From IMG/VR virus record IMGVR_UViG_3300010397_000008, positions 1-63,956 of that record: a stretch of 63,956 nt of DNA. One strand, written 5' to 3'. The notes below the pieces were generated by a model. It had not been told where the DNA came from, did not search any database, and worked only from the letters and a program-made list of their open reading frames with translations. Of this stretch, positions 1-63,956 are shown one piece after another. This DNA comes from a virus. Both the position numbers and the translations under genes were made by a program. Every line of letters starts with the position of its first letter. Position 1 is the stretch's first letter.

Positions 1-156
1 CCGCCTGGGCCGCCGCCTGGGCCGCCGCCGGGGCCGCCGGGGCCGCCGCCAGGGCCGCCGCCGGGGCCGCCTGGGACGCCGCCAGGGCCGCCGCCTGGGC
101 CGCCGCCTGGGCCGCCGCCGGGGCCGCCGGGGCCGCCGCCAGGGCCGCCGCCGGGG
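1..156 (+). repeat. GC-rich tandem direct repeat at the window ends (90-bp period)
   Basis: Bases 1-66 are repeated exactly at 91-156. Inside each copy shorter GCCGCC-based units with TGG, GGG or AGG recur. The last 28 bases of the window (63929-63956) are identical to 3-30 and to 93-120. All units are multiples of three, so the coding frame of the junction gene is kept whatever the copy number. The assembly probably broke or was cut here because reads could not span the repeat, so the true copy number is uncertain. Confidence 0.85.
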
Positions 157-215
157 ACGCCGCCTTTCAGCGCATGGCCGACAAGCTCATGGAGATCGTG
201 ACCGATGGCCGATGA
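1..215 (+). CDS. C-terminal part of a junction-spanning protein with an Ala/Trp/Gly/Arg repeat tail
   Basis: This is the end of a gene whose beginning lies at the right end of the window (63593 onward). The first two bases complete a codon begun at 63956, and the frame stays open to the TGA at 213-215. The translated segment is almost entirely alanine interrupted every three or four residues by Trp, Gly, Arg or Asp. It closes with an ordinary amphipathic stretch (FQRMADKLMEIV). Such spacing predicts one long helix or coiled coil with a Trp/Arg stripe. The function is unknown. The next gene starts inside it with an 11-bp overlap, which supports this frame. Confidence 0.75.
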   Translation, partial: AWAAAWAAAGAAGAAARAAAGAAWDAARAAAWAAAWAAAGAAGAAARAAAGDAAFQRMADKLMEIVTDGR

Positions 216-813
216 CCTCGCAGCCGCCGTCCAAGCGCTGCAAGACATCCTGCGCGAGCCTGCGCGCGCCAAGGAGATCGCCGAGGACGCCATAGCCGCG
301 ATGGTGCGCCGAAAGATGGGGCTTGTCGTGTGTCCCGAGGTTCGCGTGCCCGTCCGTATTCCGGCGCTTGCCGCTGGAACCGCCGGCTGGGCCAAATGGG
401 TTATCGGGACCGACCCCAAGGCCCGAGGCGGGTTCATGTTCGAGGGTCCGTTTCTGCCGCTCGGTCAGGCGTCGCCGCTGCCGCCCGGCGCTGTGGTGAT
501 GATCGCTGATGGCGATGCCGCGCACTCCGGAAAAAAGCACAACATCTATCGGGCGACCGCCTACATCGTGCAGCCCAATGGCGAGTTGGGCGGAAACCCT
601 TTCACCGCGCAACGGGCGTGCTGGGACGAGATGGCCGAGCGGATTGCCGCGTATCAGGAACGCACACGCGGATTGCCGTTGCTGAACGAGCGGCGGTTTC
701 CCCCACGGTCGCCGGCGCCGCCGCCTGTCCCGTATGGCCCGCCGATCCCGGTGGACATCGTGGTCGCCCCTATTTTGGCGACAGACCATCTCGACGGGCC
801 TCCGTCGCCGTAA
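205..813 (+). CDS. Hypothetical protein, 202 aa, with proline-rich C-terminus
   Basis: The ATG overlaps the end of the junction-spanning gene, so the two are probably translationally coupled. The N-terminal 40 residues look like an amphipathic helix rich in Ala and Glu. A central globular part contains a GKKHNIYRATAYIV segment, and the last 40 residues are rich in proline (PAPPPVPYGPP). I do not recognise the family. It is the last gene of the rightward operon that runs from 55.7 kb through the window ends. Its 3' end overlaps the convergent replication gene by 44 bp, so the two transcription units meet here. Confidence 0.65.
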   Translation: MADDLAAAVQALQDILREPARAKEIAEDAIAAMVRRKMGLVVCPEVRVPVRIPALAAGTAGWAKWVIGTDPKARGGFMFEGPFLPLGQASPLPPGAVVMIADGDAAHSGKKHNIYRATAYIVQPNGELGGNPFTAQRACWDEMAERIAAYQERTRGLPLLNERRFPPRSPAPPPVPYGPPIPVDIVVAPILATDHLDGPPSP

Positions 814-1300
814 CGCCCATAGCGGCGGCGGTCAGCGGCGTCACCGCCGCGCGAAACCGCGACTTGGCAAAGATATCGTCAACGACCATGCTGTACGCGA
901 CGGCCCAAGACATCTTGTGCGCCGTCGCATAATCGTCGATGTCGTCATAGCCGCGCTCGACAGCCCAGCGGTTTACAATGTCGCGTCCCTCGCGCTGCAA
1001 TTCCGAGTGTCGTTCCTCGCGCCGCGCGAGCACGGCTTCCCGCGCCGCTCGGATCGCTTGGGTATCCGGCCCCTCCAAAGCCAGCCGATCGTTTTCCTCG
1101 CGCTGAATGTCAATCGCGAGCAACCGGACATTTGCCGGCGTCGGCCGGCGATCATTGGCGATCCGCCATCGGGCGCACGCCTCATTCACGATATCGGGGC
1201 CGAACTCCCGAAGGTCGATGATCCAGTCCTCGATCTGCGCCTCCCTGGTCTCCACCGGGTCGGCCGCTGTCCAATAGTGGGAAAGAAGCCGCGACACCAT
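770..1300 (-). CDS. Replication loader-like (P-type) small phage protein
   Basis: The protein contains the pattern LLSHYW...EDWI.DL.EF.P..V.EAC..WR....RRPTPANVR, which I know from small phage proteins encoded just after an O-like initiator. These are thought to act as helicase-loader or replication partners. The start used here is the ATG giving MVSRLLSHYW. An upstream start at 1435 exists, but its extra 45 residues read like the shadow of the preceding gene's frame. With the shorter start the overlap with the initiator gene is still about 120 bp, longer than usual here. Its role is inferred from position and motif. Confidence 0.6.
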   Translation of the reverse strand: MVSRLLSHYWTAADPVETREAQIEDWIIDLREFGPDIVNEACARWRIANDRRPTPANVRLLAIDIQREENDRLALEGPDTQAIRAAREAVLARREERHSELQREGRDIVNRWAVERGYDDIDDYATAHKMSWAVAYSMVVDDIFAKSRFRAAVTPLTAAAMGVTATEARRDGLSPK

Positions 1301-2027
1301 TGCGGCGATGGCCCTGTTGGTCGATTTCGTCGAGCCTGTCTGCTGCACGCATCGCTCCTTCGTAGAGGTTTGTGACCGGGGATTGCTTGCCGTTAGCGTG
1401 TCCGTTGCCATTTGACCGGGCAAAACCCGGCGCATTGTTTACCCATGTTCGCCATGCCGCTTCTAGGTCGGCAAATAAGTTACCCTTACTGGCGTGATAA
1501 TCCCGGCATCTCTGCCCCTCACGCGATATCCATTCGGCGCTATTCCCTCGGTTGGCGGCGTAAGCGAAACCTTGATCGGATGGCTCCCAGTCCGGGGGAA
1601 AAGGTTGTCTCGCGCGCGCGCGTTTAACCAGAGGCGTAGCCTCTGTAGGTTCTTTCTGAGAGATTAGGGGTGTCTTCTGGGTTGACAGGGGGGTGTCTTC
1701 TGGGTTGACAGGGGGTGTCAGATTAGTTGACACCACCTTCCCAGCGGGTGCCGGATGATCTTCCATTTGAAGACGATACTGACATGATGCGGTCGAGCCA
1801 TTGGGTCGCTGTCTTGTGACCACCACAACCATTCCACATGCCGCCAAATCAGCTAAAACCTGATTGACGTATTGTCTTGTGAGACCGCAACGATCAGCGA
1901 TCCGCCCCTGTGAGGGCCAGCAAACGCCATCCTGGTCAGCCGCATCGGCCAAAGCCAAAAGGACAAGTTTAGCGGCCGGGGATGGGCACCTAGTATCGAA
2001 GGCCCACGCCAGCGCCGCGATTGTCAT
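1182..2027 (-). CDS. O-like replication initiator with N-terminal helix-turn-helix
   Basis: The first 75 residues form a winged helix-turn-helix typical of phage replication proteins: a cell-growth-like PAAKLVLLALADAAD start, then CWPSQGRIADRCGLTRQYV as recognition helix. A linker rich in Thr, Pro and Lys follows. The C-terminal half carries the DnaT-like DLEAAWRTWVNNA motif. The start is set by the ATGA overlap with the stop of the GIY-YIG-like gene; an upstream frame extension exists but is not needed. Together with the next small gene it probably assembles the host replicative helicase on the phage origin. The last 40 residues overlap the following gene and look less protein-like. Confidence 0.72.
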   Translation of the reverse strand: MTIAALAWAFDTRCPSPAAKLVLLALADAADQDGVCWPSQGRIADRCGLTRQYVNQVLADLAACGMVVVVTRQRPNGSTASCQYRLQMEDHPAPAGKVVSTNLTPPVNPEDTPLSTQKTPLISQKEPTEATPLVKRARARQPFPPDWEPSDQGFAYAANRGNSAEWISREGQRCRDYHASKGNLFADLEAAWRTWVNNAPGFARSNGNGHANGKQSPVTNLYEGAMRAADRLDEIDQQGHRRNGVAASFPLLDSGRPGGDQGGADRGLDHRPSGVRPRYRE

Positions 2028-2377
2028 GTTGGGAAATCCCGATCTTGCGGTTGAACGTCGTAACCCAGCCGCAACGCTACATCCCAACACCATCGCTGAA
2101 TGACATAATCAGCAATCTCCGGGCGCAAATGGAACCATTCCCCATGCGCGCGAAAATTATTTAGGCGCTTGTGAGTAATTCTCTCAGCCGCCAGCGCCAC
2201 AGGCAAACTTCCGCAATCCCAAATAGAATATATTTTTAGAGGATATGGGCTTGATGTTTTTAGGTTACGTAGCCGTAACCTAACATTTTTACTTATTCCT
2301 ATCTTACATAAATTAAACGGGTAGTCATCATCGTCCGACCGTAATTTGGCCGCAATTATATAAAGGGAAACGGACAT
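2024..2377 (-). CDS. GIY-YIG-like (T5orf172/MUG113-type) nuclease domain protein
   Basis: At 117 residues this is a single small domain. It begins with SLYIIAAKL (the GIY-like strand), then LCKIGISKNVRLRLRNL (the YIG-like strand with conserved Arg), and ends with AAERITHKRL and a GEWFHL strand. That order is the T5orf172/MUG113 variant of the GIY-YIG fold. The gene is clearly richer in A and T than its neighbours, especially over 2220-2345, which suggests recent acquisition. It sits first in the replication pair and overlaps the initiator by ATGA. It could be a homing-type or host-directed nuclease; activity is not shown by the sequence. Confidence 0.7.
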   Translation of the reverse strand: MSVSLYIIAAKLRSDDDDYPFNLCKIGISKNVRLRLRNLKTSSPYPLKIYSIWDCGSLPVALAAERITHKRLNNFRAHGEWFHLRPEIADYVIQRWCWDVALRLGYDVQPQDRDFPT

Positions 2378-2485
2378 ATCGTTGCCAGCCCTTCAGCCCG
2401 AGGAATATCATCGAGCGCGGGCCAACGACCATGAAAGAGGCCGGGGCTGAAGCGGCGCAACCGGGTCAAATCTGAAGCCGTCGCC

Positions 2486-2734
2486 TCAGACTGGCCCGCG
2501 CTCGATTCGTATAATATGCGCAGAGGTTGCCGTGGGGCAAGCCTCCCAAACCCGCTGCACGATGCACGCAGCGCGTTCCCATGTCTCGTTGCGATCAGGG
2601 AAGCCCCCAACCGAGGCGACGACCTCGGCGGGCGTGAACCCGGCTGAGCGCGCCCACAGGACGTGCTCGATGCCGACCGCGAGCGGGTTACTCGATCCCG
2701 AGAAATCCACGCGCTGCTGCTCCGTTGAGTGCAT
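2486..2734 (-). CDS. Hypothetical small protein, 82 aa
   Basis: The core GIEHVLWARSAGFTPAEVVA followed by an ERAACIVQRVW helix reads like a compact helical domain. A GTG at 2710 is an alternative start and would shorten the overlap with the preceding gene from 47 to 23 bp. It belongs to the leftward early operon. I do not recognise the family. About 110 bp separate it from the GIY-YIG-like gene, the largest gap in this operon. Confidence 0.55.
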   Translation of the reverse strand: MHSTEQQRVDFSGSSNPLAVGIEHVLWARSAGFTPAEVVASVGGFPDRNETWERAACIVQRVWEACPTATSAHIIRIERGPV

Positions 2735-2939
2735 CGGCGATTGCGAACGCCGCCGCTTTGCAGTCTATATGTCCGGCGACGCCCTGCCCCGTCGCCATCG
2801 AGCGCACGACGTAGGGCCTCTCGTAGCCGTTGGGACCGAGGTAGAGGCTCACGACGAACGGCGGCGGCGGGAGCGGGTCATCATGCGCCAGCGAGCGCCG
2901 GGGCTCGGTGGGCGGCAACCACACCCCTGCCTCGGCCAC
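2688..2939 (-). CDS. Hypothetical small protein, 83 aa
   Basis: It starts with GTG one base after the TGA of the preceding gene. A central strand-rich part (FVVSLYLGPNGYERPYVVRS) is followed by a helix (DCKAAAFAIADALN). No known motif was recognised. It is translated as part of the leftward early operon. Confidence 0.6.
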   Translation of the reverse strand: MAEAGVWLPPTEPRRSLAHDDPLPPPPFVVSLYLGPNGYERPYVVRSMATGQGVAGHIDCKAAAFAIADALNGAAARGFLGIE

Positions 2940-2940
2940 G

Positions 2941-3153
2941 TCAGTACGCCAGCCAGCGGTCGAACTCGGGCATCGCCGTCACGTCCTGACCCGATTCCGC
3001 CGCCTCGCGCAGCGCGCGCAGACGGGCAATGCCCTCGTCGTGGCGCTGGCGGTCCTCGGTGCTGCGGGCGGCGATGCAGCCTGACCAGAACGCAGCCGAA
3101 TTAAAGGTGGCGGCCAGGCGTGCCTTGGCCTCGTCGCAGATGCCGCGGCTCAT
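2941..3153 (-). CDS. Hypothetical small helical protein, 70 aa
   Basis: The protein is nearly all helical by composition (EGIARLRALREAAESGQDV) and ends in FDRWLAY. Its ATG overlaps the stop of the winged-helix gene upstream in an ATGA. The family is unknown. Confidence 0.65.
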   Translation of the reverse strand: MSRGICDEAKARLAATFNSAAFWSGCIAARSTEDRQRHDEGIARLRALREAAESGQDVTAMPEFDRWLAY

Positions 3154-3596
3154 TGGGCTGCCTCCGCGTCGGTGAGGAAGCCGATGCCGAGTTTCGATAC
3201 GGCGGGCGTCTCGGTCGCAGGCGGCGGCAACGAGAACACCCCGTCGCGCTCGACCACCTTGCCGTCGCCAACCAGCGATGTCAGCGACCGAGCGAGCGCC
3301 GAATCGGTCAGTTCGCCGATGCGCTGCTCGACAAGGCTGCGAATCATCGGTGCCGACATTGGCGTCCCGCGCTCGGTGAGGATCGCAAGCACGGTGCCCC
3401 GAATGTCCCGTTTCTCGCGGCGTTCGGGCTCGGCGGGCGTCGGCGCCGGGTCAGTGGGCTCGGCCTGCGCCTGCCGGACGCGCGCGAGGACGTGCCGGAG
3501 CACCCCCAAGCGATCATTCAGCCGGTGTACCTGGCGCTCGGCCTCGGCGATGTCTTCCTCGATCTCGGCGCGCAGGATTTGAAGTTGGTCGGTCAC
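3150..3596 (-). CDS. Coiled-coil plus winged-helix regulator, 148 aa
   Basis: The GTG start is chosen because GGAGGG lies just upstream with good spacing, at the end of the previous gene. Residues 3-50 form a coiled coil (AEIEEDIAEAERQVHRLNDRL), followed by a Pro-rich linker. Residues 65-120 form a winged helix: GTVLAILTERGTPMSAPMIR, then LARSLTSLVGDGKVVERDG as recognition helix and wing. This two-part architecture is common in small DNA-binding proteins of alphaproteobacterial phages and prophages. It is probably a transcription regulator of early genes; the target is unknown. Confidence 0.72.
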   Translation of the reverse strand: MTDQLQILRAEIEEDIAEAERQVHRLNDRLGVLRHVLARVRQAQAEPTDPAPTPAEPERREKRDIRGTVLAILTERGTPMSAPMIRSLVEQRIGELTDSALARSLTSLVGDGKVVERDGVFSLPPPATETPAVSKLGIGFLTDAEAAQ

Positions 3597-3597
3597 G

Positions 3598-3810
3598 CTA
3601 CCCTCCCCCATGCACAAGCCACGCTTCTGAGGCGGGCTGATTGTCCAGATCAACGATTTGGGTCGGAGCGTGCGGGTAAGCGCCATCCGCCCAATCGCAC
3701 TTCTCGGCGATCTTCGCGAACGCTGTTTCCAGATCGGGCGCGAGCGCCACGATCATCCCGTTCGTGTAATCGGAAAGCACACCCTCGCCTTCCCAGATGT
3801 ACAGCTTCAC
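3598..3810 (-). CDS. Hypothetical protein, 70 aa
   Basis: The GTG start overlaps the RusA stop as GTGA. The sequence KLYIWEGEGVLSDYTNG...DLETAFAKIAEKC reads as a small alpha/beta domain with acidic character. No family was recognised. Longer upstream extensions in this frame are arginine-rich shadows of the RusA gene. Confidence 0.65.
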   Translation of the reverse strand: MKLYIWEGEGVLSDYTNGMIVALAPDLETAFAKIAEKCDWADGAYPHAPTQIVDLDNQPASEAWLVHGGG

Positions 3811-4241
3811 GATGGCCCCCTGTAATAAGGCTCGACCCAAATCGTCATGCCGGGCGTCTCCGAGTACCGTTTCAGCACCCGCGCATCGACGACCTGCTTG
3901 TCGTCCCGAAAGACGACCTCGTTGAGCGCGTCGCACAGCTTCAAGGTGTTGTCCGCGTCCGGCTTGACGGTGGGCATGGCCTCGCCGCTCAGCGCGCGGG
4001 CGCGGGCCTTCTTTGACCACGACGCGGGCACCGGAAAGCGAATGTCCATGACCACCGAGATAGGCCCCTCCAAAGGGGGGCGTCCCGCCATCGCCTGCGT
4101 CGCGGCGTGCCGCAACTGCCCCTCGTATTTGACGGTGGCGGGGTCTGAATAGACCCGCGCGCCGACGCCGGGGATCGACACCGCCCGGCCCCGACCCTTA
4201 CCGCGTGGAACCCCCGCCAAGGTGATCGTGATGAGGGTCAC
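3807..4241 (-). CDS. rusA: RusA family Holliday junction resolvase
   Basis: RusA proteins cut Holliday junctions as dimers and use a cluster of aspartates to bind magnesium. The 144-residue length fits the family. Residues 94-98 read PDADN, followed by D104 in LCDALN and the DDKQV at 113-117, which together are the RusA signature. The basic GVPRGKGRGR near the start and the strand ISVVMDIRFPVP also fit. The GTG start overlaps the preceding stop as GTGA. In this phage it would resolve branched intermediates made by RecT-mediated annealing and replication before packaging. Confidence 0.9.
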   Translation of the reverse strand: MTLITITLAGVPRGKGRGRAVSIPGVGARVYSDPATVKYEGQLRHAATQAMAGRPPLEGPISVVMDIRFPVPASWSKKARARALSGEAMPTVKPDADNTLKLCDALNEVVFRDDKQVVDARVLKRYSETPGMTIWVEPYYRGPS

Positions 4242-4786
4242 GCCGCAGCGTGGGTACGCCGCGTCGCGCCACCGAGCGCTTCGACAGCCGCCTTTTGCCC
4301 TTGGCTCCACCCGAGCGAATACGACTGGTATTCCTCGGATGCGACATCGTATCCGCAATTCGACATCGGACTGCCGGCCGTTCCGGCGGCGACGCCTTCC
4401 TCGAACGCGACGTTGTTCTCGTGCTTCTGGATCACCTCGGCGTCCGCGCCGTTGCCGGCCTCGCCCGCTTCGGTCGCGTCCTCGGGGTCGTCGGAAACCG
4501 TCTCGTCGGGATCGACCGGGGCGCTCAGCCAGCGCATATACAGCCGATACCGTTCCTCGTCGGTCTGCCGCTCGTTGGCCGCCTTGAGCGCGTCGTTGTG
4601 GGCGCGTTTCAGCGTCTTTCGGTCGAGCCCGGCGCTCTCGGCGCGCTTGTAGACGGCGGCGACCGCGCTATCCGCCGACGCCTTCACGCGCAGCGCCGTG
4701 GTCAGCATGTCGTTGTATTCGAGCAAAGTTGCTTGATTGACATTTCCGTGCGTCGTCGGCTCTTTCCTCGGGCGTCCTCGGGGCAT
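4238..4786 (-). CDS. Protein with ribosome modulation factor (RMF)-like C-terminus
   Basis: The 182-residue protein has two parts. Residues 15-90 are helical (SAVAAVYKRAESAGLDRKTLKRAHNDAL in pieces) and resemble in pattern the GapR-like DUF2312 fold. After an acidic linker, residues 130-172 (FEEGVAAGTAGSP..NCGYD...YSLGWSQGQ) match the pattern of RMF/CrpP-like proteins: G..AG...., CPY-like centre, then GW..G. RMF binds ribosomes and dimerises them in stationary phase. Whether this phage protein touches ribosomes is an inference from the motif only. Confidence 0.6.
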   Translation of the reverse strand: MPRGRPRKEPTTHGNVNQATLLEYNDMLTTALRVKASADSAVAAVYKRAESAGLDRKTLKRAHNDALKAANERQTDEERYRLYMRWLSAPVDPDETVSDDPEDATEAGEAGNGADAEVIQKHENNVAFEEGVAAGTAGSPMSNCGYDVASEEYQSYSLGWSQGQKAAVEALGGATRRTHAAA

Positions 4787-4813
4787 CTTCTCAGGTTCCT
4801 TTCGGGGTTAAAT

Positions 4814-4828
4814 CATGCTTATCCGGTT
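4814..4828 (+). repeat. Left arm of 15-bp inverted repeat flanking the MazG-like gene
   Basis: CATGCTTATCCGGTT here is exactly complementary to 5341-5355, about 510 bp away. The two arms bracket the MazG-like gene, and similarity extends weakly outward into GGTTAAA-like bases. The arms may mark the edges of an inserted gene cassette or serve as protein binding sites. Confidence 0.75.
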
Positions 4829-4848
4829 GTTACCCACGGCTACTGTCT

Positions 4849-5322
4849 CTAGACGCGGTTCCGAGGAAGCCGCTCGGGAAAGCCGTAGCGTTTCGACGTG
4901 GCGTTAAACTTCGTCACGACCTCATCAGCGAGGTTTATCCCGAGGCGACAGGCGAGCAAATTGAGATAGAGGAACGTGTCGGCAAGTTCTTCGCCAATTA
5001 CCGCTACCGCTTCTTCGCGTGTTGCCAACAGCCGCCCAGGATCGCTGATATTGGCAATGTCGTCTTCAACACGGCGTAGCTTCTTGATCGCGTTGCATGC
5101 CTCGCCCGCCTCGCCCATCATCGCGACGGCCCAATCAGATGGGGTCCAATCGTTGATGCCGCCTTTGTGCCAGCGGTCGCACCGCGCCACATTGGCTTCG
5201 GTCACGGCGGCGAAAGTCAGCAAACCAGAGGGTAGGCACTTGTGGGCGTGTCCGGCCCATCGTTCCTCACCGCATTCGGGGCAAGGTTTCATCGCGTCCA
5301 TGTAATCGTCAGCCATCAACAT
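4849..5322 (-). CDS. MazG-like nucleotide pyrophosphohydrolase
   Basis: MazG-like enzymes hydrolyse nucleoside triphosphates to monophosphates; phage versions may act on dNTPs or (p)ppGpp. Residues 66-80 (AVAMMGEAGEACNAI) carry the E..E metal motif, and residues 105-120 (EELADTFLYLNLLA) carry the E...D motif on the second helix pair. The first 30 residues contain CPECGEE, a possible zinc knuckle not needed for the core fold. The ATG is preceded by ACGGAG four bases away. The gene is bounded by 15-bp inverted repeats, which separates it from its operon neighbours. Confidence 0.82.
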   Translation of the reverse strand: MLMADDYMDAMKPCPECGEERWAGHAHKCLPSGLLTFAAVTEANVARCDRWHKGGINDWTPSDWAVAMMGEAGEACNAIKKLRRVEDDIANISDPGRLLATREEAVAVIGEELADTFLYLNLLACRLGINLADEVVTKFNATSKRYGFPERLPRNRV

Positions 5323-5340
5323 CTAGCTCCGTTGGGCGTT

Positions 5341-5355
5341 AACCGGATAAGCATG
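5341..5355 (-). repeat. Right arm of 15-bp inverted repeat flanking the MazG-like gene
   Basis: AACCGGATAAGCATG is the exact reverse complement of 4814-4828. It lies in the short gap between the DNA-binding gene at 5358 and the start of the MazG-like gene, directly before its ribosome binding site. Confidence 0.75.
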
Positions 5356-5357
5356 GG

Positions 5358-5720
5358 TTAAACCAGTGGGATTTTAGGCAGATCACGCTTGCGCACCGGC
5401 CATTGCGGCTTGCGCTCTTTCGGCGGCGGCGGTGTCCGCGCGACCGAGGGATCGAAATCGGGCGGGATCAGCGTATAGAGCACCCGCAGCGTATCGCTCT
5501 TTGGTGCCCACGTCGGATCATTGAAGAAGCGCAGCGACGACCGGGGCAGTTGCGCGTGGTGCGCGAGGGTGTAGATCGCCCAGCCCTTGAACGCGACGTA
5601 GGCGCGGATGGCGGCGATGGCGTCGTCCACCGATGGCGCTACCCGGCCGATGTATTTCGGCTCGCGCGGCTGCGGGCGTTTGCGGGGCCGCTTGGTCGGC
5701 GGGGCGGTGTCTGTCGTCAT
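5358..5720 (-). CDS. Small helix-turn-helix DNA-binding protein
   Basis: This is the first gene of the leftward early operon. Basic N- and C-terminal tails (KRPRKRPQPREP; KERKPQWPVRKRD) surround a helical centre. Within it AIYTLAHHAQLPRSSLRFF reads as a helix-turn-helix with W..Y.LA..A.LP.SSL spacing, and SDTLRVLYTLIP as the following helix. Being directly downstream of a divergent promoter region, it could regulate both early operons. No specific family name can be given. Confidence 0.65.
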   Translation of the reverse strand: MTTDTAPPTKRPRKRPQPREPKYIGRVAPSVDDAIAAIRAYVAFKGWAIYTLAHHAQLPRSSLRFFNDPTWAPKSDTLRVLYTLIPPDFDPSVARTPPPPKERKPQWPVRKRDLPKIPLV

Positions 5721-5740
5721 TTTTTCTGCGAAACTTCCTC

Positions 5741-5769
5741 TTGACAGGCGTGCATCCTACGGCACGTAA
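5741..5769 (+). promoter_or_regulatory. Putative rightward early promoter
   Basis: TTGACA at 5741-5746 is a perfect -35 hexamer. With 17-bp spacing the -10 would be ACGTAA, which is poor, so the exact -10 is uncertain. It overlaps the leftward promoter on the other strand, so the two probably compete. The CCTACCGACA leader element follows at 5790, just before the first rightward gene. Confidence 0.5.
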
Positions 5770-5782
5770 TGGGCGCACGCAA
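5754..5782 (-). promoter_or_regulatory. Putative leftward early promoter with shared -10 block
   Basis: On the minus strand TTGCGT (5777-5782) and TAGGAT (5754-5759) are 17 bp apart, giving a short leader before the gene that starts at 5720. The block CGTGCCGTAGGATGCACG around the -10 recurs almost exactly in the leftward promoter at 52.99 kb. It contains the inverted repeat CGTGC/GCACG, so it may also be an operator. Confidence 0.65.
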
Positions 5783-5787
5783 TAGGG

Positions 5788-5802
5788 TTCCTACCGACAG
5801 GG
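5788..5802 (+). promoter_or_regulatory. Copy 1 of the CCTACCGACA leader element
   Basis: TTCCTACCGACAGGG ends in the AGGG that acts as ribosome binding site for the start at 5810. Similar sequences precede starts at 55687, 58834 and 60376. Confidence 0.65.
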
Positions 5803-5809
5803 AATGACG

Positions 5810-6004
5810 ATGCCTGACGACCTGACTATCTGCGGGGAAGATGCGGCCTACCGCTACACGTGGCCCGGTCGAGACGAGTCGTTCGTTTGCGAGGAACACT
5901 CAAGAAAGATGCGGGCGGTGGCGGCCGCTATGGGTTTGCATCTTCAACTGATCCCAATCGAACCCGCAGTGGGCGAAGCCTGCCGCCAACAGGTTCGCCG
6001 ATGA
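5810..6004 (+). CDS. Small Cys/His protein, 64 aa
   Basis: The ATG at 5810 is preferred over the one at 5804 because AGGG lies seven bases before it. The sequence holds C-x(17-18)-C-EEH (TICGED...FVCEEHSRKM), a possible metal-binding or treble-clef knuckle, then the helix RAVAAAMGLHLQL. It is the first gene of the rightward early operon. I have seen this TWPGxDE..VCEEH pattern in phage proteins of unknown function. Confidence 0.65.
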   Translation: MPDDLTICGEDAAYRYTWPGRDESFVCEEHSRKMRAVAAAMGLHLQLIPIEPAVGEACRQQVRR

Positions 6005-6162
6005 ACCCCGGCGAAGACCCGCGCCGTGCCGCGCTGAACGAGGCGCTTGACGCGGCGTGGGAAGCCCTCGGCAACGTGCCGCTCGACGACCCACGGCGCG
6101 GGAAGATCGCGCAACGTGTGCGGGCGATTGAGGATGCGCTGGGCGCGATGGAGGGGGAGTGA
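6001..6162 (+). CDS. Hypothetical small acidic protein, 53 aa
   Basis: The ATG overlaps the preceding TGA as ATGA. The protein is helical (LNEALDAAWEALGNVPLDDP, then IAQRVRAIEDALGAM). No family was recognised. A strong GGAGGGGGAG for the next gene lies within its last codons. Confidence 0.6.
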   Translation: MNPGEDPRRAALNEALDAAWEALGNVPLDDPRRGKIAQRVRAIEDALGAMEGE

Positions 6163-6447
6163 ATGGCGACCATAAATAGCATCTCGACCGCGATAGACCT
6201 CGACGATGTTTCGATCGACACCGTTCCCGGTCTGATTGATTCCGCCGTCGATCGTCTAGTCGCCGATCTTCTGACCGTACCCGCGTTGGCCCGAGGAAAC
6301 GCACCCGGATTCCGTGTACGGATCATCTCGACGCACCTCGTCCCGGTGAATTGCCACTACAGCGTACCGGAGGGAGGGGGTTCTTTCCGGGATTATCATT
6401 ACAACGAGCGTGGCCTAGTACTCACTATCGTCTACGAGGTTATCTGA
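6163..6447 (+). CDS. Hypothetical protein, 94 aa
   Basis: A GGAGGGGGAG sequence lies directly before the ATG. The protein reads as an N-terminal helix (VPGLIDSAVDRLVADLL), then strands (FRVRIISTHLVPVNCHYS) and YNERGLVLTIVYEVI. Codon composition is less GC-rich than that of the neighbours. Function unknown. Confidence 0.6.
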   Translation: MATINSISTAIDLDDVSIDTVPGLIDSAVDRLVADLLTVPALARGNAPGFRVRIISTHLVPVNCHYSVPEGGGSFRDYHYNERGLVLTIVYEVI

Positions 6448-6473
6448 CGCTCACCCGTCGAGGATGGATCAAC

Positions 6474-6704
6474 ATGAAGCTCACCGAATCCGAGCGCGGC
6501 GAGGCGTTCGAGGCGATGCGCCGCCGGCAAGAGATGCTGCGGCTTGATGACCATGTCCCGTTGCCCGAGTGGGCGCTGTCCCAATCGACGCCGGGGGAAA
6601 CCCTGCTGGTCGGGCTGTTCGCCGCGCTGGTGGTCGCCGCGCTGACCATTATGGGCGCGCTGGTGTGCCTGTACGGCTGGCGGGTGCTGATCGGGGGCGG
6701 GTGA
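6474..6704 (+). CDS. Small membrane protein with one C-terminal transmembrane helix
   Basis: Residues 1-40 are polar and charged (SERGEAFEAMRRRQEML). Residues 45-70 (LLVGLFAALVVAALTIMGALVC) form a clear transmembrane segment. The protein should sit in the inner membrane with its N-terminus in the cytoplasm or the reverse; topology cannot be decided. Its early-operon position speaks against a simple holin role. Function unknown. Confidence 0.65.
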   Translation: MKLTESERGEAFEAMRRRQEMLRLDDHVPLPEWALSQSTPGETLLVGLFAALVVAALTIMGALVCLYGWRVLIGGG

Positions 6705-7063
6705 TGAATTGTCGCCATTTCCCGACGTATCCGCACTGTTCGTGCGATCCGGTGTCGTGCGTCATGCTGCGATCAACGGCGAATCCTGCCGGGCTTGAGG
6801 CACTACATTCGCCGCCAGCCGCGCAATCCGGCTGGCGGCCGATCGAGACCGCGCCGAAGGATGGAAAACACAAGCCGGTGCTGCTCCATGTCAATTGGGA
6901 GCCGCTGACCGTCGTAGGCTATTGGGGTGCAGCGTCGGACGTTGGCGAGTTCCAAAGCGATGAAGAGACGTGGCGGGTGCTTTGGGACCAAGCGCCAATC
7001 CGAGACGGCTATGACGAGCCGACGCATTGGATGCCGCTGCCAGAACCGCCGGCAGATGGCTGA
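6704..7063 (+). CDS. DUF551-like protein with N-terminal Cys cluster
   Basis: Residues 45-115 carry the GWRPIETAPKDG...VLLHVN pattern followed by a W-rich middle and THWMPLPEPP, the DUF551 hallmark found in many phage genomes. Residues 3-20 add NCRHF..YPHCSCDPVSC, a possible metal site. A second protein with the same ETAP/DTAP...THW plan is encoded at 44559-45035. Function of the domain is unknown. Confidence 0.75.
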   Translation: MNCRHFPTYPHCSCDPVSCVMLRSTANPAGLEALHSPPAAQSGWRPIETAPKDGKHKPVLLHVNWEPLTVVGYWGAASDVGEFQSDEETWRVLWDQAPIRDGYDEPTHWMPLPEPPADG

Positions 7064-7472
7064 CCATGACCCTCGCCCGCGCGTGCTCGACCACCCCGAA
7101 CCGGGGCTGTGGCTAATCCGCTGCTGCCCGCGCTGTCCGTGGGTGCCGGCGCGGATCGTCATGGTGCAGGTTTCGCACGAGCCAGGGCAGCCGGACAACG
7201 ACATGAGGGGCACCCGGTCGCCGTTTCTCGCCGCGTTCATCAGCGGCCAGCCGGTCGCGGTCAGCGACGTGTGGGGTCGGCGCGGGCGGATCATCACCCG
7301 TTCAGAATATGAACGAGCGGTCGCCGAGATCGCGGCGGCGGTGCGCGAGAACCGATATGACCCCCGTTGCGCCCCGTTCAAAGCCGTCGAGATAGAGAGT
7401 CTGCCGCTGCCGTTTCAGGAGGAAGCCGATGCCCGACGACCAAGCGCCGCCCGACGTAGGCATAGGGCATAA
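7056..7472 (+). CDS. Hypothetical protein, 138 aa
   Basis: The ATG lies eight bases before the end of the previous gene. The N-terminal part holds LIRCCPRCPWVPARI, a possible half zinc ribbon. A charged helix (SEYERAVAEIAAAVRENR) follows the middle. The C-terminus overlaps the next gene by 44 bp. No family recognised. Confidence 0.6.
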   Translation: MADHDPRPRVLDHPEPGLWLIRCCPRCPWVPARIVMVQVSHEPGQPDNDMRGTRSPFLAAFISGQPVAVSDVWGRRGRIITRSEYERAVAEIAAAVRENRYDPRCAPFKAVEIESLPLPFQEEADARRPSAARRRHRA

Positions 7473-8199
7473 TCAGCCTCCGCTTTCCGAGGTCTTGGCC
7501 GAAAACACCAAGCCACTGCGCGAGCGCGCGGAGGCGCTGATCGCGTCCGTCAACGCTGCCCGCATTGACAGCCCCGAAACCGCCGCTCAGGTCACCACGC
7601 TCGGCGGCATGCTGCGCGACCTGCGCGAGAAGGCCGAGGCGGCGCGCAAGGAGTCGGCCAGGCCGTTCGACGACGGCAAGGCGGCGGTACAGTTGGCCTA
7701 CGCGCGCGGTATCCTGGACCCACTCGACGCGGCGATGACCGCGTGCCGGAAGATGCTCGACGCATGGCGGGCGCAACTGGATGCTGCCGCCGCGGCCGAG
7801 CGCCGCAAACGGGACGAGGAAGCCGCCGAAGCCCGCCGTGTCGCCGAGGACGCCGAGCAGCGCCAACGTGACGCCGAAGCCGCGGGTGATCCCGGTGCGG
7901 CGATCAAGGCCGAGATGGAGGCGATGCAGGCCGCCGAGCGCGCTGAGAAGTTGGCGAGCGACGCCGGCACGATCCGGCCATCCGAGCCGATTCGTACCCA
8001 GACGGGGATGGCGTCGGCAGCGACAACCCGAGTTCCGACCGTGACGAATATTGGGCTATGCCTGCGATGGATGCTCGAAAATCAGTCTGCCGCGCTGATC
8101 GAGGCAATCAGCCCGCTCGTCGCTCGGCTGACGCGGGCGAAGGTCGAGATACCGGGCGTCGAGGTCAAGGAAGTGGCGGCAACGAGGTTCCGGCGATGA
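7429..8199 (+). CDS. Long coiled-coil protein of the recombination operon
   Basis: A CAGGAGG ribosome binding site precedes the ATG. After GIGHNQPPLSEVL, a motif seen in many phage proteins of this type, residues 30-190 are almost continuous helix with heptad character (AAAERRKRDEEAAEARRVAE). Residues 205-256 form a small globular end. Proteins of this design often lie next to RecT- or Erf-type annealing genes, as here, and may organise them. No enzymatic motif is visible. Confidence 0.65.
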   Translation: MPDDQAPPDVGIGHNQPPLSEVLAENTKPLRERAEALIASVNAARIDSPETAAQVTTLGGMLRDLREKAEAARKESARPFDDGKAAVQLAYARGILDPLDAAMTACRKMLDAWRAQLDAAAAAERRKRDEEAAEARRVAEDAEQRQRDAEAAGDPGAAIKAEMEAMQAAERAEKLASDAGTIRPSEPIRTQTGMASAATTRVPTVTNIGLCLRWMLENQSAALIEAISPLVARLTRAKVEIPGVEVKEVAATRFRR

Positions 8200-8402
8200 G
8201 TGCCCCGCGCCGTCTCCCGCTCAAGGCCGCGTTCATGCGTGCCGACGTTTGCGAGTACGGCTGCCCCGTCGTCATCATGTGCGATCAGGACGGCAACACG
8301 ATCGCCGAGGCCCATCTTATGCCCGAGCACGTCGAGGCGTTCGTTGCCCAGGTTCGCGATGCTGCCGAGGTCGGCGCGGCTAAGCGGAGGCCGGTGGCGT
8401 GA
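8196..8402 (+). CDS. Hypothetical protein, 68 aa
   Basis: ATGA overlap with the coiled-coil gene. The sequence MRADVCEYGCPVVIMCDQDG looks like a small beta hairpin with three cysteines, then LMPEHVEAFVAQVRDA forms a helix. Function unknown. Confidence 0.6.
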   Translation: MSAPRRLPLKAAFMRADVCEYGCPVVIMCDQDGNTIAEAHLMPEHVEAFVAQVRDAAEVGAAKRRPVA

Positions 8403-8533
8403 AGGTGATGCTGGTCGAGATCGGCTATCGCAAATACGTCGTGGAGCCGCGCGACGCGATCCTGCTGCTTGAAATCGCATCCCGCGTCATCGAGGTCGAA
8501 CAGAAGCATTACAAAGGGGAATTATATAGATGA
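8399..8533 (+). CDS. Tiny protein, 44 aa
   Basis: A GTG start overlaps the preceding stop as GTGA, with GGAGG eight bases upstream. It translates to a strand-helix peptide (MLVEIGYRKYVVEPRDAILL, then EIASRVIEVEQKHY). Its stop overlaps the methyltransferase ATG as ATGA, which strongly supports that it is translated. Function unknown. Confidence 0.65.
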   Translation: MKVMLVEIGYRKYVVEPRDAILLLEIASRVIEVEQKHYKGELYR

Positions 8534-9270
8534 CTTCCTCGCGCGTTGAACGGATCGGCGATGCGACGCTGTATCTCCGAGACTGTCGGGATTGTATCCA
8601 GCAGATCGGGCTGGCACAGGAACGCGCCCCTGATTTAGCGGTCATTAGCGACCCGCCCTACGGCATGGATTTCGATACCGACAGCCGGCGCTTCACGGGC
8701 GGCACGATTCGGCGGGGAACAGGGAGGGACGATCGGTCCATCGCCGGCGACGCCGCCTCCTTCGATCCGGCGCCATGGCTCACCTTTGATGAGGTCATCC
8801 TCTGGGGCGCAAATCACTACGCGCAAAAACTGCCGATCGGCTCGACGCTGATCTGGCTCAAGCGCTATCAGGAGCATTACGGCAGCTTCTTGTCGGATGC
8901 CGAGATCGGCTGGCAGCGGGGCGGGCATGGGGTCTATGCGCTGCATGCGCCCGATAGCAGCGGCCGCCGGCGCCTGGAATTCACCGGCAGCGCGTTCGGA
9001 GATGAGACCGCGCATCCGTTCCAGAAGCCGATCGCGCTGATGGCCTGGTGTATCGAGCGCGTTAAAGGCCGTGCAATCCTCGACCCCTTCATGGGCTCCG
9101 GCACCACTGGCGTTGCCGCCCTGCGCCTCGGCCGCAAATTCATCGGTATTGAGATCGAAGAGCGCTGGTTCGATATCGCCTGCAGGCGGATCGAAGCGGA
9201 GGCAAACCAACCACGCCTAGCAATCGGCAGCGCACCGCCGCGACCGGCGGCTTTGGAGCCGATGCTGTGA
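8530..9270 (+). CDS. DNA adenine/cytosine-N4 methyltransferase
   Basis: The protein transfers methyl groups from S-adenosylmethionine to an exocyclic amino group of DNA. DPPYG at residues 41-45 is the catalytic motif IV. DPFMGSGTT at 185-193 is the SAM-binding motif I, placed after the catalytic motif, so it belongs to the N6/N4 class with beta-type order. At 246 residues it lacks a large recognition domain. No restriction endonuclease lies beside it, so it is an orphan enzyme that may protect phage DNA from host restriction or mark it for regulation. Confidence 0.9.
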   Translation: MTSSRVERIGDATLYLRDCRDCIQQIGLAQERAPDLAVISDPPYGMDFDTDSRRFTGGTIRRGTGRDDRSIAGDAASFDPAPWLTFDEVILWGANHYAQKLPIGSTLIWLKRYQEHYGSFLSDAEIGWQRGGHGVYALHAPDSSGRRRLEFTGSAFGDETAHPFQKPIALMAWCIERVKGRAILDPFMGSGTTGVAALRLGRKFIGIEIEERWFDIACRRIEAEANQPRLAIGSAPPRPAALEPML

Positions 9271-9438
9271 CCGAGGAAGTTAAATATATAATTCCCTTAC
9301 AAAGAGGCGTGGCGGCAAGCCGCCGAGCAAGAGCCGTTTATCAGCGAGGCTCACTTGGTCAATTATGATCCGCTGGCGCTGCCGGAATTGCCCCAAGACC
9401 CCGTTGCCGCCGTACCCGTTACGGAGATGCCGTTTTGA
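9267..9438 (+). pseudogene. Small gene apparently split by a +1 frame change
   Basis: A GTG overlapping the methyltransferase stop opens VTEEVKYII. At 9294-9297 (CCCT) the frame must shift by +1 to continue into YKEAWRQAAEQEPF and onward to EMPF before the TGA at 9436-9438. The second half has no start codon of its own and reads like real protein (ISEAHLVNYDPLALPELP). Unshifted, the first frame ends after 33 residues in poor sequence. Either one base is extra here, through error or mutation, or CCC-T is a programmed +1 site. Downstream the next gene starts with a TTGA overlap. Confidence 0.5.
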
Positions 9439-9935
9439 CCATCACCATCCTCCCGCCCGAGGCAGACCCGATCAAGACGCTGCGCACGATGGCAGCGTTC
9501 GGCATGGACGAGGGGCGCGGCATCGCCGAGATAAAGCGCGGCGACATCACGTTTACCGGCGTCAACGCGCAGCCGGTCATCGGCCTCGCGATCCTGTGCA
9601 AGACACCCGAAAAGACGCCGATCCCGATTTACGACGTGGCGACGCGCGGTGTCGAGGTCACGATGCTGGCCGATTGGCTCAAGGCGCGCGGGTTCGAGGC
9701 GAGCGCGTGCCGGTGGAACCGGAACCGAATAATCGGCCCCCCCAACTCTGCCGCTCATCGTCCTGCGTGGGAGCTTGTGACCGGCCCGGCCGATGTCCCG
9801 GCGATGCCGCCGGAGTTCCCACAAGGGCCGGCCATGAGCCAAATTGAGGTTGCAATGCGGCAAGCCGAATTGCAACGGCGCATCAACGAGATGCAGATGC
9901 GTGTGCCACCGTCATACGAGTGCGAGAGGAAATGA
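9435..9935 (+). CDS. Hypothetical protein, 166 aa
   Basis: It starts with TTG in a TTGA overlap. The first 90 residues form an alpha/beta unit (MTITILPPEADPIKTLRTMA; GDITFTGVNAQPVIGLAIL). The last 35 residues (MSQIEVAMRQAELQRRINEM) form a helix. It lies directly before the recT-like gene and may work with it, but no motif is recognisable. Confidence 0.6.
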   Translation: MTITILPPEADPIKTLRTMAAFGMDEGRGIAEIKRGDITFTGVNAQPVIGLAILCKTPEKTPIPIYDVATRGVEVTMLADWLKARGFEASACRWNRNRIIGPPNSAAHRPAWELVTGPADVPAMPPEFPQGPAMSQIEVAMRQAELQRRINEMQMRVPPSYECERK

Positions 9936-9937
9936 CC

Positions 9938-11260
9938 ATGCCTGACGACGTGAAATCGCAGCAGATCGAGAAGCGCATAGACCGCGAGGTTGCGGGTGGA
10001 CTGTCCATCGTCAGCGGTGCCGGCACCATGACAATCGCGCCCCGCAACATGGGCGAGTTGATGGAGTTCGCGAAGCTCATGGCCGTGGCCGGCGACTGCA
10101 TCCGTCCAGCCTTTCGGGGCAATGCGGGCGCGTGCCTGTCGCTGTGCCTCCAAGCCTTCCGCTGGGGCGCGGACCCGTTCGCGGTCGCCAACAAGGCGTA
10201 TATCACCACCGGCAAGGCCGGGACGCAGATCGCCTACGAGGCGCAGCTTATCAACGCCATCGTCCACAACTCGCCGATGCTCGCGCGGCGCCTGCGGTCC
10301 CGATACGAAGGCGCCGGCCAGCAGCGCAAATGCATCGTCACCGGATGGGTGCGCGGCGAGGACGAGCCGTTCGAGTACGAGTCCCCGACCATCGCGCAGA
10401 TCGCCGTCAAAAACTCGCCGCTCTGGCAGGGCGACCCCGACCAGCAACTCGCGTACTACAGCACCCGCGCGTGGGCGCGGCGGTATCTGCCCGAGGTTCT
10501 GCTCGGCATCTATTCGCCCGACGAAGTGCAAGGCGAGGTCATCGACATAACGCCCGCACAGGGCACTATCCAGGAGGCGGCACGCGCCGATCTCACCCAG
10601 CCGATCCCGTGGGAGGTATTCGACGCCGCCGGCGAGGTCTACGAGTTCGAGATGTCCGATAAGGCCGTCGAGGCGTGCCGCAAGATACTGATCGCGAGCG
10701 CCGCCGACCCGGCGATGCTGGCGACGGCGTGGGAGAACAACGCCGCCTTCATCGTGTCGCTCGGGCAGGATGGGCTTGAAGATGACGCGCGGGCCATCGA
10801 GCGGCTTTACGCCGAACTGGCACCGAAGCAAGAGGTCGGTCATCCGGGACAGACCCCGGATGGTATGGCGGCGGCGTCCGTCAAAGGGGGGGAGGAAGCC
10901 ACGCCGGGCACGCCTCCCCCCGCCGAAGCCACAACCGATTCTCCGCCGGTGCAGCAAACACAGGAGGACGCGAATGGGATTGACGGCCCTGTGCCGGCGG
11001 GGGATGCCGCATCACGTTCGGAGCCGCCCGCTGATCTACTCGGCAACCCGCGCCCCGAGAACCTGACCGTCCCACTGCCGCGCAAACCCGATCTGGATCA
11101 CGTCGCCCGGCAACTGCTCGCGATGATCGCCGAGGCACCGGGCGACGCCTTGCGCCGCAACCGGATCAAGATGGCGAACGAAAGCGCCCTACTCGTCCTC
11201 AAGGCTGGCGCGGTCGAGCGTTACGACGAGGTTCAGGCGGCGCTCCACCGGGGCGCGTAG
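9938..11260 (+). CDS. recT: RecT family single-strand annealing protein
   Basis: RecT proteins bind single-stranded DNA and anneal complementary strands in phage recombination. Residues 30-210 match the family: MTIAPRNMGELMEFAKLMA, then NAGACLSLCLQAFRWGADPF, ANKAYITTGKAGTQIAYEAQ and YYSTRAWARRYLPEVLLGIY. The C-terminal 200 residues are acidic, Pro-rich and low in complexity, a region that varies in this family. The ATG at 9938 is chosen because AGAGGA sits seven bases before it. No partner exonuclease (RecE-like) was recognised in the operon. Confidence 0.9.
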   Translation: MPDDVKSQQIEKRIDREVAGGLSIVSGAGTMTIAPRNMGELMEFAKLMAVAGDCIRPAFRGNAGACLSLCLQAFRWGADPFAVANKAYITTGKAGTQIAYEAQLINAIVHNSPMLARRLRSRYEGAGQQRKCIVTGWVRGEDEPFEYESPTIAQIAVKNSPLWQGDPDQQLAYYSTRAWARRYLPEVLLGIYSPDEVQGEVIDITPAQGTIQEAARADLTQPIPWEVFDAAGEVYEFEMSDKAVEACRKILIASAADPAMLATAWENNAAFIVSLGQDGLEDDARAIERLYAELAPKQEVGHPGQTPDGMAAASVKGGEEATPGTPPPAEATTDSPPVQQTQEDANGIDGPVPAGDAASRSEPPADLLGNPRPENLTVPLPRKPDLDHVARQLLAMIAEAPGDALRRNRIKMANESALLVLKAGAVERYDEVQAALHRGA

Positions 11261-11393
11261 CCGCGTAGTCGGCCAGCATCGCCGCCGCCCCCTCGATCCC
11301 TAGCCCTGCCGTCAGCCGAGCGCGATCGGTCGGCGGCAGGCGCATGATGAAGCGGATCGCCTCGGCGTGTGGCGGGCTCGTCAAGTCAGCCAT
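11199..11393 (-). CDS. Small protein with HAEAxRFIMRLPP motif, paralog A
   Basis: The first 35 residues (HAEAIRFIMRLPPTDRARLT, then AGLGIEGAA) are nearly identical to those of the gene at 12499-12714, so the two are paralogs. The ATG follows the TAA of the preceding tiny membrane gene directly. The 3' end overlaps the convergent recT-like gene by 62 bp. The tail is Pro/Arg-rich. Function unknown. Confidence 0.6.
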   Translation of the reverse strand: MADLTSPPHAEAIRFIMRLPPTDRARLTAGLGIEGAAAMLADYAATRPGGAPPEPRRNARPRQP

Positions 11394-11549
11394 TTAGCAA
11401 CCGTAGGGGTCACGGCCCACGATGCGGCCCACGCCAGCCCCACCGCGCCCGCGATCACCATCCTCGGGCAATAGCGTCAGCAGAATCGGGATCGCGAAAC
11501 AGAGCGCCACGCCGACCAGAATCCACCAGCAGGAGCGCGGGGTTCTCAC
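11394..11549 (-). CDS. Tiny membrane protein, 51 aa
   Basis: A GTG start in a GTGA overlap opens VRTPRSCWW, followed by a transmembrane segment (ILVGVALCFAIPILLTLL) and a Gly/Arg-rich tail ending DPYGC. The stop TAA abuts the ATG of the next gene. Basic residues before the helix suggest the N-terminus stays in the cytoplasm. It could be an accessory lysis or membrane-modifying peptide; no family is known. Confidence 0.6.
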   Translation of the reverse strand: MRTPRSCWWILVGVALCFAIPILLTLLPEDGDRGRGGAGVGRIVGRDPYGC

Positions 11550-11653
11550 AGCGCATCCCCATCTTTTTTATCGGTAATCATCGTGTCTTCGGAAGACGAG
11601 CGAGCGTCATAGGGGTTAGGATTTCCGATCAGTCCCGCTTCGGATCGCTTCAT
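11546..11653 (-). CDS. Tiny polar protein, 35 aa
   Basis: The ATG lies inside the end of the preceding gene in another frame. The peptide begins MKRSEAGLIGNPNPYDARSS and ends with a charged TDKKDGDAL. Its TGA overlaps the GTG of the membrane peptide as GTGA, and this tight chain is the main support. Confidence 0.5.
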   Translation of the reverse strand: MKRSEAGLIGNPNPYDARSSSEDTMITDKKDGDAL

Positions 11654-11921
11654 CGCCGATCACCTGAATCGATTTCTCGTGCAGGAGCGCAGCACTAATA
11701 GCGGCACGGACGTCCGAGATTCGCATTCTCATCAGGTTGGAGCGAGGGATAGAAAAGCGCATAGTCCCTAACTCAATGAGTTCAGCCTTAGTCCTTAGGT
11801 CATCAGCGATAAATTCTTCGACCGCTTTTGCATCCATATTACGAAGCAGTTCAGGCTTTGATATCCTGTCCTGAATGGCGCGCCGCATGGCTCGCGGTCT
11901 TGCGCTGGCGTGCGTTGTCAT
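11616..11921 (-). CDS. Hypothetical helical protein, 101 aa
   Basis: Start by ATGA overlap with the preceding gene. Residues 15-60 are helical (AIQDRISKPELLRNMDAKAV), then LRTKAELIELGTM and IPRSNLMRMRISDVRAAISA. Base composition is a little richer in A and T than elsewhere. No known motif. Confidence 0.6.
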   Translation of the reverse strand: MTTHASARPRAMRRAIQDRISKPELLRNMDAKAVEEFIADDLRTKAELIELGTMRFSIPRSNLMRMRISDVRAAISAALLHEKSIQVIGDEAIRSGTDRKS

Positions 11922-12121
11922 AGCGCATCTATCCGCGTCTTGAGAGCATCGGTGAGATTGCGGTACATTTGGTCCAGACCACGGCCACCCACATTTTGAG
12001 TTCCGGACCGATCATATACCGGTACGCCCTGAGAAAGCGCCTGTGAAACTCCGGTCCCCTCTTCGATATATGGGGTAGCAAGGTTTGGTCCCCACCTTCG
12101 CTGAAGTGATCCGCGGTACAC
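11918..12121 (-). CDS. Small protein, possibly the C-terminal remnant of a ParA-like ATPase
   Basis: The best start is GTG. The C-terminal half (VSQALSQGVPVYDRSGTQNV followed by LDQMYRNLTDALKTRI) resembles the last part of ParA-type partition ATPases, where a G.PV...... segment leads into a final helix. The Walker regions that would precede it are absent, and an in-frame TAG lies shortly upstream. It may therefore be a truncated gene that is still translated, as its stop overlaps the next ATG. Confidence 0.4.
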   Translation of the reverse strand: MYRGSLQRRWGPNLATPYIEEGTGVSQALSQGVPVYDRSGTQNVGGRGLDQMYRNLTDALKTRIDAL

Positions 12122-12204
12122 ACTTGAGTTTTTGGGCTGAATGTGCGACTACGCTTCAGGTGGTGGGCACTTGAAGGATCTGGGATGTCGGAGCCACTCA
12201 ACGC

Positions 12205-12339
12205 TTACGGCCAGATATCCGTCTGACCGAAGCCCCCTATTTCGCACCCCTTATATCTGCCGCTCAGTAGAACGAAAATTCCTGTTCCGGCATCGTAATA
12301 AAATAATTTCTTAAGTTGATTGTGGCTAATTTCAAACAT
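12205..12339 (-). pseudogene. 44-aa ORF resembling the N-terminus of an HNH/AP2-type homing endonuclease
   Basis: Starting at an ATG in a TGATG overlap, the peptide MFEISHNQLKKLFYYDAGTG continues IFVLLSGRYKGCEIGGFGQT and stops. The pattern LK.L..YD..TGIF is the usual beginning of phage HNH endonucleases with an AP2 or NUMOD domain, after which about 130 residues and the HNH core are missing. Bases 12240-12340 are AT-rich, unlike the surroundings. I read it as a decayed mobile endonuclease, though a genuine small protein cannot be excluded. Confidence 0.45.
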
Positions 12340-12608
12340 CAGCGTCTCCCATGAACGCTTCCATACTTCATGTATCGCCTTCCATTCTCTGTATAGCTGT
12401 AATTTGCATTTGCGTCCACTTCCTCGACCACCGCCATGCGGCCGAGGCAGGATTCCAAACCCTCCATCAGAACCCGGTAGAGCCCGCTTTCCGCCTCGTC
12501 ACCGAGGGAGCCGCCCTTCCCCAGCATGCGCGCATAGCCGCCGGCCAGCGCGTTCAGCGTCAGCTTCGCGCCCCGCGCGATCTGCACCGCCGGCATTGCG
12601 CTCGTCAT
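12339..12608 (-). CDS. Hypothetical protein, 89 aa
   Basis: From ATG the sequence reads MPAVQIARGAKLTLNALAGG, ARMLGKGGSLGDEAESGLYR, then VLMEGLESCLGRM and a Tyr/Asn-rich end. It overlaps the paralog B gene by 110 bp in another frame. That overlap may reflect a former fusion of both. Function unknown. Confidence 0.5.
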   Translation of the reverse strand: MTSAMPAVQIARGAKLTLNALAGGYARMLGKGGSLGDEAESGLYRVLMEGLESCLGRMAVVEEVDANANYSYTENGRRYMKYGSVHGRR

Positions 12609-12714
12609 CCGCCCGAGCCGCCCCCTCAATCCCTAATCCTGCCGTCAGCCTAGCGCGCTCGACCGGCGGCAGCCGCATGATGAAGCGGACGGCCTCGGCG
12701 TGATCCGTCACCAT
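12499..12714 (-). CDS. Small protein with HAEAxRFIMRLPP motif, paralog B
   Basis: The first 30 residues (DHAEAVRFIMRLPPVERARL, then TAGLGIEGAA) match paralog A at 11199-11393. After that point the sequence becomes Arg/Gly-rich and looks like the shadow of the overlapping downstream gene. Either this copy is frame-disrupted after the conserved part or the two genes truly overlap. The start lies in the overlap with the preceding stop (ATG at 12714, or GTG at 12711). Confidence 0.5.
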   Translation of the reverse strand: MVTDHAEAVRFIMRLPPVERARLTAGLGIEGAARADDERNAGGADRAGREADAERAGRRLCAHAGEGRLPR

Positions 12715-12887
12715 TTCGGGATCGGACGCTGCCACGCCTCCATGAGACTGCCCCAGAGCGTTTTCGGCCGCGGCGCCGCGGCGATCCGCTCAAGCGCATC
12801 AACCGCCCGTTCTTCGAGAGTCGGCCGAGGCTTCGGGGCCGGCGGCAGGTAAGGCGATGGCCGCCAAGGACCGATGAAATCGGTCAC
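12708..12887 (-). CDS. Hypothetical small protein, 59 aa
   Basis: GTG start in a GTGA overlap with the lipoprotein gene. It reads TDFIGPWRPSPYLPPAPKP, then a helix (TLEERAVDALERIAAA) and WGSLMEAWQRPIPKW. The Pro-rich front and Trp-rich end suggest a binding peptide rather than an enzyme. Confidence 0.55.
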   Translation of the reverse strand: MTDFIGPWRPSPYLPPAPKPRPTLEERAVDALERIAAAPRPKTLWGSLMEAWQRPIPKW

Positions 12888-13264
12888 AACAGCGACAGCA
12901 CTACCGGAAGCACCATGCCGGCGATCCGCGCCGCCATCTGGACATAGCCCAAGACTTGCGGCAACCAGGTCAGCGAGCTTTGGTCGGCATTTCCGGTCGA
13001 TCCGCTGAGCATCTGTTCGCAATAGGCGTAGGGGTAGACCGCGACATCCCGGACCATTTTCGGTGCCGCGGCGCCGGTCGCAGCGATCAGTGACGGGGCG
13101 GCGGCGACGCAGGTGTCCTTGATCGCCGCCAGATCGCCGGCCGATAGGTTGCGGACGCTGCCAACGGCGTAGTCTTGCGCCAGGTCGATGCCGGTCTGCT
13201 GGGCGCCACCTTGGCAACCCGCGAGGATGAGAGTGATGGCGGCGGCGGCGAGGATGCGGTTCAT
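12884..13264 (-). CDS. Phage lipoprotein with C-terminal membrane-like helix
   Basis: Residues 1-17 form a lipoprotein signal peptide (MNRILAAAAITLILAGC) with LAGC lipobox, so the mature protein should be lipid-anchored. The middle (LSAGDLAAIKDTCVAAAPSL) is helical, and the last 20 residues are hydrophobic (IAGMVLPVVLSLL). Its ATG overlaps the stop of the Acb2-like gene. It might act in superinfection exclusion or envelope modification; no family is recognised. Confidence 0.65.
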   Translation of the reverse strand: MNRILAAAAITLILAGCQGGAQQTGIDLAQDYAVGSVRNLSAGDLAAIKDTCVAAAPSLIAATGAAAPKMVRDVAVYPYAYCEQMLSGSTGNADQSSLTWLPQVLGYVQMAARIAGMVLPVVLSLL

Positions 13265-13482
13265 GTCCGGGGGCTCCCGTCTGGATTGCGGGTGATCGCG
13301 ATGTTGGCCCACATGGCGCAATCGCGAAGCTGGCGCAACAGATAGGTCTTGTCGGGACCGTCCGGCACGATGCCGTCGATCTCGGTAGCAAGGCTCTCAA
13401 ATTCCGCTCGGACGTGCGCCATTATTTCAAGTTGCGCATCGGTCGGTTTGAGATATTGAAACGTCGAGGGGTGCAGGCTCAT
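13261..13482 (-). CDS. Acb2-like anti-CBASS cyclic nucleotide sponge
   Basis: Acb2 proteins bind cyclic di- and trinucleotides and so block CBASS (and Thoeris-type) signalling. The 73-residue length and two-helix plan fit. Residues 12-36 give KPTDAQLEIMAHVRAEFESL, and residues 47-66 give YLLRQLRDCAMWANIAITRN, which carries the MWAN.AI.RN signature of the Acb2/Tad1 hairpin domain. Its stop overlaps the lipoprotein start, and its ATG overlaps the stop of a tiny membrane protein. Identification is by pattern only. Confidence 0.72.
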   Translation of the reverse strand: MSLHPSTFQYLKPTDAQLEIMAHVRAEFESLATEIDGIVPDGPDKTYLLRQLRDCAMWANIAITRNPDGSPRT

Positions 13483-13601
13483 TCAACAAACTCCTGTTGC
13501 GGTTCCGGCTGGTAGAAGATGATCGTGCATGTGGCGACTAGCGCGCAGGCGACCACGATCGCGAGGATCGTCGCCGAGCCGCGCGGAGTCCATACCCTCA
13601 C
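13479..13601 (-). CDS. Tiny single-span membrane protein, 40 aa
   Basis: GTG start (GTGA overlap). The peptide has a short basic front (VRVWTPRG), a transmembrane helix (ILAIVVACALVATCTIIFY) and a Gln/Glu-rich end. Both ends overlap neighbouring genes in GTGA/ATGA junctions, so translation is likely. Function unknown. Confidence 0.6.
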   Translation of the reverse strand: MRVWTPRGSATILAIVVACALVATCTIIFYQPEPQQEFVE

Positions 13602-13924
13602 CTGATCGGCGCGCCGAACACGCCCCAGCCAAGAAGCCCGATCAGGATATAGACCAGCTGTCTGTCAATGTACCGGATGATGACCTTCTCGCGGGGAACG
13701 CGCTTTTTGTCCAGCTTCGTAAGAAGGTCGGGGAGGCCCCGCGCTTCTGCGCTTACATTTCCTTCAAAAACGGCCACCCATTTATACGGATGGTCATTGA
13801 TCATCCGGGGATGGTTGCTGGAAAGCACCTTCGCTGCTTCAACAAAAGAACGAAGCTCTCGATCAATTTGGGCTGCGGACCCGCCAAGATGCTCTAACGC
13901 CTCCGCTGTGGAAAATTTGGGCAT
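13598..13924 (-). CDS. Hypothetical protein with C-terminal hydrophobic segment, 108 aa
   Basis: This is the first gene after the leftward promoter at 14.05 kb. GGAG lies nine bases before the ATG. The N-terminal part is helical (FSTAEALEHLGGSAAQIDRE), the middle charged, and residues 85-106 (LVYILIGLLGWGVFGAPI) could insert in the membrane. Function unknown. Confidence 0.6.
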   Translation of the reverse strand: MPKFSTAEALEHLGGSAAQIDRELRSFVEAAKVLSSNHPRMINDHPYKWVAVFEGNVSAEARGLPDLLTKLDKKRVPREKVIIRYIDRQLVYILIGLLGWGVFGAPIR

Positions 13925-13998
13925 GACATGATGACTCCTTTCCTGATAGCCTTACGGAGTCAATCTAATGACCTTGTTTTTAGTGACGAGATGGGTCT

Positions 13999-14023
13999 AA
14001 ACTTGATTATATTAATCAAGTTT
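13999..14023. promoter_or_regulatory. Perfect 10-bp inverted repeat downstream of a leftward promoter
   Basis: AAACTTGATT and AATCAAGTTT are separated by five bases. The element lies about 10-35 bases after the predicted leftward transcription start, in AT-rich DNA. It could be an operator for a dimeric repressor or a hairpin in the leader RNA; the weak AT-only stem argues for an operator. Confidence 0.6.
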
Positions 14024-14039
14024 TAAATCCATCTCTATA

Positions 14040-14067
14040 TACCTAATGCTAAATTTGCGTGTGTCAA
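14040..14067 (-). promoter_or_regulatory. Putative leftward promoter of the Acb2-like operon
   Basis: On the minus strand TTGACA (14062-14067) and TAGGTA (14040-14045) are 16 bp apart, within an AT-rich 180-bp gap. The -10 resembles the TAGGAT of the early promoters. It would drive the genes from 13924 leftward, including the Acb2-like gene. Confidence 0.65.
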
Positions 14068-14111
14068 GTGCGTTTTTTGCATGGCTGGGATTCGTGCATT
14101 CTACCCCGTTA

Positions 14112-14348
14112 TTATTTCTTTAGTTTCCAACGCACTGCCTGTCCGTCTTTGATCCGCTCGACATGGCCACGGAGCGCCATCTGATCGAGGCGGACAAGGA
14201 ACCGACCGACGAAGGTAGCACGAACGCCAGCATCCTCAATTCGCTTCTCAGAGAGCGCGATGTCGGCCAGCTCGGCGGCCGACACCGTCTCGCGGATCCT
14301 ACAGTCGAGGTCGCGGCCACGCTGGACGCCGCCATTGAACAGAAACAC
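14112..14348 (-). CDS. Truncated winged-helix regulator, about 78 aa
   Basis: Residues 10-70 (RIRETVSAAELADIALSEKR, then GRFLVRLDQMALRGHVERI) are the winged-helix half of a family of small alphaproteobacterial regulators whose N-terminal half is a coiled coil. Here that half is missing. The only start is a GTG without a ribosome binding site, and the open frame continues upstream to a TAA near 14430. The gene looks 5'-truncated at a junction with the rightward gene at 14378. Confidence 0.5.
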   Translation of the reverse strand: MFLFNGGVQRGRDLDCRIRETVSAAELADIALSEKRIEDAGVRATFVGRFLVRLDQMALRGHVERIKDGQAVRWKLKK

Positions 14349-14377
14349 ATCAGCATCGATTCCACGCGCCGCGGCGG

Positions 14378-14899
14378 TTGCTTTTTCCAGACCTTGAGGG
14401 ACGTGCGACGCTTTCCTTTTATAAGATTATTCGTGACTACATTCGGTCGCGATCGATGCGGATCGCCACGGAGTACGGCAAGCGGCTCGCCCTCAAGTCG
14501 CAGAACCTGAAGCCAGACACGCTAAAGGCGCTTGCGGAAACATACTCTTCACACTCGTTTGTTATTGATCAACACGAGGCCGAAAGCCTCTTTGAGAACG
14601 TTCGCGGGGCCAATGAGGCCGAACAGGAACTGGTGGCGGCGCTTGGCCGCTATGCCAGATTCGAGATGGCAAGACCTGCGGATCTGGTGTTTGAAGCGTT
14701 ATCTAAGGACGATGAAGTTCCAAAGGAGGCCACCGATGCCAAAAATCAGCAAGGCGGAAGCGCGGCGCCTGATGGACGAGATTCTGCGCGAGCAGATGGA
14801 GCGGCCAGCCCTGCGCCCAAGCGACAGCGACGCCGCCGCAGCCAATCCATTTCGGACGGAAACGGACGTGATCGTGCCGCGCCCGACGCCGGCTGCTGA
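14378..14899 (+). CDS. Hypothetical protein, probably N-terminally truncated
   Basis: The best available start is TTG, with no ribosome binding site. The first 110 residues look like true protein (FYKIIRDYIRSRSMRIATEY; KRLALKSQNLKPDTLKALAE; FVIDQHEAESLFENVR). After residue 120 the sequence turns low-complexity where the next gene begins in another frame with its own strong ribosome binding site. The gene meets the truncated regulator head to head. It may be the C-terminal part of a larger host or phage protein. Confidence 0.45.
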   Translation: MLFPDLEGRATLSFYKIIRDYIRSRSMRIATEYGKRLALKSQNLKPDTLKALAETYSSHSFVIDQHEAESLFENVRGANEAEQELVAALGRYARFEMARPADLVFEALSKDDEVPKEATDAKNQQGGSAAPDGRDSARADGAASPAPKRQRRRRSQSISDGNGRDRAAPDAGC

Positions 14900-14924
14900 C
14901 GATCGTGACAACGCGCGGGTCTGA
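14736..14924 (+). CDS. Hypothetical small protein, 62 aa
   Basis: AAAGGAGG lies seven bases before the ATG, one of the best ribosome binding sites in the region. The peptide begins with a charged helix (MPKISKAEARRLMDEILREQ) and ends in Pro/Asp-rich sequence. It overlaps the preceding ORF in another frame. Function unknown. Confidence 0.55.
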   Translation: MPKISKAEARRLMDEILREQMERPALRPSDSDAAAANPFRTETDVIVPRPTPAADDRDNARV

Positions 14925-14955
14925 TTGGCGCGCTGTCGCGATCGTTGGAGGGGCT

Positions 14956-14979
14956 GATGCCGATCACCGGGCATCTTTA
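14956..14979. terminator. Weak candidate terminator hairpin between convergent genes
   Basis: GATGCC (14956-14961) and GGCATC (14970-14975) can pair around eight bases and are followed by TTTA. The site lies between the end of rightward genes and the stop of the leftward holin candidate. The stem is short, so this is only a candidate. Confidence 0.3.
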
Positions 14980-15351
14980 GCGCCTCGCCACCGTCACAAG
15001 CGCCCCCGGCATCGGTGCCGCAGCGGTCGCGGCATCCGCCAGAGCGACCCCCTCGGCGGTCGGCATCGTCTCCACTTTCGCGACCTCCGGCATCTTCGCA
15101 ACCGTGGCGACCAGATTGGCCTGCTTGTGCGTGATGACGCCCCAGGTGCCGGATGCCGCCACGCCGAGCGAGCCGACGGCCATCAGCACCAGCGTCGTCG
15201 CGGTGCTGATAAACTGCTCATTTGACAAGATCGCCGTCACCTGTGCCTGGGAAATCCAGCCCTTCGCGACGGCCCATGTCGCGAGCGAGGAACCGGCCGC
15301 GGTAATGAGCGTGCGCCAAGCGCTGTTGATCTGTTCCTGTGACGGGTTCAT
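14977..15351 (-). CDS. Putative holin (Pam3-gp28-like plan)
   Basis: The 124-residue protein starts with EQINSAWRTLITAAGSSLAT, followed by WAVAKGWISQAQVTAIL. A hydrophobic segment (ISTATTLVLMAVGSLGVAAS) and W-G-V then lead to a tail of short repeats around VA...P.V.KV. This order fits holin-like proteins of alphaproteobacterial phages. It would open the inner membrane at lysis. Spanin candidates follow in the same leftward cassette. Assignment rests on membrane pattern and context. Confidence 0.6.
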   Translation of the reverse strand: MNPSQEQINSAWRTLITAAGSSLATWAVAKGWISQAQVTAILSNEQFISTATTLVLMAVGSLGVAASGTWGVITHKQANLVATVAKMPEVAKVETMPTAEGVALADAATAAAPMPGALVTVARR

Positions 15352-15593
15352 ATCGCCTCATCCTTTGCTGGCGCGTTGAGGATCATATCACGTTCCGCGC
15401 GAAACTCGGCGATCCGCGCGGAGATGGTTGCAGCATCCTCCACCGCGTATTCCCGACGCGCCGGCTCGGGCCGCAATGCCTCTTTCCCCCATTGCGGCAC
15501 GCACGGTTGAGCGACGCGCGCATGGTGGACAGAAGTGGTGCCGCAGTGGACGCAACGCTGGCTCAGCGGTTCAAACTCGTGCTCGTTCGTCAC
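15348..15593 (-). CDS. Hypothetical protein with CxxC motif, 81 aa
   Basis: GTG start in a GTGA overlap. Residues 14-31 (CVHCGTTSVHHARVAQPC) form a possible zinc site. The C-terminal half (TISARIAEFRAERDMILN) is helical. The stop overlaps the holin ATG as ATGA. Function unknown; it is part of the lysis cassette by position. Confidence 0.6.
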   Translation of the reverse strand: MTNEHEFEPLSQRCVHCGTTSVHHARVAQPCVPQWGKEALRPEPARREYAVEDAATISARIAEFRAERDMILNAPAKDEAI

Positions 15594-16096
15594 GGCGCCC
15601 GCCCCTTGAACGCGTTGAGGGCAAGGGTCGAGAGCGCGATCAGCAGCATCAACCCGGCGACGATCCACCCCAGCATGTCGCCCCGCCCGCCGCTCTGCCC
15701 GCCGCTCTCCCACCGGAATTGCTCTAACTTTGCTGTCCGTTCCGAGAGGTCGGTCTTGACCTCCTTCAACTGCGTCGCCAGCAGCATCGAGGATGCGTCC
15801 ACGTTCGCGCGGATGACCCTCGCCAGTTCCAGATCGAAAATCTGCTTCTGCGCGGCCAACTCGTTGAGCCGGCGCGTCTCGGCGTCCCGCATCGCGTTCT
15901 GATACTTGCCCTCGGCGGTCCGCAGGTCATCCTGCCGCTTGTTGGCCGCTTCGGAGAGCGCCTTCACGTTCTCGGTCGGGTCGATCACCTGACCGCCACG
16001 AGCATCAACGCCGATGCCAGGCCGCCCCGGCACGGGGTCTTGAGCGCCTGCCGGGATGCAGATCAACAGGAACAAGACGGCCCAAGCGGCGATCAT
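15590..16096 (-). CDS. Exported coiled-coil protein with C-terminal transmembrane helix
   Basis: Residues 1-19 look like a signal peptide (AWAVLFLLICIPAGAQ). Residues 40-130 are a long coiled coil (LSEAANKRQDDLRTAEGKYQ and onward), and residues 145-162 (LGWIVAGLMLLIALSTLAL) a transmembrane helix. That leaves the coiled coil in the periplasm. It lies between the spanin-like pair and the holin and probably belongs to the lysis machinery, perhaps as an envelope-spanning part. Confidence 0.6.
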   Translation of the reverse strand: MIAAWAVLFLLICIPAGAQDPVPGRPGIGVDARGGQVIDPTENVKALSEAANKRQDDLRTAEGKYQNAMRDAETRRLNELAAQKQIFDLELARVIRANVDASSMLLATQLKEVKTDLSERTAKLEQFRWESGGQSGGRGDMLGWIVAGLMLLIALSTLALNAFKGRAP

Positions 16097-16299
16097 TGCC
16101 TGTTATCCTTCCTCTCCAACAGCAGACGCAGGCGACGGATTTCCAACAGCATGCTGTCGATCTGTCTCTGTCGCTCCTTGTGCGGGGGCTCTCTTTTGAC
16201 CGTCTCCGATCCAGCGCGCGTCGCGCTCGCTGGCGGCAGCGCGGGTTGCTCGCACGCAATCAGGACGGACAACAGGACGCAGCATGCCAGCATTCTCAT
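16093..16299 (-). CDS. Small lipoprotein, o-spanin (Rz1-like) candidate
   Basis: The start MRMLACCVLLSVLIAC gives a lipoprotein signal with the lipobox ending at Cys16. After a Pro-rich stretch the C-terminal half is a charged helix (KERQRQIDSMLLEIRRLRLL). A 68-residue, outer-membrane-anchored protein next to a single-span coiled-coil partner is the usual o-spanin plan. Both its ends are ATGA overlaps. Not proven by homology. Confidence 0.55.
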   Translation of the reverse strand: MRMLACCVLLSVLIACEQPALPPASATRAGSETVKREPPHKERQRQIDSMLLEIRRLRLLLERKDNRQ

Positions 16300-16598
16300 C
16301 GCTTCGTATTGGCCCGGTTCTCCCTGAAAATTTCAAGTTGCGTGTCGATCCGGGCGAGGGTCTTTGAGGCGTCAACCAAATTTTGCGTCACGACGCGCTG
16401 ATCCTGGCGCTGATCCGAAATGTCTTTTTCCTGGCGCTCCAAGCGGGTGAGTATCTGCGCCATCGTCGCGTTGGTGGTGATCGCCCAATACGCAAGGGGC
16501 AACCCGATCGTCGCAAGCAGCAGTAGCACTTGGATCGCGTGCCCGAGCCAATCGCGCTGCCGCACCATCATCCGAGGGTTTTCCCCGTGTGATGTCAT
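16296..16598 (-). CDS. Single-span coiled-coil protein, i-spanin (Rz-like) candidate
   Basis: Residues 20-40 (AIQVLLLLATIGLPLAYW) form one transmembrane helix. Residues 45-95 (MAQILTRLERQEKDISDQRQ and onward) form a periplasmic coiled coil. It directly precedes, with an ATGA overlap, the small lipoprotein, which matches the i-spanin/o-spanin order. Together they would fuse inner and outer membranes at lysis. Confidence 0.55.
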   Translation of the reverse strand: MTSHGENPRMMVRQRDWLGHAIQVLLLLATIGLPLAYWAITTNATMAQILTRLERQEKDISDQRQDQRVVTQNLVDASKTLARIDTQLEIFRENRANTKR

Positions 16599-16641
16599 CG
16601 CTCAACCGCCCCGCACGCCGACGGACGGCCGGACATCTGCC

Positions 16642-16830
16642 TCAAACAACTCCCGAATAACTCTTACGACTGATGATCCGCCAAACCGTGTCTCGGGAGC
16701 AGCCCAAGATAAGAGCCAGTTCCGTTGTGCCTTGTCCTTGTTCCCGTTGGCGCCTGATACGGCGCACGGTGGCATTCGTAAAGCGGGCACGAGGATGCCG
16801 TTCGTCCTTTGAGGAAACATTGTCATTCAC
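16642..16830 (-). CDS. Helix-turn-helix protein, 62 aa
   Basis: GTG start in a GTGA overlap. Residues 18-58 (ATVRRIRRQREQGQGTTELA, then LILGCSRDTVWRIISRKSY) form a clear helix-turn-helix of the resolvase or Trp-repressor-like kind (T.ELA..LG.SR.TV..I). It could regulate late genes. Its place between lysis and fibre genes is unusual. Confidence 0.65.
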   Translation of the reverse strand: MNDNVSSKDERHPRARFTNATVRRIRRQREQGQGTTELALILGCSRDTVWRIISRKSYSGVV

Positions 16831-17174
16831 CACGCCCTCGCCGGTATCGCGCATTGTGTATTGCTCGAATAGACCCGCACTCGGCCGGTGTGCTTATCGG
16901 TCGTGAACACCGAACCCTGTGCGCCATTGGCTGAAGCCCCCGCCATCGGGTACGCCGTGGGAGTTCCCTTTTCCGCCGCATCATCCAGGACAAGAATTGC
17001 CCCGGCCGCGCAAGAAACCATAAGCTCAACACCGAGACGATGCTCATTCGCAGGGATAGTCACGACGAGCGCGAGACCAGCAAAAGACACTGGGTTGGCG
17101 CTGTAGTCGATACCATCATTACCTGCTAAACTAATAGTCGGAACGATGGCGGCGGCGAGAAAGAGAGCCCTCAC
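16827..17174 (-). CDS. Small exported protein, 115 aa
   Basis: Residues 1-17 form a Sec signal peptide (MRALFLAAAIVPTISLAG). The rest reads as beta-rich (FAGLALVVTIPANEHRLGVE; SVFTTDKHTGRVRVYSS). Several genes in the fibre block carry such signals, which is odd for virion proteins. Function unknown. Confidence 0.6.
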   Translation of the reverse strand: MRALFLAAAIVPTISLAGNDGIDYSANPVSFAGLALVVTIPANEHRLGVELMVSCAAGAILVLDDAAEKGTPTAYPMAGASANGAQGSVFTTDKHTGRVRVYSSNTQCAIPARAW

Positions 17175-17854
17175 GGCAAGTATCCATAGAGGGTAAACAC
17201 CCCTGCCACGATAGTTCCTCCCACCGGGGCGTTGACGTTGTAGGTGCCGCTCGGCAAAAACCGAAGTGTGGTGATCGGGGTGAAGGACGGAGCAACCGTC
17301 GCATTGGGGTTGAAGCCACCAGAAATCTCTCCGCTCGTCACCGTAAACACACTTGCTCCATCGAGATCAAAAGACCTTATCGGACCAGAAACCTTCGCCA
17401 GATCGGTCGCCGTACCAGGAACGATGGTCAACTCTCCCGTCATCCCGTGCTTTACCGCAGATTGCACACCTTGATACGGGAGTGGATCAATCACTGACTG
17501 ATTTGCGGTGTAATCACCATCGGCAACTGCCGATGTGCTAGGTTTAATAGTTTTCGCAACCAAACCCCCAAAGTAGCTGTCATGGTTCACCAGGTCATTT
17601 ACAAAGCTGACCCCGCCGTTCTGACTAAACGCCATGATGGGATAGTCCTCGGCGTCCAGAAACAGCCCGTGCCATTCCAGCTTGAAGTACGAATATCGCG
17701 CTGACAGTGGGAAGTCGATGTATGAGGCCGGCGTCGTAATCGTGACGGTGGATATTTTGACAATGCCGGGCGATCCGCCGGGGGTCGGTTGCGCGTCCGC
17801 TGCCCCGGACAGCAGCGTCAGAAACGCAAAAACGGCGGCGAACAGAGCGCGCAT
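17171..17854 (-). CDS. Exported beta-rich virion-associated protein, 227 aa
   Basis: A signal peptide (MRALFAAVFAFLTLLSGAAD) is followed by many short strands (FKLEWHGLFLDAEDYPIMAF; NGGVSFVNDLV) and ends in LRFLPSGTYNVNAPVGGTI. The Y..F....LF.DAE....R or .F..NGG.SF pattern is common in receptor-binding or fibre-tip proteins. It overlaps the next gene by ATGA. Role inferred from context. Confidence 0.5.
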   Translation of the reverse strand: MRALFAAVFAFLTLLSGAADAQPTPGGSPGIVKISTVTITTPASYIDFPLSARYSYFKLEWHGLFLDAEDYPIMAFSQNGGVSFVNDLVNHDSYFGGLVAKTIKPSTSAVADGDYTANQSVIDPLPYQGVQSAVKHGMTGELTIVPGTATDLAKVSGPIRSFDLDGASVFTVTSGEISGGFNPNATVAPSFTPITTLRFLPSGTYNVNAPVGGTIVAGVFTLYGYLP

Positions 17855-17896
17855 CGGACGTTCCCCTCTATTTCCCCAGGTGAAAGGCGCGGGCCA

Positions 17897-20071
17897 TCAC
17901 ACGTCGAGGTCGATCAGCGATGCCCCGGTAGCGAGGAATGTGATGCCCGTGAGCGATGTCCAGGTGGCGTCGAAATCAGTGGCCGTGACGATGCCGGCCG
18001 TGTCGATTGATACCGAGCCAGCGGTCCCCGCCGCCTTCTGCACGGTGCTGACGATCGCGCCCGGCGGCCGGTAGCCAGCCGGCAGGACGAATACGGTGTC
18101 CGTGAGCGTGCCGTTCCTGACCGAGCCGCCGATCGTGACCTGGCCGGTCTTGGCGCGGGTGAAATAGGCGTGCTGCTGGATGACCTGTACACCCAGGACG
18201 GTCGCCACGCCGGGATCGGTGGTCATCACCGCGACCAGAGTGCTCCCGGCCGTTCCGGCAATCGTCACGAACGCCCCGTTGTAGCCGGTCGGCGTCATTC
18301 CGCCGATCACGAACCCGACGCCAACGCCGAGGCCGTGCGGGGTAGTGGTGGTGTACGTGACCTGACCGCCGCTGGTGCTGGCCCAACTGGCGGCGGTAAT
18401 CACGTCGTCCATGTTCTCCCAACTGTTTTCCAGCACCGGAGACCGGAAAATACCCATCGTCGCGACTGCGCCCGGAACACCCGGCGTCGCACCGTCAACC
18501 TCAACTACTTGGGCGGTAAACGTCGTCGCGCTGACCGCGATCTCATTCATGCCGACGTTGGTGTACTGAGCATTGTTCTCGATGTAGATGCCCGCGCCCG
18601 TTGGCGATCCATCGCCGCGGCCGGACCTGATCGTATTGTCGTCGATGTCCGCGCCGATGCAGCGGCCGATCCGCACAGCCTTGGTGACGGTCGCCGTGCC
18701 GAAAATGCCGATATGGTTGCCATGCAATTCGGGGAAGGGCATCGGCTGGCTCGACCCATCGAAATCGACGACCGCGCCGTTGACGGTCCCGGCGCCATGC
18801 GACTGCTCGATGTTGTTGTTGGTGAGCTTTGGCAGACGCCCGCTCGCCATGAAAAACGCGCCACCATCGGCGTCGATGTTGCAATCGTTCATGTGGAAAA
18901 GAGCGGCATTGCCGGATGTGTCCGCTTCGTAGACCTTGACGCCGGTGCGTCCGCTCCCGATTGTCGAACGGATGATCGTTTCGTCCAAGACAACGCTGTC
19001 GCCCGCCTCGGATAGCTCGATGCCCTCCCAAAAGGCGCAGTGATGGATTATCGAGTTCGATGGGTTTCCTTGAATGTTGATGGTCGGGTTGTTCTCGATC
19101 TTCATCGAGATATCGAGGCCGCCGGGCAGGCAATAGACCCCGTGCATGTCCAACTTGTTGAAATTTTGTGTCAGACCATCCTGACCGCCAAAGACGATGT
19201 GCATTGCTTTTCCGCAGCGCGCCGCCGCATTCTGGTCGAGCGGGGTCAGGATGATGTCGCCGACCTCCATAAATTCGAGATATGCGCCCGCGTCGGCCAC
19301 GATTTGCAACAGGGTCGCCGAACTGGATACCGTGGAGAGCGGCCCGAGCACCGTGAGGTTGCGGGTTTCCCCGACGAACGAGGCCCCGCGGTTACGGATG
19401 CAATACCCGCCGTCAGGGTGCTCGCCCACCCGGTACGTCTTGCCGAGGAAGCACAGTCGGAGTGCGTTCGAATAGGCGTACTCGAAGGCCGCCTGTATCT
19501 GCGACCGCTCATCGAGCCCGGTGCCGAGCGCCCCGTAGACATCGACGTACAGGTTTTGTTGCTGCGGCAATAGCTGCCACCGACCCGCCGAGCCAGGGTC
19601 GATGCTGGTCGGCTTGATGATAGCCCCACCGTCATCGGCCGCGGTGGAAGTCGCCTGGTAGCCATAAATCGAGGCCGCCTTGTCGCCGGCGACGTAATAT
19701 CCCGTCACCATGACAAACGAGATCGTGGTCGGGATCGTCGCCGCTCGGAGTTCCGCGATTGTCCCGAACCATGCCAGCGACGGCAGCGCGGGGGGCCAAA
19801 TCAAAAACGGTTGGCGCAGCCACGCGCCCGGCCCGCTCCCATTCGGGACGATAACGGACAGGTCGTCGTCAGCGGCGGTCGCCGCGGAGTTCCAATAAAA
19901 CCAGCCGCCGTTCCCGTCGCCGACTGCGGCGCCGCCCTTGACGACGACCGCCATGCCATCGACGCCGATAAAGGCGCGCATGTCGCTGAACGTATTGCAG
20001 ATTTGGGGGAACGTGTTGAGATTGTCGCCAGTTACCGATGGCCCCCCATCCACGTAGACGGCATTGGTCAT
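17897..20071 (-). CDS. Tailspike with beta-helix domain
   Basis: The N-terminal 170 residues (MTNAVYVDGG; GAWLRQPFLIWPPALPSLAW) form the particle-binding part. Residues 180-560 show the GALGTGLDERSQIQAAFEYA start typical of pectate-lyase-like right-handed beta-helices, followed by repeated N-x-I ladder strands (NCNIDADGG; NNNIEQSHGAG; NHIGIFG; NTIRSGRGDG). A strand-rich C-terminal trimerisation part ends the protein. It probably binds and perhaps cleaves a surface polysaccharide. At 724 residues it is the largest fibre-block protein after the 850-aa tail protein. Confidence 0.75.
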   Translation of the reverse strand: MTNAVYVDGGPSVTGDNLNTFPQICNTFSDMRAFIGVDGMAVVVKGGAAVGDGNGGWFYWNSAATAADDDLSVIVPNGSGPGAWLRQPFLIWPPALPSLAWFGTIAELRAATIPTTISFVMVTGYYVAGDKAASIYGYQATSTAADDGGAIIKPTSIDPGSAGRWQLLPQQQNLYVDVYGALGTGLDERSQIQAAFEYAYSNALRLCFLGKTYRVGEHPDGGYCIRNRGASFVGETRNLTVLGPLSTVSSSATLLQIVADAGAYLEFMEVGDIILTPLDQNAAARCGKAMHIVFGGQDGLTQNFNKLDMHGVYCLPGGLDISMKIENNPTINIQGNPSNSIIHHCAFWEGIELSEAGDSVVLDETIIRSTIGSGRTGVKVYEADTSGNAALFHMNDCNIDADGGAFFMASGRLPKLTNNNIEQSHGAGTVNGAVVDFDGSSQPMPFPELHGNHIGIFGTATVTKAVRIGRCIGADIDDNTIRSGRGDGSPTGAGIYIENNAQYTNVGMNEIAVSATTFTAQVVEVDGATPGVPGAVATMGIFRSPVLENSWENMDDVITAASWASTSGGQVTYTTTTPHGLGVGVGFVIGGMTPTGYNGAFVTIAGTAGSTLVAVMTTDPGVATVLGVQVIQQHAYFTRAKTGQVTIGGSVRNGTLTDTVFVLPAGYRPPGAIVSTVQKAAGTAGSVSIDTAGIVTATDFDATWTSLTGITFLATGASLIDLDV

Positions 20072-20077
20072 GGCGGC

Positions 20078-20734
20078 TTAATCCATCCACTTGCAGGCAA
20101 AGGCTGTCGAGCCTGTTGCGCAGAAGATCGACACCTGGTCGGTCGGGCAGGCCGTGCCGTTGACGTAGTAGCTGCCGCCGCTCGACAGCACCCATATCCC
20201 CGACGTGGCGCTGGGGATCGCAGCCCCGATGGGGTCTCGCAGGTCGTTGGTCATAAAGACGTATGGCGCTGCGGCATAGCCGGCGCCGGGGTCTTCGATC
20301 TCGAACGATGTCACCGCGCCGCCGGTCAGCACCGCATGCGCCTTGGCGGGCTTTTTGCCCGAGAGGTCGGTCCACCGGCCCGACGTGTTGCCCGCATCGC
20401 CCGGCGCGGGGTAGCCCGCCTGGCCGACGCCGAGATACGACGGGTTGCCGCCGTCGCCACCGCCGAGCAGTTCGACGACCGGCGGCACGGTGTAGCCGAA
20501 GCCCGCGTTGGTGATCGAGAACCCCGTTACCTTGCCGTTGGTCAGCGAGCACGTCGCCCGCGCGGCGCCGAACTCGATGAACATCTCGGCGGTGCTGAGA
20601 TTCATCACCAGCAGCATCGAGCGGCTTTTGGCGACCGGCAACAGCAGTTGCGGCGTCCCGCCGGTGCCGATCGTCCCCGAGGCGTCATAGAACGGGTGGC
20701 GGGTCTGTTGGCCGCTGGCTCCGACGAGTTTCAT
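20078..20734 (-). CDS. Structural protein carrying two GxGYxxPP repeats, 218 aa
   Basis: GGAGG lies ten bases before the ATG. The N-terminal 60 residues (LLLPVAKSRSMLLVMNLSTA) resemble a carbohydrate- or tail-adaptor strand domain. Two units, NAGFGYTVPPVVELLGGG and DPGAGYAAAPYVF, belong to the repeat family that fills the proteins at 34005 and 40239. It is likely a tail or capsid accessory protein. Confidence 0.55.
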   Translation of the reverse strand: MKLVGASGQQTRHPFYDASGTIGTGGTPQLLLPVAKSRSMLLVMNLSTAEMFIEFGAARATCSLTNGKVTGFSITNAGFGYTVPPVVELLGGGDGGNPSYLGVGQAGYPAPGDAGNTSGRWTDLSGKKPAKAHAVLTGGAVTSFEIEDPGAGYAAAPYVFMTNDLRDPIGAAIPSATSGIWVLSSGGSYYVNGTACPTDQVSIFCATGSTAFACKWMD

Positions 20735-20750
20735 GGGGCTATCGCCTCCT

Positions 20751-21137
20751 TCAGCGGCGCCGACCGGAAAATTCGAGCCACACCAGCGGCGCGACCGCGC
20801 CGGCGCAGAACGCGACCAGCACGTAGAGCCCGGCCGCCGATTGCCACTGCATCGCCAGCACAGCGAGGACGAACGCACCGATCAGCGACAGCAGCAGTTG
20901 GAACCGCACGGCGAGGATGCGCGCGATGGCGACGAACGCGGCGTGCAGTTGGTCGCCGATGGTGGGCTTTTGGGGGACGTAGACGGTCTGTGGCGGCGGG
21001 GGCGGTGATCCCGCTATCGGGACAGGTTCGGTCGGCGGATCGACGGCACGCAACGGGGGGCGGCGCGGCCGGTCGGGGATCGCCTCAACGGCGACCCGTT
21101 CGGTTCTTGGGCCGAAGTCTTGTAACGAATCCGTCAA
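20751..21137 (-). CDS. Membrane protein with two transmembrane helices, 128 aa
   Basis: TTG is the only suitable start, with GAGGAG about ten bases upstream. A Pro-rich cytoplasmic part (PPTEPVPIAGSPPPPPQTVY) precedes two hydrophobic segments (LLLSLIGAFVLAVLAM; GLYVLVAFCAGAVAPLVWL). It may be an ejection-associated or holin-like membrane protein; the family is not known. Confidence 0.55.
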   Translation of the reverse strand: MTDSLQDFGPRTERVAVEAIPDRPRRPPLRAVDPPTEPVPIAGSPPPPPQTVYVPQKPTIGDQLHAAFVAIARILAVRFQLLLSLIGAFVLAVLAMQWQSAAGLYVLVAFCAGAVAPLVWLEFSGRRR

Positions 21138-21384
21138 TTTCGGCAGGCTCCTCGGGTTCGTCGTCCGGCGGCTTCTTGCCAGAACGCATCTGCATGTATT
21201 GGGTGCAGCTTTTCAGCAACGCGATCCGGGTCTCAAGAGACACCGCAGGGCGCGCCAAACCGGGGCCTTCCTCCGAGGGTTCCTGTGTATCACCTTTTGG
21301 CGCATCGCCGCAATCGGGGCGCTCGGCCTCGTCCAGCAGCGAAATCACGTATTTGTCGAGGCGGGCGAGCAGGGGGTCCGTCAC
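21085..21384 (-). CDS. Hypothetical protein, 99 aa
   Basis: GTG start in a GTGA overlap with the preceding gene. Helical front (DPLLARLDKYVISLLDEAER), then RIALLKSCTQYMQMRSGKK and an acidic Pro-rich end. Possibly an assembly factor; not recognised. Confidence 0.55.
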   Translation of the reverse strand: MTDPLLARLDKYVISLLDEAERPDCGDAPKGDTQEPSEEGPGLARPAVSLETRIALLKSCTQYMQMRSGKKPPDDEPEEPAEIDGFVTRLRPKNRTGRR

Positions 21385-21728
21385 AGCCAACCCGCCGCAG
21401 CCATAACGGCGTCACGAAGGTCTGCGTTGGGCAAAGGGATGGCATTTCGGCATAAATTGTAGAGGTCTTGAAACGACGGAGCGCCGCTGCCCACGGACTC
21501 ATTGACGCCCCTAATTCTCTCGGCGACAACCCACTCCGGCTCGGCTTCCTGAAGGGCGAGCACCAGTTCCACAGATGCCGCGCGCCCAAGAGAGGGGAAC
21601 GCCCCTCTCACCCTCTCCGCGCGGGCCAGCGTCTGGGCGATGAACTCCGGTGATGCGGACACACCTTCCCTTTCCGAATCCTTGCCTTGCGAGGGGCAAG
21701 GATACCAGCTTCGAGGGTATAGCTCCAC
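21381..21728 (-). CDS. Hypothetical protein, 115 aa
   Basis: The reliable part begins near SPEFIAQTLARAERVRGAFP and continues VELVLALQEAEPEWVVAERI. A GTG at 21662 is a possible true start because the first 22 residues read poorly. It is the first gene after a 560-bp region with hairpins and a palindrome. Function unknown. Confidence 0.5.
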   Translation of the reverse strand: MELYPRSWYPCPSQGKDSEREGVSASPEFIAQTLARAERVRGAFPSLGRAASVELVLALQEAEPEWVVAERIRGVNESVGSGAPSFQDLYNLCRNAIPLPNADLRDAVMAAAGWL

Positions 21729-22112
21729 TGCCCGATATCGGAGGCCACCCGCTTGTCCCGGCTTTATGACCGTTTGGCCGTTAAGCGCCGGACGCTCTGA
21801 AAGGCAAGGGTCGTCGTGGAGTTGCCCGAAATCCTAGCTGGCGTTGGAAATTCAGCGGTCGGAAAGCCCGTTGCCGGGAAAAGTGCCCGCCCCCGTGTGC
21901 GTTTGCTCCGCCGGCCTTCAAGGGCAGGAGGCCGGTACTGCGGGCGGCGATCGGCGATATTGGTGCGTTGTACGGCACGCTTTGATGTGCTATAGCACCA
22001 ACACGATGCTCAGGTCGCTACCACGACTGAGTATCCAGCGGCCGGTTGGGGGGTCTCACCCCGCCGGCCGCCGCGCGCCTTTTGTACCACCGATGCGAAA
22101 GGTCTCCAACAA
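21729..22112. other. Inter-operon region with two strong hairpins and a palindrome
   Basis: No convincing gene is present. CCGGCCT (21911-21917) pairs with AGGCCGG (21929-21935). GTGCTATAGCAC (21987-21998) is a perfect palindrome. GGCCGG (22040-22045) pairs with CCGGCC (22064-22069) with inner G/C pairing and is followed ten bases later by TTTT. TTGTAC and TATAGC with 17-bp spacing (21969-21974, 21992-21997) could be a rightward promoter. The region separates two virion operons. Confidence 0.5.
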
Positions 22113-22295
22113 ATGATCGGCGGTTCTTGGCGCGAAGATTTGCCACCCCTCCCAAAGAAATCTTGGAAGCGCATTCGCAAGGTATTTCGTGAGACTGCCC
22201 TAAAGCCGGAGCCAGCCGCAGATGTGAGAGACAACCCACACGGGGGCGGTCTACCGGCGACCCAATCGATCCCCATTCGGGTCGATCACCGCTGA
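22113..22295 (+). CDS. Possible small basic protein, 60 aa, antisense to the virion block
   Basis: The ATG follows GAAAGG at a loose distance. The peptide WREDLPPLPKKSWKRIRKVF then RETALKPEPAADVRDN is well ordered, unlike a random frame. It would be the only rightward gene in this block and converges on the stop of the 603-aa gene. A weak promoter may lie near 21970. Treat as tentative. Confidence 0.35.
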   Translation: MIGGSWREDLPPLPKKSWKRIRKVFRETALKPEPAADVRDNPHGGGLPATQSIPIRVDHR

Positions 22296-24097
22296 TACTC
22301 GAAGGCGCGGGATAGGCCGTCGTCCTCGTGCGGCATCGCCAACGCAGCAGCGGGAACAGCCGTGTTCGGATTCGCTCCGTGCGTCGGCCGGTTGAACATC
22401 CGGTTCTGCATCCAATCGCTGCGCAGAAGGCTTCGGGCAGGATAACGCCCCGCGATGATCCCGCCGGCCAGCGGATGCCCCGCCCCGACCGCCGTTGCGC
22501 CAGCAACGAGGTCCAGTATGCTGAAAGCCTCCACCCCGCCGAACGCCGCCGGCGACTGCATGTTCCTGGTGAACGAATCGTATGCGTCCGCGATCGACTT
22601 CATTTCGCCGGTGAGGGGGCGGTCCCGCGTCCTGCGGAGCGCGGAAACCCGACGGGCGAGAACGTCGCCGTTTGCCAGATTGGTCGCATCCTCAAGGTCA
22701 TAGATTTTGGCGAACAACTGGCGAGCGTTCTGAAACTTCTTGATCGTCGCCTGCGCGGCGGCGGTATCGGCCGGGGTCAGCGTCCCCATCTTCGCCTTCA
22801 AATCCGCCTCGGCCGCCGCGAGCGCCGCCTGTGCGGCCGGCATGCCGATTGTCTGAACATTTCTCTGGCCGGCGAGAACCGCCTTCGCGTTCTCGACCGC
22901 CTGCGTTGCCTCGCTGACCTTGGCGAACGCCGCCGTGCGCTCAGGGCCGTAGCCAATTGACCGCTCGATCGCGTCCTCAAGGACATTCGCCGCCTGGCGC
23001 TGAGCTAAGCCAAGCTGGTGCATTTGGGGGTCGTTTTCCTTGCGGAAATTCCGCCCGGCATCAGCGCGCAGGTCGGCGATCTTCTTCATCACCGCGTCAG
23101 TTGAGGTGATGGGGTTGCGCAGCAGCGTCGCCTTCAGGTCCGCGACGTGAGGGTTCGGGACAGCCTCGGGGAAGGCGCGTTCCATCTCGGCGTTTCGAAT
23201 ACCGACGCCCTCAACCGCACTGCGAAACGCAGGGTCCGCGCTCAGCACCGTCTCGGGGGTTCCGGTCTTGACTGCATCGTATGCCTCGATGGCCGGCTTC
23301 TTGGCGGTTTCATAGGCCGCTTCGGTCAACATGGTGCCGGGCTTCAGCCCCACTGCTTTCGCCGCGAGTGCGTTGGTGTTCTTCTGGTTGTCCACCGAAA
23401 ACGACTGGTTTTTCTTGATCTTCCCGGAGTCGCCCGACAGCAGGCGCGACGTTGCGCTCGGGGACTCGCTGATTTCCTCGGGCGGCAGCCTGTACCCGGC
23501 AGACCGGGCGGAGACCGCCGCCGGGGTCGCCGCACTGGCACCGGGGATCGTACGCCTCCGCATTGCCGTCGCCGCACCACCCGCGAACGGCAGCACGTCG
23601 CCGGCAATCGTCGCGGCCGGCCCGAGCGTTTCGCGGGTTCCGGTCAGGTCGCCGATCCCGCCCGCCACCGCACCTATCGCCTGTCCGGGGATGCCAAGCG
23701 CCGCCGCCAGCCGGTCGCCGCTCTCGGTCTGTGGCAACCGCAGGCCCGACGTGCCTTCAAGCGATTTGTCGCGTTCCTCCCAAAACCCCTCGCGACCACC
23801 CTCGCTAATCGGCGGCGACCGGACGGCACCGACGACATCGGCCGCAAGGTTCCGCACCGGGTCAGCCACGAGCGTATTGTAGAGCGGCGGCCCGATGTTC
23901 TTCGTCAGGCTGTAGATCGGAGAATAGGACAGCACGTCATCGGCGATTGAGGTCAGTGTGGGCTTCTTGGGCGCGGCGACGGTCGGGCCGATGGGCGCGG
24001 TATCTTTCGGGACGGTCACAATATCCGGTGGCAGCGCAGCGACCTTTTGGGACGACGCGGCATCAACAGGGACCAGATCAGCGGGAAGATCGCTCAT
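22286..24097 (-). CDS. Large virion protein, internal/ejection protein candidate, 603 aa
   Basis: The protein is rich in Ala with low-complexity ends. Residues 1-60 are Pro/Val-rich. Residues 90-200 contain hydrophobic Gly/Ala segments (IPGQAIGAVAGGIGDLTG; VLPFAGGAATAM). Residues 300-510 are helical with coiled-coil character (QRQAANVLEDAIERSIG; AKIYDLEDATNLAN). It lies in a run of three large Ala-rich genes upstream of a gp13-like gene. That is how podophage internal proteins, ejected with the DNA, are often arranged. No catalytic motif seen. Confidence 0.55.
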   Translation of the reverse strand: MSDLPADLVPVDAASSQKVAALPPDIVTVPKDTAPIGPTVAAPKKPTLTSIADDVLSYSPIYSLTKNIGPPLYNTLVADPVRNLAADVVGAVRSPPISEGGREGFWEERDKSLEGTSGLRLPQTESGDRLAAALGIPGQAIGAVAGGIGDLTGTRETLGPAATIAGDVLPFAGGAATAMRRRTIPGASAATPAAVSARSAGYRLPPEEISESPSATSRLLSGDSGKIKKNQSFSVDNQKNTNALAAKAVGLKPGTMLTEAAYETAKKPAIEAYDAVKTGTPETVLSADPAFRSAVEGVGIRNAEMERAFPEAVPNPHVADLKATLLRNPITSTDAVMKKIADLRADAGRNFRKENDPQMHQLGLAQRQAANVLEDAIERSIGYGPERTAAFAKVSEATQAVENAKAVLAGQRNVQTIGMPAAQAALAAAEADLKAKMGTLTPADTAAAQATIKKFQNARQLFAKIYDLEDATNLANGDVLARRVSALRRTRDRPLTGEMKSIADAYDSFTRNMQSPAAFGGVEAFSILDLVAGATAVGAGHPLAGGIIAGRYPARSLLRSDWMQNRMFNRPTHGANPNTAVPAAALAMPHEDDGLSRAFEYQR

Positions 24098-25860
24098 TGC
24101 GCGGGCGCACCGTTCTTGTCATACGCCTTGCCAGCGTCGTCGTAGAACCGCTGCGTGCTCGGCGACCACCCTTTGAGCGTCATGCCCTTCAACGCCTCGG
24201 GCACAGGGGGTGGCGCGCTCGGCTGTCCGGCTGGCGCGGTGGTGGCAGGGGATGGAGACGATGGCACAGGCGACGGCTTCTCCGAATCAGCCTCACGCCT
24301 CGCCAGCATGCGTTCGGCGAACGTATTGACCGACTCCTTGAACTTCTTTTTGCCGCCGAACGCCAGTTGGTTGACATCGTGCACGCTGTACGGGACCGCC
24401 TTTTCGATCTCTTTTTGCAAGTTCCGCAGCAGTTCTTTTTGCGGCTCCTTCACGGCGTCCGACGACAGCATGGCGCGGATATTGGCCTCTGCGATCTGCC
24501 TAATCTCGGCATAGGATCGCATGACGGCGGTTCCAGACCAGCCTTTTTGCGGGACCAGAACATTGTTGGCCGTCGTGAGCCCGACCAGCCCTTGCGCGGC
24601 GCCCTGCGATTCGATGGTCGCCAGTTGCCGTTGAAGGCCGGTGAATTGCTGTGTCACGGCCAATGCCTGTTCACCGACAAGATGCGTCGCAGCCACGCGC
24701 CCGATTGCCGCCTTGAGGCTGTCCGGCTGTATCGACTGCAAACCCATGAACGCACCGGCATTTGAATCAATCGGCAACTCGACTAGGTTTTTCAGCGACG
24801 CCGCCAGTTCGCTGGTCGCGCCGATCAGCCTGTTGGCCTGCGACGCCGCCTGCCGGCCCTCGCTGCCGGGCGGCGCAGAATGGATCGTTTGCCCTGGTTG
24901 CAGTTGGATCGGCTGGTTATTGTCGGTTCGGACGATCTTGTTCTCACCGCGCATGCTTTCGCGGCCCATGACCCGCTCAACTTCTTTCCCTTGGGCGTCC
25001 CGGATGACGAACTCCTTGCTCGCGTGAAACTCCGGGGCGTTGGCGGCAGAGGCGTTCGAGGCTAGGTCATGCTGTGCCGCTCGGGCGTTCTTGTACCGCA
25101 ACTGCGCTTCGGGGTCGTTAGGGTTCTCCCGGAGCGCATTGCCAGCATCCAGAACCTCCTGGTTGACTTCGCCCGTTCGCCGCGCGGCCGCTGTCTGCGT
25201 TATCATCTGATCGGTGCGCGCCTTGCGCTCATTAGCGAGCGCCACGGCTTCGGTTAACTTCTCCCCCTTCGCAAACTGTTCCATCGGGCTATCGCCGAGC
25301 GCTACCGCCTTCGCGTTGAACAGCGCCAGCGCGCCCTTCGAGTCGGTCGCGATCATATCCAGCGCGTCCTTGTAGGACTCGTGCTGGTATTCGTAGAGCT
25401 TGAGGCTGTAGTCGCTCTCGGCCTTCCACTTGTCGAACGCCGTCTTGTACGCAGAGGCGTCCTTCGCCTGGTACGCCTTCATCACGTCAGCGGCGGCGTT
25501 GAGCGAGTTGAGCAGAGGGCGTTTGGTGAAGGCGCTGCCCAGCATCGCCATCGACATAGCGAGCGAGCCCCACGCCTCGACCGGGTTGGTATTCTGCATC
25601 GTCGGCGCGGGCTGCGGAGGCGGCATGGGAGGCTTTTGGAGCATCAGCGCGTGACGCGCGGCGTTCGATGCCTCCGTACTCTTGACCAGTTCGTCGCCGG
25701 CCGCTTTCAGCTTTTCTTGATGCGCCGCGCTCTCGCCCTTGACCTTGGCGATCTCGCCCGGCGTCGGCCCGGCCCCCATCGCGTTCGCAAAGCCGCTTGG
25801 CCCCGGCGGGATCGCCGATGGCACCGATGGCGGCTCGTCCCGCGTGGCGAGGTCGGACAC
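24094..25860 (-). CDS. Large helical virion protein, internal/ejection protein candidate, 588 aa
   Basis: GTG start just after the preceding stop; ATGA overlap at its end. Residues 30-70 and 110-420 are long helices (AAHQEKLKAAGDELVKSTEA; MKAYQAKDASAYKTAFDKWK; LRNLQKEIEKAV). The tail (residues 500-588) is Pro/Ala-rich and ends in WSPSTQRFYDDAGKAYDKNG. By size, composition and position it is a second internal virion protein candidate. No known enzyme motif. Confidence 0.55.
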   Translation of the reverse strand: MSDLATRDEPPSVPSAIPPGPSGFANAMGAGPTPGEIAKVKGESAAHQEKLKAAGDELVKSTEASNAARHALMLQKPPMPPPQPAPTMQNTNPVEAWGSLAMSMAMLGSAFTKRPLLNSLNAAADVMKAYQAKDASAYKTAFDKWKAESDYSLKLYEYQHESYKDALDMIATDSKGALALFNAKAVALGDSPMEQFAKGEKLTEAVALANERKARTDQMITQTAAARRTGEVNQEVLDAGNALRENPNDPEAQLRYKNARAAQHDLASNASAANAPEFHASKEFVIRDAQGKEVERVMGRESMRGENKIVRTDNNQPIQLQPGQTIHSAPPGSEGRQAASQANRLIGATSELAASLKNLVELPIDSNAGAFMGLQSIQPDSLKAAIGRVAATHLVGEQALAVTQQFTGLQRQLATIESQGAAQGLVGLTTANNVLVPQKGWSGTAVMRSYAEIRQIAEANIRAMLSSDAVKEPQKELLRNLQKEIEKAVPYSVHDVNQLAFGGKKKFKESVNTFAERMLARREADSEKPSPVPSSPSPATTAPAGQPSAPPPVPEALKGMTLKGWSPSTQRFYDDAGKAYDKNGAPAQ

Positions 25861-25861
25861 G

Positions 25862-27217
25862 TCACGCGGCCTTCAACGTGATCGTCCCGGCTCCCCCACC
25901 GCCAGCGCCGGCGAGCGCGCCAGCGAAATTGCCGATCGCGGACCCGAGCGCCTGGTCCTGGGCGAGCGCATCCCGACTTATGGCCTGGTAGATTTGGGCC
26001 GCCAGCCCCTCGGTGTTGACCGCCTGCCCGACCATCGCCGAACCCTGCGAGAGAAGCTGTAGCGCGATCTGCGCCGCGGCGTTGTGGGCGCGCTCGTGCG
26101 CTGCGGCGATGTCCTGCTGTTCCGCCGACGATCCCGACATGCCGCGATTCGCGTACCCGGACCTGATCTGCGCCTCGGCCGCGGCGGTCGCCGTCTTGAG
26201 GCCGTCCGAAAGCCCCGGCGGCAGCGTGCCGGTGTTTACGAACGATTCGAGTTGCTGCCCCTTGTTGGCCTGCGCGCCAGCCGTCGCCGCGAGGCTGTTC
26301 GCTGCGTTCCGAGTCTGCGCCTCGCCGGGGATCGGCTGGTTGCCTTTGAGCAGGTTCATGCCGAGGCCGCCCAAGGAAGCCGCAAGGCCGAGGTCTTTGC
26401 TGTTCAGCGCGCCGCCGGTGATGCTGCCGATCGCCTTGTCGAACCCGCTGGTCAAACCGCCGCCGGCGCTCGACGCGGAACTTGCGTCGCCGACACCGCC
26501 GGCCGTGGTCGCCCCCGTGGCGGGGTCAAAGCTCAAGACGCTGGTGCCGGGGCCGGCCTCGAACGTGTTGGTGAAGGTGCCCGTGGCCGCTGGCGACAAC
26601 TCCCCTATGCTGGACGGCACCGCTGACGCCGCCGCGCTGGGCAACGCGCTCGCGCCGACCGGCGACGCCGCGCTGGCCGGGACCGCCGGATTGGCAAGGT
26701 TCGCCAGCGGCGTGACGCCCTCGATGCCTGGAACCGAACCCGCCGGCACCGCGCCGGGGATGATGCCGCTGCTGCCGCCGCCGAGCGCCAAGTCCAATCC
26801 GCCGGAACCCGCGCCAGCAAAGTCAAGCGCACCGGCCCCTAGATCGAGCGCCCCCGCCCCGGCCGCACCCGCGCCAGCGCCGCCCAACGAAATCGCTTCG
26901 GGGATCGTGCTCGCCGCGCTGCCGGCTAGTTCGCCGGCCCCCAACAGGCCACCGCCCGCCAGAAGGTCGCCGGTGAACGCGCCGCCCGCCGCAGCCTCCC
27001 CCGCACCGATACCAGCGGCGGCAGCCTCGCCAGCCCCGATGCCAGCAGCGGCCTCACCAGCGCCAAAGAGGCCAGCCAACGCCTCACCGCCCAAGAGAAT
27101 GTCTCCAAGGGCAAAAATAGCGGAAAATGGGTCATGAAGGGTGGTGGGCGATCCCCACCGGAAAAATACGGCGCGGAATAGAGCCAAGATCAGCATTATC
27201 AGGACAAATTCGGGCAT
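25862..27217 (-). CDS. Gly/Ala-rich virion protein, internal/ejection candidate, 451 aa
   Basis: The N-terminus has one hydrophobic helix (FVLIMLILALFRAVFF). Residues 40-130 consist of short repeats such as GAGEAAAGIGAGEAAAAGIG. Residues 300-445 are helical (SNQ-free, AAAHERAHNAAAQIALQLL) and contain the RSGYANRGMSGSSAEQQDIA motif that I know from podophage internal-core proteins. A long open frame also exists on the opposite strand but is a Pro/Ala-rich shadow. The protein probably inserts into the host envelope during DNA ejection. Confidence 0.6.
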   Translation of the reverse strand: MPEFVLIMLILALFRAVFFRWGSPTTLHDPFSAIFALGDILLGGEALAGLFGAGEAAAGIGAGEAAAAGIGAGEAAAGGAFTGDLLAGGGLLGAGELAGSAASTIPEAISLGGAGAGAAGAGALDLGAGALDFAGAGSGGLDLALGGGSSGIIPGAVPAGSVPGIEGVTPLANLANPAVPASAASPVGASALPSAAASAVPSSIGELSPAATGTFTNTFEAGPGTSVLSFDPATGATTAGGVGDASSASSAGGGLTSGFDKAIGSITGGALNSKDLGLAASLGGLGMNLLKGNQPIPGEAQTRNAANSLAATAGAQANKGQQLESFVNTGTLPPGLSDGLKTATAAAEAQIRSGYANRGMSGSSAEQQDIAAAHERAHNAAAQIALQLLSQGSAMVGQAVNTEGLAAQIYQAISRDALAQDQALGSAIGNFAGALAGAGGGGAGTITLKAA

Positions 27218-27660
27218 CTCCGGCTGATCTCCATCAGGCTGCCGTGGCGGCCGAAAGCCTCGCGGTCGCCGACCTTAACAAATCCCAGCCATTTCAGCCA
27301 CCGCAACGATTTTACCCAGCGATCATCCACAGCACATTGCAGCGTCGGCCATCGGGACAGGATTTCGCCGAGTTCGGCACGGGTTGTCCGCAGGAATCCT
27401 TTTTTGTCTCGCGCCACCGCTCCGGCGGCCGCCATCATCCAAAGGTACGGAGGATCGTCGAGCATCACGCCACCGACGAACACCACATGATTGCGATCGT
27501 CGCGGGCGCAAAACGAATAGGTCGAGCGGTCAAGGACGCGCAACAGCGCTCGGATCGGGTTGCCTTGCGAAAGACACGCCAATTCGGCTAGGTCATCATC
27601 GGCCAATGCGGATAGGAGTTCGGCAAGAGCCGCCGCAGATGCCGGGTGGTCAATGTGCAT
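27199..27660 (-). CDS. T7 gp13-like internal virion protein (DUF2833 type)
   Basis: The protein shows the GNAT-like plan of the DUF2833 family: GNPIRALLRVLDRSTYSFCA, then a strand HVVFVGGVML and PYLWMMAAAGAVARDKKGFL. VDDRWVKSLRWLKWLGF then precedes GRHGSLMEIS. T7 gp13 is needed for correct internal core assembly or infectivity. Start is the ATG overlapping the stop of the tiny upstream gene; two TTG codons lie just before it. It is the best anchor for calling this block internal virion proteins. Confidence 0.7.
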   Translation of the reverse strand: MHIDHPASAAALAELLSALADDDLAELACLSQGNPIRALLRVLDRSTYSFCARDDRNHVVFVGGVMLDDPPYLWMMAAAGAVARDKKGFLRTTRAELGEILSRWPTLQCAVDDRWVKSLRWLKWLGFVKVGDREAFGRHGSLMEISRRCPNLS

Positions 27661-27724
27661 CAACAAGCGGGATGATGTCGGCGAGCGCCGCGACGAAGCC
27701 CTCGACTTGGCAGGTGACGGTCAT
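27650..27724 (-). CDS. Tiny protein, 24 aa
   Basis: An ATGA overlap with the oxygenase stop opens MTVTCQVEGFVAALADIIPL, ending VDAH just where the gp13-like gene begins. It may be a translated coupling peptide between the two genes rather than a functional protein. Confidence 0.4.
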   Translation of the reverse strand: MTVTCQVEGFVAALADIIPLVDAH

Positions 27725-28266
27725 CCCGCCAGCACCGCCGGGCTCTCCGGGTGCGTGTCGATAATCAGGTGAATCCTGGCCGCATCCCCCTCGTTCGCGC
27801 CCGAGTGCGCCACCTTGTTGTCGAGGGCGTAACAGACCCCCGCCGCAAGATGGTATTTCTCGCCGTCCACCGTCAGCCACGCCTTCGGGTTCGTTAAGAT
27901 CGGGACGTGAAAGCGCTCCGTGTTCGTGAAGTAGATGCCGGTGTCCGTGTGCTCGGCGATGACCCCGCCCGGCGACAGCCGCACCAGCATCGCCCGCGCC
28001 GGTCGGCCCTCCGTCCGAACGCAAATCTCGTCGATCGCCACGGCCAGCGCGCCGATGTGATGCCGCGTCGCCACCGAGGCCAACTGGTGCAGAATGTCGC
28101 GTGGCCTTGACCCAGGTTGTCGCCTCAAATGGATAACTTCGGAGTTCTTGTGCGGGGAGAACGGCAGCGTTTGTCTTAGCCGATCCTCGCCCCACAGGTC
28201 GTCAAAGGCCGGCAGCATATCGAGGATCGGCGTGATGTCGTAGGGGAACAGCTTGACGACTGACAA
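27721..28266 (-). CDS. Aspartyl/asparaginyl beta-hydroxylase-type 2-oxoglutarate oxygenase
   Basis: The family hydroxylates Asp/Asn side chains (or related targets) using Fe(II) and 2-oxoglutarate. With the TTG start (GGAGG five bases upstream) the protein has 181 residues. H106 and D108 in EHTDTG and H154 in KVAHSG give the metal triad. R164 in ARIHLIIDTH is the expected 2-oxoglutarate ligand. The strands FHVPILTNPKAWLTVDG and GVCYALDN complete the double-stranded beta-helix. Its position between virion genes suggests that a virion or host surface protein is modified; the substrate is unknown. Confidence 0.8.
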   Translation of the reverse strand: MSVVKLFPYDITPILDMLPAFDDLWGEDRLRQTLPFSPHKNSEVIHLRRQPGSRPRDILHQLASVATRHHIGALAVAIDEICVRTEGRPARAMLVRLSPGGVIAEHTDTGIYFTNTERFHVPILTNPKAWLTVDGEKYHLAAGVCYALDNKVAHSGANEGDAARIHLIIDTHPESPAVLAG

Positions 28267-28307
28267 CGCAGCCTCCGAATTGGTGCGTTGCACCGTACCA
28301 CGGATCG

Positions 28308-28646
28308 TCAGATTTTCAACATCCCCCGCGCGGCGTTGATTTCGGTGAAAACCTGCCAGACCCACGCCTGCCGCTCGCGCTCGTCCTGTAAATCGACCGT
28401 CTCGATGTCGGCGCTCTGGACGTTCAACTCTTGGCAGATGTCACCGATGACGCCCGACACCCGCTCAAGCCACTCGCCGACCGCAGCCTCGGGGATCGGA
28501 AAAATCTGATATTCGACGAGGCTGACGCCCCGCTGCATGCGGAGCGCCTGGGTGATGTCCCTGACGTTTTGGTCGAGTTGGAAGCTCCACGAGGCCCAAT
28601 CGGATTGCTCGTGCGGGACGTTGAGCAGCGGTGCGGCGCTGGTCAC
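28308..28646 (-). CDS. Virion-block hypothetical protein, 112 aa
   Basis: It starts with GTG. The sequence HEQSDWASWSFQLDQNVRDI, EYQIFPIPEAAVGEWLERV and VQSADIETVDLQDERERQAW resembles small phage proteins that occur near tail genes and follow the plan H...D...F...HR.I...... L..Y.LDPI. A structural or assembly role is inferred from location. Confidence 0.55.
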   Translation of the reverse strand: MTSAAPLLNVPHEQSDWASWSFQLDQNVRDITQALRMQRGVSLVEYQIFPIPEAAVGEWLERVSGVIGDICQELNVQSADIETVDLQDERERQAWVWQVFTEINAARGMLKI

Positions 28647-28649
28647 GCC

Positions 28650-28868
28650 TCACCAGTCGTGGACAGCCCCAGAATTGTCCTCGGAGTCGCGGTCCAGTTG
28701 CCCCCACCGCTCGGTATTGGGGTTCTCGGGCCGCCTGTACGGGCCACGGCTACCGCTCGGCGGCCCCTGCGTCGGATCGCGGCTGACGCCGCCGCCGCCG
28801 GCCTGCCCTGGCACCACGGCGCGGAAACGAGGGTTAGGCCCCTCGGCAGGGTATTTGCGGAATGCCAT
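28650..28868 (-). CDS. Small Gly/Pro/Arg-rich structural protein, 72 aa
   Basis: GGAGG lies seven bases before the ATG. The protein is basic and disordered in composition (MAFRKYPAEGPNPRFRAVVP; PSGSRGPYRRPENPNTERW). Proteins like this are often minor virion parts. No domain visible. Confidence 0.55.
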   Translation of the reverse strand: MAFRKYPAEGPNPRFRAVVPGQAGGGGVSRDPTQGPPSGSRGPYRRPENPNTERWGQLDRDSEDNSGAVHDW

Positions 28869-28883
28869 CGTCAATCCTCCGTG

Positions 28884-29600
28884 TTATGGGGCGGCTTTGA
28901 ACGTCGCGATCCCGGTCGCGAGATCGTTTGTGATCCCGTTGTTCCACGTCGCGTTGCGCGTCGTTGCTGTGGTCTGCGCTTCGTAGGCAAGCGCGACACC
29001 GTATTTGCAGCCAGCCGGGCAGGTAACGGCGATCTGATCCACTATCGCCCCAACATTGGTGGTCGGGGCACTCGCGTAGACCCCAACCATGTGAACGACA
29101 AGCTCTGAATTTTCTGTCGGCGTAACAGAGCCGGTCGTAAGGGTGTTGACGCTCGCTGCCGCGTTGCTGTTGTGCTGGTCGTAGGGAGATGACGTTTTGA
29201 CCCCGGAGAAGGCCGCCGCAACAATCGCCGGAGCCGCTAGAGTAGTCGCAGTAATCGAGAACGTGTGCGACGCCCCGACAGTGCAAGGCGAGCAGTACCA
29301 CAACTCGCCATATTCATAGAGACCGATGAGGCCGGAAGATGCGTTAAGCCAGGTATTGCTCTTGCTGTCCGAAAGCGTCGGGAACCCACCATTTGCGTTG
29401 TAGGCGATCCCGAGGACGATCAAGCCATAGCCGGACGTGTCGATGGCCGGGGTAGTGGTGTTCTGGAACCCCTGAGAGGCGATGTGCGGCCCCAGGACGA
29501 ATTTCTGCGGCACCCCCGATCCACCAATCAACCATGCGTCGGCGCTCCCGCCGCCTAACGCGAGGCAGATCGCGAGCGTAAGTGCAAGTCGGAGCATCAT
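28884..29600 (-). CDS. Exported fibre-associated protein, 238 aa
   Basis: A signal peptide (MMLRLALTLAICLALGGGSA) precedes a beta-rich domain. The repeated strand pattern (YGLIVLGIAYNANGGFPTLS; NSELVVHMVGVYASAPTTNV) matches the family of the protein at 33282. Both may be fibre or appendage domains of the same fold. The start lies in an ATGATG overlap. Confidence 0.55.
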   Translation of the reverse strand: MMLRLALTLAICLALGGGSADAWLIGGSGVPQKFVLGPHIASQGFQNTTTPAIDTSGYGLIVLGIAYNANGGFPTLSDSKSNTWLNASSGLIGLYEYGELWYCSPCTVGASHTFSITATTLAAPAIVAAAFSGVKTSSPYDQHNSNAAASVNTLTTGSVTPTENSELVVHMVGVYASAPTTNVGAIVDQIAVTCPAGCKYGVALAYEAQTTATTRNATWNNGITNDLATGIATFKAAP

Positions 29601-30484
29601 GGCGTCGGGGCCAGAAACACGGTGATCGTCCCGATGCCGGTGCCGCCGGTCCACGCCGTCGTGCCGGTTGTCTGCAAGCACAGCCGCTCCCCGGCCGCGA
29701 TCGTCGAGGTCGTTACGGTCAGCGTTTGGTTGGTCGCCGCGGTCCCGTTCGCGTTGAACGAACCGGAATGCAGCACGGTGCCGGCCGAACATGCAGTCCC
29801 GCTCGGGGCCTTGTAGACCGAGACCGTCGCCGCGCTCCCGGTAGCCGTCTCAACCGAGCCGATGATAGCGCTGATCGTGGACGCTTGGTTGATGACTGCC
29901 AGGATCGTGTCGTTCGGATTGAGGGCCGCCGGCCAGCCGATCGCAATCGGGACGTTGTGCAGCTTGGCGATCCCGGCCGTCGAGGTCGAGGCGGCGGCAA
30001 GAGCCGGCGCGCCGTCCGACCGCATGAACGTCGTGGCCGAACCGTTGACGGCTGATGCGCCAGCGGTCGCGGTCGGATTGGCTCCGACAGCCGACGCCGA
30101 GCCGGAACAGCCCGTGCCGGCATCGCTCAAATCCGCACATGCCGCGGTCGTGCCGCCTGTAACCTGCCCCTTGGCGTTGAATGTGATTTTGAGCGCGGTT
30201 CCGGCGGTGGTGAGGTTCGGTAGCGTTGCCACAACCGATCCCACACCAGGGCCGGCCGCGATGTCCCCGGTTAGTTGCGTGATACCGGCGTTTGGCAGCG
30301 AAGCCCCGAGGGAGTTCACCGTCAATTTCTTGGTCACGCCGCCTTGAACCAATACGATCTGCTCGGAACCGGAGAGGGGCGTGCTCGCGGTCGGGCAATC
30401 GGTGATCTTGCCGCACGCGGCTTCGGCACCCCACGGGAGCGCGATAGCTGTGATCGCGAGAAGCGGGGCGATCCATCGGTTCAT
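29597..30484 (-). CDS. Tail fibre-like protein with signal peptide, 295 aa
   Basis: After a signal (MNRWIAPLLAITAIALPWGA) the protein shows fibre-type repeats: LSGSEQIVLVQGGVTKKLTV, then LPNAGITQLTGDIAAGPGVG and the familiar SVVATLPN segment. The C-terminal 110 residues form a strand-rich head (NDTILAVINQASTISAIIG; TVLHSGSFNANGT). The ITQLTGDV.AG.G.G...ATL pattern is widespread in phage tail fibres. It probably binds the host surface. Confidence 0.65.
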   Translation of the reverse strand: MNRWIAPLLAITAIALPWGAEAACGKITDCPTASTPLSGSEQIVLVQGGVTKKLTVNSLGASLPNAGITQLTGDIAAGPGVGSVVATLPNLTTAGTALKITFNAKGQVTGGTTAACADLSDAGTGCSGSASAVGANPTATAGASAVNGSATTFMRSDGAPALAAASTSTAGIAKLHNVPIAIGWPAALNPNDTILAVINQASTISAIIGSVETATGSAATVSVYKAPSGTACSAGTVLHSGSFNANGTAATNQTLTVTTSTIAAGERLCLQTTGTTAWTGGTGIGTITVFLAPTP

Positions 30485-30819
30485 GGCTGTTGCCCCAAAA
30501 GGAAATTGCCGTCCTCGGCCCGCAAAGGACAGGTTTCTGGGCCAACAATCGCCTGCTTGTACGTGTTCTTGACGAACGTGTTGTAGCGCTGATCGGCCGA
30601 GGCCAGGCTCGTAAACGGCTGCGCGACCGACAGCGGGACGTTGATATGGAAGTGGAACTCGCCGCTAAAATACGCCACCGCAAACAACTTCTGGCCCATG
30701 AAGTAACTGGTGAACTGGATCGTCCCCTGCGAGTACGGGGTGGACCAGTCAGCGGGCGGGTCGATGCACCCGGCGGGTTGCGCGTTGGCCGCGGCGGTCA
30801 GGGCGACGAGAGCGATCAC
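30481..30819 (-). CDS. Exported protein, 112 aa
   Basis: GTG start in a GTGA overlap; a signal peptide (VIALVALTAAANAQPAG) follows. The rest is beta-rich (SQGTIQFTSYFMGQKLFAVA; FSGEFHFHINVPLSVA) and has two Cys that may pair. Its stop overlaps the next ATG. Function unknown. Confidence 0.55.
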   Translation of the reverse strand: MIALVALTAAANAQPAGCIDPPADWSTPYSQGTIQFTSYFMGQKLFAVAYFSGEFHFHINVPLSVAQPFTSLASADQRYNTFVKNTYKQAIVGPETCPLRAEDGNFLLGQQP

Positions 30820-31307
30820 GCCACCGTGAAGGGCGCGACGAAGGTGTATCGCTGGCCGGTTGCTGTGCCGACGCTGATCCATGCGACATACTGTCCCCCG
30901 GCGACAAGGTTTACAAGCACCTGCCGGATGGCCTGTCGCGTCCGAGGTCGCACGTCGATGATCGTCGCTTGCCCGAATAGCCGCGAGCCCGGCGTGGCGT
31001 CCGCGCCGTTCGCCGATAGAAGGCTGACCGCAGCTTGAGAGATAGCGGCGCTTTGGCCGAGCCGCGTCGAAAGGTCAATCACCAAGGCGATACCGATATC
31101 GGGCTCTGTGGGGATCGCGATCCCGGCAAAATTAGAGACGTTCAGTTCCTCGCCGCTCGGGCTCAAAAATGGGAATGGCGGCGGGAAACTTGGCTGTCGC
31201 GGAGACGGAGCGCGTACATAAAGCGTCCGCGCAATGACCGGGGGGCGAAGCGACCCCCAACTGCCGGACCATGCCACCCCCCATGAGGTGCCCCAACTGC
31301 TACTCAT
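30816..31307 (-). CDS. Structural protein, 163 aa
   Basis: The Trp/Ser/Gly start (MSSSWGTSWGVAWSGSWG) is common in small phage virion proteins. The C-terminal 110 residues form an immunoglobulin-like or fibronectin-like strand set (GIALVIDLSTRLGQSAAISQ; GQYVAWISVGTATGQRYTF). Likely a tail or head decoration protein. Confidence 0.55.
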   Translation of the reverse strand: MSSSWGTSWGVAWSGSWGSLRPPVIARTLYVRAPSPRQPSFPPPFPFLSPSGEELNVSNFAGIAIPTEPDIGIALVIDLSTRLGQSAAISQAAVSLLSANGADATPGSRLFGQATIIDVRPRTRQAIRQVLVNLVAGGQYVAWISVGTATGQRYTFVAPFTVA

Positions 31308-33280
31308 GGACCCCAGGGAGCCGACGCCGAGCCAGTTCCGCTCACGGTGATGCTGTTGACCGATCTGATATTCGTGTCCACCTGGCCGCTCACGGTGAAG
31401 GTCAAGGCGTCGGTTTGCGCTCTGATCGCGGCGATGGCGGTGTTATCCGGGGCGGCATATGACGCGCTGGCAAGGCGGGTCGAAACTGCAACGTCGAGGT
31501 TTCCTGGCGTCAATCCAACGACGCTCCCCACCGAGCCATCGACATTGCCGGTCACGCTCGCGACTGCGCCTCCGGCATAGGTCGAGCGCGTCAGCACGTC
31601 AGCGTCGATCGTCGCCAGTTGCGTGTCGAGATTGGCCGTCGCGACGCCGAGCGCGGTTCTCACGTTGGCCTCGCTGATGTCGTTCAGCCCCGTCAACCCG
31701 GTCCCTTTGGCGAGCACGATATTGGTGCCCGCGGTCAGGATTCGCGCCGCCGTTGACCATACAGCGTCGAGCGCATTTGCGGCGAAACTGGCGGCCGAGA
31801 TTGCCGCCGCCGCCACCGCTCCCACACTCGCGTCGATCCGGCCGCCGACGAGCGCCGCAGGAAGACGCAATTGAATATCGTCGGTGTCGGCCTGTACCGT
31901 GGCGAGCGCCGTGGACGTGGCGAGGCCGGCCTGAATTTCGGTCACGGCCGTCGCGGCGAGTTGATCCGATCCGATCGCGTCCGTCGCGATGACGGTTGCG
32001 TTGATGGCACCGGCCGCAAAGGAGGCCGTCGCGATCCCGCCAGCCGCTACGCTGCCGACCGAGCCTGCGACATTGCCTGCCACGCTACCGACAGCGCCAG
32101 TGACCGTCGTGATCGTCCCCGCCGTGATATTGGTCGGGCTCGCCACGGAGGACGGGAATGTGACGCCGGCCGCCGCCGTCACGGTTTGCCCGGCAAGTTG
32201 ATCGGCGTTCGCCGTCACGCGGTTAGTCACGGTCGCGATGGTGCCCGCCGTCAAATTCGTCGTGTTGGCGATCGTGCCGCTCGGGAATGTCGCCGACAGG
32301 AACCCGGTCGGTTGCGTGTACGTCGCCATGCGCGTCGTGACGGCTGCGTCTAGGTTGGCAATCCGAGTGTCGCCCAGGGCGGTCAACCCGGCCCCCGCCG
32401 CGCCAATCCGGGCGAACGAATCCCCGGTCTGCACCGTGTTTCCTGTGTACGTGGTCAGGGTCGCCAGCGTGCCGGTGATGTTGCCGGTCATGTTCGCGCG
32501 GAAATCGACCCCGCCGGTGCCGGCCGCCGCCTTGATCCCGTCGCTGGTCCCACCGTTGCCCCCGGTGGCGAGGAAGCCGTGCATGCTCGTGCCGACCGGG
32601 GCAGAGTTGATGCCGTGCCCCGAGGTCGTGGTGATCTTCAATCCGTCGCCCGATGTCGCGCCGCCGACAATGCTGAACCCAACGCCGGTCGCGCCGCCCG
32701 TCGCGCTCAAGCCGGCTCCTGTACCGTTCCCGGCGATACTCAACCCGGCCCGATTGAGCGTGCTGGGGGCTGAGATGGTCAGGCCATCGGAGAGAACCAC
32801 GTTCCCGGTGTATGTTGTCGCCCCGGTGACTGTTAAAGCAGCCAGAGTTGTCGTTCCGGCGTTGCTTCCGCTGATGAGTAGACCCGCGGATGCGCCTGCA
32901 ACCGCATTGGGAATCGCCCCGCCGCTGGCGGCAAACAGCGCGTCCCACAGCGCCGTGTTGACCACCATAAAATCCATGAATATCGGACAGAATGCCGCAG
33001 CGTTGGCATACTGCATGCGCAGCGTCCCGAGGGTGTTGGTGTCCGTCGTGTCGAGCGGCACAAGATAATTGCCGAAGGCGTCGTAGTTGCTCGCCCCGGC
33101 CGTGGCATGCCTGGCAGCGAACGCGCCACCGTTTTTCGATAGCCGGATGCCGGTCGAGGTATTTTCGGTCTGGTTGGCTCCGGTCCCGGTCAGGTTCGTC
33201 ACGAGGGTCACGCCGTCCGTATTGGCGACGGCTGGCCCGAATGAAACCGTCACGGCGGTCGATTGCCGGAGCCACAACAT
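31304..33280 (-). CDS. Long repetitive fibre/appendage protein, 658 aa
   Basis: GGGAG precedes the ATG by six bases. Residues 1-130 (MLWLRQSTAVTVSFGPAVAN; LSKNGGAFAARHATAGASNY; DFMVVN) form a head domain. Residues 180-320 carry Gly-rich collar repeats (TGAGLSATGGATGVGFSIVG). Residues 370-560 repeat short units like VTGAVGSVAGNVAGSVGSVA. The mix of V-G-S-V-A-G-N repeats and a conserved N-terminal domain is typical of long fibres or baseplate-upper-like appendages. Function is inferred. Confidence 0.6.
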   Translation of the reverse strand: MLWLRQSTAVTVSFGPAVANTDGVTLVTNLTGTGANQTENTSTGIRLSKNGGAFAARHATAGASNYDAFGNYLVPLDTTDTNTLGTLRMQYANAAAFCPIFMDFMVVNTALWDALFAASGGAIPNAVAGASAGLLISGSNAGTTTLAALTVTGATTYTGNVVLSDGLTISAPSTLNRAGLSIAGNGTGAGLSATGGATGVGFSIVGGATSGDGLKITTTSGHGINSAPVGTSMHGFLATGGNGGTSDGIKAAAGTGGVDFRANMTGNITGTLATLTTYTGNTVQTGDSFARIGAAGAGLTALGDTRIANLDAAVTTRMATYTQPTGFLSATFPSGTIANTTNLTAGTIATVTNRVTANADQLAGQTVTAAAGVTFPSSVASPTNITAGTITTVTGAVGSVAGNVAGSVGSVAAGGIATASFAAGAINATVIATDAIGSDQLAATAVTEIQAGLATSTALATVQADTDDIQLRLPAALVGGRIDASVGAVAAAAISAASFAANALDAVWSTAARILTAGTNIVLAKGTGLTGLNDISEANVRTALGVATANLDTQLATIDADVLTRSTYAGGAVASVTGNVDGSVGSVVGLTPGNLDVAVSTRLASASYAAPDNTAIAAIRAQTDALTFTVSGQVDTNIRSVNSITVSGTGSASAPWGP

Positions 33281-33281
33281 C

Positions 33282-33998
33282 CTACGCTCCCCTCTGCTGC
33301 GCCTGGTGCATACAGACCATCGGGACAACCGATTGCGGCGCGGCCTTGAACGACATGGTGAACTCGACCGCGCCGTTGAAGGTGCCCGACGCGCAGGTGA
33401 ACGCCGGTACGACGCTGGTTGTCGCTGCGACCACCTGATACCCGATCGCGGCGCAACAACTGTTCGCCGCATTGGCGGCGGCCGAGGCTGCGTTGACGGC
33501 GAGCAGGTTTGGCGATGTCGCCGCCGTATTCGTTTGCCCGCGAGTAAGGGCAAATCCCGCTATGACGAGTTCCGCCGCTTGTGCGAGCGTCCCGGTTGCT
33601 GTGCATGTGAAGGGAGAGGTCGCGTCAGTCGCATTGGCCGGCGACGTATCGAGGGGCGATGCGGTAAAAGCACCGGAGAACGCCGCGGCGGCTATAGCAA
33701 AGTCGTTACTACTGGCCGTGCCCGTCCCGGTAACGCTCGTCAACGTACCACCAGCGGTCGCGATGAACCAAAAGGCCCGGCCTCCGACCGTACTGAGCGA
33801 TCCTGCGTTCTGCGCGGTGTACGTGTGACCGAGGCTGTCGGTAACGCCCGTCACGGTGTTGGCCCCGACTTCGGCGACAACCGCGACAAGGAGATCGCCC
33901 ACCGAAACCGAGACCGACCCGCTTGCGGCCATCGCGCCGCCGACCGGAATCGCCGTGGCCCCGCCGCTTAATGTGCCCCTGAGTCCCCCGAACGCCAT
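33282..33998 (-). CDS. Beta-rich structural protein, 238 aa
   Basis: The strands VSVGDLLVAVVAEVGANTVT, VTDSLGHTYTAQNAGSLS and AELVIAGFALTRGQTNTAAT follow the same plan as the exported protein at 28884, suggesting one fold used twice. No signal peptide here. It probably decorates the virion or its fibres. Confidence 0.55.
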   Translation of the reverse strand: MAFGGLRGTLSGGATAIPVGGAMAASGSVSVSVGDLLVAVVAEVGANTVTGVTDSLGHTYTAQNAGSLSTVGGRAFWFIATAGGTLTSVTGTGTASSNDFAIAAAAFSGAFTASPLDTSPANATDATSPFTCTATGTLAQAAELVIAGFALTRGQTNTAATSPNLLAVNAASAAANAANSCCAAIGYQVVAATTSVVPAFTCASGTFNGAVEFTMSFKAAPQSVVPMVCMHQAQQRGA

Positions 33999-34004
33999 CC
34001 CTGC

Positions 34005-36557
34005 CTACCCGAAGATGGCGTCAACGTCTTCGGTCGCGATCATCAGGTTGTAAACCGCATGGTCGGCCCCCGTCGAACGCAGCGTCACGCCGATCTGCGC
34101 GCCTGGTATGTCGTCGGTCGTCGCCATCAGCACCGGACACGCGACGGTCGGTGCCACGGCAGTCGCCGGCAATGGCGCATTCGGCGGGAACGCGATCTGC
34201 GGCGAGGCGGCCGGAAAGCTCGCGTATTCGGTATCGACGGTCAACCCAAACAGCGGCGCGCTGTTCACGTCGGCGAAGTTCTCGGCTTGGACGTAAACCA
34301 CGCGCCCCTGCTTGACCATGTACGGCTGCTGCGCGCCATAGAGCTTCGTGCTCCACGTCTTTTGGAGCGTCGTCGATGGCGTTGTCATCAGCGGGTAGAG
34401 GCGCACCCCGTCCGTGCCCCAGGCCGCGAGTTGGCTGTTGATCTCTTGCGTCCCGATATAGGTCAGCGGGTTCATGGACGATTGGCTGACGATCGACCAG
34501 TCCTGCTCGTTCCAGCACACCATTGCGTTGCGAAACGTCAGCGTGAACGGGTCTTTGATGCTCATCAGCATCAGGTAGACCTTGCGATTGTAGAGGTTCG
34601 CCACCGCCGAACTCGGCGTTACCGGAGCCCCCGCAGCGCGCGGATCATCGCCGGTCGGCAAATCGGCCTGCTCGAACACGCGATCCATCTTGCCGCTGAG
34701 CTTCGTCACCGCGCCGCCGAACAGCCCATAAATCCCGAAGGTGTTTCCAAAGACGATCGTGCGCGAGAAATCTTGGATCGAGTCGCGCCAGTTGGTGCCG
34801 GTCTGCGGGTCCGTGTTCTGGCTGGTCAGGCTCTTGGTCGGCGGATTGCCCTGCACCTGGACGTTACTGATGACGCCGACCGACGAATCGCCGAACGGAT
34901 AGAGGAAGCCGTTGGCCTGCCGGATCGCCGTGTATTCGCCGCGCAAGAAGCGATCGGTGTTGTTTTCCGCAAGCCCGCCGGCCGACGTGGCGAAGTTGCT
35001 GATGCTCCCCGGCGCCGACGACAGCCGGACCCCGCCTGTCGGGATTGTCCCCTGCTGGTAGGGGTGCTGTAGCCAAACCTGCGACTGGTAGGTTTCGATG
35101 TTCGACCCCGACACCCCGTAGGGCATCAATTGAATGATGCCGGACGCCGCGCTGTTGAGCCCGGCCTGGACGATCACGGTCGGCGCATCGGTGTATCCGA
35201 CGCCCGCGGTCGTCAGCGACGTGCCGACGATCGAGCCCGCGCCGATGTTGCCCGTGGCGGTCGCCGCCCCGCTGGAAAACGTGATGATCGGCCCGGTGTA
35301 ATCGCTGCCGCCGGCCGTCACGGTGACTTCGGTGATGACCCCATCGACGAGCCCGGTCACAAGCGCCGTCGCGCCGGTGCCGGACCCGGAATCGGTGATC
35401 GTCACGCCGGGCACCGAGGCGTACCCCGATCCGCCATTGGTGACGGTGATCGTCTCGACCGGACCCGGCCCGCCGAGGATGGCAAACCCTGTCGCCCCAG
35501 ACCCGCCGCCGCCGGTGATCGTCAGCGTCGGGATGCCGAAGAAATTGGTGCCGCCGTCCTGAATGCCGATGACCGACACGCTGCTGGCAACCAACGTCGC
35601 CTGCGCGATGGCGCCGCTGCCGCCGCTCACCGGCGTCAAGGTGATCGCGGGCGCCGACGTGTACCCGGTCCCGCCGCTCGTCAGCGTGATCGACGTGACG
35701 ACATTGCCGGTGAGCACCGCCGTCGCGGCCGCGCCGGAGCCGCCCCCGCCGACAAACCCCACCGTGGGCGGGGCCAGATAGCCGCTGCCGCCGGCCAGCA
35801 CGACAATCTGGTTGACCGCAGCAGGAACCAGCGCCGTGCCCAGCGCCGCACCGTTGTCCGAGCCGCCGCCCTGGAACACCGCCTGCACGATGTCGCCGAC
35901 GATATAGCCCGTGCCCGGCGACACCACGTCAACCGATGTCACCACGCCGTTCGCGACATTGGCAGCCAGCGCGATCCCCGAGCCATGCCCCCCGAAGGCG
36001 ATCACCGTTGGCGTGGCGATGTAGTTCTGGCCGCCGCTGGTCAACGTGATCTGCGGGCCGATCGAACCCGCCGTGTAGAGGACGTTCCCATCCCACGCCC
36101 AATAATCGTTGGGCCTGTTGTTGTTCGAGATCAGGAGATACGTGCTACCCCATTGCACCGTCGCAGGAAGTTGCCCGCCGGCGTAATAGAATGACCGGGT
36201 TCCCGCCGGCACGATGTTGGTGACGGCACCCTGCCGATCGACCTGCACCGCCGAGCCGTCGTCGAAGAACACGGCGCAGTAATAGGTGAGGCCGATGTTG
36301 AACCAAGCGAAATTGACGATTTGCCGGCCGCCGGTCGCGGCGTACAGCCACGGCCCGAGGTCCGGCACCGTGCGGACGTTGCCGTCGCCGATCTTGATGT
36401 AATTCTCAAGCCACCACGCCTCGTTGTCCGCGATGAACAGGCGTGAGGCTTGGGTGTTCATGCCGGCGAACGGAGCCGGCGACTTGAACTGGATCGTGTC
36501 GGGCAGGCCGAACCGGGTCTGCACCGCGCGCGAGAGCCGGCCGTCGTTGCCCTGCAT
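34005..36557 (-). CDS. Large tail protein (tubular tail B-like ends) with eight GxGYxxPP repeats
   Basis: The 850-residue protein has a head-to-tail connector-like start (IQFKSPAPFAGMNTQASRLF; NYIKIGDGNVRTVPDLGPWL). Its end also looks tail-nozzle-like (YNRKVYLMLMSIKDPFTLTF; WSTKLYGAQQPYMVKQGRVV). Residues of roughly 170-470 are filled with about eight units of the form GGxGYxxxPTVxxxGGGGSG. That is an inserted solenoid shared with genes at 20078 and 40239. It probably forms the distal tail tube or stopper with a surface-exposed repeat domain. Confidence 0.65.
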   Translation of the reverse strand: MQGNDGRLSRAVQTRFGLPDTIQFKSPAPFAGMNTQASRLFIADNEAWWLENYIKIGDGNVRTVPDLGPWLYAATGGRQIVNFAWFNIGLTYYCAVFFDDGSAVQVDRQGAVTNIVPAGTRSFYYAGGQLPATVQWGSTYLLISNNNRPNDYWAWDGNVLYTAGSIGPQITLTSGGQNYIATPTVIAFGGHGSGIALAANVANGVVTSVDVVSPGTGYIVGDIVQAVFQGGGSDNGAALGTALVPAAVNQIVVLAGGSGYLAPPTVGFVGGGGSGAAATAVLTGNVVTSITLTSGGTGYTSAPAITLTPVSGGSGAIAQATLVASSVSVIGIQDGGTNFFGIPTLTITGGGGSGATGFAILGGPGPVETITVTNGGSGYASVPGVTITDSGSGTGATALVTGLVDGVITEVTVTAGGSDYTGPIITFSSGAATATGNIGAGSIVGTSLTTAGVGYTDAPTVIVQAGLNSAASGIIQLMPYGVSGSNIETYQSQVWLQHPYQQGTIPTGGVRLSSAPGSISNFATSAGGLAENNTDRFLRGEYTAIRQANGFLYPFGDSSVGVISNVQVQGNPPTKSLTSQNTDPQTGTNWRDSIQDFSRTIVFGNTFGIYGLFGGAVTKLSGKMDRVFEQADLPTGDDPRAAGAPVTPSSAVANLYNRKVYLMLMSIKDPFTLTFRNAMVCWNEQDWSIVSQSSMNPLTYIGTQEINSQLAAWGTDGVRLYPLMTTPSTTLQKTWSTKLYGAQQPYMVKQGRVVYVQAENFADVNSAPLFGLTVDTEYASFPAASPQIAFPPNAPLPATAVAPTVACPVLMATTDDIPGAQIGVTLRSTGADHAVYNLMIATEDVDAIFG

Positions 36558-36563
36558 CGACGC

Positions 36564-37148
36564 TTATCCGCCGTCAGCGTCGCGGCGTCGGTTCCTCTGG
36601 GCGATGGCGATCTTTTCCGCGCGATCCCCCAAACAGGACATTAAATAAATGCTCCGCGGATCATCCTGCAAAAATACAGCGTCCGCGATTTGGCCGTATG
36701 GAATGGCCGACGCGATGAAAGCCCCGTCCGTCTCAAACGGGGGAAGTGGATAACCCGCAGGAAGCGCTCGGCGCACGCACTCTCCCCACTTCGGGATATC
36801 GTCGTCGAAAAGACCCTCCGGCACCAGATAAACCGCCTCGGAGATAATCCCCAACGGCTGAAACCCCGGCAGCGCACGAGCGGCAGTAAGCGTTGGCGCT
36901 TCAACAACGAACAGCAGCATGGCGCCGAAACACCCGTTTCCGTCCTGAACCCCCGCCCCATAGATGCGCACTGGCATCCCAAGGTCGCGTTCGATCATAT
37001 CCTTGTCACACCCGTCCATCGAAATTCCGGCAAGCACGCCGAGGGGTGCCGGATTGATCGCCGATGGCTCCGGCCTCGGATACGCCCCCGCGAAATCGTT
37101 TATTTGTCCCGCGCTCTGCGGAACGCAGACGTAAATCGGATATGTCAT
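36564..37148 (-). CDS. Hypothetical protein, 194 aa
   Basis: AAGGAGA sits five bases before the chosen ATG (MTYPIYVCVPQSAGQIN). The sequence is a mixed alpha/beta globular protein (AMLLFVVEAPTLTAARALPG; YLVPEGLFDDDIPKWGECV) with four Cys. Base composition is slightly lower in GC than its neighbours. I do not recognise it. Confidence 0.6.
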   Translation of the reverse strand: MTYPIYVCVPQSAGQINDFAGAYPRPEPSAINPAPLGVLAGISMDGCDKDMIERDLGMPVRIYGAGVQDGNGCFGAMLLFVVEAPTLTAARALPGFQPLGIISEAVYLVPEGLFDDDIPKWGECVRRALPAGYPLPPFETDGAFIASAIPYGQIADAVFLQDDPRSIYLMSCLGDRAEKIAIAQRNRRRDADGG

Positions 37149-37159
37149 AGCGGTCTCCT

Positions 37160-37471
37160 TCACTGGTTGTCAGCGGCGTCAAGGTCGTCGGCCGCCTTCC
37201 TCACCCAATACGCGAGGTTCGGGTTGCCGGCCACGTCGAGCATCGCGCCGTCGTCCACGGCCGGCGGCGCGGGCAGCGGCGGTCGGTTGAGCGCGTCGCA
37301 CAGGCTCGTCAACAGCATTTCCAGCGTAGCGGTCGGGACGGACGTGTTGAGGCTGTCGCGGTCGAGGTCCATCAGCATTTGCCGCGCCAGCGCGCGAACC
37401 GTCCCGTCCTCGTTGTGGATCGCTTTCGGGACGACGCGCAGCGACGGCGCCGGTCGCGGCAGACCGAGCAT
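37160..37471 (-). CDS. Hypothetical protein, 103 aa
   Basis: Helical middle (ARQMLMDLDRDSLNTSVPTA; LEMLLTSLCDALNRPP) and acidic end (VRKAADDLDAADN). It lies just after the helix-turn-helix gene and before tail genes. Unknown. Confidence 0.55.
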   Translation of the reverse strand: MLGLPRPAPSLRVVPKAIHNEDGTVRALARQMLMDLDRDSLNTSVPTATLEMLLTSLCDALNRPPLPAPPAVDDGAMLDVAGNPNLAYWVRKAADDLDAADNQ

Positions 37472-37782
37472 CAGGGCCTCGGCGTATTCGGGACGCGCCC
37501 GACACCCATCGTCTCGGCGAGCACCGCGTCCATCGCTGCATGAAGGGCGTCCATGCGCTCGAACACCGTGCTCGGCGGGCGGTAGCTCTCCGGCTCACCG
37601 AACCGCGACCAGATGCCGGCGACGACGTTTTTGCTGACGCCGAACCGCGCCGCGACGGCTTGCTGTTTCATGCCGTCCTTGAGCAGTTCCAGTGCCTTTT
37701 CCTGTTGCTCGACGGTAAGCCGCCCAGAGCCGCGGCTCGCCCGCGACAACTTCGACATGACCGCCCCATTCACACGTATCAT
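37471..37782 (-). CDS. Helix-turn-helix protein in the tail gene block, 103 aa
   Basis: AGGGG lies seven bases before the ATG. Residues 20-55 (GRLTVEQQEKALELLKDGMK, then QQAVAARFGVSKNVVAGIWS) form a resolvase- or GcrA-like helix-turn-helix. The remaining part is Pro-rich with one helix (FERMDALHAAMDAVLAETM). A small-terminase role is possible, since no other small terminase was found, but its distance from the large subunit makes a late-gene regulator equally likely. Confidence 0.6.
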   Translation of the reverse strand: MIRVNGAVMSKLSRASRGSGRLTVEQQEKALELLKDGMKQQAVAARFGVSKNVVAGIWSRFGEPESYRPPSTVFERMDALHAAMDAVLAETMGVGRVPNTPRP

Positions 37783-37804
37783 TTTCAAATCACCCCTACA
37801 GCAC

Positions 37805-38554
37805 TCACACGTAGAATGAGGGGACTTTCCCCCTGTCGGTAGCGGCCCGGTCGATCCCAAGATGCCGCAGATACTCGCCCTCCATCAATTCGGCCGAGCC
37901 GAACCGCTGCGAGGCCATGTAGACGTAGTTCGCCGCCTTGAACTTGATCGCGTCCCGAAACGGTGCCGGGATCGCTTCGAGGTCGTTGTTGTTGTAGAGC
38001 GGCTTCGGCGTGCAGGAGCAATCCCACTCCATTTCGAGCGCCTGACCGGGCACCGGGAACAGGTACAAAATCTGATTGATCCCATCGCCTTGCAGCGCGG
38101 CCTTGAACGGATAGGTGAACACGCCGGCCGAGTAGATGCGGGCGAGCGCCTGCAACTCGGCGAAGTCCATCCATTCCATCACCGGGCGCGCGGCCGATCC
38201 CCACGAGACCGCGACGCTCATCAGATCGACGACGTTATCGTACCCCGCCCACTGCGCTTGAAGGTAGAGCCGGGCATAGCCGAAATGGTAGTGCTCGACC
38301 CCCGGCAGCGTGGCGAACGTCGTGACGGTCGTGTCGGGGATGCCCGGCGTAAACCCGCCCGGCACCATGAGGCCTGGCGTCGAGCCGCTGCCGAACGGGG
38401 CATTCCCGGCGACCAGCGCGCGCAGGCATGCCGTGAGCAGGCACACGTCGTTGCGGGCCATGTTGATGTAGGAGATCAGTTCGTCGCGGGGCGTCGAGAT
38501 ATTCGCCCTGTCCCGAATGAGGCGGCTGGTCTCCAAGATATATCGGTCGAGCAT
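37805..38554 (-). CDS. Head-tail adaptor / tail tubular A-like protein, 249 aa
   Basis: The start MLDRYILETSRLIRDRANIS, then TPRDELISYINMARNDVCLL, matches the helical beginning of phage adaptor (gp11/tubular A-like) proteins. These proteins attach the tail to the portal and start with L..I......R..W...D........N......R. The later part (LYLFPVPGQALEMEWDCSCT; NNDLEAIPAPFRDAIKFKAA) is the usual strand-rich end with a final helix. Start by ATGA overlap with the glycosyltransferase stop. Confidence 0.65.
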   Translation of the reverse strand: MLDRYILETSRLIRDRANISTPRDELISYINMARNDVCLLTACLRALVAGNAPFGSGSTPGLMVPGGFTPGIPDTTVTTFATLPGVEHYHFGYARLYLQAQWAGYDNVVDLMSVAVSWGSAARPVMEWMDFAELQALARIYSAGVFTYPFKAALQGDGINQILYLFPVPGQALEMEWDCSCTPKPLYNNNDLEAIPAPFRDAIKFKAANYVYMASQRFGSAELMEGEYLRHLGIDRAATDRGKVPSFYV

Positions 38555-39912
38555 CAGGCGGCCCTCACACGCTGCAACCGCAGCGCGCTTATTTCCCGGC
38601 TGTGCTCCGCGGTCTCGTAACTCAGCCGGGCCGCCAGAGCGCCGAGAAGGTCTTGCTGCTCCCGAGCGTGACGCATCAGGTAGCCTATCTGCGAAACGGT
38701 GTGCTTGTACATGAAGTAGATGGTCGGCTTCGGCATCGTGGTCGGCGTCTCGCTGACGCTCAACAGGCTGATCGGATCGTTCGGCGAGTCCGCGTAGCGA
38801 TCGGCCGGCAGCGCAGGCCGCACATGACCGCCGCGCGACATAATCACGTCGTCCAGCGCTTCCTCGACGGCATCGACGAACGCCGCATAGGTGTACCGGC
38901 CCGCCGCGATCAGATGTCGCCACGCGCGCTCGGCCATCTCCTGCAATTCCTGCGGCCGGTTGAGCCGGTCGAGCACCGCGGGCACGTTCGCGAAGTCCTT
39001 GCGCAGCGCAACATAGTGCGTCTCGGGTTCGAGGATGCCGCTATAGCGCCCCTCGAACAGCACCATCGGCGTGTGGCAGGCGGCGGCCTCGAATACCCGC
39101 GGGCTGATCTGCCCGATGTCCCATTCCGCCTCGCGCTCTGCGAGCCACGGCAGGAACTCGGCGTAGGACGGCCCGCCGCGCCTGCGGTATTCGTCCAAAA
39201 CCTCGCCGTCCCAATCGAACACGTTGGACCCGCTCTCGGTGCCCAGCACCGCGCGGCAACTGCCGAGGAAGTCGTACCAGGCGTCGCCATAGACCCGCTT
39301 GTCCTCGGTCCACTCGATGTCGTGCCGGATGCACAGCCGCTCGCACTCGACCTTCATGCGGCGGCCGATTTCGAACTTGTCAAACGCGAGGCGGCCGTAT
39401 CGGGGGCCGATGTCCCGCCCACGATAGCCGAGCAGGACGTTGCGGGCGGCAAGCGGCGTGAACCCGGTGCGCGCGGCAAGGCTCTCAGGGACATATCCGG
39501 TCAGGACCGGCACGAATCGGGTATTGGGGAACATCTCGGGCGGGTAGACCCGCGCCACCTGATCCTCGGGGATACAGGTCAGGACGATATCGTAGCCAAT
39601 CTCCGCCAGCCGTGACCGCAGGCGGTTCGTGTTATCGTACTCATCTTGGATTGCGATGACCTTGACGCCGCGGTAGGCGGCCATGGCTCGGCAGAAAGCG
39701 TCGCTGGCGCTGCCATCGACCGGGAGACGGGCGCAGTAGCTTTGCAGCACTGCGTCGAACTCTCCAAGATCGGTCGCCAGTTCCGCACCATGCGTCACAT
39801 GCAGGTAGCGCACGTCCCAGCGCGAGTGCCGCGCGAACGAGGCGAGGTACTCCGCCGTCGTCGGGACGTAGTTGCTGGAATTACTGTAACAGACAAGGAG
39901 CCTCCCACTCAT
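38554..39912 (-). CDS. Glycosyltransferase (GT4-like, GT-B fold)
   Basis: GT-B glycosyltransferases transfer sugars from nucleotide donors. The protein (452 residues) has an N-terminal Rossmann-like half (GRLLVCYSNSSNYVPTTAEY; VKVIAIQDEYDNTNRLRSRL). The C-terminal half carries the donor-binding signature ISPRVFEAAACHTPMVLFEG, followed by E-T-H-Y-V-A-L. The last 70 residues are helical. ATGA overlaps on both sides place it inside the virion operon. It may glycosylate virion proteins or alter host surface sugars; the acceptor is unknown. Confidence 0.8.
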   Translation of the reverse strand: MSGRLLVCYSNSSNYVPTTAEYLASFARHSRWDVRYLHVTHGAELATDLGEFDAVLQSYCARLPVDGSASDAFCRAMAAYRGVKVIAIQDEYDNTNRLRSRLAEIGYDIVLTCIPEDQVARVYPPEMFPNTRFVPVLTGYVPESLAARTGFTPLAARNVLLGYRGRDIGPRYGRLAFDKFEIGRRMKVECERLCIRHDIEWTEDKRVYGDAWYDFLGSCRAVLGTESGSNVFDWDGEVLDEYRRRGGPSYAEFLPWLAEREAEWDIGQISPRVFEAAACHTPMVLFEGRYSGILEPETHYVALRKDFANVPAVLDRLNRPQELQEMAERAWRHLIAAGRYTYAAFVDAVEEALDDVIMSRGGHVRPALPADRYADSPNDPISLLSVSETPTTMPKPTIYFMYKHTVSQIGYLMRHAREQQDLLGALAARLSYETAEHSREISALRLQRVRAA

Positions 39913-40223
39913 GCGGACACCCAAAACCCATCCCGCAGCCACCCATGCCACCGACAATCAGTGGTGCGCTGGATGCTCGGCGAGAGCGTTGGGCTTTCCC
40001 GATTGCCGTCCCATTCCCATGACGGATGGCTTTGATCGTAGGCGTTTGCCCTGAACTGTACCGCGCCGTGCGCCCCGCACCCGCAAGGACAGATAAAATG
40101 CAGGCCACGCGGCGGCGCATCTTCGGGGTCGCTCAGGCCGGTGGTGAAATTGAAACTTCCCGCCACCCCCGGCGTGCAGGGCATTTCCGCTTTCAGGGGA
40201 GGACGGCCGGACATGCCGGCCAT
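39909..40223 (-). CDS. DUF6527-like zinc-binding protein, 104 aa
   Basis: Residues 38-100 show LHFICPCGCGAHGAVQF, then HPSWEWDGNRESPTLSPSIQ and CRWHGWLRDGFW, the complete DUF6527 pattern found in many phages. Cys and His are spaced to bind one zinc. Function of the family is unknown. A second ATG at 40214 is also possible as start. Confidence 0.7.
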   Translation of the reverse strand: MAGMSGRPPLKAEMPCTPGVAGSFNFTTGLSDPEDAPPRGLHFICPCGCGAHGAVQFRANAYDQSHPSWEWDGNRESPTLSPSIQRTTDCRWHGWLRDGFWVSA

Positions 40224-40238
40224 CCTAGCACCGAACGG

Positions 40239-41303
40239 TCAGACCGGGTAAAGCTGCGTGAAGTCCTGGTTCCCGCCCATCGCCAGCGTCGCGGTCGTCG
40301 CCGATGGGTAGAGGCCGCTGTTCTGGATAATCAGCGCGGTCGGCACGTTCTGGTAGATGCCGCCGTCGATGACAACTTCGCCGGTCGAGGTTGGCGCACC
40401 CGTCGCCGTGGTCGGCACGTAGATGACCGCCTGCCGCATGCGGACAAGGCGCAACTGCGTGTCGGGGTTGGTGTAGATCGGCGTCGCCGCCGTCAGCATC
40501 GGGACATACGACATCTCGAACGCCCCGGCGCCGACCGTGTAGCCGGTGCCGCCCGAGAACGTGATCCCGGTGATCGACCAACACATGATCGCGGTCGCCG
40601 CCGCGGCCGACCCGCCGCCGCCCGAGAAAGCCAGCGTCGGCACCGAAGTCAGTGGCGTGCCGTGGTCGGTCGCGAGAAGCCCGGTGATCGTCCCCGATCC
40701 GGTCAGCACGCACGTCCCCTGCGCGTTGCTTCCGGTCGAATCGCGCGCATCGTTGATGAAGCTGATGGTCGGCGCGAACGTGTAGCCCGCACCCTGGTTC
40801 GTGACCGTGACGCCGGTAACGACGCCGCCCGAGATCGTCGCGTAGCCGGTGGCTTGGATGCCCGGCGTCGGCGGGGCCGAGAACGCGACCTCCGGCGGGT
40901 AGACGTAATTGGTGCCGCCGTTCGTCACCGTTACGCTGGTGTTGACGGCACCGCCGACAATCGCCTGCCACACGCTCGACCCGGACGAAGGCGTGACGGT
41001 CGGGGCCGACGTATACCCGGTGCCGGCGTTGGTGATGACCGCGCCGACCGTGCCGCCGGTCTGGTTGCACAGCCGATGGTTCACCCCATCCGACTCGATG
41101 CGAACCGTGATCCCGCCGTCGCCGACGTTCCGCCAGATGCCCGTAACCGTGTCGAGCACCTGATAGTTGGTGTACAGCCCGAGCTTGCCGAGCCAAGAAC
41201 CGGCCGGGACCAACTTCGCCTCGCACGGCTGAAGCTGGTAGACGTTGGAGGGCTGGCCGCGCAGCGTCGGGCCGAGGCCGCTTCCGCCAAAAACAACAGG
41301 CAT
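40239..41303 (-). CDS. Structural protein with five GxGYxxPP-type repeats, 354 aa
   Basis: The N-terminal 80 residues (NVYQLQPCEAKLVPAGSWLG; YQVLDTVTGIWRNVGDG) look like a capsid-associated or head-fibre base. Residues 90-270 contain units NAGTGYTSAPTV, NGGTNYVYPPEVAF, NQGAGYTFAPTISF, LTSVPTLAFSGGGGS and SGGTGYTVG. The last 80 residues are a conserved closing domain (RMRQAVIYVPTTATGAPTST). It lies next to the capsid gene and is probably a head decoration or minor capsid protein. Confidence 0.6.
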   Translation of the reverse strand: MPVVFGGSGLGPTLRGQPSNVYQLQPCEAKLVPAGSWLGKLGLYTNYQVLDTVTGIWRNVGDGGITVRIESDGVNHRLCNQTGGTVGAVITNAGTGYTSAPTVTPSSGSSVWQAIVGGAVNTSVTVTNGGTNYVYPPEVAFSAPPTPGIQATGYATISGGVVTGVTVTNQGAGYTFAPTISFINDARDSTGSNAQGTCVLTGSGTITGLLATDHGTPLTSVPTLAFSGGGGSAAAATAIMCWSITGITFSGGTGYTVGAGAFEMSYVPMLTAATPIYTNPDTQLRLVRMRQAVIYVPTTATGAPTSTGEVVIDGGIYQNVPTALIIQNSGLYPSATTATLAMGGNQDFTQLYPV

Positions 41304-41315
41304 CGTATCCCTCCG

Positions 41316-42383
41316 TTACAGGACGGCCGGCGGGCCAGGCGTGTTCGCCCACGCCGCGCCAGTGAGGCCGGTTAGATGCGCGCCCGAACTGGGTTTGGCG
41401 CATACCAGGTTGAGCGCGCTGATGAGCACGCCGATTTCGGCGATCTGGCCCTGCGGGATCGCGCTCTCGAAGCCCGAGAACACCATCGGGGCCGTGTACT
41501 CGCTGACGAACAGGCTGAGGTAGCGGCTGTTGATCGCGTACATCTCGCCGCGCGGGCAGAACGGGTCGGGGAAGATCGGCGTGTCGAGCACCCGCAGCGC
41601 GCGGAAGCCGGCATTGACCGGATCGTCCTTGCCGTACATCGACCGGGGCCGAGACTGGTACATCTCGTAGCCCATGAAGTCGGCGAGCACCGCCGACCAG
41701 TCGGCCGGGTTCATCACCGCAAAATCGGGCGCGTCGCCGCCGGCCCCGGTCGCGATCCGGGTCAGCGCGATCGCCATCCCCGTCCGGTTGCTGATGCCGG
41801 CGCTGTTCGGCAGGTATTGGCCCTGCCACCACGCATTCCCGGCCCGCGTGATCCCGCCATACGCCGGCACGTTCGCGCCCGCGTCATAGGCTTGCACGAG
41901 GCTGTCGAGCGCGTTCGGCGTCGCGTAGTTGTTCGAGTAGAGCGATTGCGCGAACGCCTGCTTGATGACGACCGCAGCGTCGCTCGTCACCGCCCGCAGC
42001 TTCGGGATGATGACCTCGCTCGACTGGGCCAGCGCCTCGAACCCGAAGAAGCCGATCGGGATCATGCCGATCTTGAGGTTGAACGTCGCGTTCTGAAGCG
42101 CGGCCACGTCCTCCGGCATTGGGAAGTCGCCGGCGAAGCTGCCCCACGAGAACGATACGAACGAGGCGCCCTGCGTCGGGATGGATATTTGGCCGACGCC
42201 GCCTTTTGCGCGCTGCGAGTTGGCCCACAGCAGGGAGAGCAAAGGGTGACTTTGGTAAATCTGGACAAATACGCTGGGGATAACTGCGCGCCGCGTGATA
42301 GCTGACAGTTGAGCCCCGAGTTGACCGCCAGGAGTCAAACCTCCGACAGTAGCCGGGGCCTGAAACGTCGAAGGATACGCCAT
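41316..42383 (-). CDS. Major capsid protein
   Basis: A 355-residue protein encoded right after a scaffold-like gene, as expected for the coat. It starts with an extended arm (MAYPSTFQAPATVGGLTPGG; AITRRAVIPSVFVQIYQ at 28-44) and has a spine-helix-like segment (LRAVTSDAAVVIKQAFAQSL). A P-domain-like stretch follows (DFAVMNPADWSAVLADFMGY; PRGEMYAINSRYLSLFVS). A protein elsewhere (48154-48612) ends in a close copy of the ITRRA arm. HK97-fold membership is inferred from context and pattern. Confidence 0.8.
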   Translation of the reverse strand: MAYPSTFQAPATVGGLTPGGQLGAQLSAITRRAVIPSVFVQIYQSHPLLSLLWANSQRAKGGVGQISIPTQGASFVSFSWGSFAGDFPMPEDVAALQNATFNLKIGMIPIGFFGFEALAQSSEVIIPKLRAVTSDAAVVIKQAFAQSLYSNNYATPNALDSLVQAYDAGANVPAYGGITRAGNAWWQGQYLPNSAGISNRTGMAIALTRIATGAGGDAPDFAVMNPADWSAVLADFMGYEMYQSRPRSMYGKDDPVNAGFRALRVLDTPIFPDPFCPRGEMYAINSRYLSLFVSEYTAPMVFSGFESAIPQGQIAEIGVLISALNLVCAKPSSGAHLTGLTGAAWANTPGPPAVL

Positions 42384-42416
42384 CTACTCGGCCTCCCGTT
42401 TACGGTGTCCGCGCGA

Positions 42417-43028
42417 TCACGCGGCGGCCTGGTCGAACTCAGCCATAATTTCGCTGATTTCTTGGTCCTGCCAGCGAATCGGATCTTCATGAAGACGCTT
42501 CATCGACGCGTCTTCCGACTTCCCGTCCATGCCGAGCACGTTCAGATCGGCGGGGCCGAAATTCGTCCCGTTGACGACCTTGGGCGGCTCGATCTCGGAG
42601 GCGACGAGCGCGGCGGCGGCGTGCGGGTCGGCGATGTTGCGCTCGACCATGATCTTCTTGACCTCGGCCATGCCTTCGTCGGTCAGGCGATAGCGGGACT
42701 GTGCCGAGGACAGGTTCTTGACCAGATCGCCGGTCGCCGCAGCATCGGCACGCGCCTGGCGGTCGGCCTCCAATTCCTCGCGGAGCTTCTTGTTCTCGGC
42801 GTCGAGGGCTTCCTGGCGCTCGCGCAGCGGCGTCAGCGCCGGTTCGAGCACGTCAAGTTCGGGGATACGCATGGTCGGGCGCACGTCTTTCATCGCCTTC
42901 TTGATGGCGAGGCCGTGCGTCGGATGGTCGAAAAGCTCGGCTTGGAGCTTCCATGCGTTTTGCAGGGTTGCCAGATCGGCCTTGGTGATCGTGACCAGAT
43001 CGGGATTGGGCTGCGGATCGTCGGGCAT
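42417..43028 (-). CDS. Scaffolding protein
   Basis: The 203-residue acidic protein is largely coiled coil in the middle (LTPLRERQEALDAENKKLRE; LEADRQARADAAATGDLVK). Its C-terminus is short and charged (QDQEISEIMAEFDQAAA). Such proteins are placed just before the coat gene and guide procapsid assembly. The order scaffold-capsid in the leftward operon fits well. No protease gene was recognised nearby. Confidence 0.72.
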   Translation of the reverse strand: MPDDPQPNPDLVTITKADLATLQNAWKLQAELFDHPTHGLAIKKAMKDVRPTMRIPELDVLEPALTPLRERQEALDAENKKLREELEADRQARADAAATGDLVKNLSSAQSRYRLTDEGMAEVKKIMVERNIADPHAAAALVASEIEPPKVVNGTNFGPADLNVLGMDGKSEDASMKRLHEDPIRWQDQEISEIMAEFDQAAA

Positions 43029-43031
43029 CGG

Positions 43032-43205
43032 TTACGATCCCTGCTTGCCGCTGTCGCCGACGTGACTGATCGAGGGCATCCCGTCCATCGTCTTCGGCAT
43101 GCCGGACGGGCGCGAGCCGATCTCGGCGTGTTCGAGGTTGACTCGCTTCATCATCGGGTCCGACGCTTTCGGGTCATGCTGGCCCGCCCGAGGGAACTTC
43201 GCCAT
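43032..43205 (-). CDS. Small protein, 57 aa, in the head gene block
   Basis: CAGGAG lies six bases before the ATG. The peptide MAKFPRAGQHDPKASDPMMK, RVNLEHAEIGSRPSGMPKTM and SISHVGDSGKQGS is Met/Pro/Ser-rich and probably unstructured. It sits between a proline-rich head protein and the scaffold. Function unknown, perhaps a head assembly factor. Confidence 0.6.
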   Translation of the reverse strand: MAKFPRAGQHDPKASDPMMKRVNLEHAEIGSRPSGMPKTMDGMPSISHVGDSGKQGS

Positions 43206-43217
43206 GTCGGTCTCCTG

Positions 43218-43709
43218 TTATGCGGCCATCGGCATCGGCGGCGCTTCGCCGCCCGGCGCAGCACCCGGCATCGCGGGCGGCTGGCCCTGCGGTGCCATCA
43301 TTTTCGACAGCGCGGCCATCGGCGAGGACTGCGACGCCTGCCGGGCGCTCTGCAAAAGGGACATCAGGTCGATACCCTTTTCGCCGCCGCCGCTGCCGCC
43401 TGAGAAGGTCTTGGTCAGCTTCGAGAGGGTGCCGAGAATTTCGGTGTGCGCCGGGGTTCCCATCGGGATCATCGGCAGCGCTTCTTCGAGCATCGTGATC
43501 GCGTTGCGGACCTTGCTCATCCCGGCCGCCGCGTTGCCGGCGTTCGGCTGCGGCGTGGTAACGGGTCCGACGTTGGGCCTGGCTGCGCCCATCGGGGGTG
43601 CGCCGGGCATCGGCGGTGCGCCACCGGGCGCGGCTCCGCCGGGGGGTGCGCCACCTGGGGGCGCGCCACCGGGCAATCGGGACAATAATGAGGCGATGTC
43701 TGCTGGCAT
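43218..43709 (-). CDS. Pro/Gly-rich head-block protein, 163 aa
   Basis: The first 45 residues are PGGAPP-type repeats (RLPGGAPPGGAPPGGAAPGG). Residues 60-130 are helical (MSKVRNAITMLEEALPMIPM; EILGTLSKLTKTF), and the end is Met/Pro-rich. In podophages such proteins occur before scaffold and capsid and may be portal-proximal or scaffold partners. Not recognised as a family. Confidence 0.55.
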   Translation of the reverse strand: MPADIASLLSRLPGGAPPGGAPPGGAAPGGAPPMPGAPPMGAARPNVGPVTTPQPNAGNAAAGMSKVRNAITMLEEALPMIPMGTPAHTEILGTLSKLTKTFSGGSGGGEKGIDLMSLLQSARQASQSSPMAALSKMMAPQGQPPAMPGAAPGGEAPPMPMAA

Positions 43710-43778
43710 GTTCTTGGTGGTCGCGCGGCCGGGGCAAACCTCGGAGGAAGGCCCCGGCCTACGCTTAGACCATCGGGC

Positions 43779-43835
43779 CTACTTGCGCCGGCCCCTGCGG
43801 TGCTTGCGCATGCGCTTTCCGGTAACTTCGATCAT
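43779..43835 (-). CDS. Tiny basic peptide, 18 aa
   Basis: GGAGG lies five bases before the ATG, the best ribosome binding site in this gap. The peptide MIEVTGKRMRKHRRGRRK is strongly basic. As first ORF of the leftward head operon it could be a leader peptide or a nucleic-acid-binding miniprotein. Confidence 0.45.
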   Translation of the reverse strand: MIEVTGKRMRKHRRGRRK

Positions 43836-44005
43836 AGCGACCTCCAAGCTGCGTTTCGACCCGAGAACCAATTTCGCGGGTTTGCAACGCGCGAAGCATA
43901 CGGGAGACTGACGGTTGTTTCGCGCGGCTGTTATTGCCGCTTGGTTGTGCGCGGGCGCATTTTTCTTGCTCGCCCTCGGCGTTTCTGATAGCGCCCCTTT
44001 CTCAA

Positions 44006-44209
44006 ATGCAGAACCGCGATACGCTGTTTCATCGGTGGCGCAGGCGAATGGGCCTGACGCAAATGGCCGCAGCGGATCGGCTTGGCTACAGCATTCGACG
44101 AATACGGGCATTCGACAACGGCGAGGAAACCCCACCGCTGCGCACGCTGGTCGCCATGCAGGCGATCCGACACAATCTCCCGCCCTATTCCCTTGAGGAC
44201 GCAGCATGA
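44006..44209 (+). CDS. XRE-type helix-turn-helix regulator, 67 aa
   Basis: The ATG starts MQNRDTLFHRWRRRMGLTQ. The segment GLTQMAAADRLGYSIRRIRA is a standard XRE helix-turn-helix, and EETPPLRTLVAMQAI forms the last helix. It is the first gene of the rightward head operon, divergent from the capsid operon, so it may regulate both. ATGA overlap joins it to the next gene. A longer upstream frame with a signal-like front overlaps it but is less convincing. Confidence 0.72.
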   Translation: MQNRDTLFHRWRRRMGLTQMAAADRLGYSIRRIRAFDNGEETPPLRTLVAMQAIRHNLPPYSLEDAA

Positions 44210-44562
44210 TCTACGAGACCAGCGAGATCGCGCGCATGGCGCACGAGGTCAACCGGGCCTATTGCGAGGCTTTGGGCGATCACAGCCAGAAGCCGTGGGA
44301 AGACGCGCCCGATTGGCAGCGCGCATCCGCGCTGAAAGGCGTCGATTTCCATCTGGCGAACCCGAGCGCCACGCCGGCAGCCTCACACGAAAGCTGGCTT
44401 CAGGAAAAGGCCGCCGCCGGATGGAAGTGGGGGCCGGAGAAGGATGAGGCGGCAAAAACGCACCCATGCTTCATGCCGTACACCGATCTGCCAATCGACC
44501 AGCGCGCCAAGGACTTTCTGTTCCGGGGCGTAGTTCGCGCCATGTCGGGAGACGCAGCATGA
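44206..44562 (+). CDS. RyR domain-containing protein, 118 aa
   Basis: The RyR domain, named after the ryanodine receptor, is found as a single unit in many phages. Residues 6-115 show IARMAHEVNRAYCEALGDHS, QKPWEDAPDWQRASALKGVD, HESWLQEKAAAGWKWGPEKD and DLPIDQRAKDFLFRGVVRAM, the complete family order. A binding role for nucleotide-like ligands has been proposed for related domains; its role in this phage is unknown. Confidence 0.82.
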   Translation: MIYETSEIARMAHEVNRAYCEALGDHSQKPWEDAPDWQRASALKGVDFHLANPSATPAASHESWLQEKAAAGWKWGPEKDEAAKTHPCFMPYTDLPIDQRAKDFLFRGVVRAMSGDAA

Positions 44563-45035
44563 AGGTTTCCGAGCATCCCGCGCGCCTGCCGCCCGGCGTA
44601 CAGCCGCCGTTCGAGGATGCGGAGACGCGGCGCGGGCGCGGACAGGCCGAGCGACCGCCGCCACCGTTCCAAGCGGCCGTTCAGGACGACGACGACACTC
44701 ACGAAGATTTAGGCGATGGGCTAAAGTTAGCCTCGGGCCTAACAGACACTAATTTCCCCGCTCCGACCCGCGAGCCCATCGACACCGCGCCGCAGGACGG
44801 CCGCGACGTGCTGGTGTTCTGGGGCGACGACGACGCCGAGGGCCGCGTCGTGCGCTGGAAGCAGGGCCGCTATTTCACCGGACGCCGATGGATGCAGGGC
44901 GGGCGCTGGGCGCCGTCCGATGGCACCACGCCGCTCGTCGCCGACGCGCCGACGCATTGGCTGAAGCCGCCCGGCAGCGAGGATGCCGCCGCCGAGGGCG
45001 CTCCCGAGGCCGAAGACGAGTCGGCCGCCGCCTGA
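44559..45035 (+). CDS. DUF551-like protein with disordered ends, 158 aa
   Basis: Residues 72-135 follow the same plan as the protein at 6704: REPIDTAPQDGRDVLVFWG, then RWKQGRYFTGRRWMQGGRWA and PTHWLKPP. The first 65 residues are Pro/Asp/Arg-rich and the last 20 are Ala/Glu-rich. ATGA overlap with the RyR gene. Confidence 0.7.
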   Translation: MKVSEHPARLPPGVQPPFEDAETRRGRGQAERPPPPFQAAVQDDDDTHEDLGDGLKLASGLTDTNFPAPTREPIDTAPQDGRDVLVFWGDDDAEGRVVRWKQGRYFTGRRWMQGGRWAPSDGTTPLVADAPTHWLKPPGSEDAAAEGAPEAEDESAAA

Positions 45036-45556
45036 TGGCGCGCTTCAAGATCACCTGTCGGTGCTTGACGTGCGGAAACGTGTGGAAATTCACGACCAAA
45101 GACCCAGAGGCCCCCGACCCGCCGTGTCCGCGTCCCGTCCGGTTTGACGCCGCCGGGAAGGTGGTCGAGACGTGCGGCCACGAGAACCGGGTGCGCGGCA
45201 TGGACCTATCCTCGAACCGCGCGCCGGGGATCGGCGGCGAGAATATCCACAACAAGGCGATCGACGAGACCGCCGCGATGGTCATGCACGATTACGGGAT
45301 GACCGATCTGAGCAGCGACGTTCGCGAGGGCGAGACCGCCGCGCCGAAGCTGCCGCCGCGTCAGCAAGCGATGGCCGACAATTATTTTGGCGGGGCAGGC
45401 GGTCGCCGGCCGCGCATGGGCGTCAACCTTGCCGGCCACGCCGCCGCAGCGCTGAGCGGGCGGCTGTCCGACCCGGCTTCGACCAATCGTTCGATCGGCG
45501 CTGTCCACGCGAACCGCGTGCGACCGCCGGTGCACATCGTCAACCGGCAGGGATAG
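45035..45556 (+). CDS. Portal-proximal protein with N-terminal Cys cluster, 173 aa
   Basis: Residues 7-47 hold CRCLTCGNVWKF...PPCP...ETCGH, a likely zinc ribbon. The rest is Ala/Gly/Asp-rich (NRAPGIGGENIHNKAIDETA; AMVMHDYGMTDLSSDVREG). It directly precedes the portal gene. Proteins in this place often serve as head-assembly factors. Function unknown. Confidence 0.55.
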   Translation: MARFKITCRCLTCGNVWKFTTKDPEAPDPPCPRPVRFDAAGKVVETCGHENRVRGMDLSSNRAPGIGGENIHNKAIDETAAMVMHDYGMTDLSSDVREGETAAPKLPPRQQAMADNYFGGAGGRRPRMGVNLAGHAAAALSGRLSDPASTNRSIGAVHANRVRPPVHIVNRQG

Positions 45557-47398
45557 ATGCCCTTAAACATCCCGACATCGACGGACCGATTGGCAAATTG
45601 GGCATCAGAACTGGTGACGGCCTGCCAATCGTCGCTGCAAAAGCGCCGTCAGCGTGGCGCGTCCTTTCGCAACCTCTACCTGACCGGCAGCGAGGACGGC
45701 CAGCCGCAGACATACCGCAAGACCTATACCTACGTCCAAACGCTCGCCTCGATGCTCTATTCGCCGGTGGAACTGCGGTTCACCGTCGCGCCGCATGGTC
45801 CCGCCGGGCCGCGCGACCGGGCAATGGGACACGCCGCTGCGACGACGCTGCTCGAATACATGCGCGGCGGCAACGCCGATACGACCGTCGAGGATGCCGT
45901 CGAGTGGTCGCTCGTCAAGGGCAAGACGTTCATTCAGCTTGAATGGTCTCGTCGCGGGATCGAGGCCCACATGGTTCAGCCCGAGACGATGGGGGTGCTG
46001 CGCGACGACATCACCCGGCTCGACCGGCAGGATGCGTTCGTGCATTCGACGTGGTTGACCGAGGCGCGCTTCGCCGATCACGTCGCGGACCATCCGAACC
46101 GCGCCAAGATCATGCACGACATCGAGAACCTTGCCGGCACCGACGACGACCGGCCGGACACCGCCGACAACGCTCGGCAGGTAATGATCGGCGGGCAGCT
46201 TTATCCGTTCCGCGCGCAGAACACCCCCGGCTCCGGCCAGGGCCGCGGCATCGTCAACTGGCTGCAAGCCCCGATCCCCGAACTCGACTCGAAGACGATG
46301 GCGAGCCTCGTGCGCCTCGACGAGCTTTGGGTGTGGGATCGCACCCGCGACGATTGGACGACAATCCAGCTTGTCGGCAACGTCCTCATCGAGCCGACCG
46401 GGCAGTTCCGCAACGCCTTCGCGGCCGGCGCACACTACGACAAGAGCGGCAAGCGCATCGCTCGCGGCGAACCCGGCGACGATCGCAACCCGCTTTCGGG
46501 ACACCACCCGTTCATCGAAATCTGCGCCAACCCGCTTCCCGACTATTTCTGGGGCTGGTCGGAGATGCTGAACGTCGGCGCGATCCAGATGCAAATCAAC
46601 AAGCTGGTGGACGACATCAACTTTCTGCTGCGCCGCCAACTCGACCCGAGCCACATCTTCACCGGCACCAGCCAGACCGCGGCAAAGGTGCGGTCGGCCC
46701 TGCGGCGACCGGGCGGATACCTCGTCGATTCGAGCCCGCAGTTCAAGCATGAGGAAGTCGCCCCCAAACTGCCCGAGGGCGCGTGGCAAAGCCTCCACGA
46801 ACACGAGGCGATGTTCGACACGATGGCCGGGTTCCCGCCGGTCATGCAGGGCCAGGGAGATTCCGGGGTGCGGGCGCAAGGCCACGCCGAGACGCTGGTG
46901 CGAATGGCGAGCCCCCGGTTCAAAGATCGGGCGCTGGGGATCGAGCGCCAAGTCGAGGAAGTCGGCGGGCTCGCGCTCGACATGCTGCGCGCCCACTGCG
47001 CCGACATGCTTCCCTATTGGGTCAAGGAAAAGGACGTTGGCCCGTTCAAGGGCAAGGAACTGGACGCGCTGATCTACGAGGCCCCGGCGCCGGGCATGGT
47101 CCCGCTGCCGTTCCTCATGCACCAGGTCAGCGACCGTTTCCGCGTCGCGGTAGACAGCCACTCGGCATCGCCGGCGTTCAGCCACGACGCCCGCGAACTG
47201 GCAATCCTGCTCTTGAAGGCTGGCGCGCTCGGGCCGGAGGAACTGATCCGGCAGACTTCGCCGGCGAACGAGGAAGAACTGATCGCCGATCTGCAAACCC
47301 GCGAGGCGGCGAAGGCCGCCGCGATCGCCTCGCTACCGCCCGAACTGCGGGCGAAGGCGATGGGTGCCGGCGGTGGGCGTTCGCGCAGCCACCACTAG
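45557..47398 (+). CDS. Portal protein
   Basis: At 613 residues this fits a podovirus portal, the dodecameric ring through which DNA enters and leaves. The start LANWASELVTACQSSLQKRR, then FRNLYLTGSEDGQPQTYRKT, and the centre ADTTVEDAVEWSLVKGKTFI followed by IQMQINKLVDDINFLLRRQL match portal regions around the wing and clip. The tail ends in Ala-rich helix and RSRSHH. It is the only large virion gene on the plus strand, between leftward head and terminase operons. Confidence 0.82.
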   Translation: MPLNIPTSTDRLANWASELVTACQSSLQKRRQRGASFRNLYLTGSEDGQPQTYRKTYTYVQTLASMLYSPVELRFTVAPHGPAGPRDRAMGHAAATTLLEYMRGGNADTTVEDAVEWSLVKGKTFIQLEWSRRGIEAHMVQPETMGVLRDDITRLDRQDAFVHSTWLTEARFADHVADHPNRAKIMHDIENLAGTDDDRPDTADNARQVMIGGQLYPFRAQNTPGSGQGRGIVNWLQAPIPELDSKTMASLVRLDELWVWDRTRDDWTTIQLVGNVLIEPTGQFRNAFAAGAHYDKSGKRIARGEPGDDRNPLSGHHPFIEICANPLPDYFWGWSEMLNVGAIQMQINKLVDDINFLLRRQLDPSHIFTGTSQTAAKVRSALRRPGGYLVDSSPQFKHEEVAPKLPEGAWQSLHEHEAMFDTMAGFPPVMQGQGDSGVRAQGHAETLVRMASPRFKDRALGIERQVEEVGGLALDMLRAHCADMLPYWVKEKDVGPFKGKELDALIYEAPAPGMVPLPFLMHQVSDRFRVAVDSHSASPAFSHDARELAILLLKAGALGPEELIRQTSPANEEELIADLQTREAAKAAAIASLPPELRAKAMGAGGGRSRSHH

Positions 47399-47583
47399 GG
47401 CCGCACTCGGCCCCGTGCTCTGTCGATCAGCTTGAAATAAGCGTCGCGGGTCGCCCAACGGATTTTCCACAGATAATTTCGGCACGCCCGGCAGGTTCTG
47501 TCCCGATGACCCCTGCCATCGACGCTGAACTGGAAGAGAACTTTATCCTCCCCACACCGGACGCACTTGGCTGTTTCAGACAC
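47395..47583 (-). CDS. Small zinc-knuckle protein, 62 aa (HNH N-terminus-like)
   Basis: C-x2-C (CVRCGE) followed by C-x2-C (CRACRNYLWK) after about 20 residues, with VLFQFSVDGRGHRDRT between, is the usual beginning of HNH endonucleases. No HNH core follows. It overlaps the portal end by four bases. A similar single-zinc protein lies at 51384. It may be a remnant or a stand-alone zinc protein. Confidence 0.55.
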   Translation of the reverse strand: MSETAKCVRCGEDKVLFQFSVDGRGHRDRTCRACRNYLWKIRWATRDAYFKLIDRARGRVRP

Positions 47584-48157
47584 GGCCTACCGCAACCTCG
47601 GCGAGACGGTCCATTGCGAAGGCAATCACCCGTTCCTCGTGGTAGCGAATGTTCGCCGGGCGGCGCTTGAAGAACAGAAACCGCGCGGATTGGCAAACAG
47701 CCGGCAGCACCCCGCTTTTTACAGCAAGGGTGCCGGCATGTGCGCGCCACATACATGAGCGTGCAATTCCCGGCGCGATCCCACGAGAAGACCTCAAAAA
47801 ATAAGCAACCGCCTCCCCCTCGGGCAGCGCCACAGTGAACACCGCGTCGGTTCCACTCCACGCCGACGAGCGGTCATCCTCGCGGCCGGTGTAGACATTG
47901 AACACGACATCGCCGGACGCCATCGCGTCGCGCAGCGCGGCTTCGGCCGGTGCGGCGGGGTCGTCGAGAATGCGCCTCGATGCGCGGCGCTTCTTGCCTT
48001 GTATCCGCACCGCATCGAACATCAGTATTCGCATTGGGACAGGCGACACACGGTAGTCGAGGGTCAGCCGCTCATCGCCGAGTTTTTCGGACCATGCCGC
48101 GGCGGCGCGCGCCTCGTCAGGCGTGATCGGTCGGTAGAGGATCAGGCGGCGGATCAT
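47576..48157 (-). CDS. Hypothetical protein, 193 aa
   Basis: ATGA overlap with the preceding gene sets the start MIRRLILYRPITPDEARAAA. The protein is alpha/beta (AVFTVALPEGEAVAYFLRSS; VLPAVCQSARFLFFKRRP) with repeated Arg. It is encoded with the capsid-arm-like protein. No family recognised. Confidence 0.6.
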   Translation of the reverse strand: MIRRLILYRPITPDEARAAAAWSEKLGDERLTLDYRVSPVPMRILMFDAVRIQGKKRRASRRILDDPAAPAEAALRDAMASGDVVFNVYTGREDDRSSAWSGTDAVFTVALPEGEAVAYFLRSSRGIAPGIARSCMWRAHAGTLAVKSGVLPAVCQSARFLFFKRRPANIRYHEERVIAFAMDRLAEVAVGRV

Positions 48158-48612
48158 GCCGGAGGGTGCGCGGCGTTGAAAATCGCCTGCAACACCGGAT
48201 GCGTGCGGTAGATTTGGACCATCGCTGACGGTAAGAATGCGCGGCGCGTGATATTGACAAGCTCGTCCCAAATTGGCGCTGGCTCGGGGAACGCGCGCGC
48301 AACATCGGGCCGCTCGCTGATCTTGACGCTCTCATAACCCCGCTCCGGCGACCATACCGCGGCCACGCCTTCCTGCATGGGAATGGCGATCAGCACGCAA
48401 ATCTGCTTGCCGTTCCAGAGTGGCGACGGCGCGGGCACCTTATCCTTGCCGACGTTCATCGCCATCATGTGCTGAATTTTGAGCACCTTGGCAGCGGCAT
48501 CGAAACTGGCGGCGCGCTCATCTAGCCATTGCTGATACCGAGCACGCTCAGCCGCAGACGGCCGGCGACGCTGCCGGTCAGCCCAAGACTCATGATCGTG
48601 TTTGCGCTTCAC
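48154..48612 (-). CDS. Protein ending in a capsid N-terminal-arm-like peptide, 152 aa
   Basis: Residues 1-50 form a charged helix (ESWADRQRRRPSAAERARYQ). Residues 65-115 form a small strand domain (GKQICVLIAIPMQEGVAAVW). Residues 121-145 read ITRRA..PS..VQIY..HP.L, identical at 14 of 25 positions to capsid residues 29-53. The codons differ mostly at third bases, so the peptide is conserved at protein level. It may compete with or imitate the coat arm during assembly. No known family for the rest. Confidence 0.6.
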   Translation of the reverse strand: MKRKHDHESWADRQRRRPSAAERARYQQWLDERAASFDAAAKVLKIQHMMAMNVGKDKVPAPSPLWNGKQICVLIAIPMQEGVAAVWSPERGYESVKISERPDVARAFPEPAPIWDELVNITRRAFLPSAMVQIYRTHPVLQAIFNAAHPPA

Positions 48613-49463
48613 CCGAACATGCTCCCGAACGGTCGGCGACGGCCGGCGAGGATCGCCGACAGCGCGTCAGCATAGCCCTGTCGCAAGTTGGGGGCCTGGA
48701 TCGGCGCGATCGGGGCGAGTTGCAGCGGCGGCGACGGCGCGGCGACCGCGGGCGCGGCGGCGGCCGGTGCCACCTGTATCGGGACACCGGGGGCCTCGGC
48801 CGCCGTCAGCGCGCGCCGCAACCCGCTCGGTGCGGCGACCGCCGGTGCGGGTGCGTCATCACCACCCGGCACCAGCGGTCCCATCCCGCCGAATCGGCCG
48901 GGCATCCTGCGTCCTGCTGCTTGACCTGCACCGCCCGCACTTTGCTGGCCCGCCTGCACCCCGCCAGCCGAGCGCTCGAAATACTTGTCCCACAGCTTCG
49001 CCGCCGTCGCGCGGTCGGGGGCCGCGAGGATTTCTGCCCAATGCTTCGTCGCGATTGGATCGCCGCCCGTGACCTCGCTGTAAGCGTGCTGGTGCTGAAC
49101 AAGCGGGTTCTGCCAGTTCGGGCGCTGCATGAGCGCGGCCTTGCGATCGGCGTGGTGCTGGTAGAGGCCGATGCTGGTGCCCTTGTCGCCGGGCACGGTC
49201 GGATTGAACCCGCTCTCCGCTTGCACCCGGTCGGCAATGCCCTCCGCGACGTGAGGCGGGGCACCCTTGCTCGTCCAGAACGCGACGGTTTGGGCGCGCG
49301 GGTCCGGTGCGACCGTCGCAACGGCCTTGGCAAGAGGGGACGACGACGCGAAGCGTGCGCCCGATGGGTCCGCTTGTTCCTGCGCGTCAACAGCAAGCCG
49401 CCATGCGCGCGGGCTGCTGTAGACTTTGCCGTCAACGGTGATCGGCGCGCCCGGTTCGGCCAT
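48609..49463 (-). CDS. Virion lysozyme-domain (phage tail lysozyme type) protein, 284 aa
   Basis: Residues 58-170 follow the phage tail lysozyme plan: VAFWTSKGAPPHVAEGIADR, then VQAESGFNPTVPGDKGTSIG with E83 as likely catalytic acid, LYQHHADRKAALM and WAEILAAPDRATAAKLWDKY. A Pro/Ala-rich C-terminal half ends in GYADALSAILAG. It probably degrades peptidoglycan during infection. No separate soluble endolysin was found, so it may also serve at lysis. Confidence 0.72.
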   Translation of the reverse strand: MAEPGAPITVDGKVYSSPRAWRLAVDAQEQADPSGARFASSSPLAKAVATVAPDPRAQTVAFWTSKGAPPHVAEGIADRVQAESGFNPTVPGDKGTSIGLYQHHADRKAALMQRPNWQNPLVQHQHAYSEVTGGDPIATKHWAEILAAPDRATAAKLWDKYFERSAGGVQAGQQSAGGAGQAAGRRMPGRFGGMGPLVPGGDDAPAPAVAAPSGLRRALTAAEAPGVPIQVAPAAAAPAVAAPSPPLQLAPIAPIQAPNLRQGYADALSAILAGRRRPFGSMFG

Positions 49464-51371
49464 TTACATCAACCCCCGTTCCTGCCGCCACGGATCGCCG
49501 GCCCACGCCGGCGGCTCGTCGTCGTCATCCTCGGCCTCACGACGCGAAAAGTACGAGTAAACGAGCCGGTCCATCATGCGCTCCGCGACCGTGTTGCGGC
49601 CAGCCGCTTCGTTCATCACCCGGTCGTAGGTCGCCCCAGCGGCGATCAGCGGCATCCGCAGCCACTCGTTCCACGCCCACACCGCGAGCGCCGCGGCGAA
49701 CGGGCGATCATCCTTGAGGCTGCCCGGCGCGGCTGGAGCAAGGTCGGGCTTTTCCTGAACCATGTCGTTCATTTCTTCCAGCATGGGCATGCTGTTCACA
49801 ATCAGCGTGTCGGTCTGATAGGCGTTGCGGAACCCCTCGAACAAGGCAACCTTGTTGGAAGCTGACGTTTTGAAGTTGTACACGAATCCCGCGCCCAGGC
49901 TGTCAACGCGCCGATAGAGGAACCACCGCGCCGTGGACATAAAGTCGTCGTCCCAGGCGTTGTCGCGGTTCTGCGTCGCGTACATCTCCTGGCGAAGTTG
50001 CGCGCGGATCGCGTCAAATTCGTTCATCACTACGGCGCCGCCGCCCCACAACTCCAAGTTCACCATGCAATTCCGGTAGGCACCGGCAAGCCCGGCCAGC
50101 ACCCACGCGCACTGGTTGGACTGGAAGCGGTTGCCGGCGTACTCGGCAACCTGAACCATCTTGTCGGCAAAACAACGCCACACGCTGATGCAAAAATTGT
50201 TGGTTTTCTCGCCCTGCCCGCCGGCCGGGTCGGCACCGATCACGTACTGCGCCTCGATGATCGGGTCTTCCCAAATCTTCAACTCGATCTGGTCGCGGTA
50301 GGCCGGGTCGGTGATTCGCTCAAGCCGCATCGCCCAAAAGCTGTTTCCCATCTCGAAGCGATACGCTTTGAACTTGATGTCCTGCTCGACGATCTCGCGG
50401 TAGCGGTTCTGCAAGAGGCGGGTCTGAAAGAACGAATAGCCCGACAGTACGAACGCCTGCCGTGCGGTCCACGGCTGATTCTGTTCCTGCGATTGCTGGT
50501 CGCTCAGCGACAGCCGCCAGCGCCACCACGCCAGTTGCTCCATCGTGACGACGTGGCCGTATTCCTCCAAGACCTCGTTGCAAAGCTGGTGTTCCTCGCC
50601 GTTGGGCGGGGTCAGCCCAAACCGGCGATAGTTCGGGGAATTGCGCGGGAGGTAGTTCATCTCCGACGCCCACCATCCGAGGAAGATGCGGTTGATCGAC
50701 AACTCGTCCTCGGCCGATTCCCACATGTCGTGCCAGGCGTTCGCGACACCTTTTGCCGTACTTTCAAACAAGAACAAGCGATCTTCGTTGGATTGCGCCA
50801 GAGCCTCCATGAAGCTCTTGATGCCCTTGTCGCTGCCGTAGCTGGCGACCTCCGTGCACAGGCACGCGCTATAGCCGCGCGACTCACCCCAATTCTCCTT
50901 GCGCTTCCCGGCGACGAGGTAGTCGATGCGCGAGCCGTTGCTGAACAGGAAATGCCGCTCGTTGTGGCGTTGCTTGACGAAGCTCGATCCGAAGAAATTG
51001 GGCGGAAACGACTTCATGTAGCGGTCGAGCGTGTCCCGGAAGGCGTTGCGGACTTCCTCGTCGTTACACACCAGCGCGGCGATCGTGCGCGGATGCACCG
51101 CGACCCAGAACAGCAAGAGCGCGGTGGTGATTGTAGAAATGCCCAATTGGCGAGACTTAAGTACGTAAATCATGCGCTGGTTCTTGAGGAACCCGTCGCC
51201 GACCTGTTCGAGAAACATGCGCTGCGAGCGCCACATATCGAGCGGGCTGCCGCGGTCGTCCTCGGCCTGGACCTCCTTCGAGTCGATGCGCAGCTTGTCG
51301 ATGAACTTGATGAACAGCGACAGCCACGGCTGCCGGCGCGCGAGGGTCGAGAGGCGGTCAGGTGGCGGCAT
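49464..51371 (-). CDS. terL: Terminase large subunit
   Basis: The packaging motor and nuclease of the phage. LKSRQLGIST at residues 71-80 is the adenine/Walker A region. CLCTEVA at 170-176 is the Walker B with catalytic Glu, and LFEST at 201-205 is the coupling motif. IGADPAGGQ at 378-386 gives the first nuclease Asp (D381). SLKDDRPFAAALAVW supplies the late acidic residues. The length (635) is at the high end of the family. A small terminase subunit is not next to it. Confidence 0.92.
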   Translation of the reverse strand: MPPPDRLSTLARRQPWLSLFIKFIDKLRIDSKEVQAEDDRGSPLDMWRSQRMFLEQVGDGFLKNQRMIYVLKSRQLGISTITTALLLFWVAVHPRTIAALVCNDEEVRNAFRDTLDRYMKSFPPNFFGSSFVKQRHNERHFLFSNGSRIDYLVAGKRKENWGESRGYSACLCTEVASYGSDKGIKSFMEALAQSNEDRLFLFESTAKGVANAWHDMWESAEDELSINRIFLGWWASEMNYLPRNSPNYRRFGLTPPNGEEHQLCNEVLEEYGHVVTMEQLAWWRWRLSLSDQQSQEQNQPWTARQAFVLSGYSFFQTRLLQNRYREIVEQDIKFKAYRFEMGNSFWAMRLERITDPAYRDQIELKIWEDPIIEAQYVIGADPAGGQGEKTNNFCISVWRCFADKMVQVAEYAGNRFQSNQCAWVLAGLAGAYRNCMVNLELWGGGAVVMNEFDAIRAQLRQEMYATQNRDNAWDDDFMSTARWFLYRRVDSLGAGFVYNFKTSASNKVALFEGFRNAYQTDTLIVNSMPMLEEMNDMVQEKPDLAPAAPGSLKDDRPFAAALAVWAWNEWLRMPLIAAGATYDRVMNEAAGRNTVAERMMDRLVYSYFSRREAEDDDDEPPAWAGDPWRQERGLM

Positions 51372-51383
51372 AGGACTCGTTCA

Positions 51384-51611
51384 TTATGGGCGAACCCCGA
51401 TAACGCGCAGCCGGTGGGCCGACATCAAGATCGCCTTTGCTGCCGTGATTTCCGCCCGCCGCCGCGCCCTCGCTCGATTGCGCCGACGCTGCGCGTTTCG
51501 CGTGCCCTTCCATCGCTTATAGTACGCCTTCTTGTACTCGTTCCGGCACACCTTGCAATGGCCGCTCGCATCGCGGCCGGCGTCGTGTCCCCGCAGGCAG
51601 GGGGTCGTCAT
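51384..51611 (-). CDS. Small zinc-knuckle protein, 75 aa
   Basis: CLRGHDAGRDASGHCKVC is a typical single zinc site (C-x2-H or C, C-x2-C), followed by EYKKAYYKRWKGTRNAQRRR, a basic helix. Like the protein at 47395 it resembles the front of HNH endonucleases without the catalytic part. A GTG at 51614 overlapping the previous stop is an alternative start. Confidence 0.55.
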   Translation of the reverse strand: MTTPCLRGHDAGRDASGHCKVCRNEYKKAYYKRWKGTRNAQRRRNRARARRRAEITAAKAILMSAHRLRVIGVRP

Positions 51612-52252
51612 CACGATACCGCGAAGATGTTGACCATCCCGAACGCACCCTGCGCCGGATGCGGCTGATCGCGGTCAAACGAATAATCCGCCAGCATCGC
51701 CACGGCGCGATCGAGTTTCGCGATCTCGCGCTCCATCAGGGCGATGTTGGCCTGTTGCGCGGCGATTCGCTGGTCGAGCAGCGCCGCGATGCGGTTGCCC
51801 CCGGTCTTGCCCTTTTTGACCTTGAACCGCCCGCGCAGCTTTTCCGATTGCGCCAGGTGGCCGGCGACCTCGTGCTTGCGCTGGGACATGCCGGATTTCG
51901 CCTCGACTGCGGTGCGGGTCATCATACCGAGCAGGTCCATGCTGGTCGGGTCGCGGCCGCTCTGCGCGCATTGTACCATCGCCGCGTCGAGCAACTGGCT
52001 GATCGCCACCAGCGCATCGGCCAGCGCGTTGTCGGGGGCCTCATCGTCGATCACCCCGTCGCGGTCGAACCGGGCGCGCCTCGCCGGGTCGAGCAGCACC
52101 ATGCTCGCGCGCTTCGTCCGCTGGAACGCCACCGGATCGCCACCGTGGTCGGGGTGCGTCGCCTTGGCGCGGGCGCGGTACGCGCGGCGCACGGCCGCGG
52201 TGTCGGCGCCGGGCGCAATCCCGAGTTCGGCGTAGGGGTCAAGTTGGGGCAA
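51611..52252 (-). CDS. J-domain (DnaJ-like) protein, 213 aa
   Basis: J domains stimulate Hsp70 chaperones. Residues 5-65 form the domain: DPYAELGIAPGADTAAVRRA, then YRARAKATHPDHGGDP with HPD at 33-35, and FDRDGVID. The remaining residues are helical and end in a coiled coil (IAAQQANIALMEREIAKLDR). It is likely translated from a TTG start. It may recruit host DnaK for virion assembly or replication. Confidence 0.85.
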   Translation of the reverse strand: MPQLDPYAELGIAPGADTAAVRRAYRARAKATHPDHGGDPVAFQRTKRASMVLLDPARRARFDRDGVIDDEAPDNALADALVAISQLLDAAMVQCAQSGRDPTSMDLLGMMTRTAVEAKSGMSQRKHEVAGHLAQSEKLRGRFKVKKGKTGGNRIAALLDQRIAAQQANIALMEREIAKLDRAVAMLADYSFDRDQPHPAQGAFGMVNIFAVS

Positions 52253-52433
52253 TCGGGCCGTCCATCAGGTCGCCGTATCCGCAGTCGCAATCGTCGCAGC
52301 GCGGATCGGCTTCGGTCATCGTCATCCGGCGCACGCTGCCATCTTTGCAGAACCACCACACGGCTTCGGGCGGGTCACCGCCGGCAGTCTGCGTTGCACG
52401 CTGAAGGAGCCGCGACATTTCGTCGCGCGCCAT
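52239..52433 (-). CDS. Small Cys-cluster protein, 64 aa
   Basis: The ATG lies in a TGATG overlap. RCDDCDCGYGDL is a compact cysteine cluster after WWFCKDGSVRRMTMTE. It may bind a metal. Function unknown. Confidence 0.55.
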   Translation of the reverse strand: MARDEMSRLLQRATQTAGGDPPEAVWWFCKDGSVRRMTMTEADPRCDDCDCGYGDLMDGPIAPT

Positions 52434-52639
52434 CACTGCACCTTCCCCGAAAACAAGTCAGCCGGCAGCAGCGCCCACGACCTGCCCGGCGGAAGCGTGA
52501 CCTTCACCAGCCGCGATCCATCCCCCATCCGCTCAAGCGTACAATTCTCGCTGAGTTGAATCGGCAACGGGGGATTGTGCTCATCCCCAGGCAATACTCG
52601 GATTTCGGCGTCTTCGTAGAGCAGAGGGATCGTAATCAC
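52433..52639 (-). CDS. Hypothetical protein, 68 aa
   Basis: GTG start in a GTGA overlap. The protein is beta-rich (IPLLYEDAEIRVLPGDEHNP; LERMGDGSRLVKVTLPPGRS). Unknown. Confidence 0.6.
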   Translation of the reverse strand: MITIPLLYEDAEIRVLPGDEHNPPLPIQLSENCTLERMGDGSRLVKVTLPPGRSWALLPADLFSGKVQ

Positions 52640-52959
52640 TGCACCCGCCCCACACCCTCGGGGATCAGCACCCCGCCCGGCGTCCGCATCCGCGCCTCGA
52701 CGTGCCGGTTCAGCACGCCCGGCAGGTTGTGCCGAATCTCCCCAAGGATGCTGTTGCGCAACTGCTCGGGCTCGACCAGCGCCAGCAGCTTCCCGATGTG
52801 CTCGCACAACACGTTCATCACGTCGGTCGCCGGCACCGGGATCGTCAGCATCAGCGCGACGTGCGCGGTGAGGCCGGCGTTCAACAGGCCCAACGCCACG
52901 GTGGCGGGGTCGATCGTCGGCGCAGAGCCGCGCGCGGGCTGGTTATTGTTCTCGGCCAT
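52636..52959 (-). CDS. Hypothetical helical protein, 107 aa
   Basis: GGAGG lies seven bases before the ATG, and the leftward promoter at 52.99 kb is just upstream, so this is the first gene of the terminase operon. The sequence is helical (PATVALGLLNAGLTAHVALM; VLCEHIGKLLALVEPEQLRN). It might be the missing small terminase subunit by position, but it has no visible helix-turn-helix. Confidence 0.6.
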   Translation of the reverse strand: MAENNNQPARGSAPTIDPATVALGLLNAGLTAHVALMLTIPVPATDVMNVLCEHIGKLLALVEPEQLRNSILGEIRHNLPGVLNRHVEARMRTPGGVLIPEGVGRVQ

Positions 52960-52986
52960 CAGGCATCCTCCATCGGCAGGACGTGC

Positions 52987-53016
52987 ATCCTATGGCACGA
53001 AGCCGCCTTGCCGCAA
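52987..53016 (-). promoter_or_regulatory. Putative leftward promoter sharing the -10 block of the 5.75 kb promoter
   Basis: TTGCGG (53011-53016) and TAGGAT (52987-52992) are 18 bp apart on the minus strand. CGTGCCATAGGATGCACG around the -10 differs in one base from the block at 5.75 kb. It would start transcription of the terminase operon. Confidence 0.65.
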
Positions 53017-53072
53017 GCCGGAAACGAAACACCCCCGCGCTTGGGGCTACGGGGGTGATCGCGCAATCCTTG

Positions 53073-53100
53073 TTGACGCCGGCGCGGCATTCGCTAGGAT
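53073..53100 (+). promoter_or_regulatory. Putative rightward promoter
   Basis: TTGACG (53073-53078) and TAGGAT (53095-53100) are 16 bp apart, about 55 bases before the first rightward gene. Divergent from the leftward promoter 60 bp away. Confidence 0.6.
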
Positions 53101-53153
53101 CACTTCTCGACGGTGTGACGAGCACCGGAGCCTGCCTTACATGGAGGCATTGC

Positions 53154-53336
53154 GTGAAAACTATGTCACCCAATACGGAATTGCAAGCGGACGATCCAAC
53201 CGTCCTCGCGGTGGCGCGCGCAATGTGCGGCAACCGCACCCCTTGCACGTACCATGTGCGGCTGGCGCGCATCGCAATCCCCGCTTACGAGGCCGCGGCC
53301 AACATCGTTCTCTCGCACGAGGGAACCGTCCGATGA
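53154..53336 (+). CDS. Hypothetical small protein, 60 aa
   Basis: The GTG start follows GGAGG with six-base spacing. It reads LQADDPTVLAVARAMCGNRT, then YHVRLARIAIPAYEAAANIV. Two Cys lie in CGNRTPC. First gene of a rightward cluster of five small genes joined by ATGA overlaps. Confidence 0.6.
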   Translation: MKTMSPNTELQADDPTVLAVARAMCGNRTPCTYHVRLARIAIPAYEAAANIVLSHEGTVR

Positions 53337-53551
53337 GCGGCCCCCGCGTTGATGGCAAGGGCAGCGCCGCGTGCTCGCACATCCCCGAGGCGCACGTCGT
53401 CTACGAGGCACCGACCGGCCGCTATCGTGCCGTGCTGACCTGCGCATGCCGCAAGGTATCGGTCGATTCGCCAAAGACGCGCCCCACGCTCGTTGCCGCC
53501 AACGCCGATGCGCGGGCGCTGACCGTCCTGGCCCGAGGAATTACCGCATGA
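53333..53551 (+). CDS. Hypothetical small protein, 72 aa
   Basis: ATGA start. The middle strands (HVVYEAPTGRYRAVLTCACR) and the C-terminal helix (LVAANADARALTVLARGI) suggest a small alpha/beta unit with Cys pairs. Unknown. Confidence 0.6.
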   Translation: MSGPRVDGKGSAACSHIPEAHVVYEAPTGRYRAVLTCACRKVSVDSPKTRPTLVAANADARALTVLARGITA

Positions 53552-53808
53552 CGCGGCCCGCATCGATCGTGACCCATGCGTGGGGCCTCGTCTTCCCGGC
53601 CGATGGCACCGAGCGTCCCCCGGTGCTCGGCACCCTGCACAAAACCGCCTTCGCCGGCCCTGACCAACTCGGCGGGTATCAGGTTCTCGCGTTCAAGACC
53701 CGCGAGGCCGCGCGCTCGTTCGTCCACCGCTATTACGCCGGCCGCACCGATATCCGGGTGCCCGAGGTCGTGCGGCTGCGGATCACGGTCGAGGGTGGCG
53801 AGGAATGA
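53548..53808 (+). CDS. Hypothetical protein, 86 aa
   Basis: ATGA start. WGLVFPADGTERPPVLGTLH, then LAFKTREAARSFVHRYYAGR reads as a small domain similar in feel to phage accessory proteins. Unknown. Confidence 0.6.
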   Translation: MTRPASIVTHAWGLVFPADGTERPPVLGTLHKTAFAGPDQLGGYQVLAFKTREAARSFVHRYYAGRTDIRVPEVVRLRITVEGGEE

Positions 53809-54005
53809 GCGACCTGCCTATGATGGTCGTTTTCGACGCACCACCCGAACTGAACCACGCCTTCCTCGAAAACGGCTTCCTGCCTCACGGGCGGCAAGCC
53901 GGCGCATGGCATATCCGCATCGACCCCGACAGCACCGAAGCCCGCGACCTCGCTTACGAACTGAAGGGCGTGGGGCTGACCGCGAAATGGTGGACGCCGC
54001 AATGA
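53805..54005 (+). CDS. Hypothetical protein, 66 aa
   Basis: ATGA start. MVVFDAPPELNHAFLENGFL, then AGAWHIRIDPDSTEARDLAY forms strands and helices of a compact domain. Unknown. Confidence 0.6.
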   Translation: MSDLPMMVVFDAPPELNHAFLENGFLPHGRQAGAWHIRIDPDSTEARDLAYELKGVGLTAKWWTPQ

Positions 54006-54277
54006 GCGACCGGGCGCAGGAGGAAGCCGCGATGGCCGAGTGGCTTGCGGCCAACAAGCCTAAGCGCTTACCCAAGCGCAGCGCCTCCGCACCCCCTATC
54101 CTCGCTATCCGTGCCGCCCTCAGTCGCGGGCGCGATATCGAGTTCAAGCGCGGCAAACGCCGCACCGTCATCTTCAAATCAGCCTCCGTAGGCGCCGAAA
54201 AGATTGTCCACGATGAGGGCATGAACCGGCGCCGCCGCCACAAAGCGGCCGGCAAGAGAAACAACCGCCAGCGATAG
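54002..54277 (+). CDS. Basic small protein, 91 aa
   Basis: ATGA start. Front helix (QEEAAMAEWLAANKPKRLPK), a strand pair (DIEFKRGKRRTVIFKSA) and a very basic tail (MNRRRRHKAAGKRNNRQR). It may bind nucleic acid. Last gene of the cluster. Confidence 0.6.
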   Translation: MSDRAQEEAAMAEWLAANKPKRLPKRSASAPPILAIRAALSRGRDIEFKRGKRRTVIFKSASVGAEKIVHDEGMNRRRRHKAAGKRNNRQR

Positions 54278-54481
54278 GGCCCCGAGAAGGCTCCCCGTCG
54301 TGAGACGCGGGGCCGCACGCCAGGCTTGATCGCGACGATGTAAGTCCCCCTCATAGTCCGAATTATGTCCGCAATCTGGACACGTCTTCCCACGATACGG
54401 GAGGGTGCGCCGCAGCCTCACCACCTGCGGCCGGTGGATGGGCGATGGGATGCAGGGGGCGATGGTGTGCCCGAAGGGCAT
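54179..54481 (-). CDS. Tentative zinc-ribbon plus membrane-helix protein, 100 aa
   Basis: On the minus strand TCPDCGHNSDYEGDLHRRDQ followed by a hydrophobic segment (GSLLGALSLAVVSLAG) reads better than chance. It overlaps the basic protein gene by about 100 bp at its 3' end and lacks a good ribosome binding site, so it is only a candidate. Confidence 0.35.
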   Translation of the reverse strand: MPFGHTIAPCIPSPIHRPQVVRLRRTLPYRGKTCPDCGHNSDYEGDLHRRDQAWRAAPRLTTGSLLGALSLAVVSLAGRFVAAAPVHALIVDNLFGAYGG

Positions 54482-55080
54482 GCTTCCGAAGGCAAGGACG
54501 GATGAACGCCCTACCGCTTCCGTCGCCGCTCACGCGGCGCCGCATCCGAGAGACGATGACATCAACGACAGGCTCTCAATCAGCCAGCAACGCAATCGGT
54601 CATCGACAAGCGCGCGCTGAGCCGCCGCAGCAAAACCTTCACCATCACCAGACGCGAAAAAAAGAGCGGGGGTAGACCGGAAAAACGCCAGAAACTAAAA
54701 AAAAGTTTCGAAGCGGGGCGCTCCAACGCCCCCGATCCACCGTCCCGATGCCGAATCAAAACCTTCGATCCCGCAGCGGGACCGCCTGGGGCGCTCCGTC
54801 CCACCAGGGGACACCGTCCCGTATGGTGCGCTGCAACAGCCTGTTCCGCTGTTCTATTTTCCATAATACACGTTGCGCGACGTTCACGCTTCTTCCCAAA
54901 GCACGCAATATCAGATGGTTATGTCCTATCGGGACGACATCGCAAGCTCATACCGCGACGCAGCATCAATATCTTGTGTCGAGCCTGTCGAAGCATGCTG
55001 CGCTGCAACGCCGGGAAGCACGCGCTTCCATGCGCTTCGATGGATGCCGCGCGCGAGGCTTTCGGGACAGTTTCGGGACG
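54482..55080. other. About 600 bp without a convincing gene
   Basis: No ORF here reads like protein or has good start signals. The stretch contains A-runs on the plus strand near 54657-54663 and 54697-54704 (T-runs for leftward RNA). A weak GC stem just before one of them could end leftward transcripts from the ribbon-helix-helix gene. GTCCCG/CGGGAC words recur (for example near 54742, 54815, 54928, 55062, 55072). An origin or regulatory region is possible. Confidence 0.4.
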
Positions 55081-55560
55081 CTATCGGGACCGCTTGTCCA
55101 ACAACGAGCGCGAGGGCGTTTCGCCGATCATCCCTGGTACAGACTGCGCAGCCGGGCGCACGACGCCAGCCGTGGCGTAATCCTGAGCAATGAGCGCTGT
55201 CCGGTAATCGAGTTGGGCGGCATGGGCTCTCGCGGCCAGGTCTCGCATCTCCGACGCGGTGCGAGCGCGAACGTCGGTTTTCCCGTCGTCGAAATGGTCG
55301 GGCTTTCGCCGGACCATGAACCGGCGCAGTTGCTCGGGAATTTGCCGCTCGATCGGGATTACCGTTGGTAAGACCTGATTGAGTGCCCAGCGGACAAAAT
55401 CGGAGCGGCAGTAGCCTTTTGCGGCGGCCGCAGCGTCGATCATCGCCATCTCGTCGGCGTTGACGCGGCAATTGAGGATAGGACGGGGATCGTGTTTTTT
55501 TGGCTTTGACGCCAGCAATTCCGCTACCTTTGCGGCGAGCGCGTCGAGGTCTGTTGCCAT
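55081..55560 (-). CDS. Ribbon-helix-helix-like DNA-binding protein, 159 aa
   Basis: Residues 27-62 (PILNCRVNADEMAMIDAAAA, then AKGYCRSDFVRWALNQVL) follow a ribbon-helix-helix plan: a strand with alternating residues, then two helices with a SDF.R.A motif. The front is a helix (ATDLDALAAKVAELLASK). It is transcribed divergently from the AAA+/vWA operon, so it is a natural candidate for that operon's regulator. No clear ribosome binding site. Confidence 0.6.
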   Translation of the reverse strand: MATDLDALAAKVAELLASKPKKHDPRPILNCRVNADEMAMIDAAAAAKGYCRSDFVRWALNQVLPTVIPIERQIPEQLRRFMVRRKPDHFDDGKTDVRARTASEMRDLAARAHAAQLDYRTALIAQDYATAGVVRPAAQSVPGMIGETPSRSLLDKRSR

Positions 55561-55607
55561 AGGGACACGGTTTTAGCGGATAACGGGACAAAATGCGAGC
55601 GGCGGTA

Positions 55608-55637
55608 AACGTACGCTTGACGGCACGCGCATATCAA
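55608..55637 (-). promoter_or_regulatory. Putative leftward promoter of the ribbon-helix-helix gene
   Basis: TTGATA (55632-55637) and TACGTT (55608-55613) are 18 bp apart on the minus strand, overlapping the rightward promoter. Such face-to-face overlap is expected if the two operons are switched against each other. Confidence 0.4.
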
Positions 55638-55646
55638 CGAGATTAG
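55617..55646 (+). promoter_or_regulatory. Putative rightward promoter of the AAA+/vWA operon
   Basis: TTGACG (55617-55622) is followed after 17-18 bp by AGATTA/GATTAG. Two copies of the leader element (55651 CCTACCGATA and 55666 CCTACCGACA) come next, then CGGAG and the ATG at 55687. Confidence 0.5.
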
Positions 55647-55686
55647 CGTTCCTACCGATACGCAACCTACCGACACGGAGCGAGCG

Positions 55687-55893
55687 ATGTACACAATCGA
55701 GACACGGCGGACTTACGGCTCGGGCTGGCTACAACTTGGTCAGCGGAGATCGCGCGAGGATGCGCAATGGCTGGCAATCGACATTTCCCGCGAGCTTGAT
55801 CGGACAACCCGCGTTGTCCGCTACGGTAAACGATTTGAGCTTATCTCCGAGCATGACGCACTTGGCGGTAGCATCCCGAAGCGGGAGGGCTAA
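55687..55893 (+). CDS. Hypothetical small protein, 68 aa
   Basis: CGGAG lies six bases before the ATG. The sequence YTIETRRTYGSGWLQLGQRR, then DAQWLAIDISRELDRTTRVV and GKRFELIS reads as a beta-beta-alpha-beta unit. First gene of the AAA+/vWA operon; role unknown. Confidence 0.6.
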   Translation: MYTIETRRTYGSGWLQLGQRRSREDAQWLAIDISRELDRTTRVVRYGKRFELISEHDALGGSIPKREG

Positions 55894-55896
55894 ACC

Positions 55897-57117
55897 ATGC
55901 GAGTTTCCTCCTACGATGCGGCTGCGCTTGAGGCGCAGATTGGCGCGCGCGGCGCCGCTGCGGTGAACAGCGGCAATCGCGCGCTGGTGCAAAACTGGCT
56001 CGTTGCCAATGGCGTCCCGAGCGTGCGCGCGAAGGCCATGAAGGTCACGACGCTTTGGAAATGCTACAACAAGCCGCGGTATCTCTCGGCAGTGCTGGCC
56101 TATGTCGAATCGCATGGCGCGGCGCCGGATATCGACACGCGGATTGACGACATGCCGGCGCCAGTTGATGCGCCGCTGCTCGACGATCCGGCGCCCGCGA
56201 TCACCACACCAGCCTACGCAACAGCGTTGCCGGCAGTCGCGCCCAACGACGCAGGCGCCCAGCTTGCCGCGCTGATAACCTCGCTGGCCGCTGGGGCGAT
56301 CAACGAGGCTCGTGTGATCGAATTGATCGCCGAGCATGCGCCACGGCCGCGGCAACATGAAATCGTCGTCGTCGATACTGTTGGCGAGCGCCGCGCGATC
56401 GGGACGCAGCATCGGCAGTTCGAACAACTGTTGCGGGCATGCGCGGCGCGCGATCATAGCGGCAATCGGCTCAATATCTGGCTTGCGGGTCCGGCCGGGA
56501 GTGGGAAGACGACAGCGGCCGAGAATGTCGCGAAAGCGCTCGGCCTCGCGTTTCACTTCAACGGCGCCATCGACAACGAGTACAAGCTGCTCGGCTTCAC
56601 GGACGCCAACGGCCGCATCGTGTCGCGGCCGTTCCGGGAAGCCTATCAGAATGGTGGCGTGTACCTGTTTGACGAGGTGGATCGCTCGTTGCCGGGCGCC
56701 CTGTTGGCGTTCAATGCGGCGCTCGCGAATGGTGTTTGCGACTTCCCGGACGGGACGATCGCGCGGCATCCCGATTGCGTCATCATCGCGGCCGGCAACA
56801 CTTGGGGCTTGGGCGGCACGACGCAGTATGTCGGCGCCATGAAGCAGGATGCGGCATTCGTTGATCGCTTCGCGTTCCTGCTATGGGAAATCGACGAAGC
56901 GCTAGAAACCGCTGCCTGCCCGAATGCGGAATGGTGCAGCTACGTGCAGCGGGTCCGGGAGCGCGTCGTCGCCAATGGCGTGCAAGGCGTCATGGTGTCG
57001 CCCCGCGCGTCGTTTATCGGCGCCTCGCTGTTGGCGGCAGGGCTCGACCGCGACACGGTTATCGCGATGACGATCCGCAAAGGTATGAGCGCCGAGCAAT
57101 GGGGAGCGGTAGCATGA
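55897..57117 (+). CDS. MoxR/CobS-like AAA+ ATPase, copy 1
   Basis: MoxR-type ATPases act with von Willebrand A proteins to remodel or insert cofactors into targets. GPAGSGKTT at residues 198-206 is Walker A, VYLFDEVD at 255-262 is Walker B, and AAGNTWG around 298-304 is sensor 1. The first 75 residues form an added helical domain (LVQNWLVANGVPSVRAKAMK) linked by a Pro/Asp-rich stretch. Its stop overlaps the start of the vWA-like partner. Target unknown. Confidence 0.85.
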   Translation: MRVSSYDAAALEAQIGARGAAAVNSGNRALVQNWLVANGVPSVRAKAMKVTTLWKCYNKPRYLSAVLAYVESHGAAPDIDTRIDDMPAPVDAPLLDDPAPAITTPAYATALPAVAPNDAGAQLAALITSLAAGAINEARVIELIAEHAPRPRQHEIVVVDTVGERRAIGTQHRQFEQLLRACAARDHSGNRLNIWLAGPAGSGKTTAAENVAKALGLAFHFNGAIDNEYKLLGFTDANGRIVSRPFREAYQNGGVYLFDEVDRSLPGALLAFNAALANGVCDFPDGTIARHPDCVIIAAGNTWGLGGTTQYVGAMKQDAAFVDRFAFLLWEIDEALETAACPNAEWCSYVQRVRERVVANGVQGVMVSPRASFIGASLLAAGLDRDTVIAMTIRKGMSAEQWGAVA

Positions 57118-57923
57118 TCCGGCGCTATGACTGCATCGCGGCCGTGGCGCGCGATGCAAAATCTCGGGCAGTGCTGCGCTCGCCGAGCGGCCGCAGCGAT
57201 TGGTTCAGCGGCGAAACTGGCTTGGAAAGCGTATCGCTGGCGCTGCGTGGCGATACGCGATTGGTCCCCGACGCCGAGCGGCTGCTGTCGCAGATTGACG
57301 CTGCAATTGACGTGCAGCACCGGGAATTGATCGCCGATCGCGTCGGCGCCTACCCTTGCGTCCCGGAATACCTGCAAGGCGTCCCTGACTGCATGCGGCG
57401 CCGGGCGCCCGTGGAGAATGAAGCGGCGCCGGTGGCGATCTATGTCGTGCTGGCATGCTCGGCGAGCATTGATGCGGCAACGCTGTTGCGGCGCGGTGTC
57501 GCGATACTGGCGCTGGCAATGGCGCTGGCGCGGCATCGGCCGATCGAATTGAACATCGTTCATATCGGCGACAGCAACACGGCCGGCGAAACCGAAAGCG
57601 TCATGGTGGCGCCGATCAATACCCGGCCGCTCGATTTGGCGAGCGCGGCCTACGTGCTGACATCGGCCGGTTTCGTGCGCCATGTCTGTTTCGGGCTGCA
57701 AATGGCCGATCGCGGGTTCACCGGCGGCTGGCCCGCCGATTGGCGCGTCAACAAGCCAGCTTACTTCGCAGGGCTGTTGCGGCGGCTCGGCGGCGATCCG
57801 GCGCGCGACATCATCATCGGCTCGGCCGATCATGGCGACGAATTGTTGGCCGATCCGGTGGCATGGGTAAACGGACAGATCGCCCGCTTTCGGGACGGTG
57901 CCGAGATGGGAGTCGCAGCATGA
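57114..57923 (+). CDS. vWA-like partner protein with changed metal site (DUF7192-like), 269 aa
   Basis: Residues 105-150 hold VAIYVVLACSASIDAATLLR, RGVAILALAMALARHRPIEL and NIVHIG, the order of a von Willebrand A fold. The metal motif DxSxS is altered to ACSAS, so metal binding may be lost. The C-terminal part (DIIIGSADHGDELLADPVAW) is conserved in phage proteins of this kind. ATGA overlap with the AAA+ gene supports a working pair. Confidence 0.65.
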   Translation: MIRRYDCIAAVARDAKSRAVLRSPSGRSDWFSGETGLESVSLALRGDTRLVPDAERLLSQIDAAIDVQHRELIADRVGAYPCVPEYLQGVPDCMRRRAPVENEAAPVAIYVVLACSASIDAATLLRRGVAILALAMALARHRPIELNIVHIGDSNTAGETESVMVAPINTRPLDLASAAYVLTSAGFVRHVCFGLQMADRGFTGGWPADWRVNKPAYFAGLLRRLGGDPARDIIIGSADHGDELLADPVAWVNGQIARFRDGAEMGVAA

Positions 57924-58354
57924 GCGCCGCACGCTGGCTCGCCAATGCCCGAGCGGCGCACACGCGCGCGCTCGGGAGCACGCAAGCCTTCCCGCTGTTC
58001 GGCGATGGCGATCACGTCGCCGGCATCCTGACGGGACAGGTCGAGCGCGACCCCGACGTTGCCGGCGCGGCGCTGGCCGAGGCGCGCTATCGGGACTGGC
58101 AGCACGCGCGCATGACCGGCGCGGCCGACACCAGCGCATTCGGGACAGCGGGCGCCTACACGTCGCCGCCGCCGCTGGCGTTGACGCCGGATGACGTGCC
58201 TGCGGTTCAGACCCGGCTTACCCTGCCCTCGCGCCAGCGCACGCGCACGCCGCTGGACGACGCTGCGGCGATCATCAAGGGCCTGGTGGACGAGTTCGGC
58301 GACCTGTTCCCGGACGAGTGCGCAGCGGCCGTGGCGTGGCTGGCGCGGCAATGA
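57920..58354 (+). CDS. Hypothetical protein, 144 aa
   Basis: ATGA start. Helical ends (ARWLANARAAHTRALGSTQA; DAAAIIKGLVDEFGDLFPDE) surround a Pro/Thr-rich centre. It is part of the AAA+/vWA operon. Unknown. Confidence 0.6.
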   Translation: MSAARWLANARAAHTRALGSTQAFPLFGDGDHVAGILTGQVERDPDVAGAALAEARYRDWQHARMTGAADTSAFGTAGAYTSPPPLALTPDDVPAVQTRLTLPSRQRTRTPLDDAAAIIKGLVDEFGDLFPDECAAAVAWLARQ

Positions 58355-58683
58355 CCGAGCCCGCGCCGCCGCTGATCGTCCTGACCGAGCGCGAGGCGCT
58401 GGCGGCGCTGTTCACCGTCGCGGCGATGCACCAAGGCTGGTACGTGTACAGGATGAACGAATTTTACCCGCGCACGTCTGACCCGCTGCCCTTTGTCGGA
58501 TATGCGGCTTTTGATGGCTTGACGAGACCTGTCGCCCCGCTTTGGGCGTGGCGCGCAGGCGATGGGGCGTATGGGCTGATGTTGCCGGACGATATGGCGA
58601 TCCACGTCGTCGCCACCGGGCGCGTTGACCGCGGCCTCGGGGCGATCACCCCACATAAGACCGCCCCGGACGCCAGCGCGTGA
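58351..58683 (+). CDS. Hypothetical protein, 110 aa
   Basis: ATGA start. TEREALAALFTVAAMHQGWY, then PFVGYAAFDGLTRPVAPLWA and YGLMLPDDMAIHVVATGRVD reads as a small alpha/beta domain. Unknown. A 150-bp gap with a promoter follows. Confidence 0.6.
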   Translation: MTEPAPPLIVLTEREALAALFTVAAMHQGWYVYRMNEFYPRTSDPLPFVGYAAFDGLTRPVAPLWAWRAGDGAYGLMLPDDMAIHVVATGRVDRGLGAITPHKTAPDASA

Positions 58684-58767
58684 ACGCGGCGAAACCGGGG
58701 CGGAATGTCCTACCGACTAGGAACCCCGCACACATAGGGCACGACGAAAATAAATGCAAGCGTGCCG

Positions 58768-58796
58768 TTGACAGCACGAAACGCAGGGATTACGAT
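58768..58796 (+). promoter_or_regulatory. Strong putative rightward promoter inside the AAA+/vWA block
   Basis: TTGACA (58768-58773) and TACGAT (58791-58796) with 17-bp spacing form the most consensus-like promoter seen in the window. It should start transcripts just before the CCTACCGACA element at 58808 and drive the second AAA+ module. Confidence 0.72.
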
Positions 58797-58833
58797 TGTT
58801 TTCGTTACCTACCGACACCGACAGGAGCACACC

Positions 58834-58977
58834 ATGTCAGCCTTTATCGTCTCTCACGACCACATCGACGCGATCGCTCGCAGCCTCGAAAGTCGGATGC
58901 CAGCGGCGATATTTCACCCAAGGCATGCCACCATCGACGGCCCCGACCTCGGGCGCGATGGGAGGACCATCCCATGA
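58834..58977 (+). CDS. Short protein, 47 aa, likely truncated family member
   Basis: ACAGGAG precedes the ATG. The start SAFIVSHDHIDAIARSLESR resembles the opening of longer phage proteins that begin SAFxVSxxHIDxL and continue for over 100 residues, so this copy may be truncated. Its stop overlaps the AAA+ start as ATGA. Confidence 0.55.
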   Translation: MSAFIVSHDHIDAIARSLESRMPAAIFHPRHATIDGPDLGRDGRTIP

Positions 58978-59993
58978 AAATCAGCGCCCTGATCGAGACG
59001 ATCAAATCGCAGTACCGGCAACCGCCCGAGCGGCGGCGCCCGATCTTCGCGCAAGGCGTGCCAGGCGTCGGCAAGAGCCAGGCCGCCGAGACCGCCGCCG
59101 CCGACCTCGGCATAGGGTTCATGTCGCTGCAAGCCACGATTGAAGACCCGATTACGCTCTCGGGGCTGCCGGCGCGCGACGTGTACGTTGACGGCATGCA
59201 ATCGGTGCCGACCAACGAGGCGGTGTTCCTGCCTTTTCGCGACAAGCTCCCCTCGCGCGGTGAGGGTGTGCTGTGCATCGACGAAATCAACACCGCCGCC
59301 CCGATGGTACAGGCCGGGCTTTATGACCTGTTTCTGCACGGCAAGCTCGGCTCGTACCGCCTTCCGACCGGCTGGTACGTGATGGCGACCGGCAATCGGG
59401 ACGAGGATCGCGCCGCGACGCAGCGTATTCCGATGCCGCTCATCGGCCGCTGGACGCGGGTTGTCGTCGAAGTGGACCTCGCCGACTGGACGAAATGGGC
59501 GCTGGTCAATGCGATCCGAACCGAGATGATCGCGTTTTTCCAGTTCCGCCCCGAGCTTTTCCACACGTTCGACCCCAAGAAGGCCGAGCCCTATTGTTGC
59601 CCGCGCACGGCGGTTTTCGCCTCGCACATCATCGATTCTGCCCCGCCGGGACTTGAGCACGAACTGCTCTGCGGGACGATCGGCGAGGGCGTGGCAACCG
59701 AACTGGTCGCGTTCATGCGGGTGTTTCGGGAGATGATTTCGCCCGACGCGATCCTACTCAATCCGGCCACTGCACCTGTCCCGACCGAACCGGCTGCCGC
59801 CTGCGCCATCGCTGCGGCGCTTGCGCACAAGGCAACGGAGTCGAACTTCGGGCGGGTGCTGACCTACGCGAACCGGATGCCGGCCGAATACGGCGTGTTG
59901 ATCGTCAAGTTGGCGACGCACCGCGATATCCGGTTGAACGCGACCCGCGCGTTTATCGAGTGGGCGGCGGCGAATACGGATGTTGTGCTGTGA
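58974..59993 (+). CDS. MoxR-like AAA+ ATPase, copy 2
   Basis: GVPGVGKSQ at residues 28-36 is Walker A and VLCIDEINT at 99-107 is Walker B. MATGNRDED around 137-145 carries sensor 1. The 339-residue protein has little besides the AAA+ core. GGGAGG lies eight bases before the ATG. Its likely partner is the metallopeptidase/vWA protein encoded 2 kb downstream. Sequence similarity to copy 1 is limited, so they are not a recent duplication. Confidence 0.87.
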   Translation: MKISALIETIKSQYRQPPERRRPIFAQGVPGVGKSQAAETAAADLGIGFMSLQATIEDPITLSGLPARDVYVDGMQSVPTNEAVFLPFRDKLPSRGEGVLCIDEINTAAPMVQAGLYDLFLHGKLGSYRLPTGWYVMATGNRDEDRAATQRIPMPLIGRWTRVVVEVDLADWTKWALVNAIRTEMIAFFQFRPELFHTFDPKKAEPYCCPRTAVFASHIIDSAPPGLEHELLCGTIGEGVATELVAFMRVFREMISPDAILLNPATAPVPTEPAAACAIAAALAHKATESNFGRVLTYANRMPAEYGVLIVKLATHRDIRLNATRAFIEWAAANTDVVL

Positions 59994-60349
59994 GCGCCGT
60001 GAAACCTGGCTTCGCGTTGGTGATCCAATGCGACGAATGCCCTTGGCGCCGTGATGTCCCGACCGGGAATTTCCCGCCGGAGCGGTATGCGGCCCTCGCC
60101 AACAGTTGCCGGCAAGGCTATCCGCCAGCGCCGATGTTCGCTTGCCACAAGACCCCGGAGGGCAAAGAGCAAGCGTGTGTTGGCTATCTGCTTCGCAACG
60201 GCACCAACAACATTGCCGTGCGGATTGCCGCAGCAGAGGGCCGCGTCAAGTTGCGCGCCCTACAGGTTCGTGGCCCGCTCTATGACGGATTTCGGGCGAT
60301 GGCGGTCGCTAACGGGTACGACCCCGGCGACGATTCAGATTTGGCATAA
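59990..60349 (+). CDS. DUF6283-like Cys-rich protein, 119 aa
   Basis: GTG start in a GTGA overlap. CDECPWRRDVPTGNFPPERY, CRQGYPPAPMFACHKTPEGK and CVGYLLRNGTNN give the DUF6283 order of Cys/His residues, likely a metal site. Family function unknown. It lies between the two parts of the second AAA+ module. Confidence 0.75.
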   Translation: MSAVKPGFALVIQCDECPWRRDVPTGNFPPERYAALANSCRQGYPPAPMFACHKTPEGKEQACVGYLLRNGTNNIAVRIAAAEGRVKLRALQVRGPLYDGFRAMAVANGYDPGDDSDLA

Positions 60350-60350
60350 T

Positions 60351-60367
60351 CCACCTACCGACAGGAG
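60351..60367 (+). promoter_or_regulatory. Copy of the CCTACCGACA leader element before the DUF3150-like gene
   Basis: CCACCTACCGACAGGAG ends in a perfect ribosome binding site nine bases before the ATG at 60376. CATAAT at 60345-60350 could be a -10, but no good -35 is visible. Confidence 0.6.
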
Positions 60368-60375
60368 AAATCACA

Positions 60376-61266
60376 ATGACCCTCACCACGAAAGCCATGC
60401 TCTGCCGCATGCAAATCCGCATGTGGACCGCTCGCCGATTTGATCGGGACACGTCGGAGGAAATCGCCGACCTGCACGGGGCGACCGACGCGGGCCGCTT
60501 CAATAAGCTGCTCCTGCCCAAGACGGCGCTCGCCGGCATGCAGTCGGCTGCAACCGCGCTGCGTACCCACCACGCGGCCAACACGCTGCCGTGGACGCTT
60601 GACGGCGTGGGGCTGCTGCCTGCCACCAACTACTTCCCGTACATGGCCGAGCACAAGCGGCTCGCGATCATGTTCGACCTCGCTAAAGAGGCGTTCCTTG
60701 AGGGCTTCGCCGCGGCAAAGGGCTCGGCCAAGGTGAGCCTGGGCGACCTCTACCGCGAGGATGAGTACCCGACCGCCGACGACCTCGCCGGGCGCATCGG
60801 GTGCGCGGTCAATGTGTGGCCGCTGCCCGACGCCGGCGACTTCCGGGTGGACCTCGGGAACGCCGAGGAAGCCCGCATCCGCGCCGACATCGAGGCGTCG
60901 GTCAACGATGCCGTGGGGGCGGCGGTGCGCTCGCTGTGGCAGCGGGTGCACGACACGGTGTCCGCGATGCACGAGCGGTTGACCAAATTCCACCGGGACG
61001 ACGACGGCAAGGTCAAGAACCCCTTTCGGGACAGCCTTGTTACGAACATGCGCGAGTTGGTGGACCTGATGGCACGCTTGAACGTCACCGACGACGCTGC
61101 GCTCGAATCGATGCGGCGGCGGCTGGCCGAAAAGTTGTGCCCCATTGATCCCGACGACCTGCGCGCGAATGACGAACTTCGGGCGATCCAAGCAGCCGAG
61201 TGCGCTGCCGTGCTCGATTTGATGGCCGCGTATACCGGCGCGGCTCCCGCGCTCGCTGCGGAGTGA
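60376..61266 (+). CDS. DUF3150-like protein, 296 aa
   Basis: The protein is helical with W/Y/F clusters (CRMQIRMWTARRFDRDTSEE; LPWTLDGVGLLPATNYFPYM; AVRSLWQRVHDTVSAMHERL). Members of DUF3150 occur in phages and mobile elements beside MoxR- and CobT-like genes, the context seen here. It probably takes part in the AAA+/vWA complex. No enzymatic motif visible. Confidence 0.65.
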   Translation: MTLTTKAMLCRMQIRMWTARRFDRDTSEEIADLHGATDAGRFNKLLLPKTALAGMQSAATALRTHHAANTLPWTLDGVGLLPATNYFPYMAEHKRLAIMFDLAKEAFLEGFAAAKGSAKVSLGDLYREDEYPTADDLAGRIGCAVNVWPLPDAGDFRVDLGNAEEARIRADIEASVNDAVGAAVRSLWQRVHDTVSAMHERLTKFHRDDDGKVKNPFRDSLVTNMRELVDLMARLNVTDDAALESMRRRLAEKLCPIDPDDLRANDELRAIQAAECAAVLDLMAAYTGAAPALAAE

Positions 61267-61271
61267 CGGCG

Positions 61272-61583
61272 ATGACCCTATCCATCGCCGAAATGGCGAA
61301 GATCGCCGAACTGCATGGCAGGCTGACTATCAGATTGACCCAACTCGATGACGCCCGGCGGCGGCTCGCGTTGATGGTCAAGTCAGCGAAAGTAGCCCCG
61401 ATCGTCACTGTCATTTACACGCACGGATCGGAAAATCGCAACGAATCCTATTTTACCGAGCGCGGCGAGTTTCCGGCTGCTGTCATCATCCAGCAGCAAA
61501 TCTATAAGTGCGCTCGGCTTGAGCGAGAGGTTATCGCGCTCGGTGGCACCGTGCCGATGGATAAGTGGAGAGCGAATCCATGA
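61272..61583 (+). CDS. Hypothetical coiled-coil protein, 103 aa
   Basis: Helical start (LSIAEMAKIAELHGRLTIRL; TQLDDARRRLALMVKSAK), a strand centre (PIVTVIYTHGSENRNESYFT) and a closing helix. ATGA overlap with the next gene. Unknown. Confidence 0.6.
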   Translation: MTLSIAEMAKIAELHGRLTIRLTQLDDARRRLALMVKSAKVAPIVTVIYTHGSENRNESYFTERGEFPAAVIIQQQIYKCARLEREVIALGGTVPMDKWRANP

Positions 61584-61841
61584 TCCGGCGCAAGCGGAGC
61601 GACCCGCAGGCCAAGGCCGAGCGGCGGAAGGCGGTGGCTGAAAAGGCCGTCGCCGAGTTGACCAAGCACCAAGGGCAAGGTGAAGCGCCGCTACGCGCTG
61701 GCGGTGATGATGCCCGAGGGCCGGTGTCTCGTGTGGGACTTTCGGGACGGCTTCAAAACCGGCGCGTGGGCCGACCTCGAGAACCGCAGGGCGCTGCACA
61801 CGCCGTCGCAACCCGTCGAGTTCTTGGAGGCAGCGGAATGA
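61580..61841 (+). pseudogene. Small gene split by a +1 frame change near 61670
   Basis: An ATG in an ATGA overlap opens IRRKRSDPQAKAERRKAVAE, then KAVAELTKH. Skipping one C at 61669-61671 (CACCAAGGGC) continues in the other frame as KGKVKRRYALAVMMPEGRC, then LVWDFRDGFKTGAWADLENR, ending FLEAAE at 61841. That end forms an ATGA with the next start. Without the shift the first frame runs through Arg/Gly-rich shadow sequence. Alternatively the second half is its own gene from GTG at 61680 (53 aa). Confidence 0.5.
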
Positions 61842-62128
61842 CCCTAGACCAAATGCGCAAGCTGTGGCCCATCGCGAAGTTGCTGCACGAGGCGCGGCAG
61901 CAGATCGCCCCCACGGCGCTCGGCGGGCAGGCGTGGCCCGAGTGGACCCCGGCCTACCCGCACAACCCGATCGCGTTCGTGGACATTGCGCTCGCGCAGG
62001 CGGCGGCGGTGGAGCCGGTGGTTGATGCGCTGGCAGCGATTGAGAGAAGCACCGATTACGGCGGTGACGGCGATGATCGACCTCTGATGCGTGCGGCCCG
62101 CGCTGCTTTAGCCAAGGTGACGCCATGA
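61838..62128 (+). CDS. Hypothetical protein, 96 aa
   Basis: GGAGG lies eight bases before the ATG, which overlaps the preceding stop. LDQMRKLWPIAKLLHEARQQ, then YPHNPIAFVDIALAQAAAVE and LMRAARAALAKV are helices. Unknown; belongs to the second AAA+ module. Confidence 0.6.
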   Translation: MTLDQMRKLWPIAKLLHEARQQIAPTALGGQAWPEWTPAYPHNPIAFVDIALAQAAAVEPVVDALAAIERSTDYGGDGDDRPLMRAARAALAKVTP

Positions 62129-63288
62129 CCCCGACCGAAACCGCTCGCGCGCGGATATCGAAGGCCCGCGCTGCTTTAATTTTGTCCCAGCCCTTCTGGG
62201 CCGCGCTCGCGCTGCGCCTCGACGTGCAGCCGATGCCGGCGAACGTCGCGTGCTCCACGATGGCAACCGATGGAAAATACCTTTGGTTCAACGCTGACTT
62301 TGTGCTCGACCAAAAACCCGAGCATCTTGTCACCATCGTTGCGCACGAGGCCGGGCATTGTGCCCTGCAACACCCGATGCGCCGGCAGGGGCGCGACCCG
62401 GCGCGCAGTAATATTGCCGAAGATCACGCGGTAAATCTGCTGCTCAAGGGCTCGGGATTCCCAATGCCGAAAGGTGCCTACTGCGACCCGCAGTACACCG
62501 ATTGGGCGTTCGAGCGGATTTACCCGCTGATCCCCGAGCAACCGCCGGCGCGTGGCGGCAACTACGGTGGCATGGGGTGCGTGGTGGACGCCTCGGGCGA
62601 CGGCGGCCAAGCGCTCTCGCAGGCCGACCGCGAGGCGATGGAGCGGGAATGGAAGATCGCGCTCATACAGGCCGCACAGGCGGCCAAGGCGCAGGGGAAG
62701 TTGCCGGGGTGCCTGGAAGGGCTGATCGAGTCGGTTCGCGCGCCTGCGGTGGACTGGCGCGCCGTTCTGCGGGAGTTCGTGCGCTCGGTCGCCGCCAACG
62801 ACTATTCGTGGCGTCGGGCTAATCCGCGCTTCCTCGCCACCGGCGATTACCTGCCGAGCCTGTGGAGCGAGGAAATCGGCCCGCTGGCGATCGGGGTGGA
62901 CACCAGCGGCTCGGTGAGCCAAGCCGAATTGGAGGCGGTGTGCTCGGAGTTGAACGGCATCCTCGATACCGTCAAGCCCGAGTTTGTCGCTGTTGCCTAT
63001 GCCGACGCTCGCGTGCATTCGCACGAGGTTTTTAAGCCCGACGATTGGCCGGTTAAGATGGCGGTGCAAGGCCGCGGCGGGACAGATTTGCGGGGTCTGT
63101 GGCCGTATTTCGATAAACACGACATAACGCCATGCTGCGCGATCGTTTGTACCGACATGGAACTGCGTGTCGCTGACCTCGGCGAAGAACCGCCCTATCC
63201 CGTCCTGATCTGCACCACCGGACGCATGGAGCCGATGGACGGGCCGGTTGCCTTTGGTCAAGTCATCAAGGTCGAGTTGTCGCCGTGA
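62125..63288 (+). CDS. Metallopeptidase-like plus vWA protein (DUF2201 type), 387 aa
   Basis: This protein joins two known parts. Residues 65-110 contain IVAHEAGHCALQHPMRR with the HEAGH zinc motif at 74-78. Residues 255-325 contain GVDTSGSVS (MIDAS DxSxS at 259-263) and GRGGTDLRG, the second MIDAS element. DUF2201 proteins with this plan are encoded with MoxR-type ATPases. The ATPase at 58974 is the likely partner. Substrate unknown. ATGA start. Confidence 0.85.
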   Translation: MTPTETARARISKARAALILSQPFWAALALRLDVQPMPANVACSTMATDGKYLWFNADFVLDQKPEHLVTIVAHEAGHCALQHPMRRQGRDPARSNIAEDHAVNLLLKGSGFPMPKGAYCDPQYTDWAFERIYPLIPEQPPARGGNYGGMGCVVDASGDGGQALSQADREAMEREWKIALIQAAQAAKAQGKLPGCLEGLIESVRAPAVDWRAVLREFVRSVAANDYSWRRANPRFLATGDYLPSLWSEEIGPLAIGVDTSGSVSQAELEAVCSELNGILDTVKPEFVAVAYADARVHSHEVFKPDDWPVKMAVQGRGGTDLRGLWPYFDKHDITPCCAIVCTDMELRVADLGEEPPYPVLICTTGRMEPMDGPVAFGQVIKVELSP

Positions 63289-63596
63289 CTCGCCTCATCT
63301 GGGCAGACTTGGCGACGGTCCAGGCCGAGGCCGAGCGATGGGAGCGGCGGGTACGCTACGCGCGCCGCGAGAGCGCCCGCCGCCGCGCCCTGTTCACCAA
63401 AGCCGAAAGGGTGTTGGCGACCGCAGCGGCGATGGCCGGCAGCAAAGCGCCGCTGATCGCGGTGCAGGCGTGGCATGACGCCTACGGGCGGCGGCAAGGG
63501 CTCTACATCATCCTGCCGGGCGACCGGGAAATGGCGTGGACGCCGCGCGGTGGGTTCAACGTCGGCGAAATCTCCTACGGGAAGATACCGTTTTGA
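63285..63596 (+). CDS. Hypothetical protein, 103 aa
   Basis: GTG start in a GTGA overlap. A basic coiled coil (VQAEAERWERRVRYARRESA) is followed by LIAVQAWHDAYGRRQGLYII and a strand end. Unknown. Confidence 0.6.
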   Translation: MTRLIWADLATVQAEAERWERRVRYARRESARRRALFTKAERVLATAAAMAGSKAPLIAVQAWHDAYGRRQGLYIILPGDREMAWTPRGGFNVGEISYGKIPF

Positions 63597-63956
63597 TCCA
63601 ACCCGAATTGACCGATCGGCAGCGGTTCATCGGTGCCGTCGTCGCCGCGCGCCTGCACGATGACCAGCAAGCATATGGGACGATCCTCGACGACATGCGG
63701 TTGCCGCCGCAGTTGACCGCGCTCGCACGCGAAATCGGAGAGCACGTTCCGGCGTTCTTGCCGCGTTTTCTCGTTGCCGTTGATCCGAGTGCCGACCTGA
63801 CGACCGCATGGCCGCGCTTCGCCGTGTGGCTGCTGCGCGATGTGTGTCTGCCGGCGATCACGGTGGATTGCTGGAAGTGTCGCGAGGCGGTTGAAACCGT
63901 CGCTCGGCTATATGAGGATGACGTTCCCGCCTGGGCCGCCGCCTGGGCCGCCGCCG
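63593..63956 (+). CDS. N-terminal part of the junction-spanning protein
   Basis: TTG start in a TTGA overlap. The globular part (about 105 residues) includes RQRFIGAVVAARLHDDQQAY, TALAREIGEHVPAFLPRFLV, FAVWLLRDVCLPAITVDCWK and EAVETVARLYEDD, then the AWAAAWAAA repeat begins and runs off the window. The gene continues at position 1 and ends at 215. Pattern F...V.....WL.R....P.......C...A.E is reminiscent of Imm-5-like putative immunity proteins with Ala-rich helical tails, but this is a weak likeness. Confidence 0.65.
   Translation, partial: MIQPELTDRQRFIGAVVAARLHDDQQAYGTILDDMRLPPQLTALAREIGEHVPAFLPRFLVAVDPSADLTTAWPRFAVWLLRDVCLPAITVDCWKCREAVETVARLYEDDVPAWAAAWAAA
63929..63956 (+). repeat. Terminal copy of the GC-rich repeat
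   Basis: The last 28 bases equal positions 3-30 and 93-120. This overlap means the window ends are the two sides of one repeat array in a circular or permuted genome. Confidence 0.85.

Follow-up and report, generated by a model that had tools for sequence, protein, structure and literature searches.

The record IMGVR_UViG_3300010397_000008 is a single virus record of 63,956 bases, and its full length is the stretch analysed here, which we call the window. Because it carries an exact 30-bp terminal repeat, the record is probably a complete genome. The source virus is a tailed phage, with the terminase large subunit gene at 49464-51371 on the minus strand and structural-type proteins encoded on the same strand. 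Close to its left end, the plus strand carries genes for RecT, an exonuclease and a DNA methyltransferase. No relatives at the DNA level were found among phage records. The right end of the genome, on the plus strand, holds two groups of genes, each with a MoxR-type AAA+ ATPase and a VWA-type partner, which we refer to as module 1 (55897-57923) and module 2 (58974-63288). Placed in this way, both modules are read towards the recombination genes on a circular map. All of the genes named in the original prediction are open reading frames at the positions given in Table 1, and several genes in the region overlap by four bases.

Table 1. Genes and features of the region carrying the two MoxR/VWA modules, positions 55687-63596 of the window.
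Feature	Position	Strand	Basis
Small gene (68 aa) opening the module-1 run	55687..55893	+	ORF call; preceded by two CCTACCGA repeats
AAA1, MoxR/CobS-like AAA+ ATPase, 406 aa	55897..57117	+	phrog_249 E 4e-47; conserved motifs; PDB CobS 9ujv
DUF7192 protein, 269 aa, VWA-like partner of AAA1	57114..57923	+	PF23822 E 3e-12; phrog_1909 E 9e-18
DUF7192 hairpin, residues 69-100, candidate pore finger	57318..57413	+	Secondary structure and conservation; finger role by analogy with NorQD (PMC13036017)
P4, small protein after module 1 in nearest relatives	57920..58354	+	Homologues
P5, small protein	58351..58683	+	ORF; no family match in Pfam and PHROG scans
Short ORF overlapping the AAA2 start	58834..58977	+	Preceded by CCTACCGACA and a Shine-Dalgarno-like AGGAG
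AAA2, MoxR-type AAA+ ATPase, 339 aa, N4 gp24 family	58974..59993	+	phrog_1297 E 3e-71; motifs
DUF6283 protein	59960..60349	+	PF19800 E 1.5e-25
P8, DUF3150-like long-helix protein, third member of module 2	60376..61266	+	Homologues; PF11348 in some
P9, small protein	61263..61583	+	ORF; no family match in Pfam and PHROG scans
P10, small protein	61838..62128	+	ORF
DUF2201_N metallopeptidase and DUF2201 VWA fusion, 387 aa, N4 gp25 family	62125..63288	+	Pfam; motifs; phrog_1314 E 2e-90
P12, small protein after DUF2201	63285..63596	+	48% identity to the homologue in L099

The two ATPases have complete sets of active-site motifs. AAA1 has a Walker A motif at G198-T205, Walker B at D259-E260, sensor 1 at N301, and candidates for the Arg finger (R324) and sensor 2 (R370), and these key residues were invariant across 12 divergent homologues. 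Its match to CobS in the PDB covered the whole AAA+ module (profile positions 166-383, E 7.5e-15), and its N-terminal region is common mainly to near relatives. The equivalent positions in AAA2 are P30-G31-x-G33-K34, D103-E104, N141, R159 and R211, all of them invariant in 6 homologues. AAA1 and AAA2 are clearly different ATPases, which a profile comparison could align along the AAA+ core (hhalign E 4e-15). Both show the features expected of the MoxR type, namely Walker A and B, sensor 1, Arg finger and sensor 2, with a VWA-type partner alongside. The initial reading of the locus as two different MoxR-type ATPases, each with its own distinct VWA-type partner, is supported.

Within module 1, an ATPase of phrog_249 is directly followed by a DUF7192 protein of phrog_1909, as in the phage AAA-DUF7192 pair. 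Among 80 viral loci collected with the AAA1 profile, DUF7192 lay directly downstream of the ATPase gene in 74, a count made up of 73 identified by script and one locus (L096) whose frame overlap slightly exceeded the cut-off. In four of the remaining six, the available DNA stops at the ATPase gene or close to it; in one, DUF7192 is 6.4 kb away, and in one it is on the opposite strand. Adjacency of the two genes held for 11 of 11 named phage records, which cover very different hosts and groups: Staphylococcus, Listeria, Mycobacterium, Gordonia, Lactobacillus, Sinorhizobium, Tunturiibacter and the crAss-like phages. Together, the collected loci and the named phages indicate that the pairing of AAA1 with DUF7192 is close to obligate. 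Homologues of P4 were restricted to three loci (L002, L021 and L181), where the gene keeps its position after module 1.

Assignment of the DUF7192 protein to the VWA fold depends on its predicted structure. The AlphaFold2 model, built from 66 sequences, had a mean pLDDT of 90, and a Foldseek comparison with 350,542 PDB chains returned as its best two matches the VWA domain of NorD in NorQ-NorD complexes (9qh6_G, E 1.6e-4, prob 0.98; 9qh8_G, E 4.7e-4), followed mostly by other VWA domains. In a viral structure library, the matches beyond DUF7192's own family were phage VWFA and CobT-like proteins, with E values from 7e-6. By contrast, comparison of sequence profiles gave no link to VWA proteins (hhalign against DUF2201, 1.5% probability, not significant), and a PDB sequence search with DUF7192 found no VWA protein. 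TM-scores against VWA structures were low (0.22-0.41), on a measure that gave only 0.54-0.72 within the family itself, and we therefore regard the VWA-like fold of DUF7192 as remote and predicted, not as settled.

The metal site of this protein is degenerate. Its MIDAS strand ends in VLACSAS, placing VxAxS where the DxSxS of a DxSxS-T-D site is expected. The original prediction had noted a replacement of DxSxS by ACSAS; the degeneracy holds, but the site is better placed at V112-L-A114-C-S116, aligned to the D-x-T-S-S of the family consensus, D-x-T-S-S-A/G-G. The claim that one of the two VWA-type partners is probably metal-free is supported by this VxAxS. The first MIDAS Asp is kept in 29 of 66 DUF7192 relatives, indicating that MIDAS degeneracy is common across the family and that the phage studied here is not special in this respect; a metal-free VWA peculiar to this phage was accordingly discarded as an explanation. 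The most conserved segments of DUF7192 lie on either side of the decayed site (residues 112-118): a hairpin at residues 69-100 ahead of it, with conserved G78, P81, V83, G89, P91 and M94, and a helix at residues 121-139 behind it, including the strongly conserved R127-G128. From its order and conservation, and by analogy with NorD, the hairpin is a candidate pore finger.

The resemblance of AAA1 to CobS, and of the DUF7192 fold to CobT-like VWA proteins, could suggest that module 1 is a chelatase inserting cobalt or magnesium into a cofactor, and phrog_249 is in fact labelled 'porphyrin biosynthesis'. CobN exceeds 1,200 aa. The longest open reading frame in the record encodes 850 aa, so that no subunit of CobN or ChlH size is present, and a cobaltochelatase composed of CobS, CobT and CobN was rejected. 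The MIDAS site is decayed, and DUF7192 is far shorter than CobT-like proteins. We consider a chelatase function extremely improbable.

In module 2, the protein encoded at 62125-63288 matched DUF2201_N (E 5e-45) and DUF2201 (E 2e-20). As predicted from its HEAGH and MIDAS motifs, it retains an HExxH site (H74-E75-x-x-H78) and all five MIDAS positions (D259, S261, S263, T320 and D344), which were invariant in 6 homologues. The module corresponds to gp24/gp25 of phage N4, having a phrog_1297 ATPase on the same strand as an HExxH-DUF2201-VWA protein with full MIDAS and HExxH sites. Of 86 DUF2201 loci, 75 had AAA2 on the strand of DUF2201 and 36 had homologues of P8, which lay between AAA2 and DUF2201 in 29. 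The proposed relationship of P8 to DUF3150 could be upheld in part: P8 itself had no Pfam match, but 6 of its 36 homologues matched PF11348 (best E 2.4e-6). The P8 model (pLDDT 92) had no match in the PDB at E<=0.001, and a single-sequence query found no P8 relatives. A query of the same kind with DUF2201 found no relatives in bacterial genome contigs. The neighbouring gene suspected to be DUF6283-like was confirmed by its strong match to PF19800.

MoxR-vWA pairs also power ternary conflict systems (PMC7159879), and the presence in module 2 of a third protein and a peptidase would be consistent with a defence or counter-defence function resembling the VMAP/MoxR-vWA systems. VMAP, iSTAND, FtsH and effector domains were, however, absent from the 10 proteins scanned with Pfam (P10 and P12 lay outside the scan), and many unrelated lytic phages carry the modules. 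We hold a conflict system to be an unlikely explanation.

The two modules had been described as parts of one operon, which remains unproven. They are separated by 290 nt containing the short ORF at 58834-58977, which has a leader-like repeat of its own. Copies of the repeat CCTACCGACA begin 21-26 nt upstream of three starts (55687, 58834 and 60376), and with at most one mismatch the repeat occurs 8 times in the window, compared to 2.2 expected; 0 of 100 shuffles reached the count of 8. In L021, the start of a short gene lies behind a similar repeat upstream of AAA1. The positions of these repeats suggest that they may mark separate expression starts.

Distribution among relatives bears directly on whether the modules act together. 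DUF2201_N was found in 0 of 50 module-1 records and AAA2 in 1 of 50 (L021), while DUF7192 was found in 0 of 47 module-2 records using its own profile, which detected three positive controls, and in 0 of 50 using the Pfam model, which detects 18 of 18 module-1 records; many of the records sampled, about 50 per module, are fragments, and true co-occurrence may be somewhat higher. The ATPases therefore occur separately in relatives, the point on which the original prediction had proposed to be judged, but not in L021 and L181, which come from two metagenomes and have DUF7192, P4, AAA2 and P8 ordered as in the window, with AAA2 74% identical in both. L021 ends before the expected start of DUF2201, and L099, whose DUF2201 is 59% identical to that of the window, may be the other end of an L021-like virus. 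Because L021 and L181 keep the same order in different metagenomes, a chimeric assembly is unlikely. We conclude that the two-module arrangement is real and shared within one lineage, but exceptional.

Conceivably, the modules make up one composite machine or a pathway of two steps, in which module 1 unfolds or delivers a client for module 2 to hold and cut. They are neighbours on the same strand, and L021 and L181 show them in the same order. As a rule, though, either module is found without the other, and a gap with a leader-like repeat lies between them, so that we regard a composite machine as very unlikely. A more specific version, in which DUF7192 represents VWA co-chaperones that lost metal-dependent client binding, kept the finger and, in this virus lineage, work in series with the peptidase-VWA machine, unfolding the client before it is cut, seems to us equally doubtful. 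The idea of one dedicated joint system, with which the analysis began, was thus not supported, since relatives other than the related virus represented by L021 and L181 have the modules separately. As the modules rarely share a genome elsewhere, a composite system was dropped as the default, and the locus is better described as two separate machines side by side. Their near-exclusive distribution hints at overlapping jobs.

We think it somewhat more probable than the contrary that these are two independent MoxR/VWA machines, each remodelling its own phage or host client, most likely in mid-infection. This proposal builds on gene content, ATPase motifs, pairing within modules, near-exclusive distribution and the predicted DUF7192 fold. 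Each ATPase would form a ring on which the VWA partner docks, and ATP hydrolysis would pull or twist the bound client. In module 2, the intact MIDAS of DUF2201 would hold the client, the N-terminal zinc-peptidase-like domain would cut it, and the DUF3150-like helical protein may serve as an adaptor. Module 1 would be a stripped-down pair like CobS/CobT or NorQ/NorD, in which the DUF7192 hairpin enters the AAA1 pore. In the NorQ/NorD system, a finger of NorD enters the NorQ pore, and mutations in the NorD MIDAS leave NorQ binding intact but abolish maturation of the client (PMC13036017, PMC9976466). Because the MIDAS is dispensable for binding to NorQ, docking of DUF7192 on AAA1 could survive MIDAS decay; because the metal site is decayed, we infer that DUF7192 would bind its client through a different surface.

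The main rival to mid-infection remodelling, which is our first choice, is a role in virion assembly, in which structural proteins of the tail or head would be folded, assembled or cleaved by one of the modules or by both. Such a role has already been proposed for the MoxR ATPase and metallopeptidase-VWA partner described in jumbo phages, an architecture like that of module 2 (PMC7824862). It has also been proposed for p618/p892 of the Acidianus two-tailed virus, where p618 is a virion component that binds the VWA protein p892 (PMC4124505). In Staphylococcus phage 515A1, the homologue of AAA1 carries the label 'structural protein' (method not stated), and the gp24/25 homologues of phage RPP1 have genes for virion proteins nearby. 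Against this, the modules of the window are on the strand opposite the terminase and virion-type genes, and in several relatives their neighbours are DNA polymerase, helicase or nucleotide genes; by our count, DNA polymerase A was within 5.5 kb in 8 of 17 records. In N4, gp24/25 are middle rather than late genes (PMC4193335). The spacing from DNA polymerase and terminase varied too much to decide the question of timing. On balance, we consider virion assembly possible but unlikely. The published proposals lean towards virion assembly rather than mid-infection remodelling. A search of the N4-like and Listeria phage literature found no phenotype for either pair.

Each of the two ATPase-partner pairs is found in hundreds of sequenced phages, with AAA1 matching 428 phage records and DUF2201 matching 619, and labels such as 'porphyrin biosynthesis' and 'HNH endonuclease' for these phage pairs are misleading. 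To see in DUF7192 a minimal VWA co-chaperone with a decayed MIDAS appears to be new, and it offers a testable mechanism borrowed from NorQD; the literature searched contained no mention of DUF7192. Also new, judging from the gene content of the records compared, is that a genome with one of the modules normally lacks the other. The few viruses that have both provide a natural test of overlapping jobs.

Compared to known systems, the novelty of the locus is modest: two machines of known general kind are placed together. Module 2 shares with its prototype, N4 gp24/gp25, the ATPase family, the HExxH and VWA fusion, the order and the strand. It is also like the jumbo-phage MoxR and metallopeptidase-vWA pair, by architecture description rather than by alignment, and publication of that pair makes module 2 one of a known kind (PMC7824862). 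It differs from both in adding a DUF3150-like protein, present in about 40% of the relatives collected, and in adjoining module 1. An ATPase of the module-1 family followed by DUF7192 is likewise found in phage K (ORF15/ORF14), Listeria phage P100 (gp90/gp91) and mycobacteriophage Silverleaf (gp123/gp122), which, unlike the window, have neither DUF2201 nor AAA2. NorQ/NorD of Paracoccus denitrificans (PMC9976466, PMC13036017) combines a MoxR ATPase with a VWA partner, as module 1 does with a VWA-like one, but in DUF7192 no counterpart of the N-terminal domain of NorD was recognised, the MIDAS is decayed, and there is no nitric oxide reductase client. AAA1 resembles CobS over the AAA+ module, and DUF7192 resembles CobT-like phage VWA proteins in fold, although with 269 aa compared to roughly 600-860 aa. 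The annotated phage CobS/CobT pair of RHph_N2_6 is far more distant from module 1 and lacks DUF7192.

The repeat CCTACCGACA begins 21–26 nt upstream of three gene starts (span 55651–60363), and a further copy lies immediately 5' of an ATG. Eight matches were observed in the window, with up to one mismatch allowed, versus 2.2 expected, and similar copies precede a gene in two related viral loci (L021 and L002). The repeat may function in the phage as a leader, as a promoter or as an element for ribosome binding.

Positions of repeat-associated and other features
Feature	Sequence	Position
Start, small gene before AAA1	window	55687
Start, short ORF overlapping AAA2 start	window	58834
Start, P8 (DUF3150-like)	window	60376
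Further repeat copy	window	5790
Repeat-like copy	L021	9785
Repeat-like copy	L002	13945
AAA2 open frame	window	58680–59993
DUF7192 match	Silverleaf	64958–65785
DUF7192 match	Silverleaf	69017–69856

The frame of AAA2, the second MoxR-type ATPase, remains open for 98 codons 5' of 58974, reaching a GTG; because its homologues begin at the position equivalent to 58974, the short start is preferred.

AAA1, the MoxR/CobS-like ATPase, and its VWA-like partner DUF7192 are clearly separated only in locus L046, where DUF7192 lies 6.4 kb downstream. In L055, DUF7192 is on the strand opposite AAA1 and a second AAA1 fragment is present, possibly reflecting a chimeric contig end. Mycobacterium phage Silverleaf (MK494092.1) has two DUF7192 matches, just one adjoining the ATPase.

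Phage databases label the AAA1 family (phrog_249) 'porphyrin biosynthesis' and commonly label the DUF2201 metallopeptidase-VWA protein (phrog_1314) 'HNH endonuclease'; both labels look wrong.
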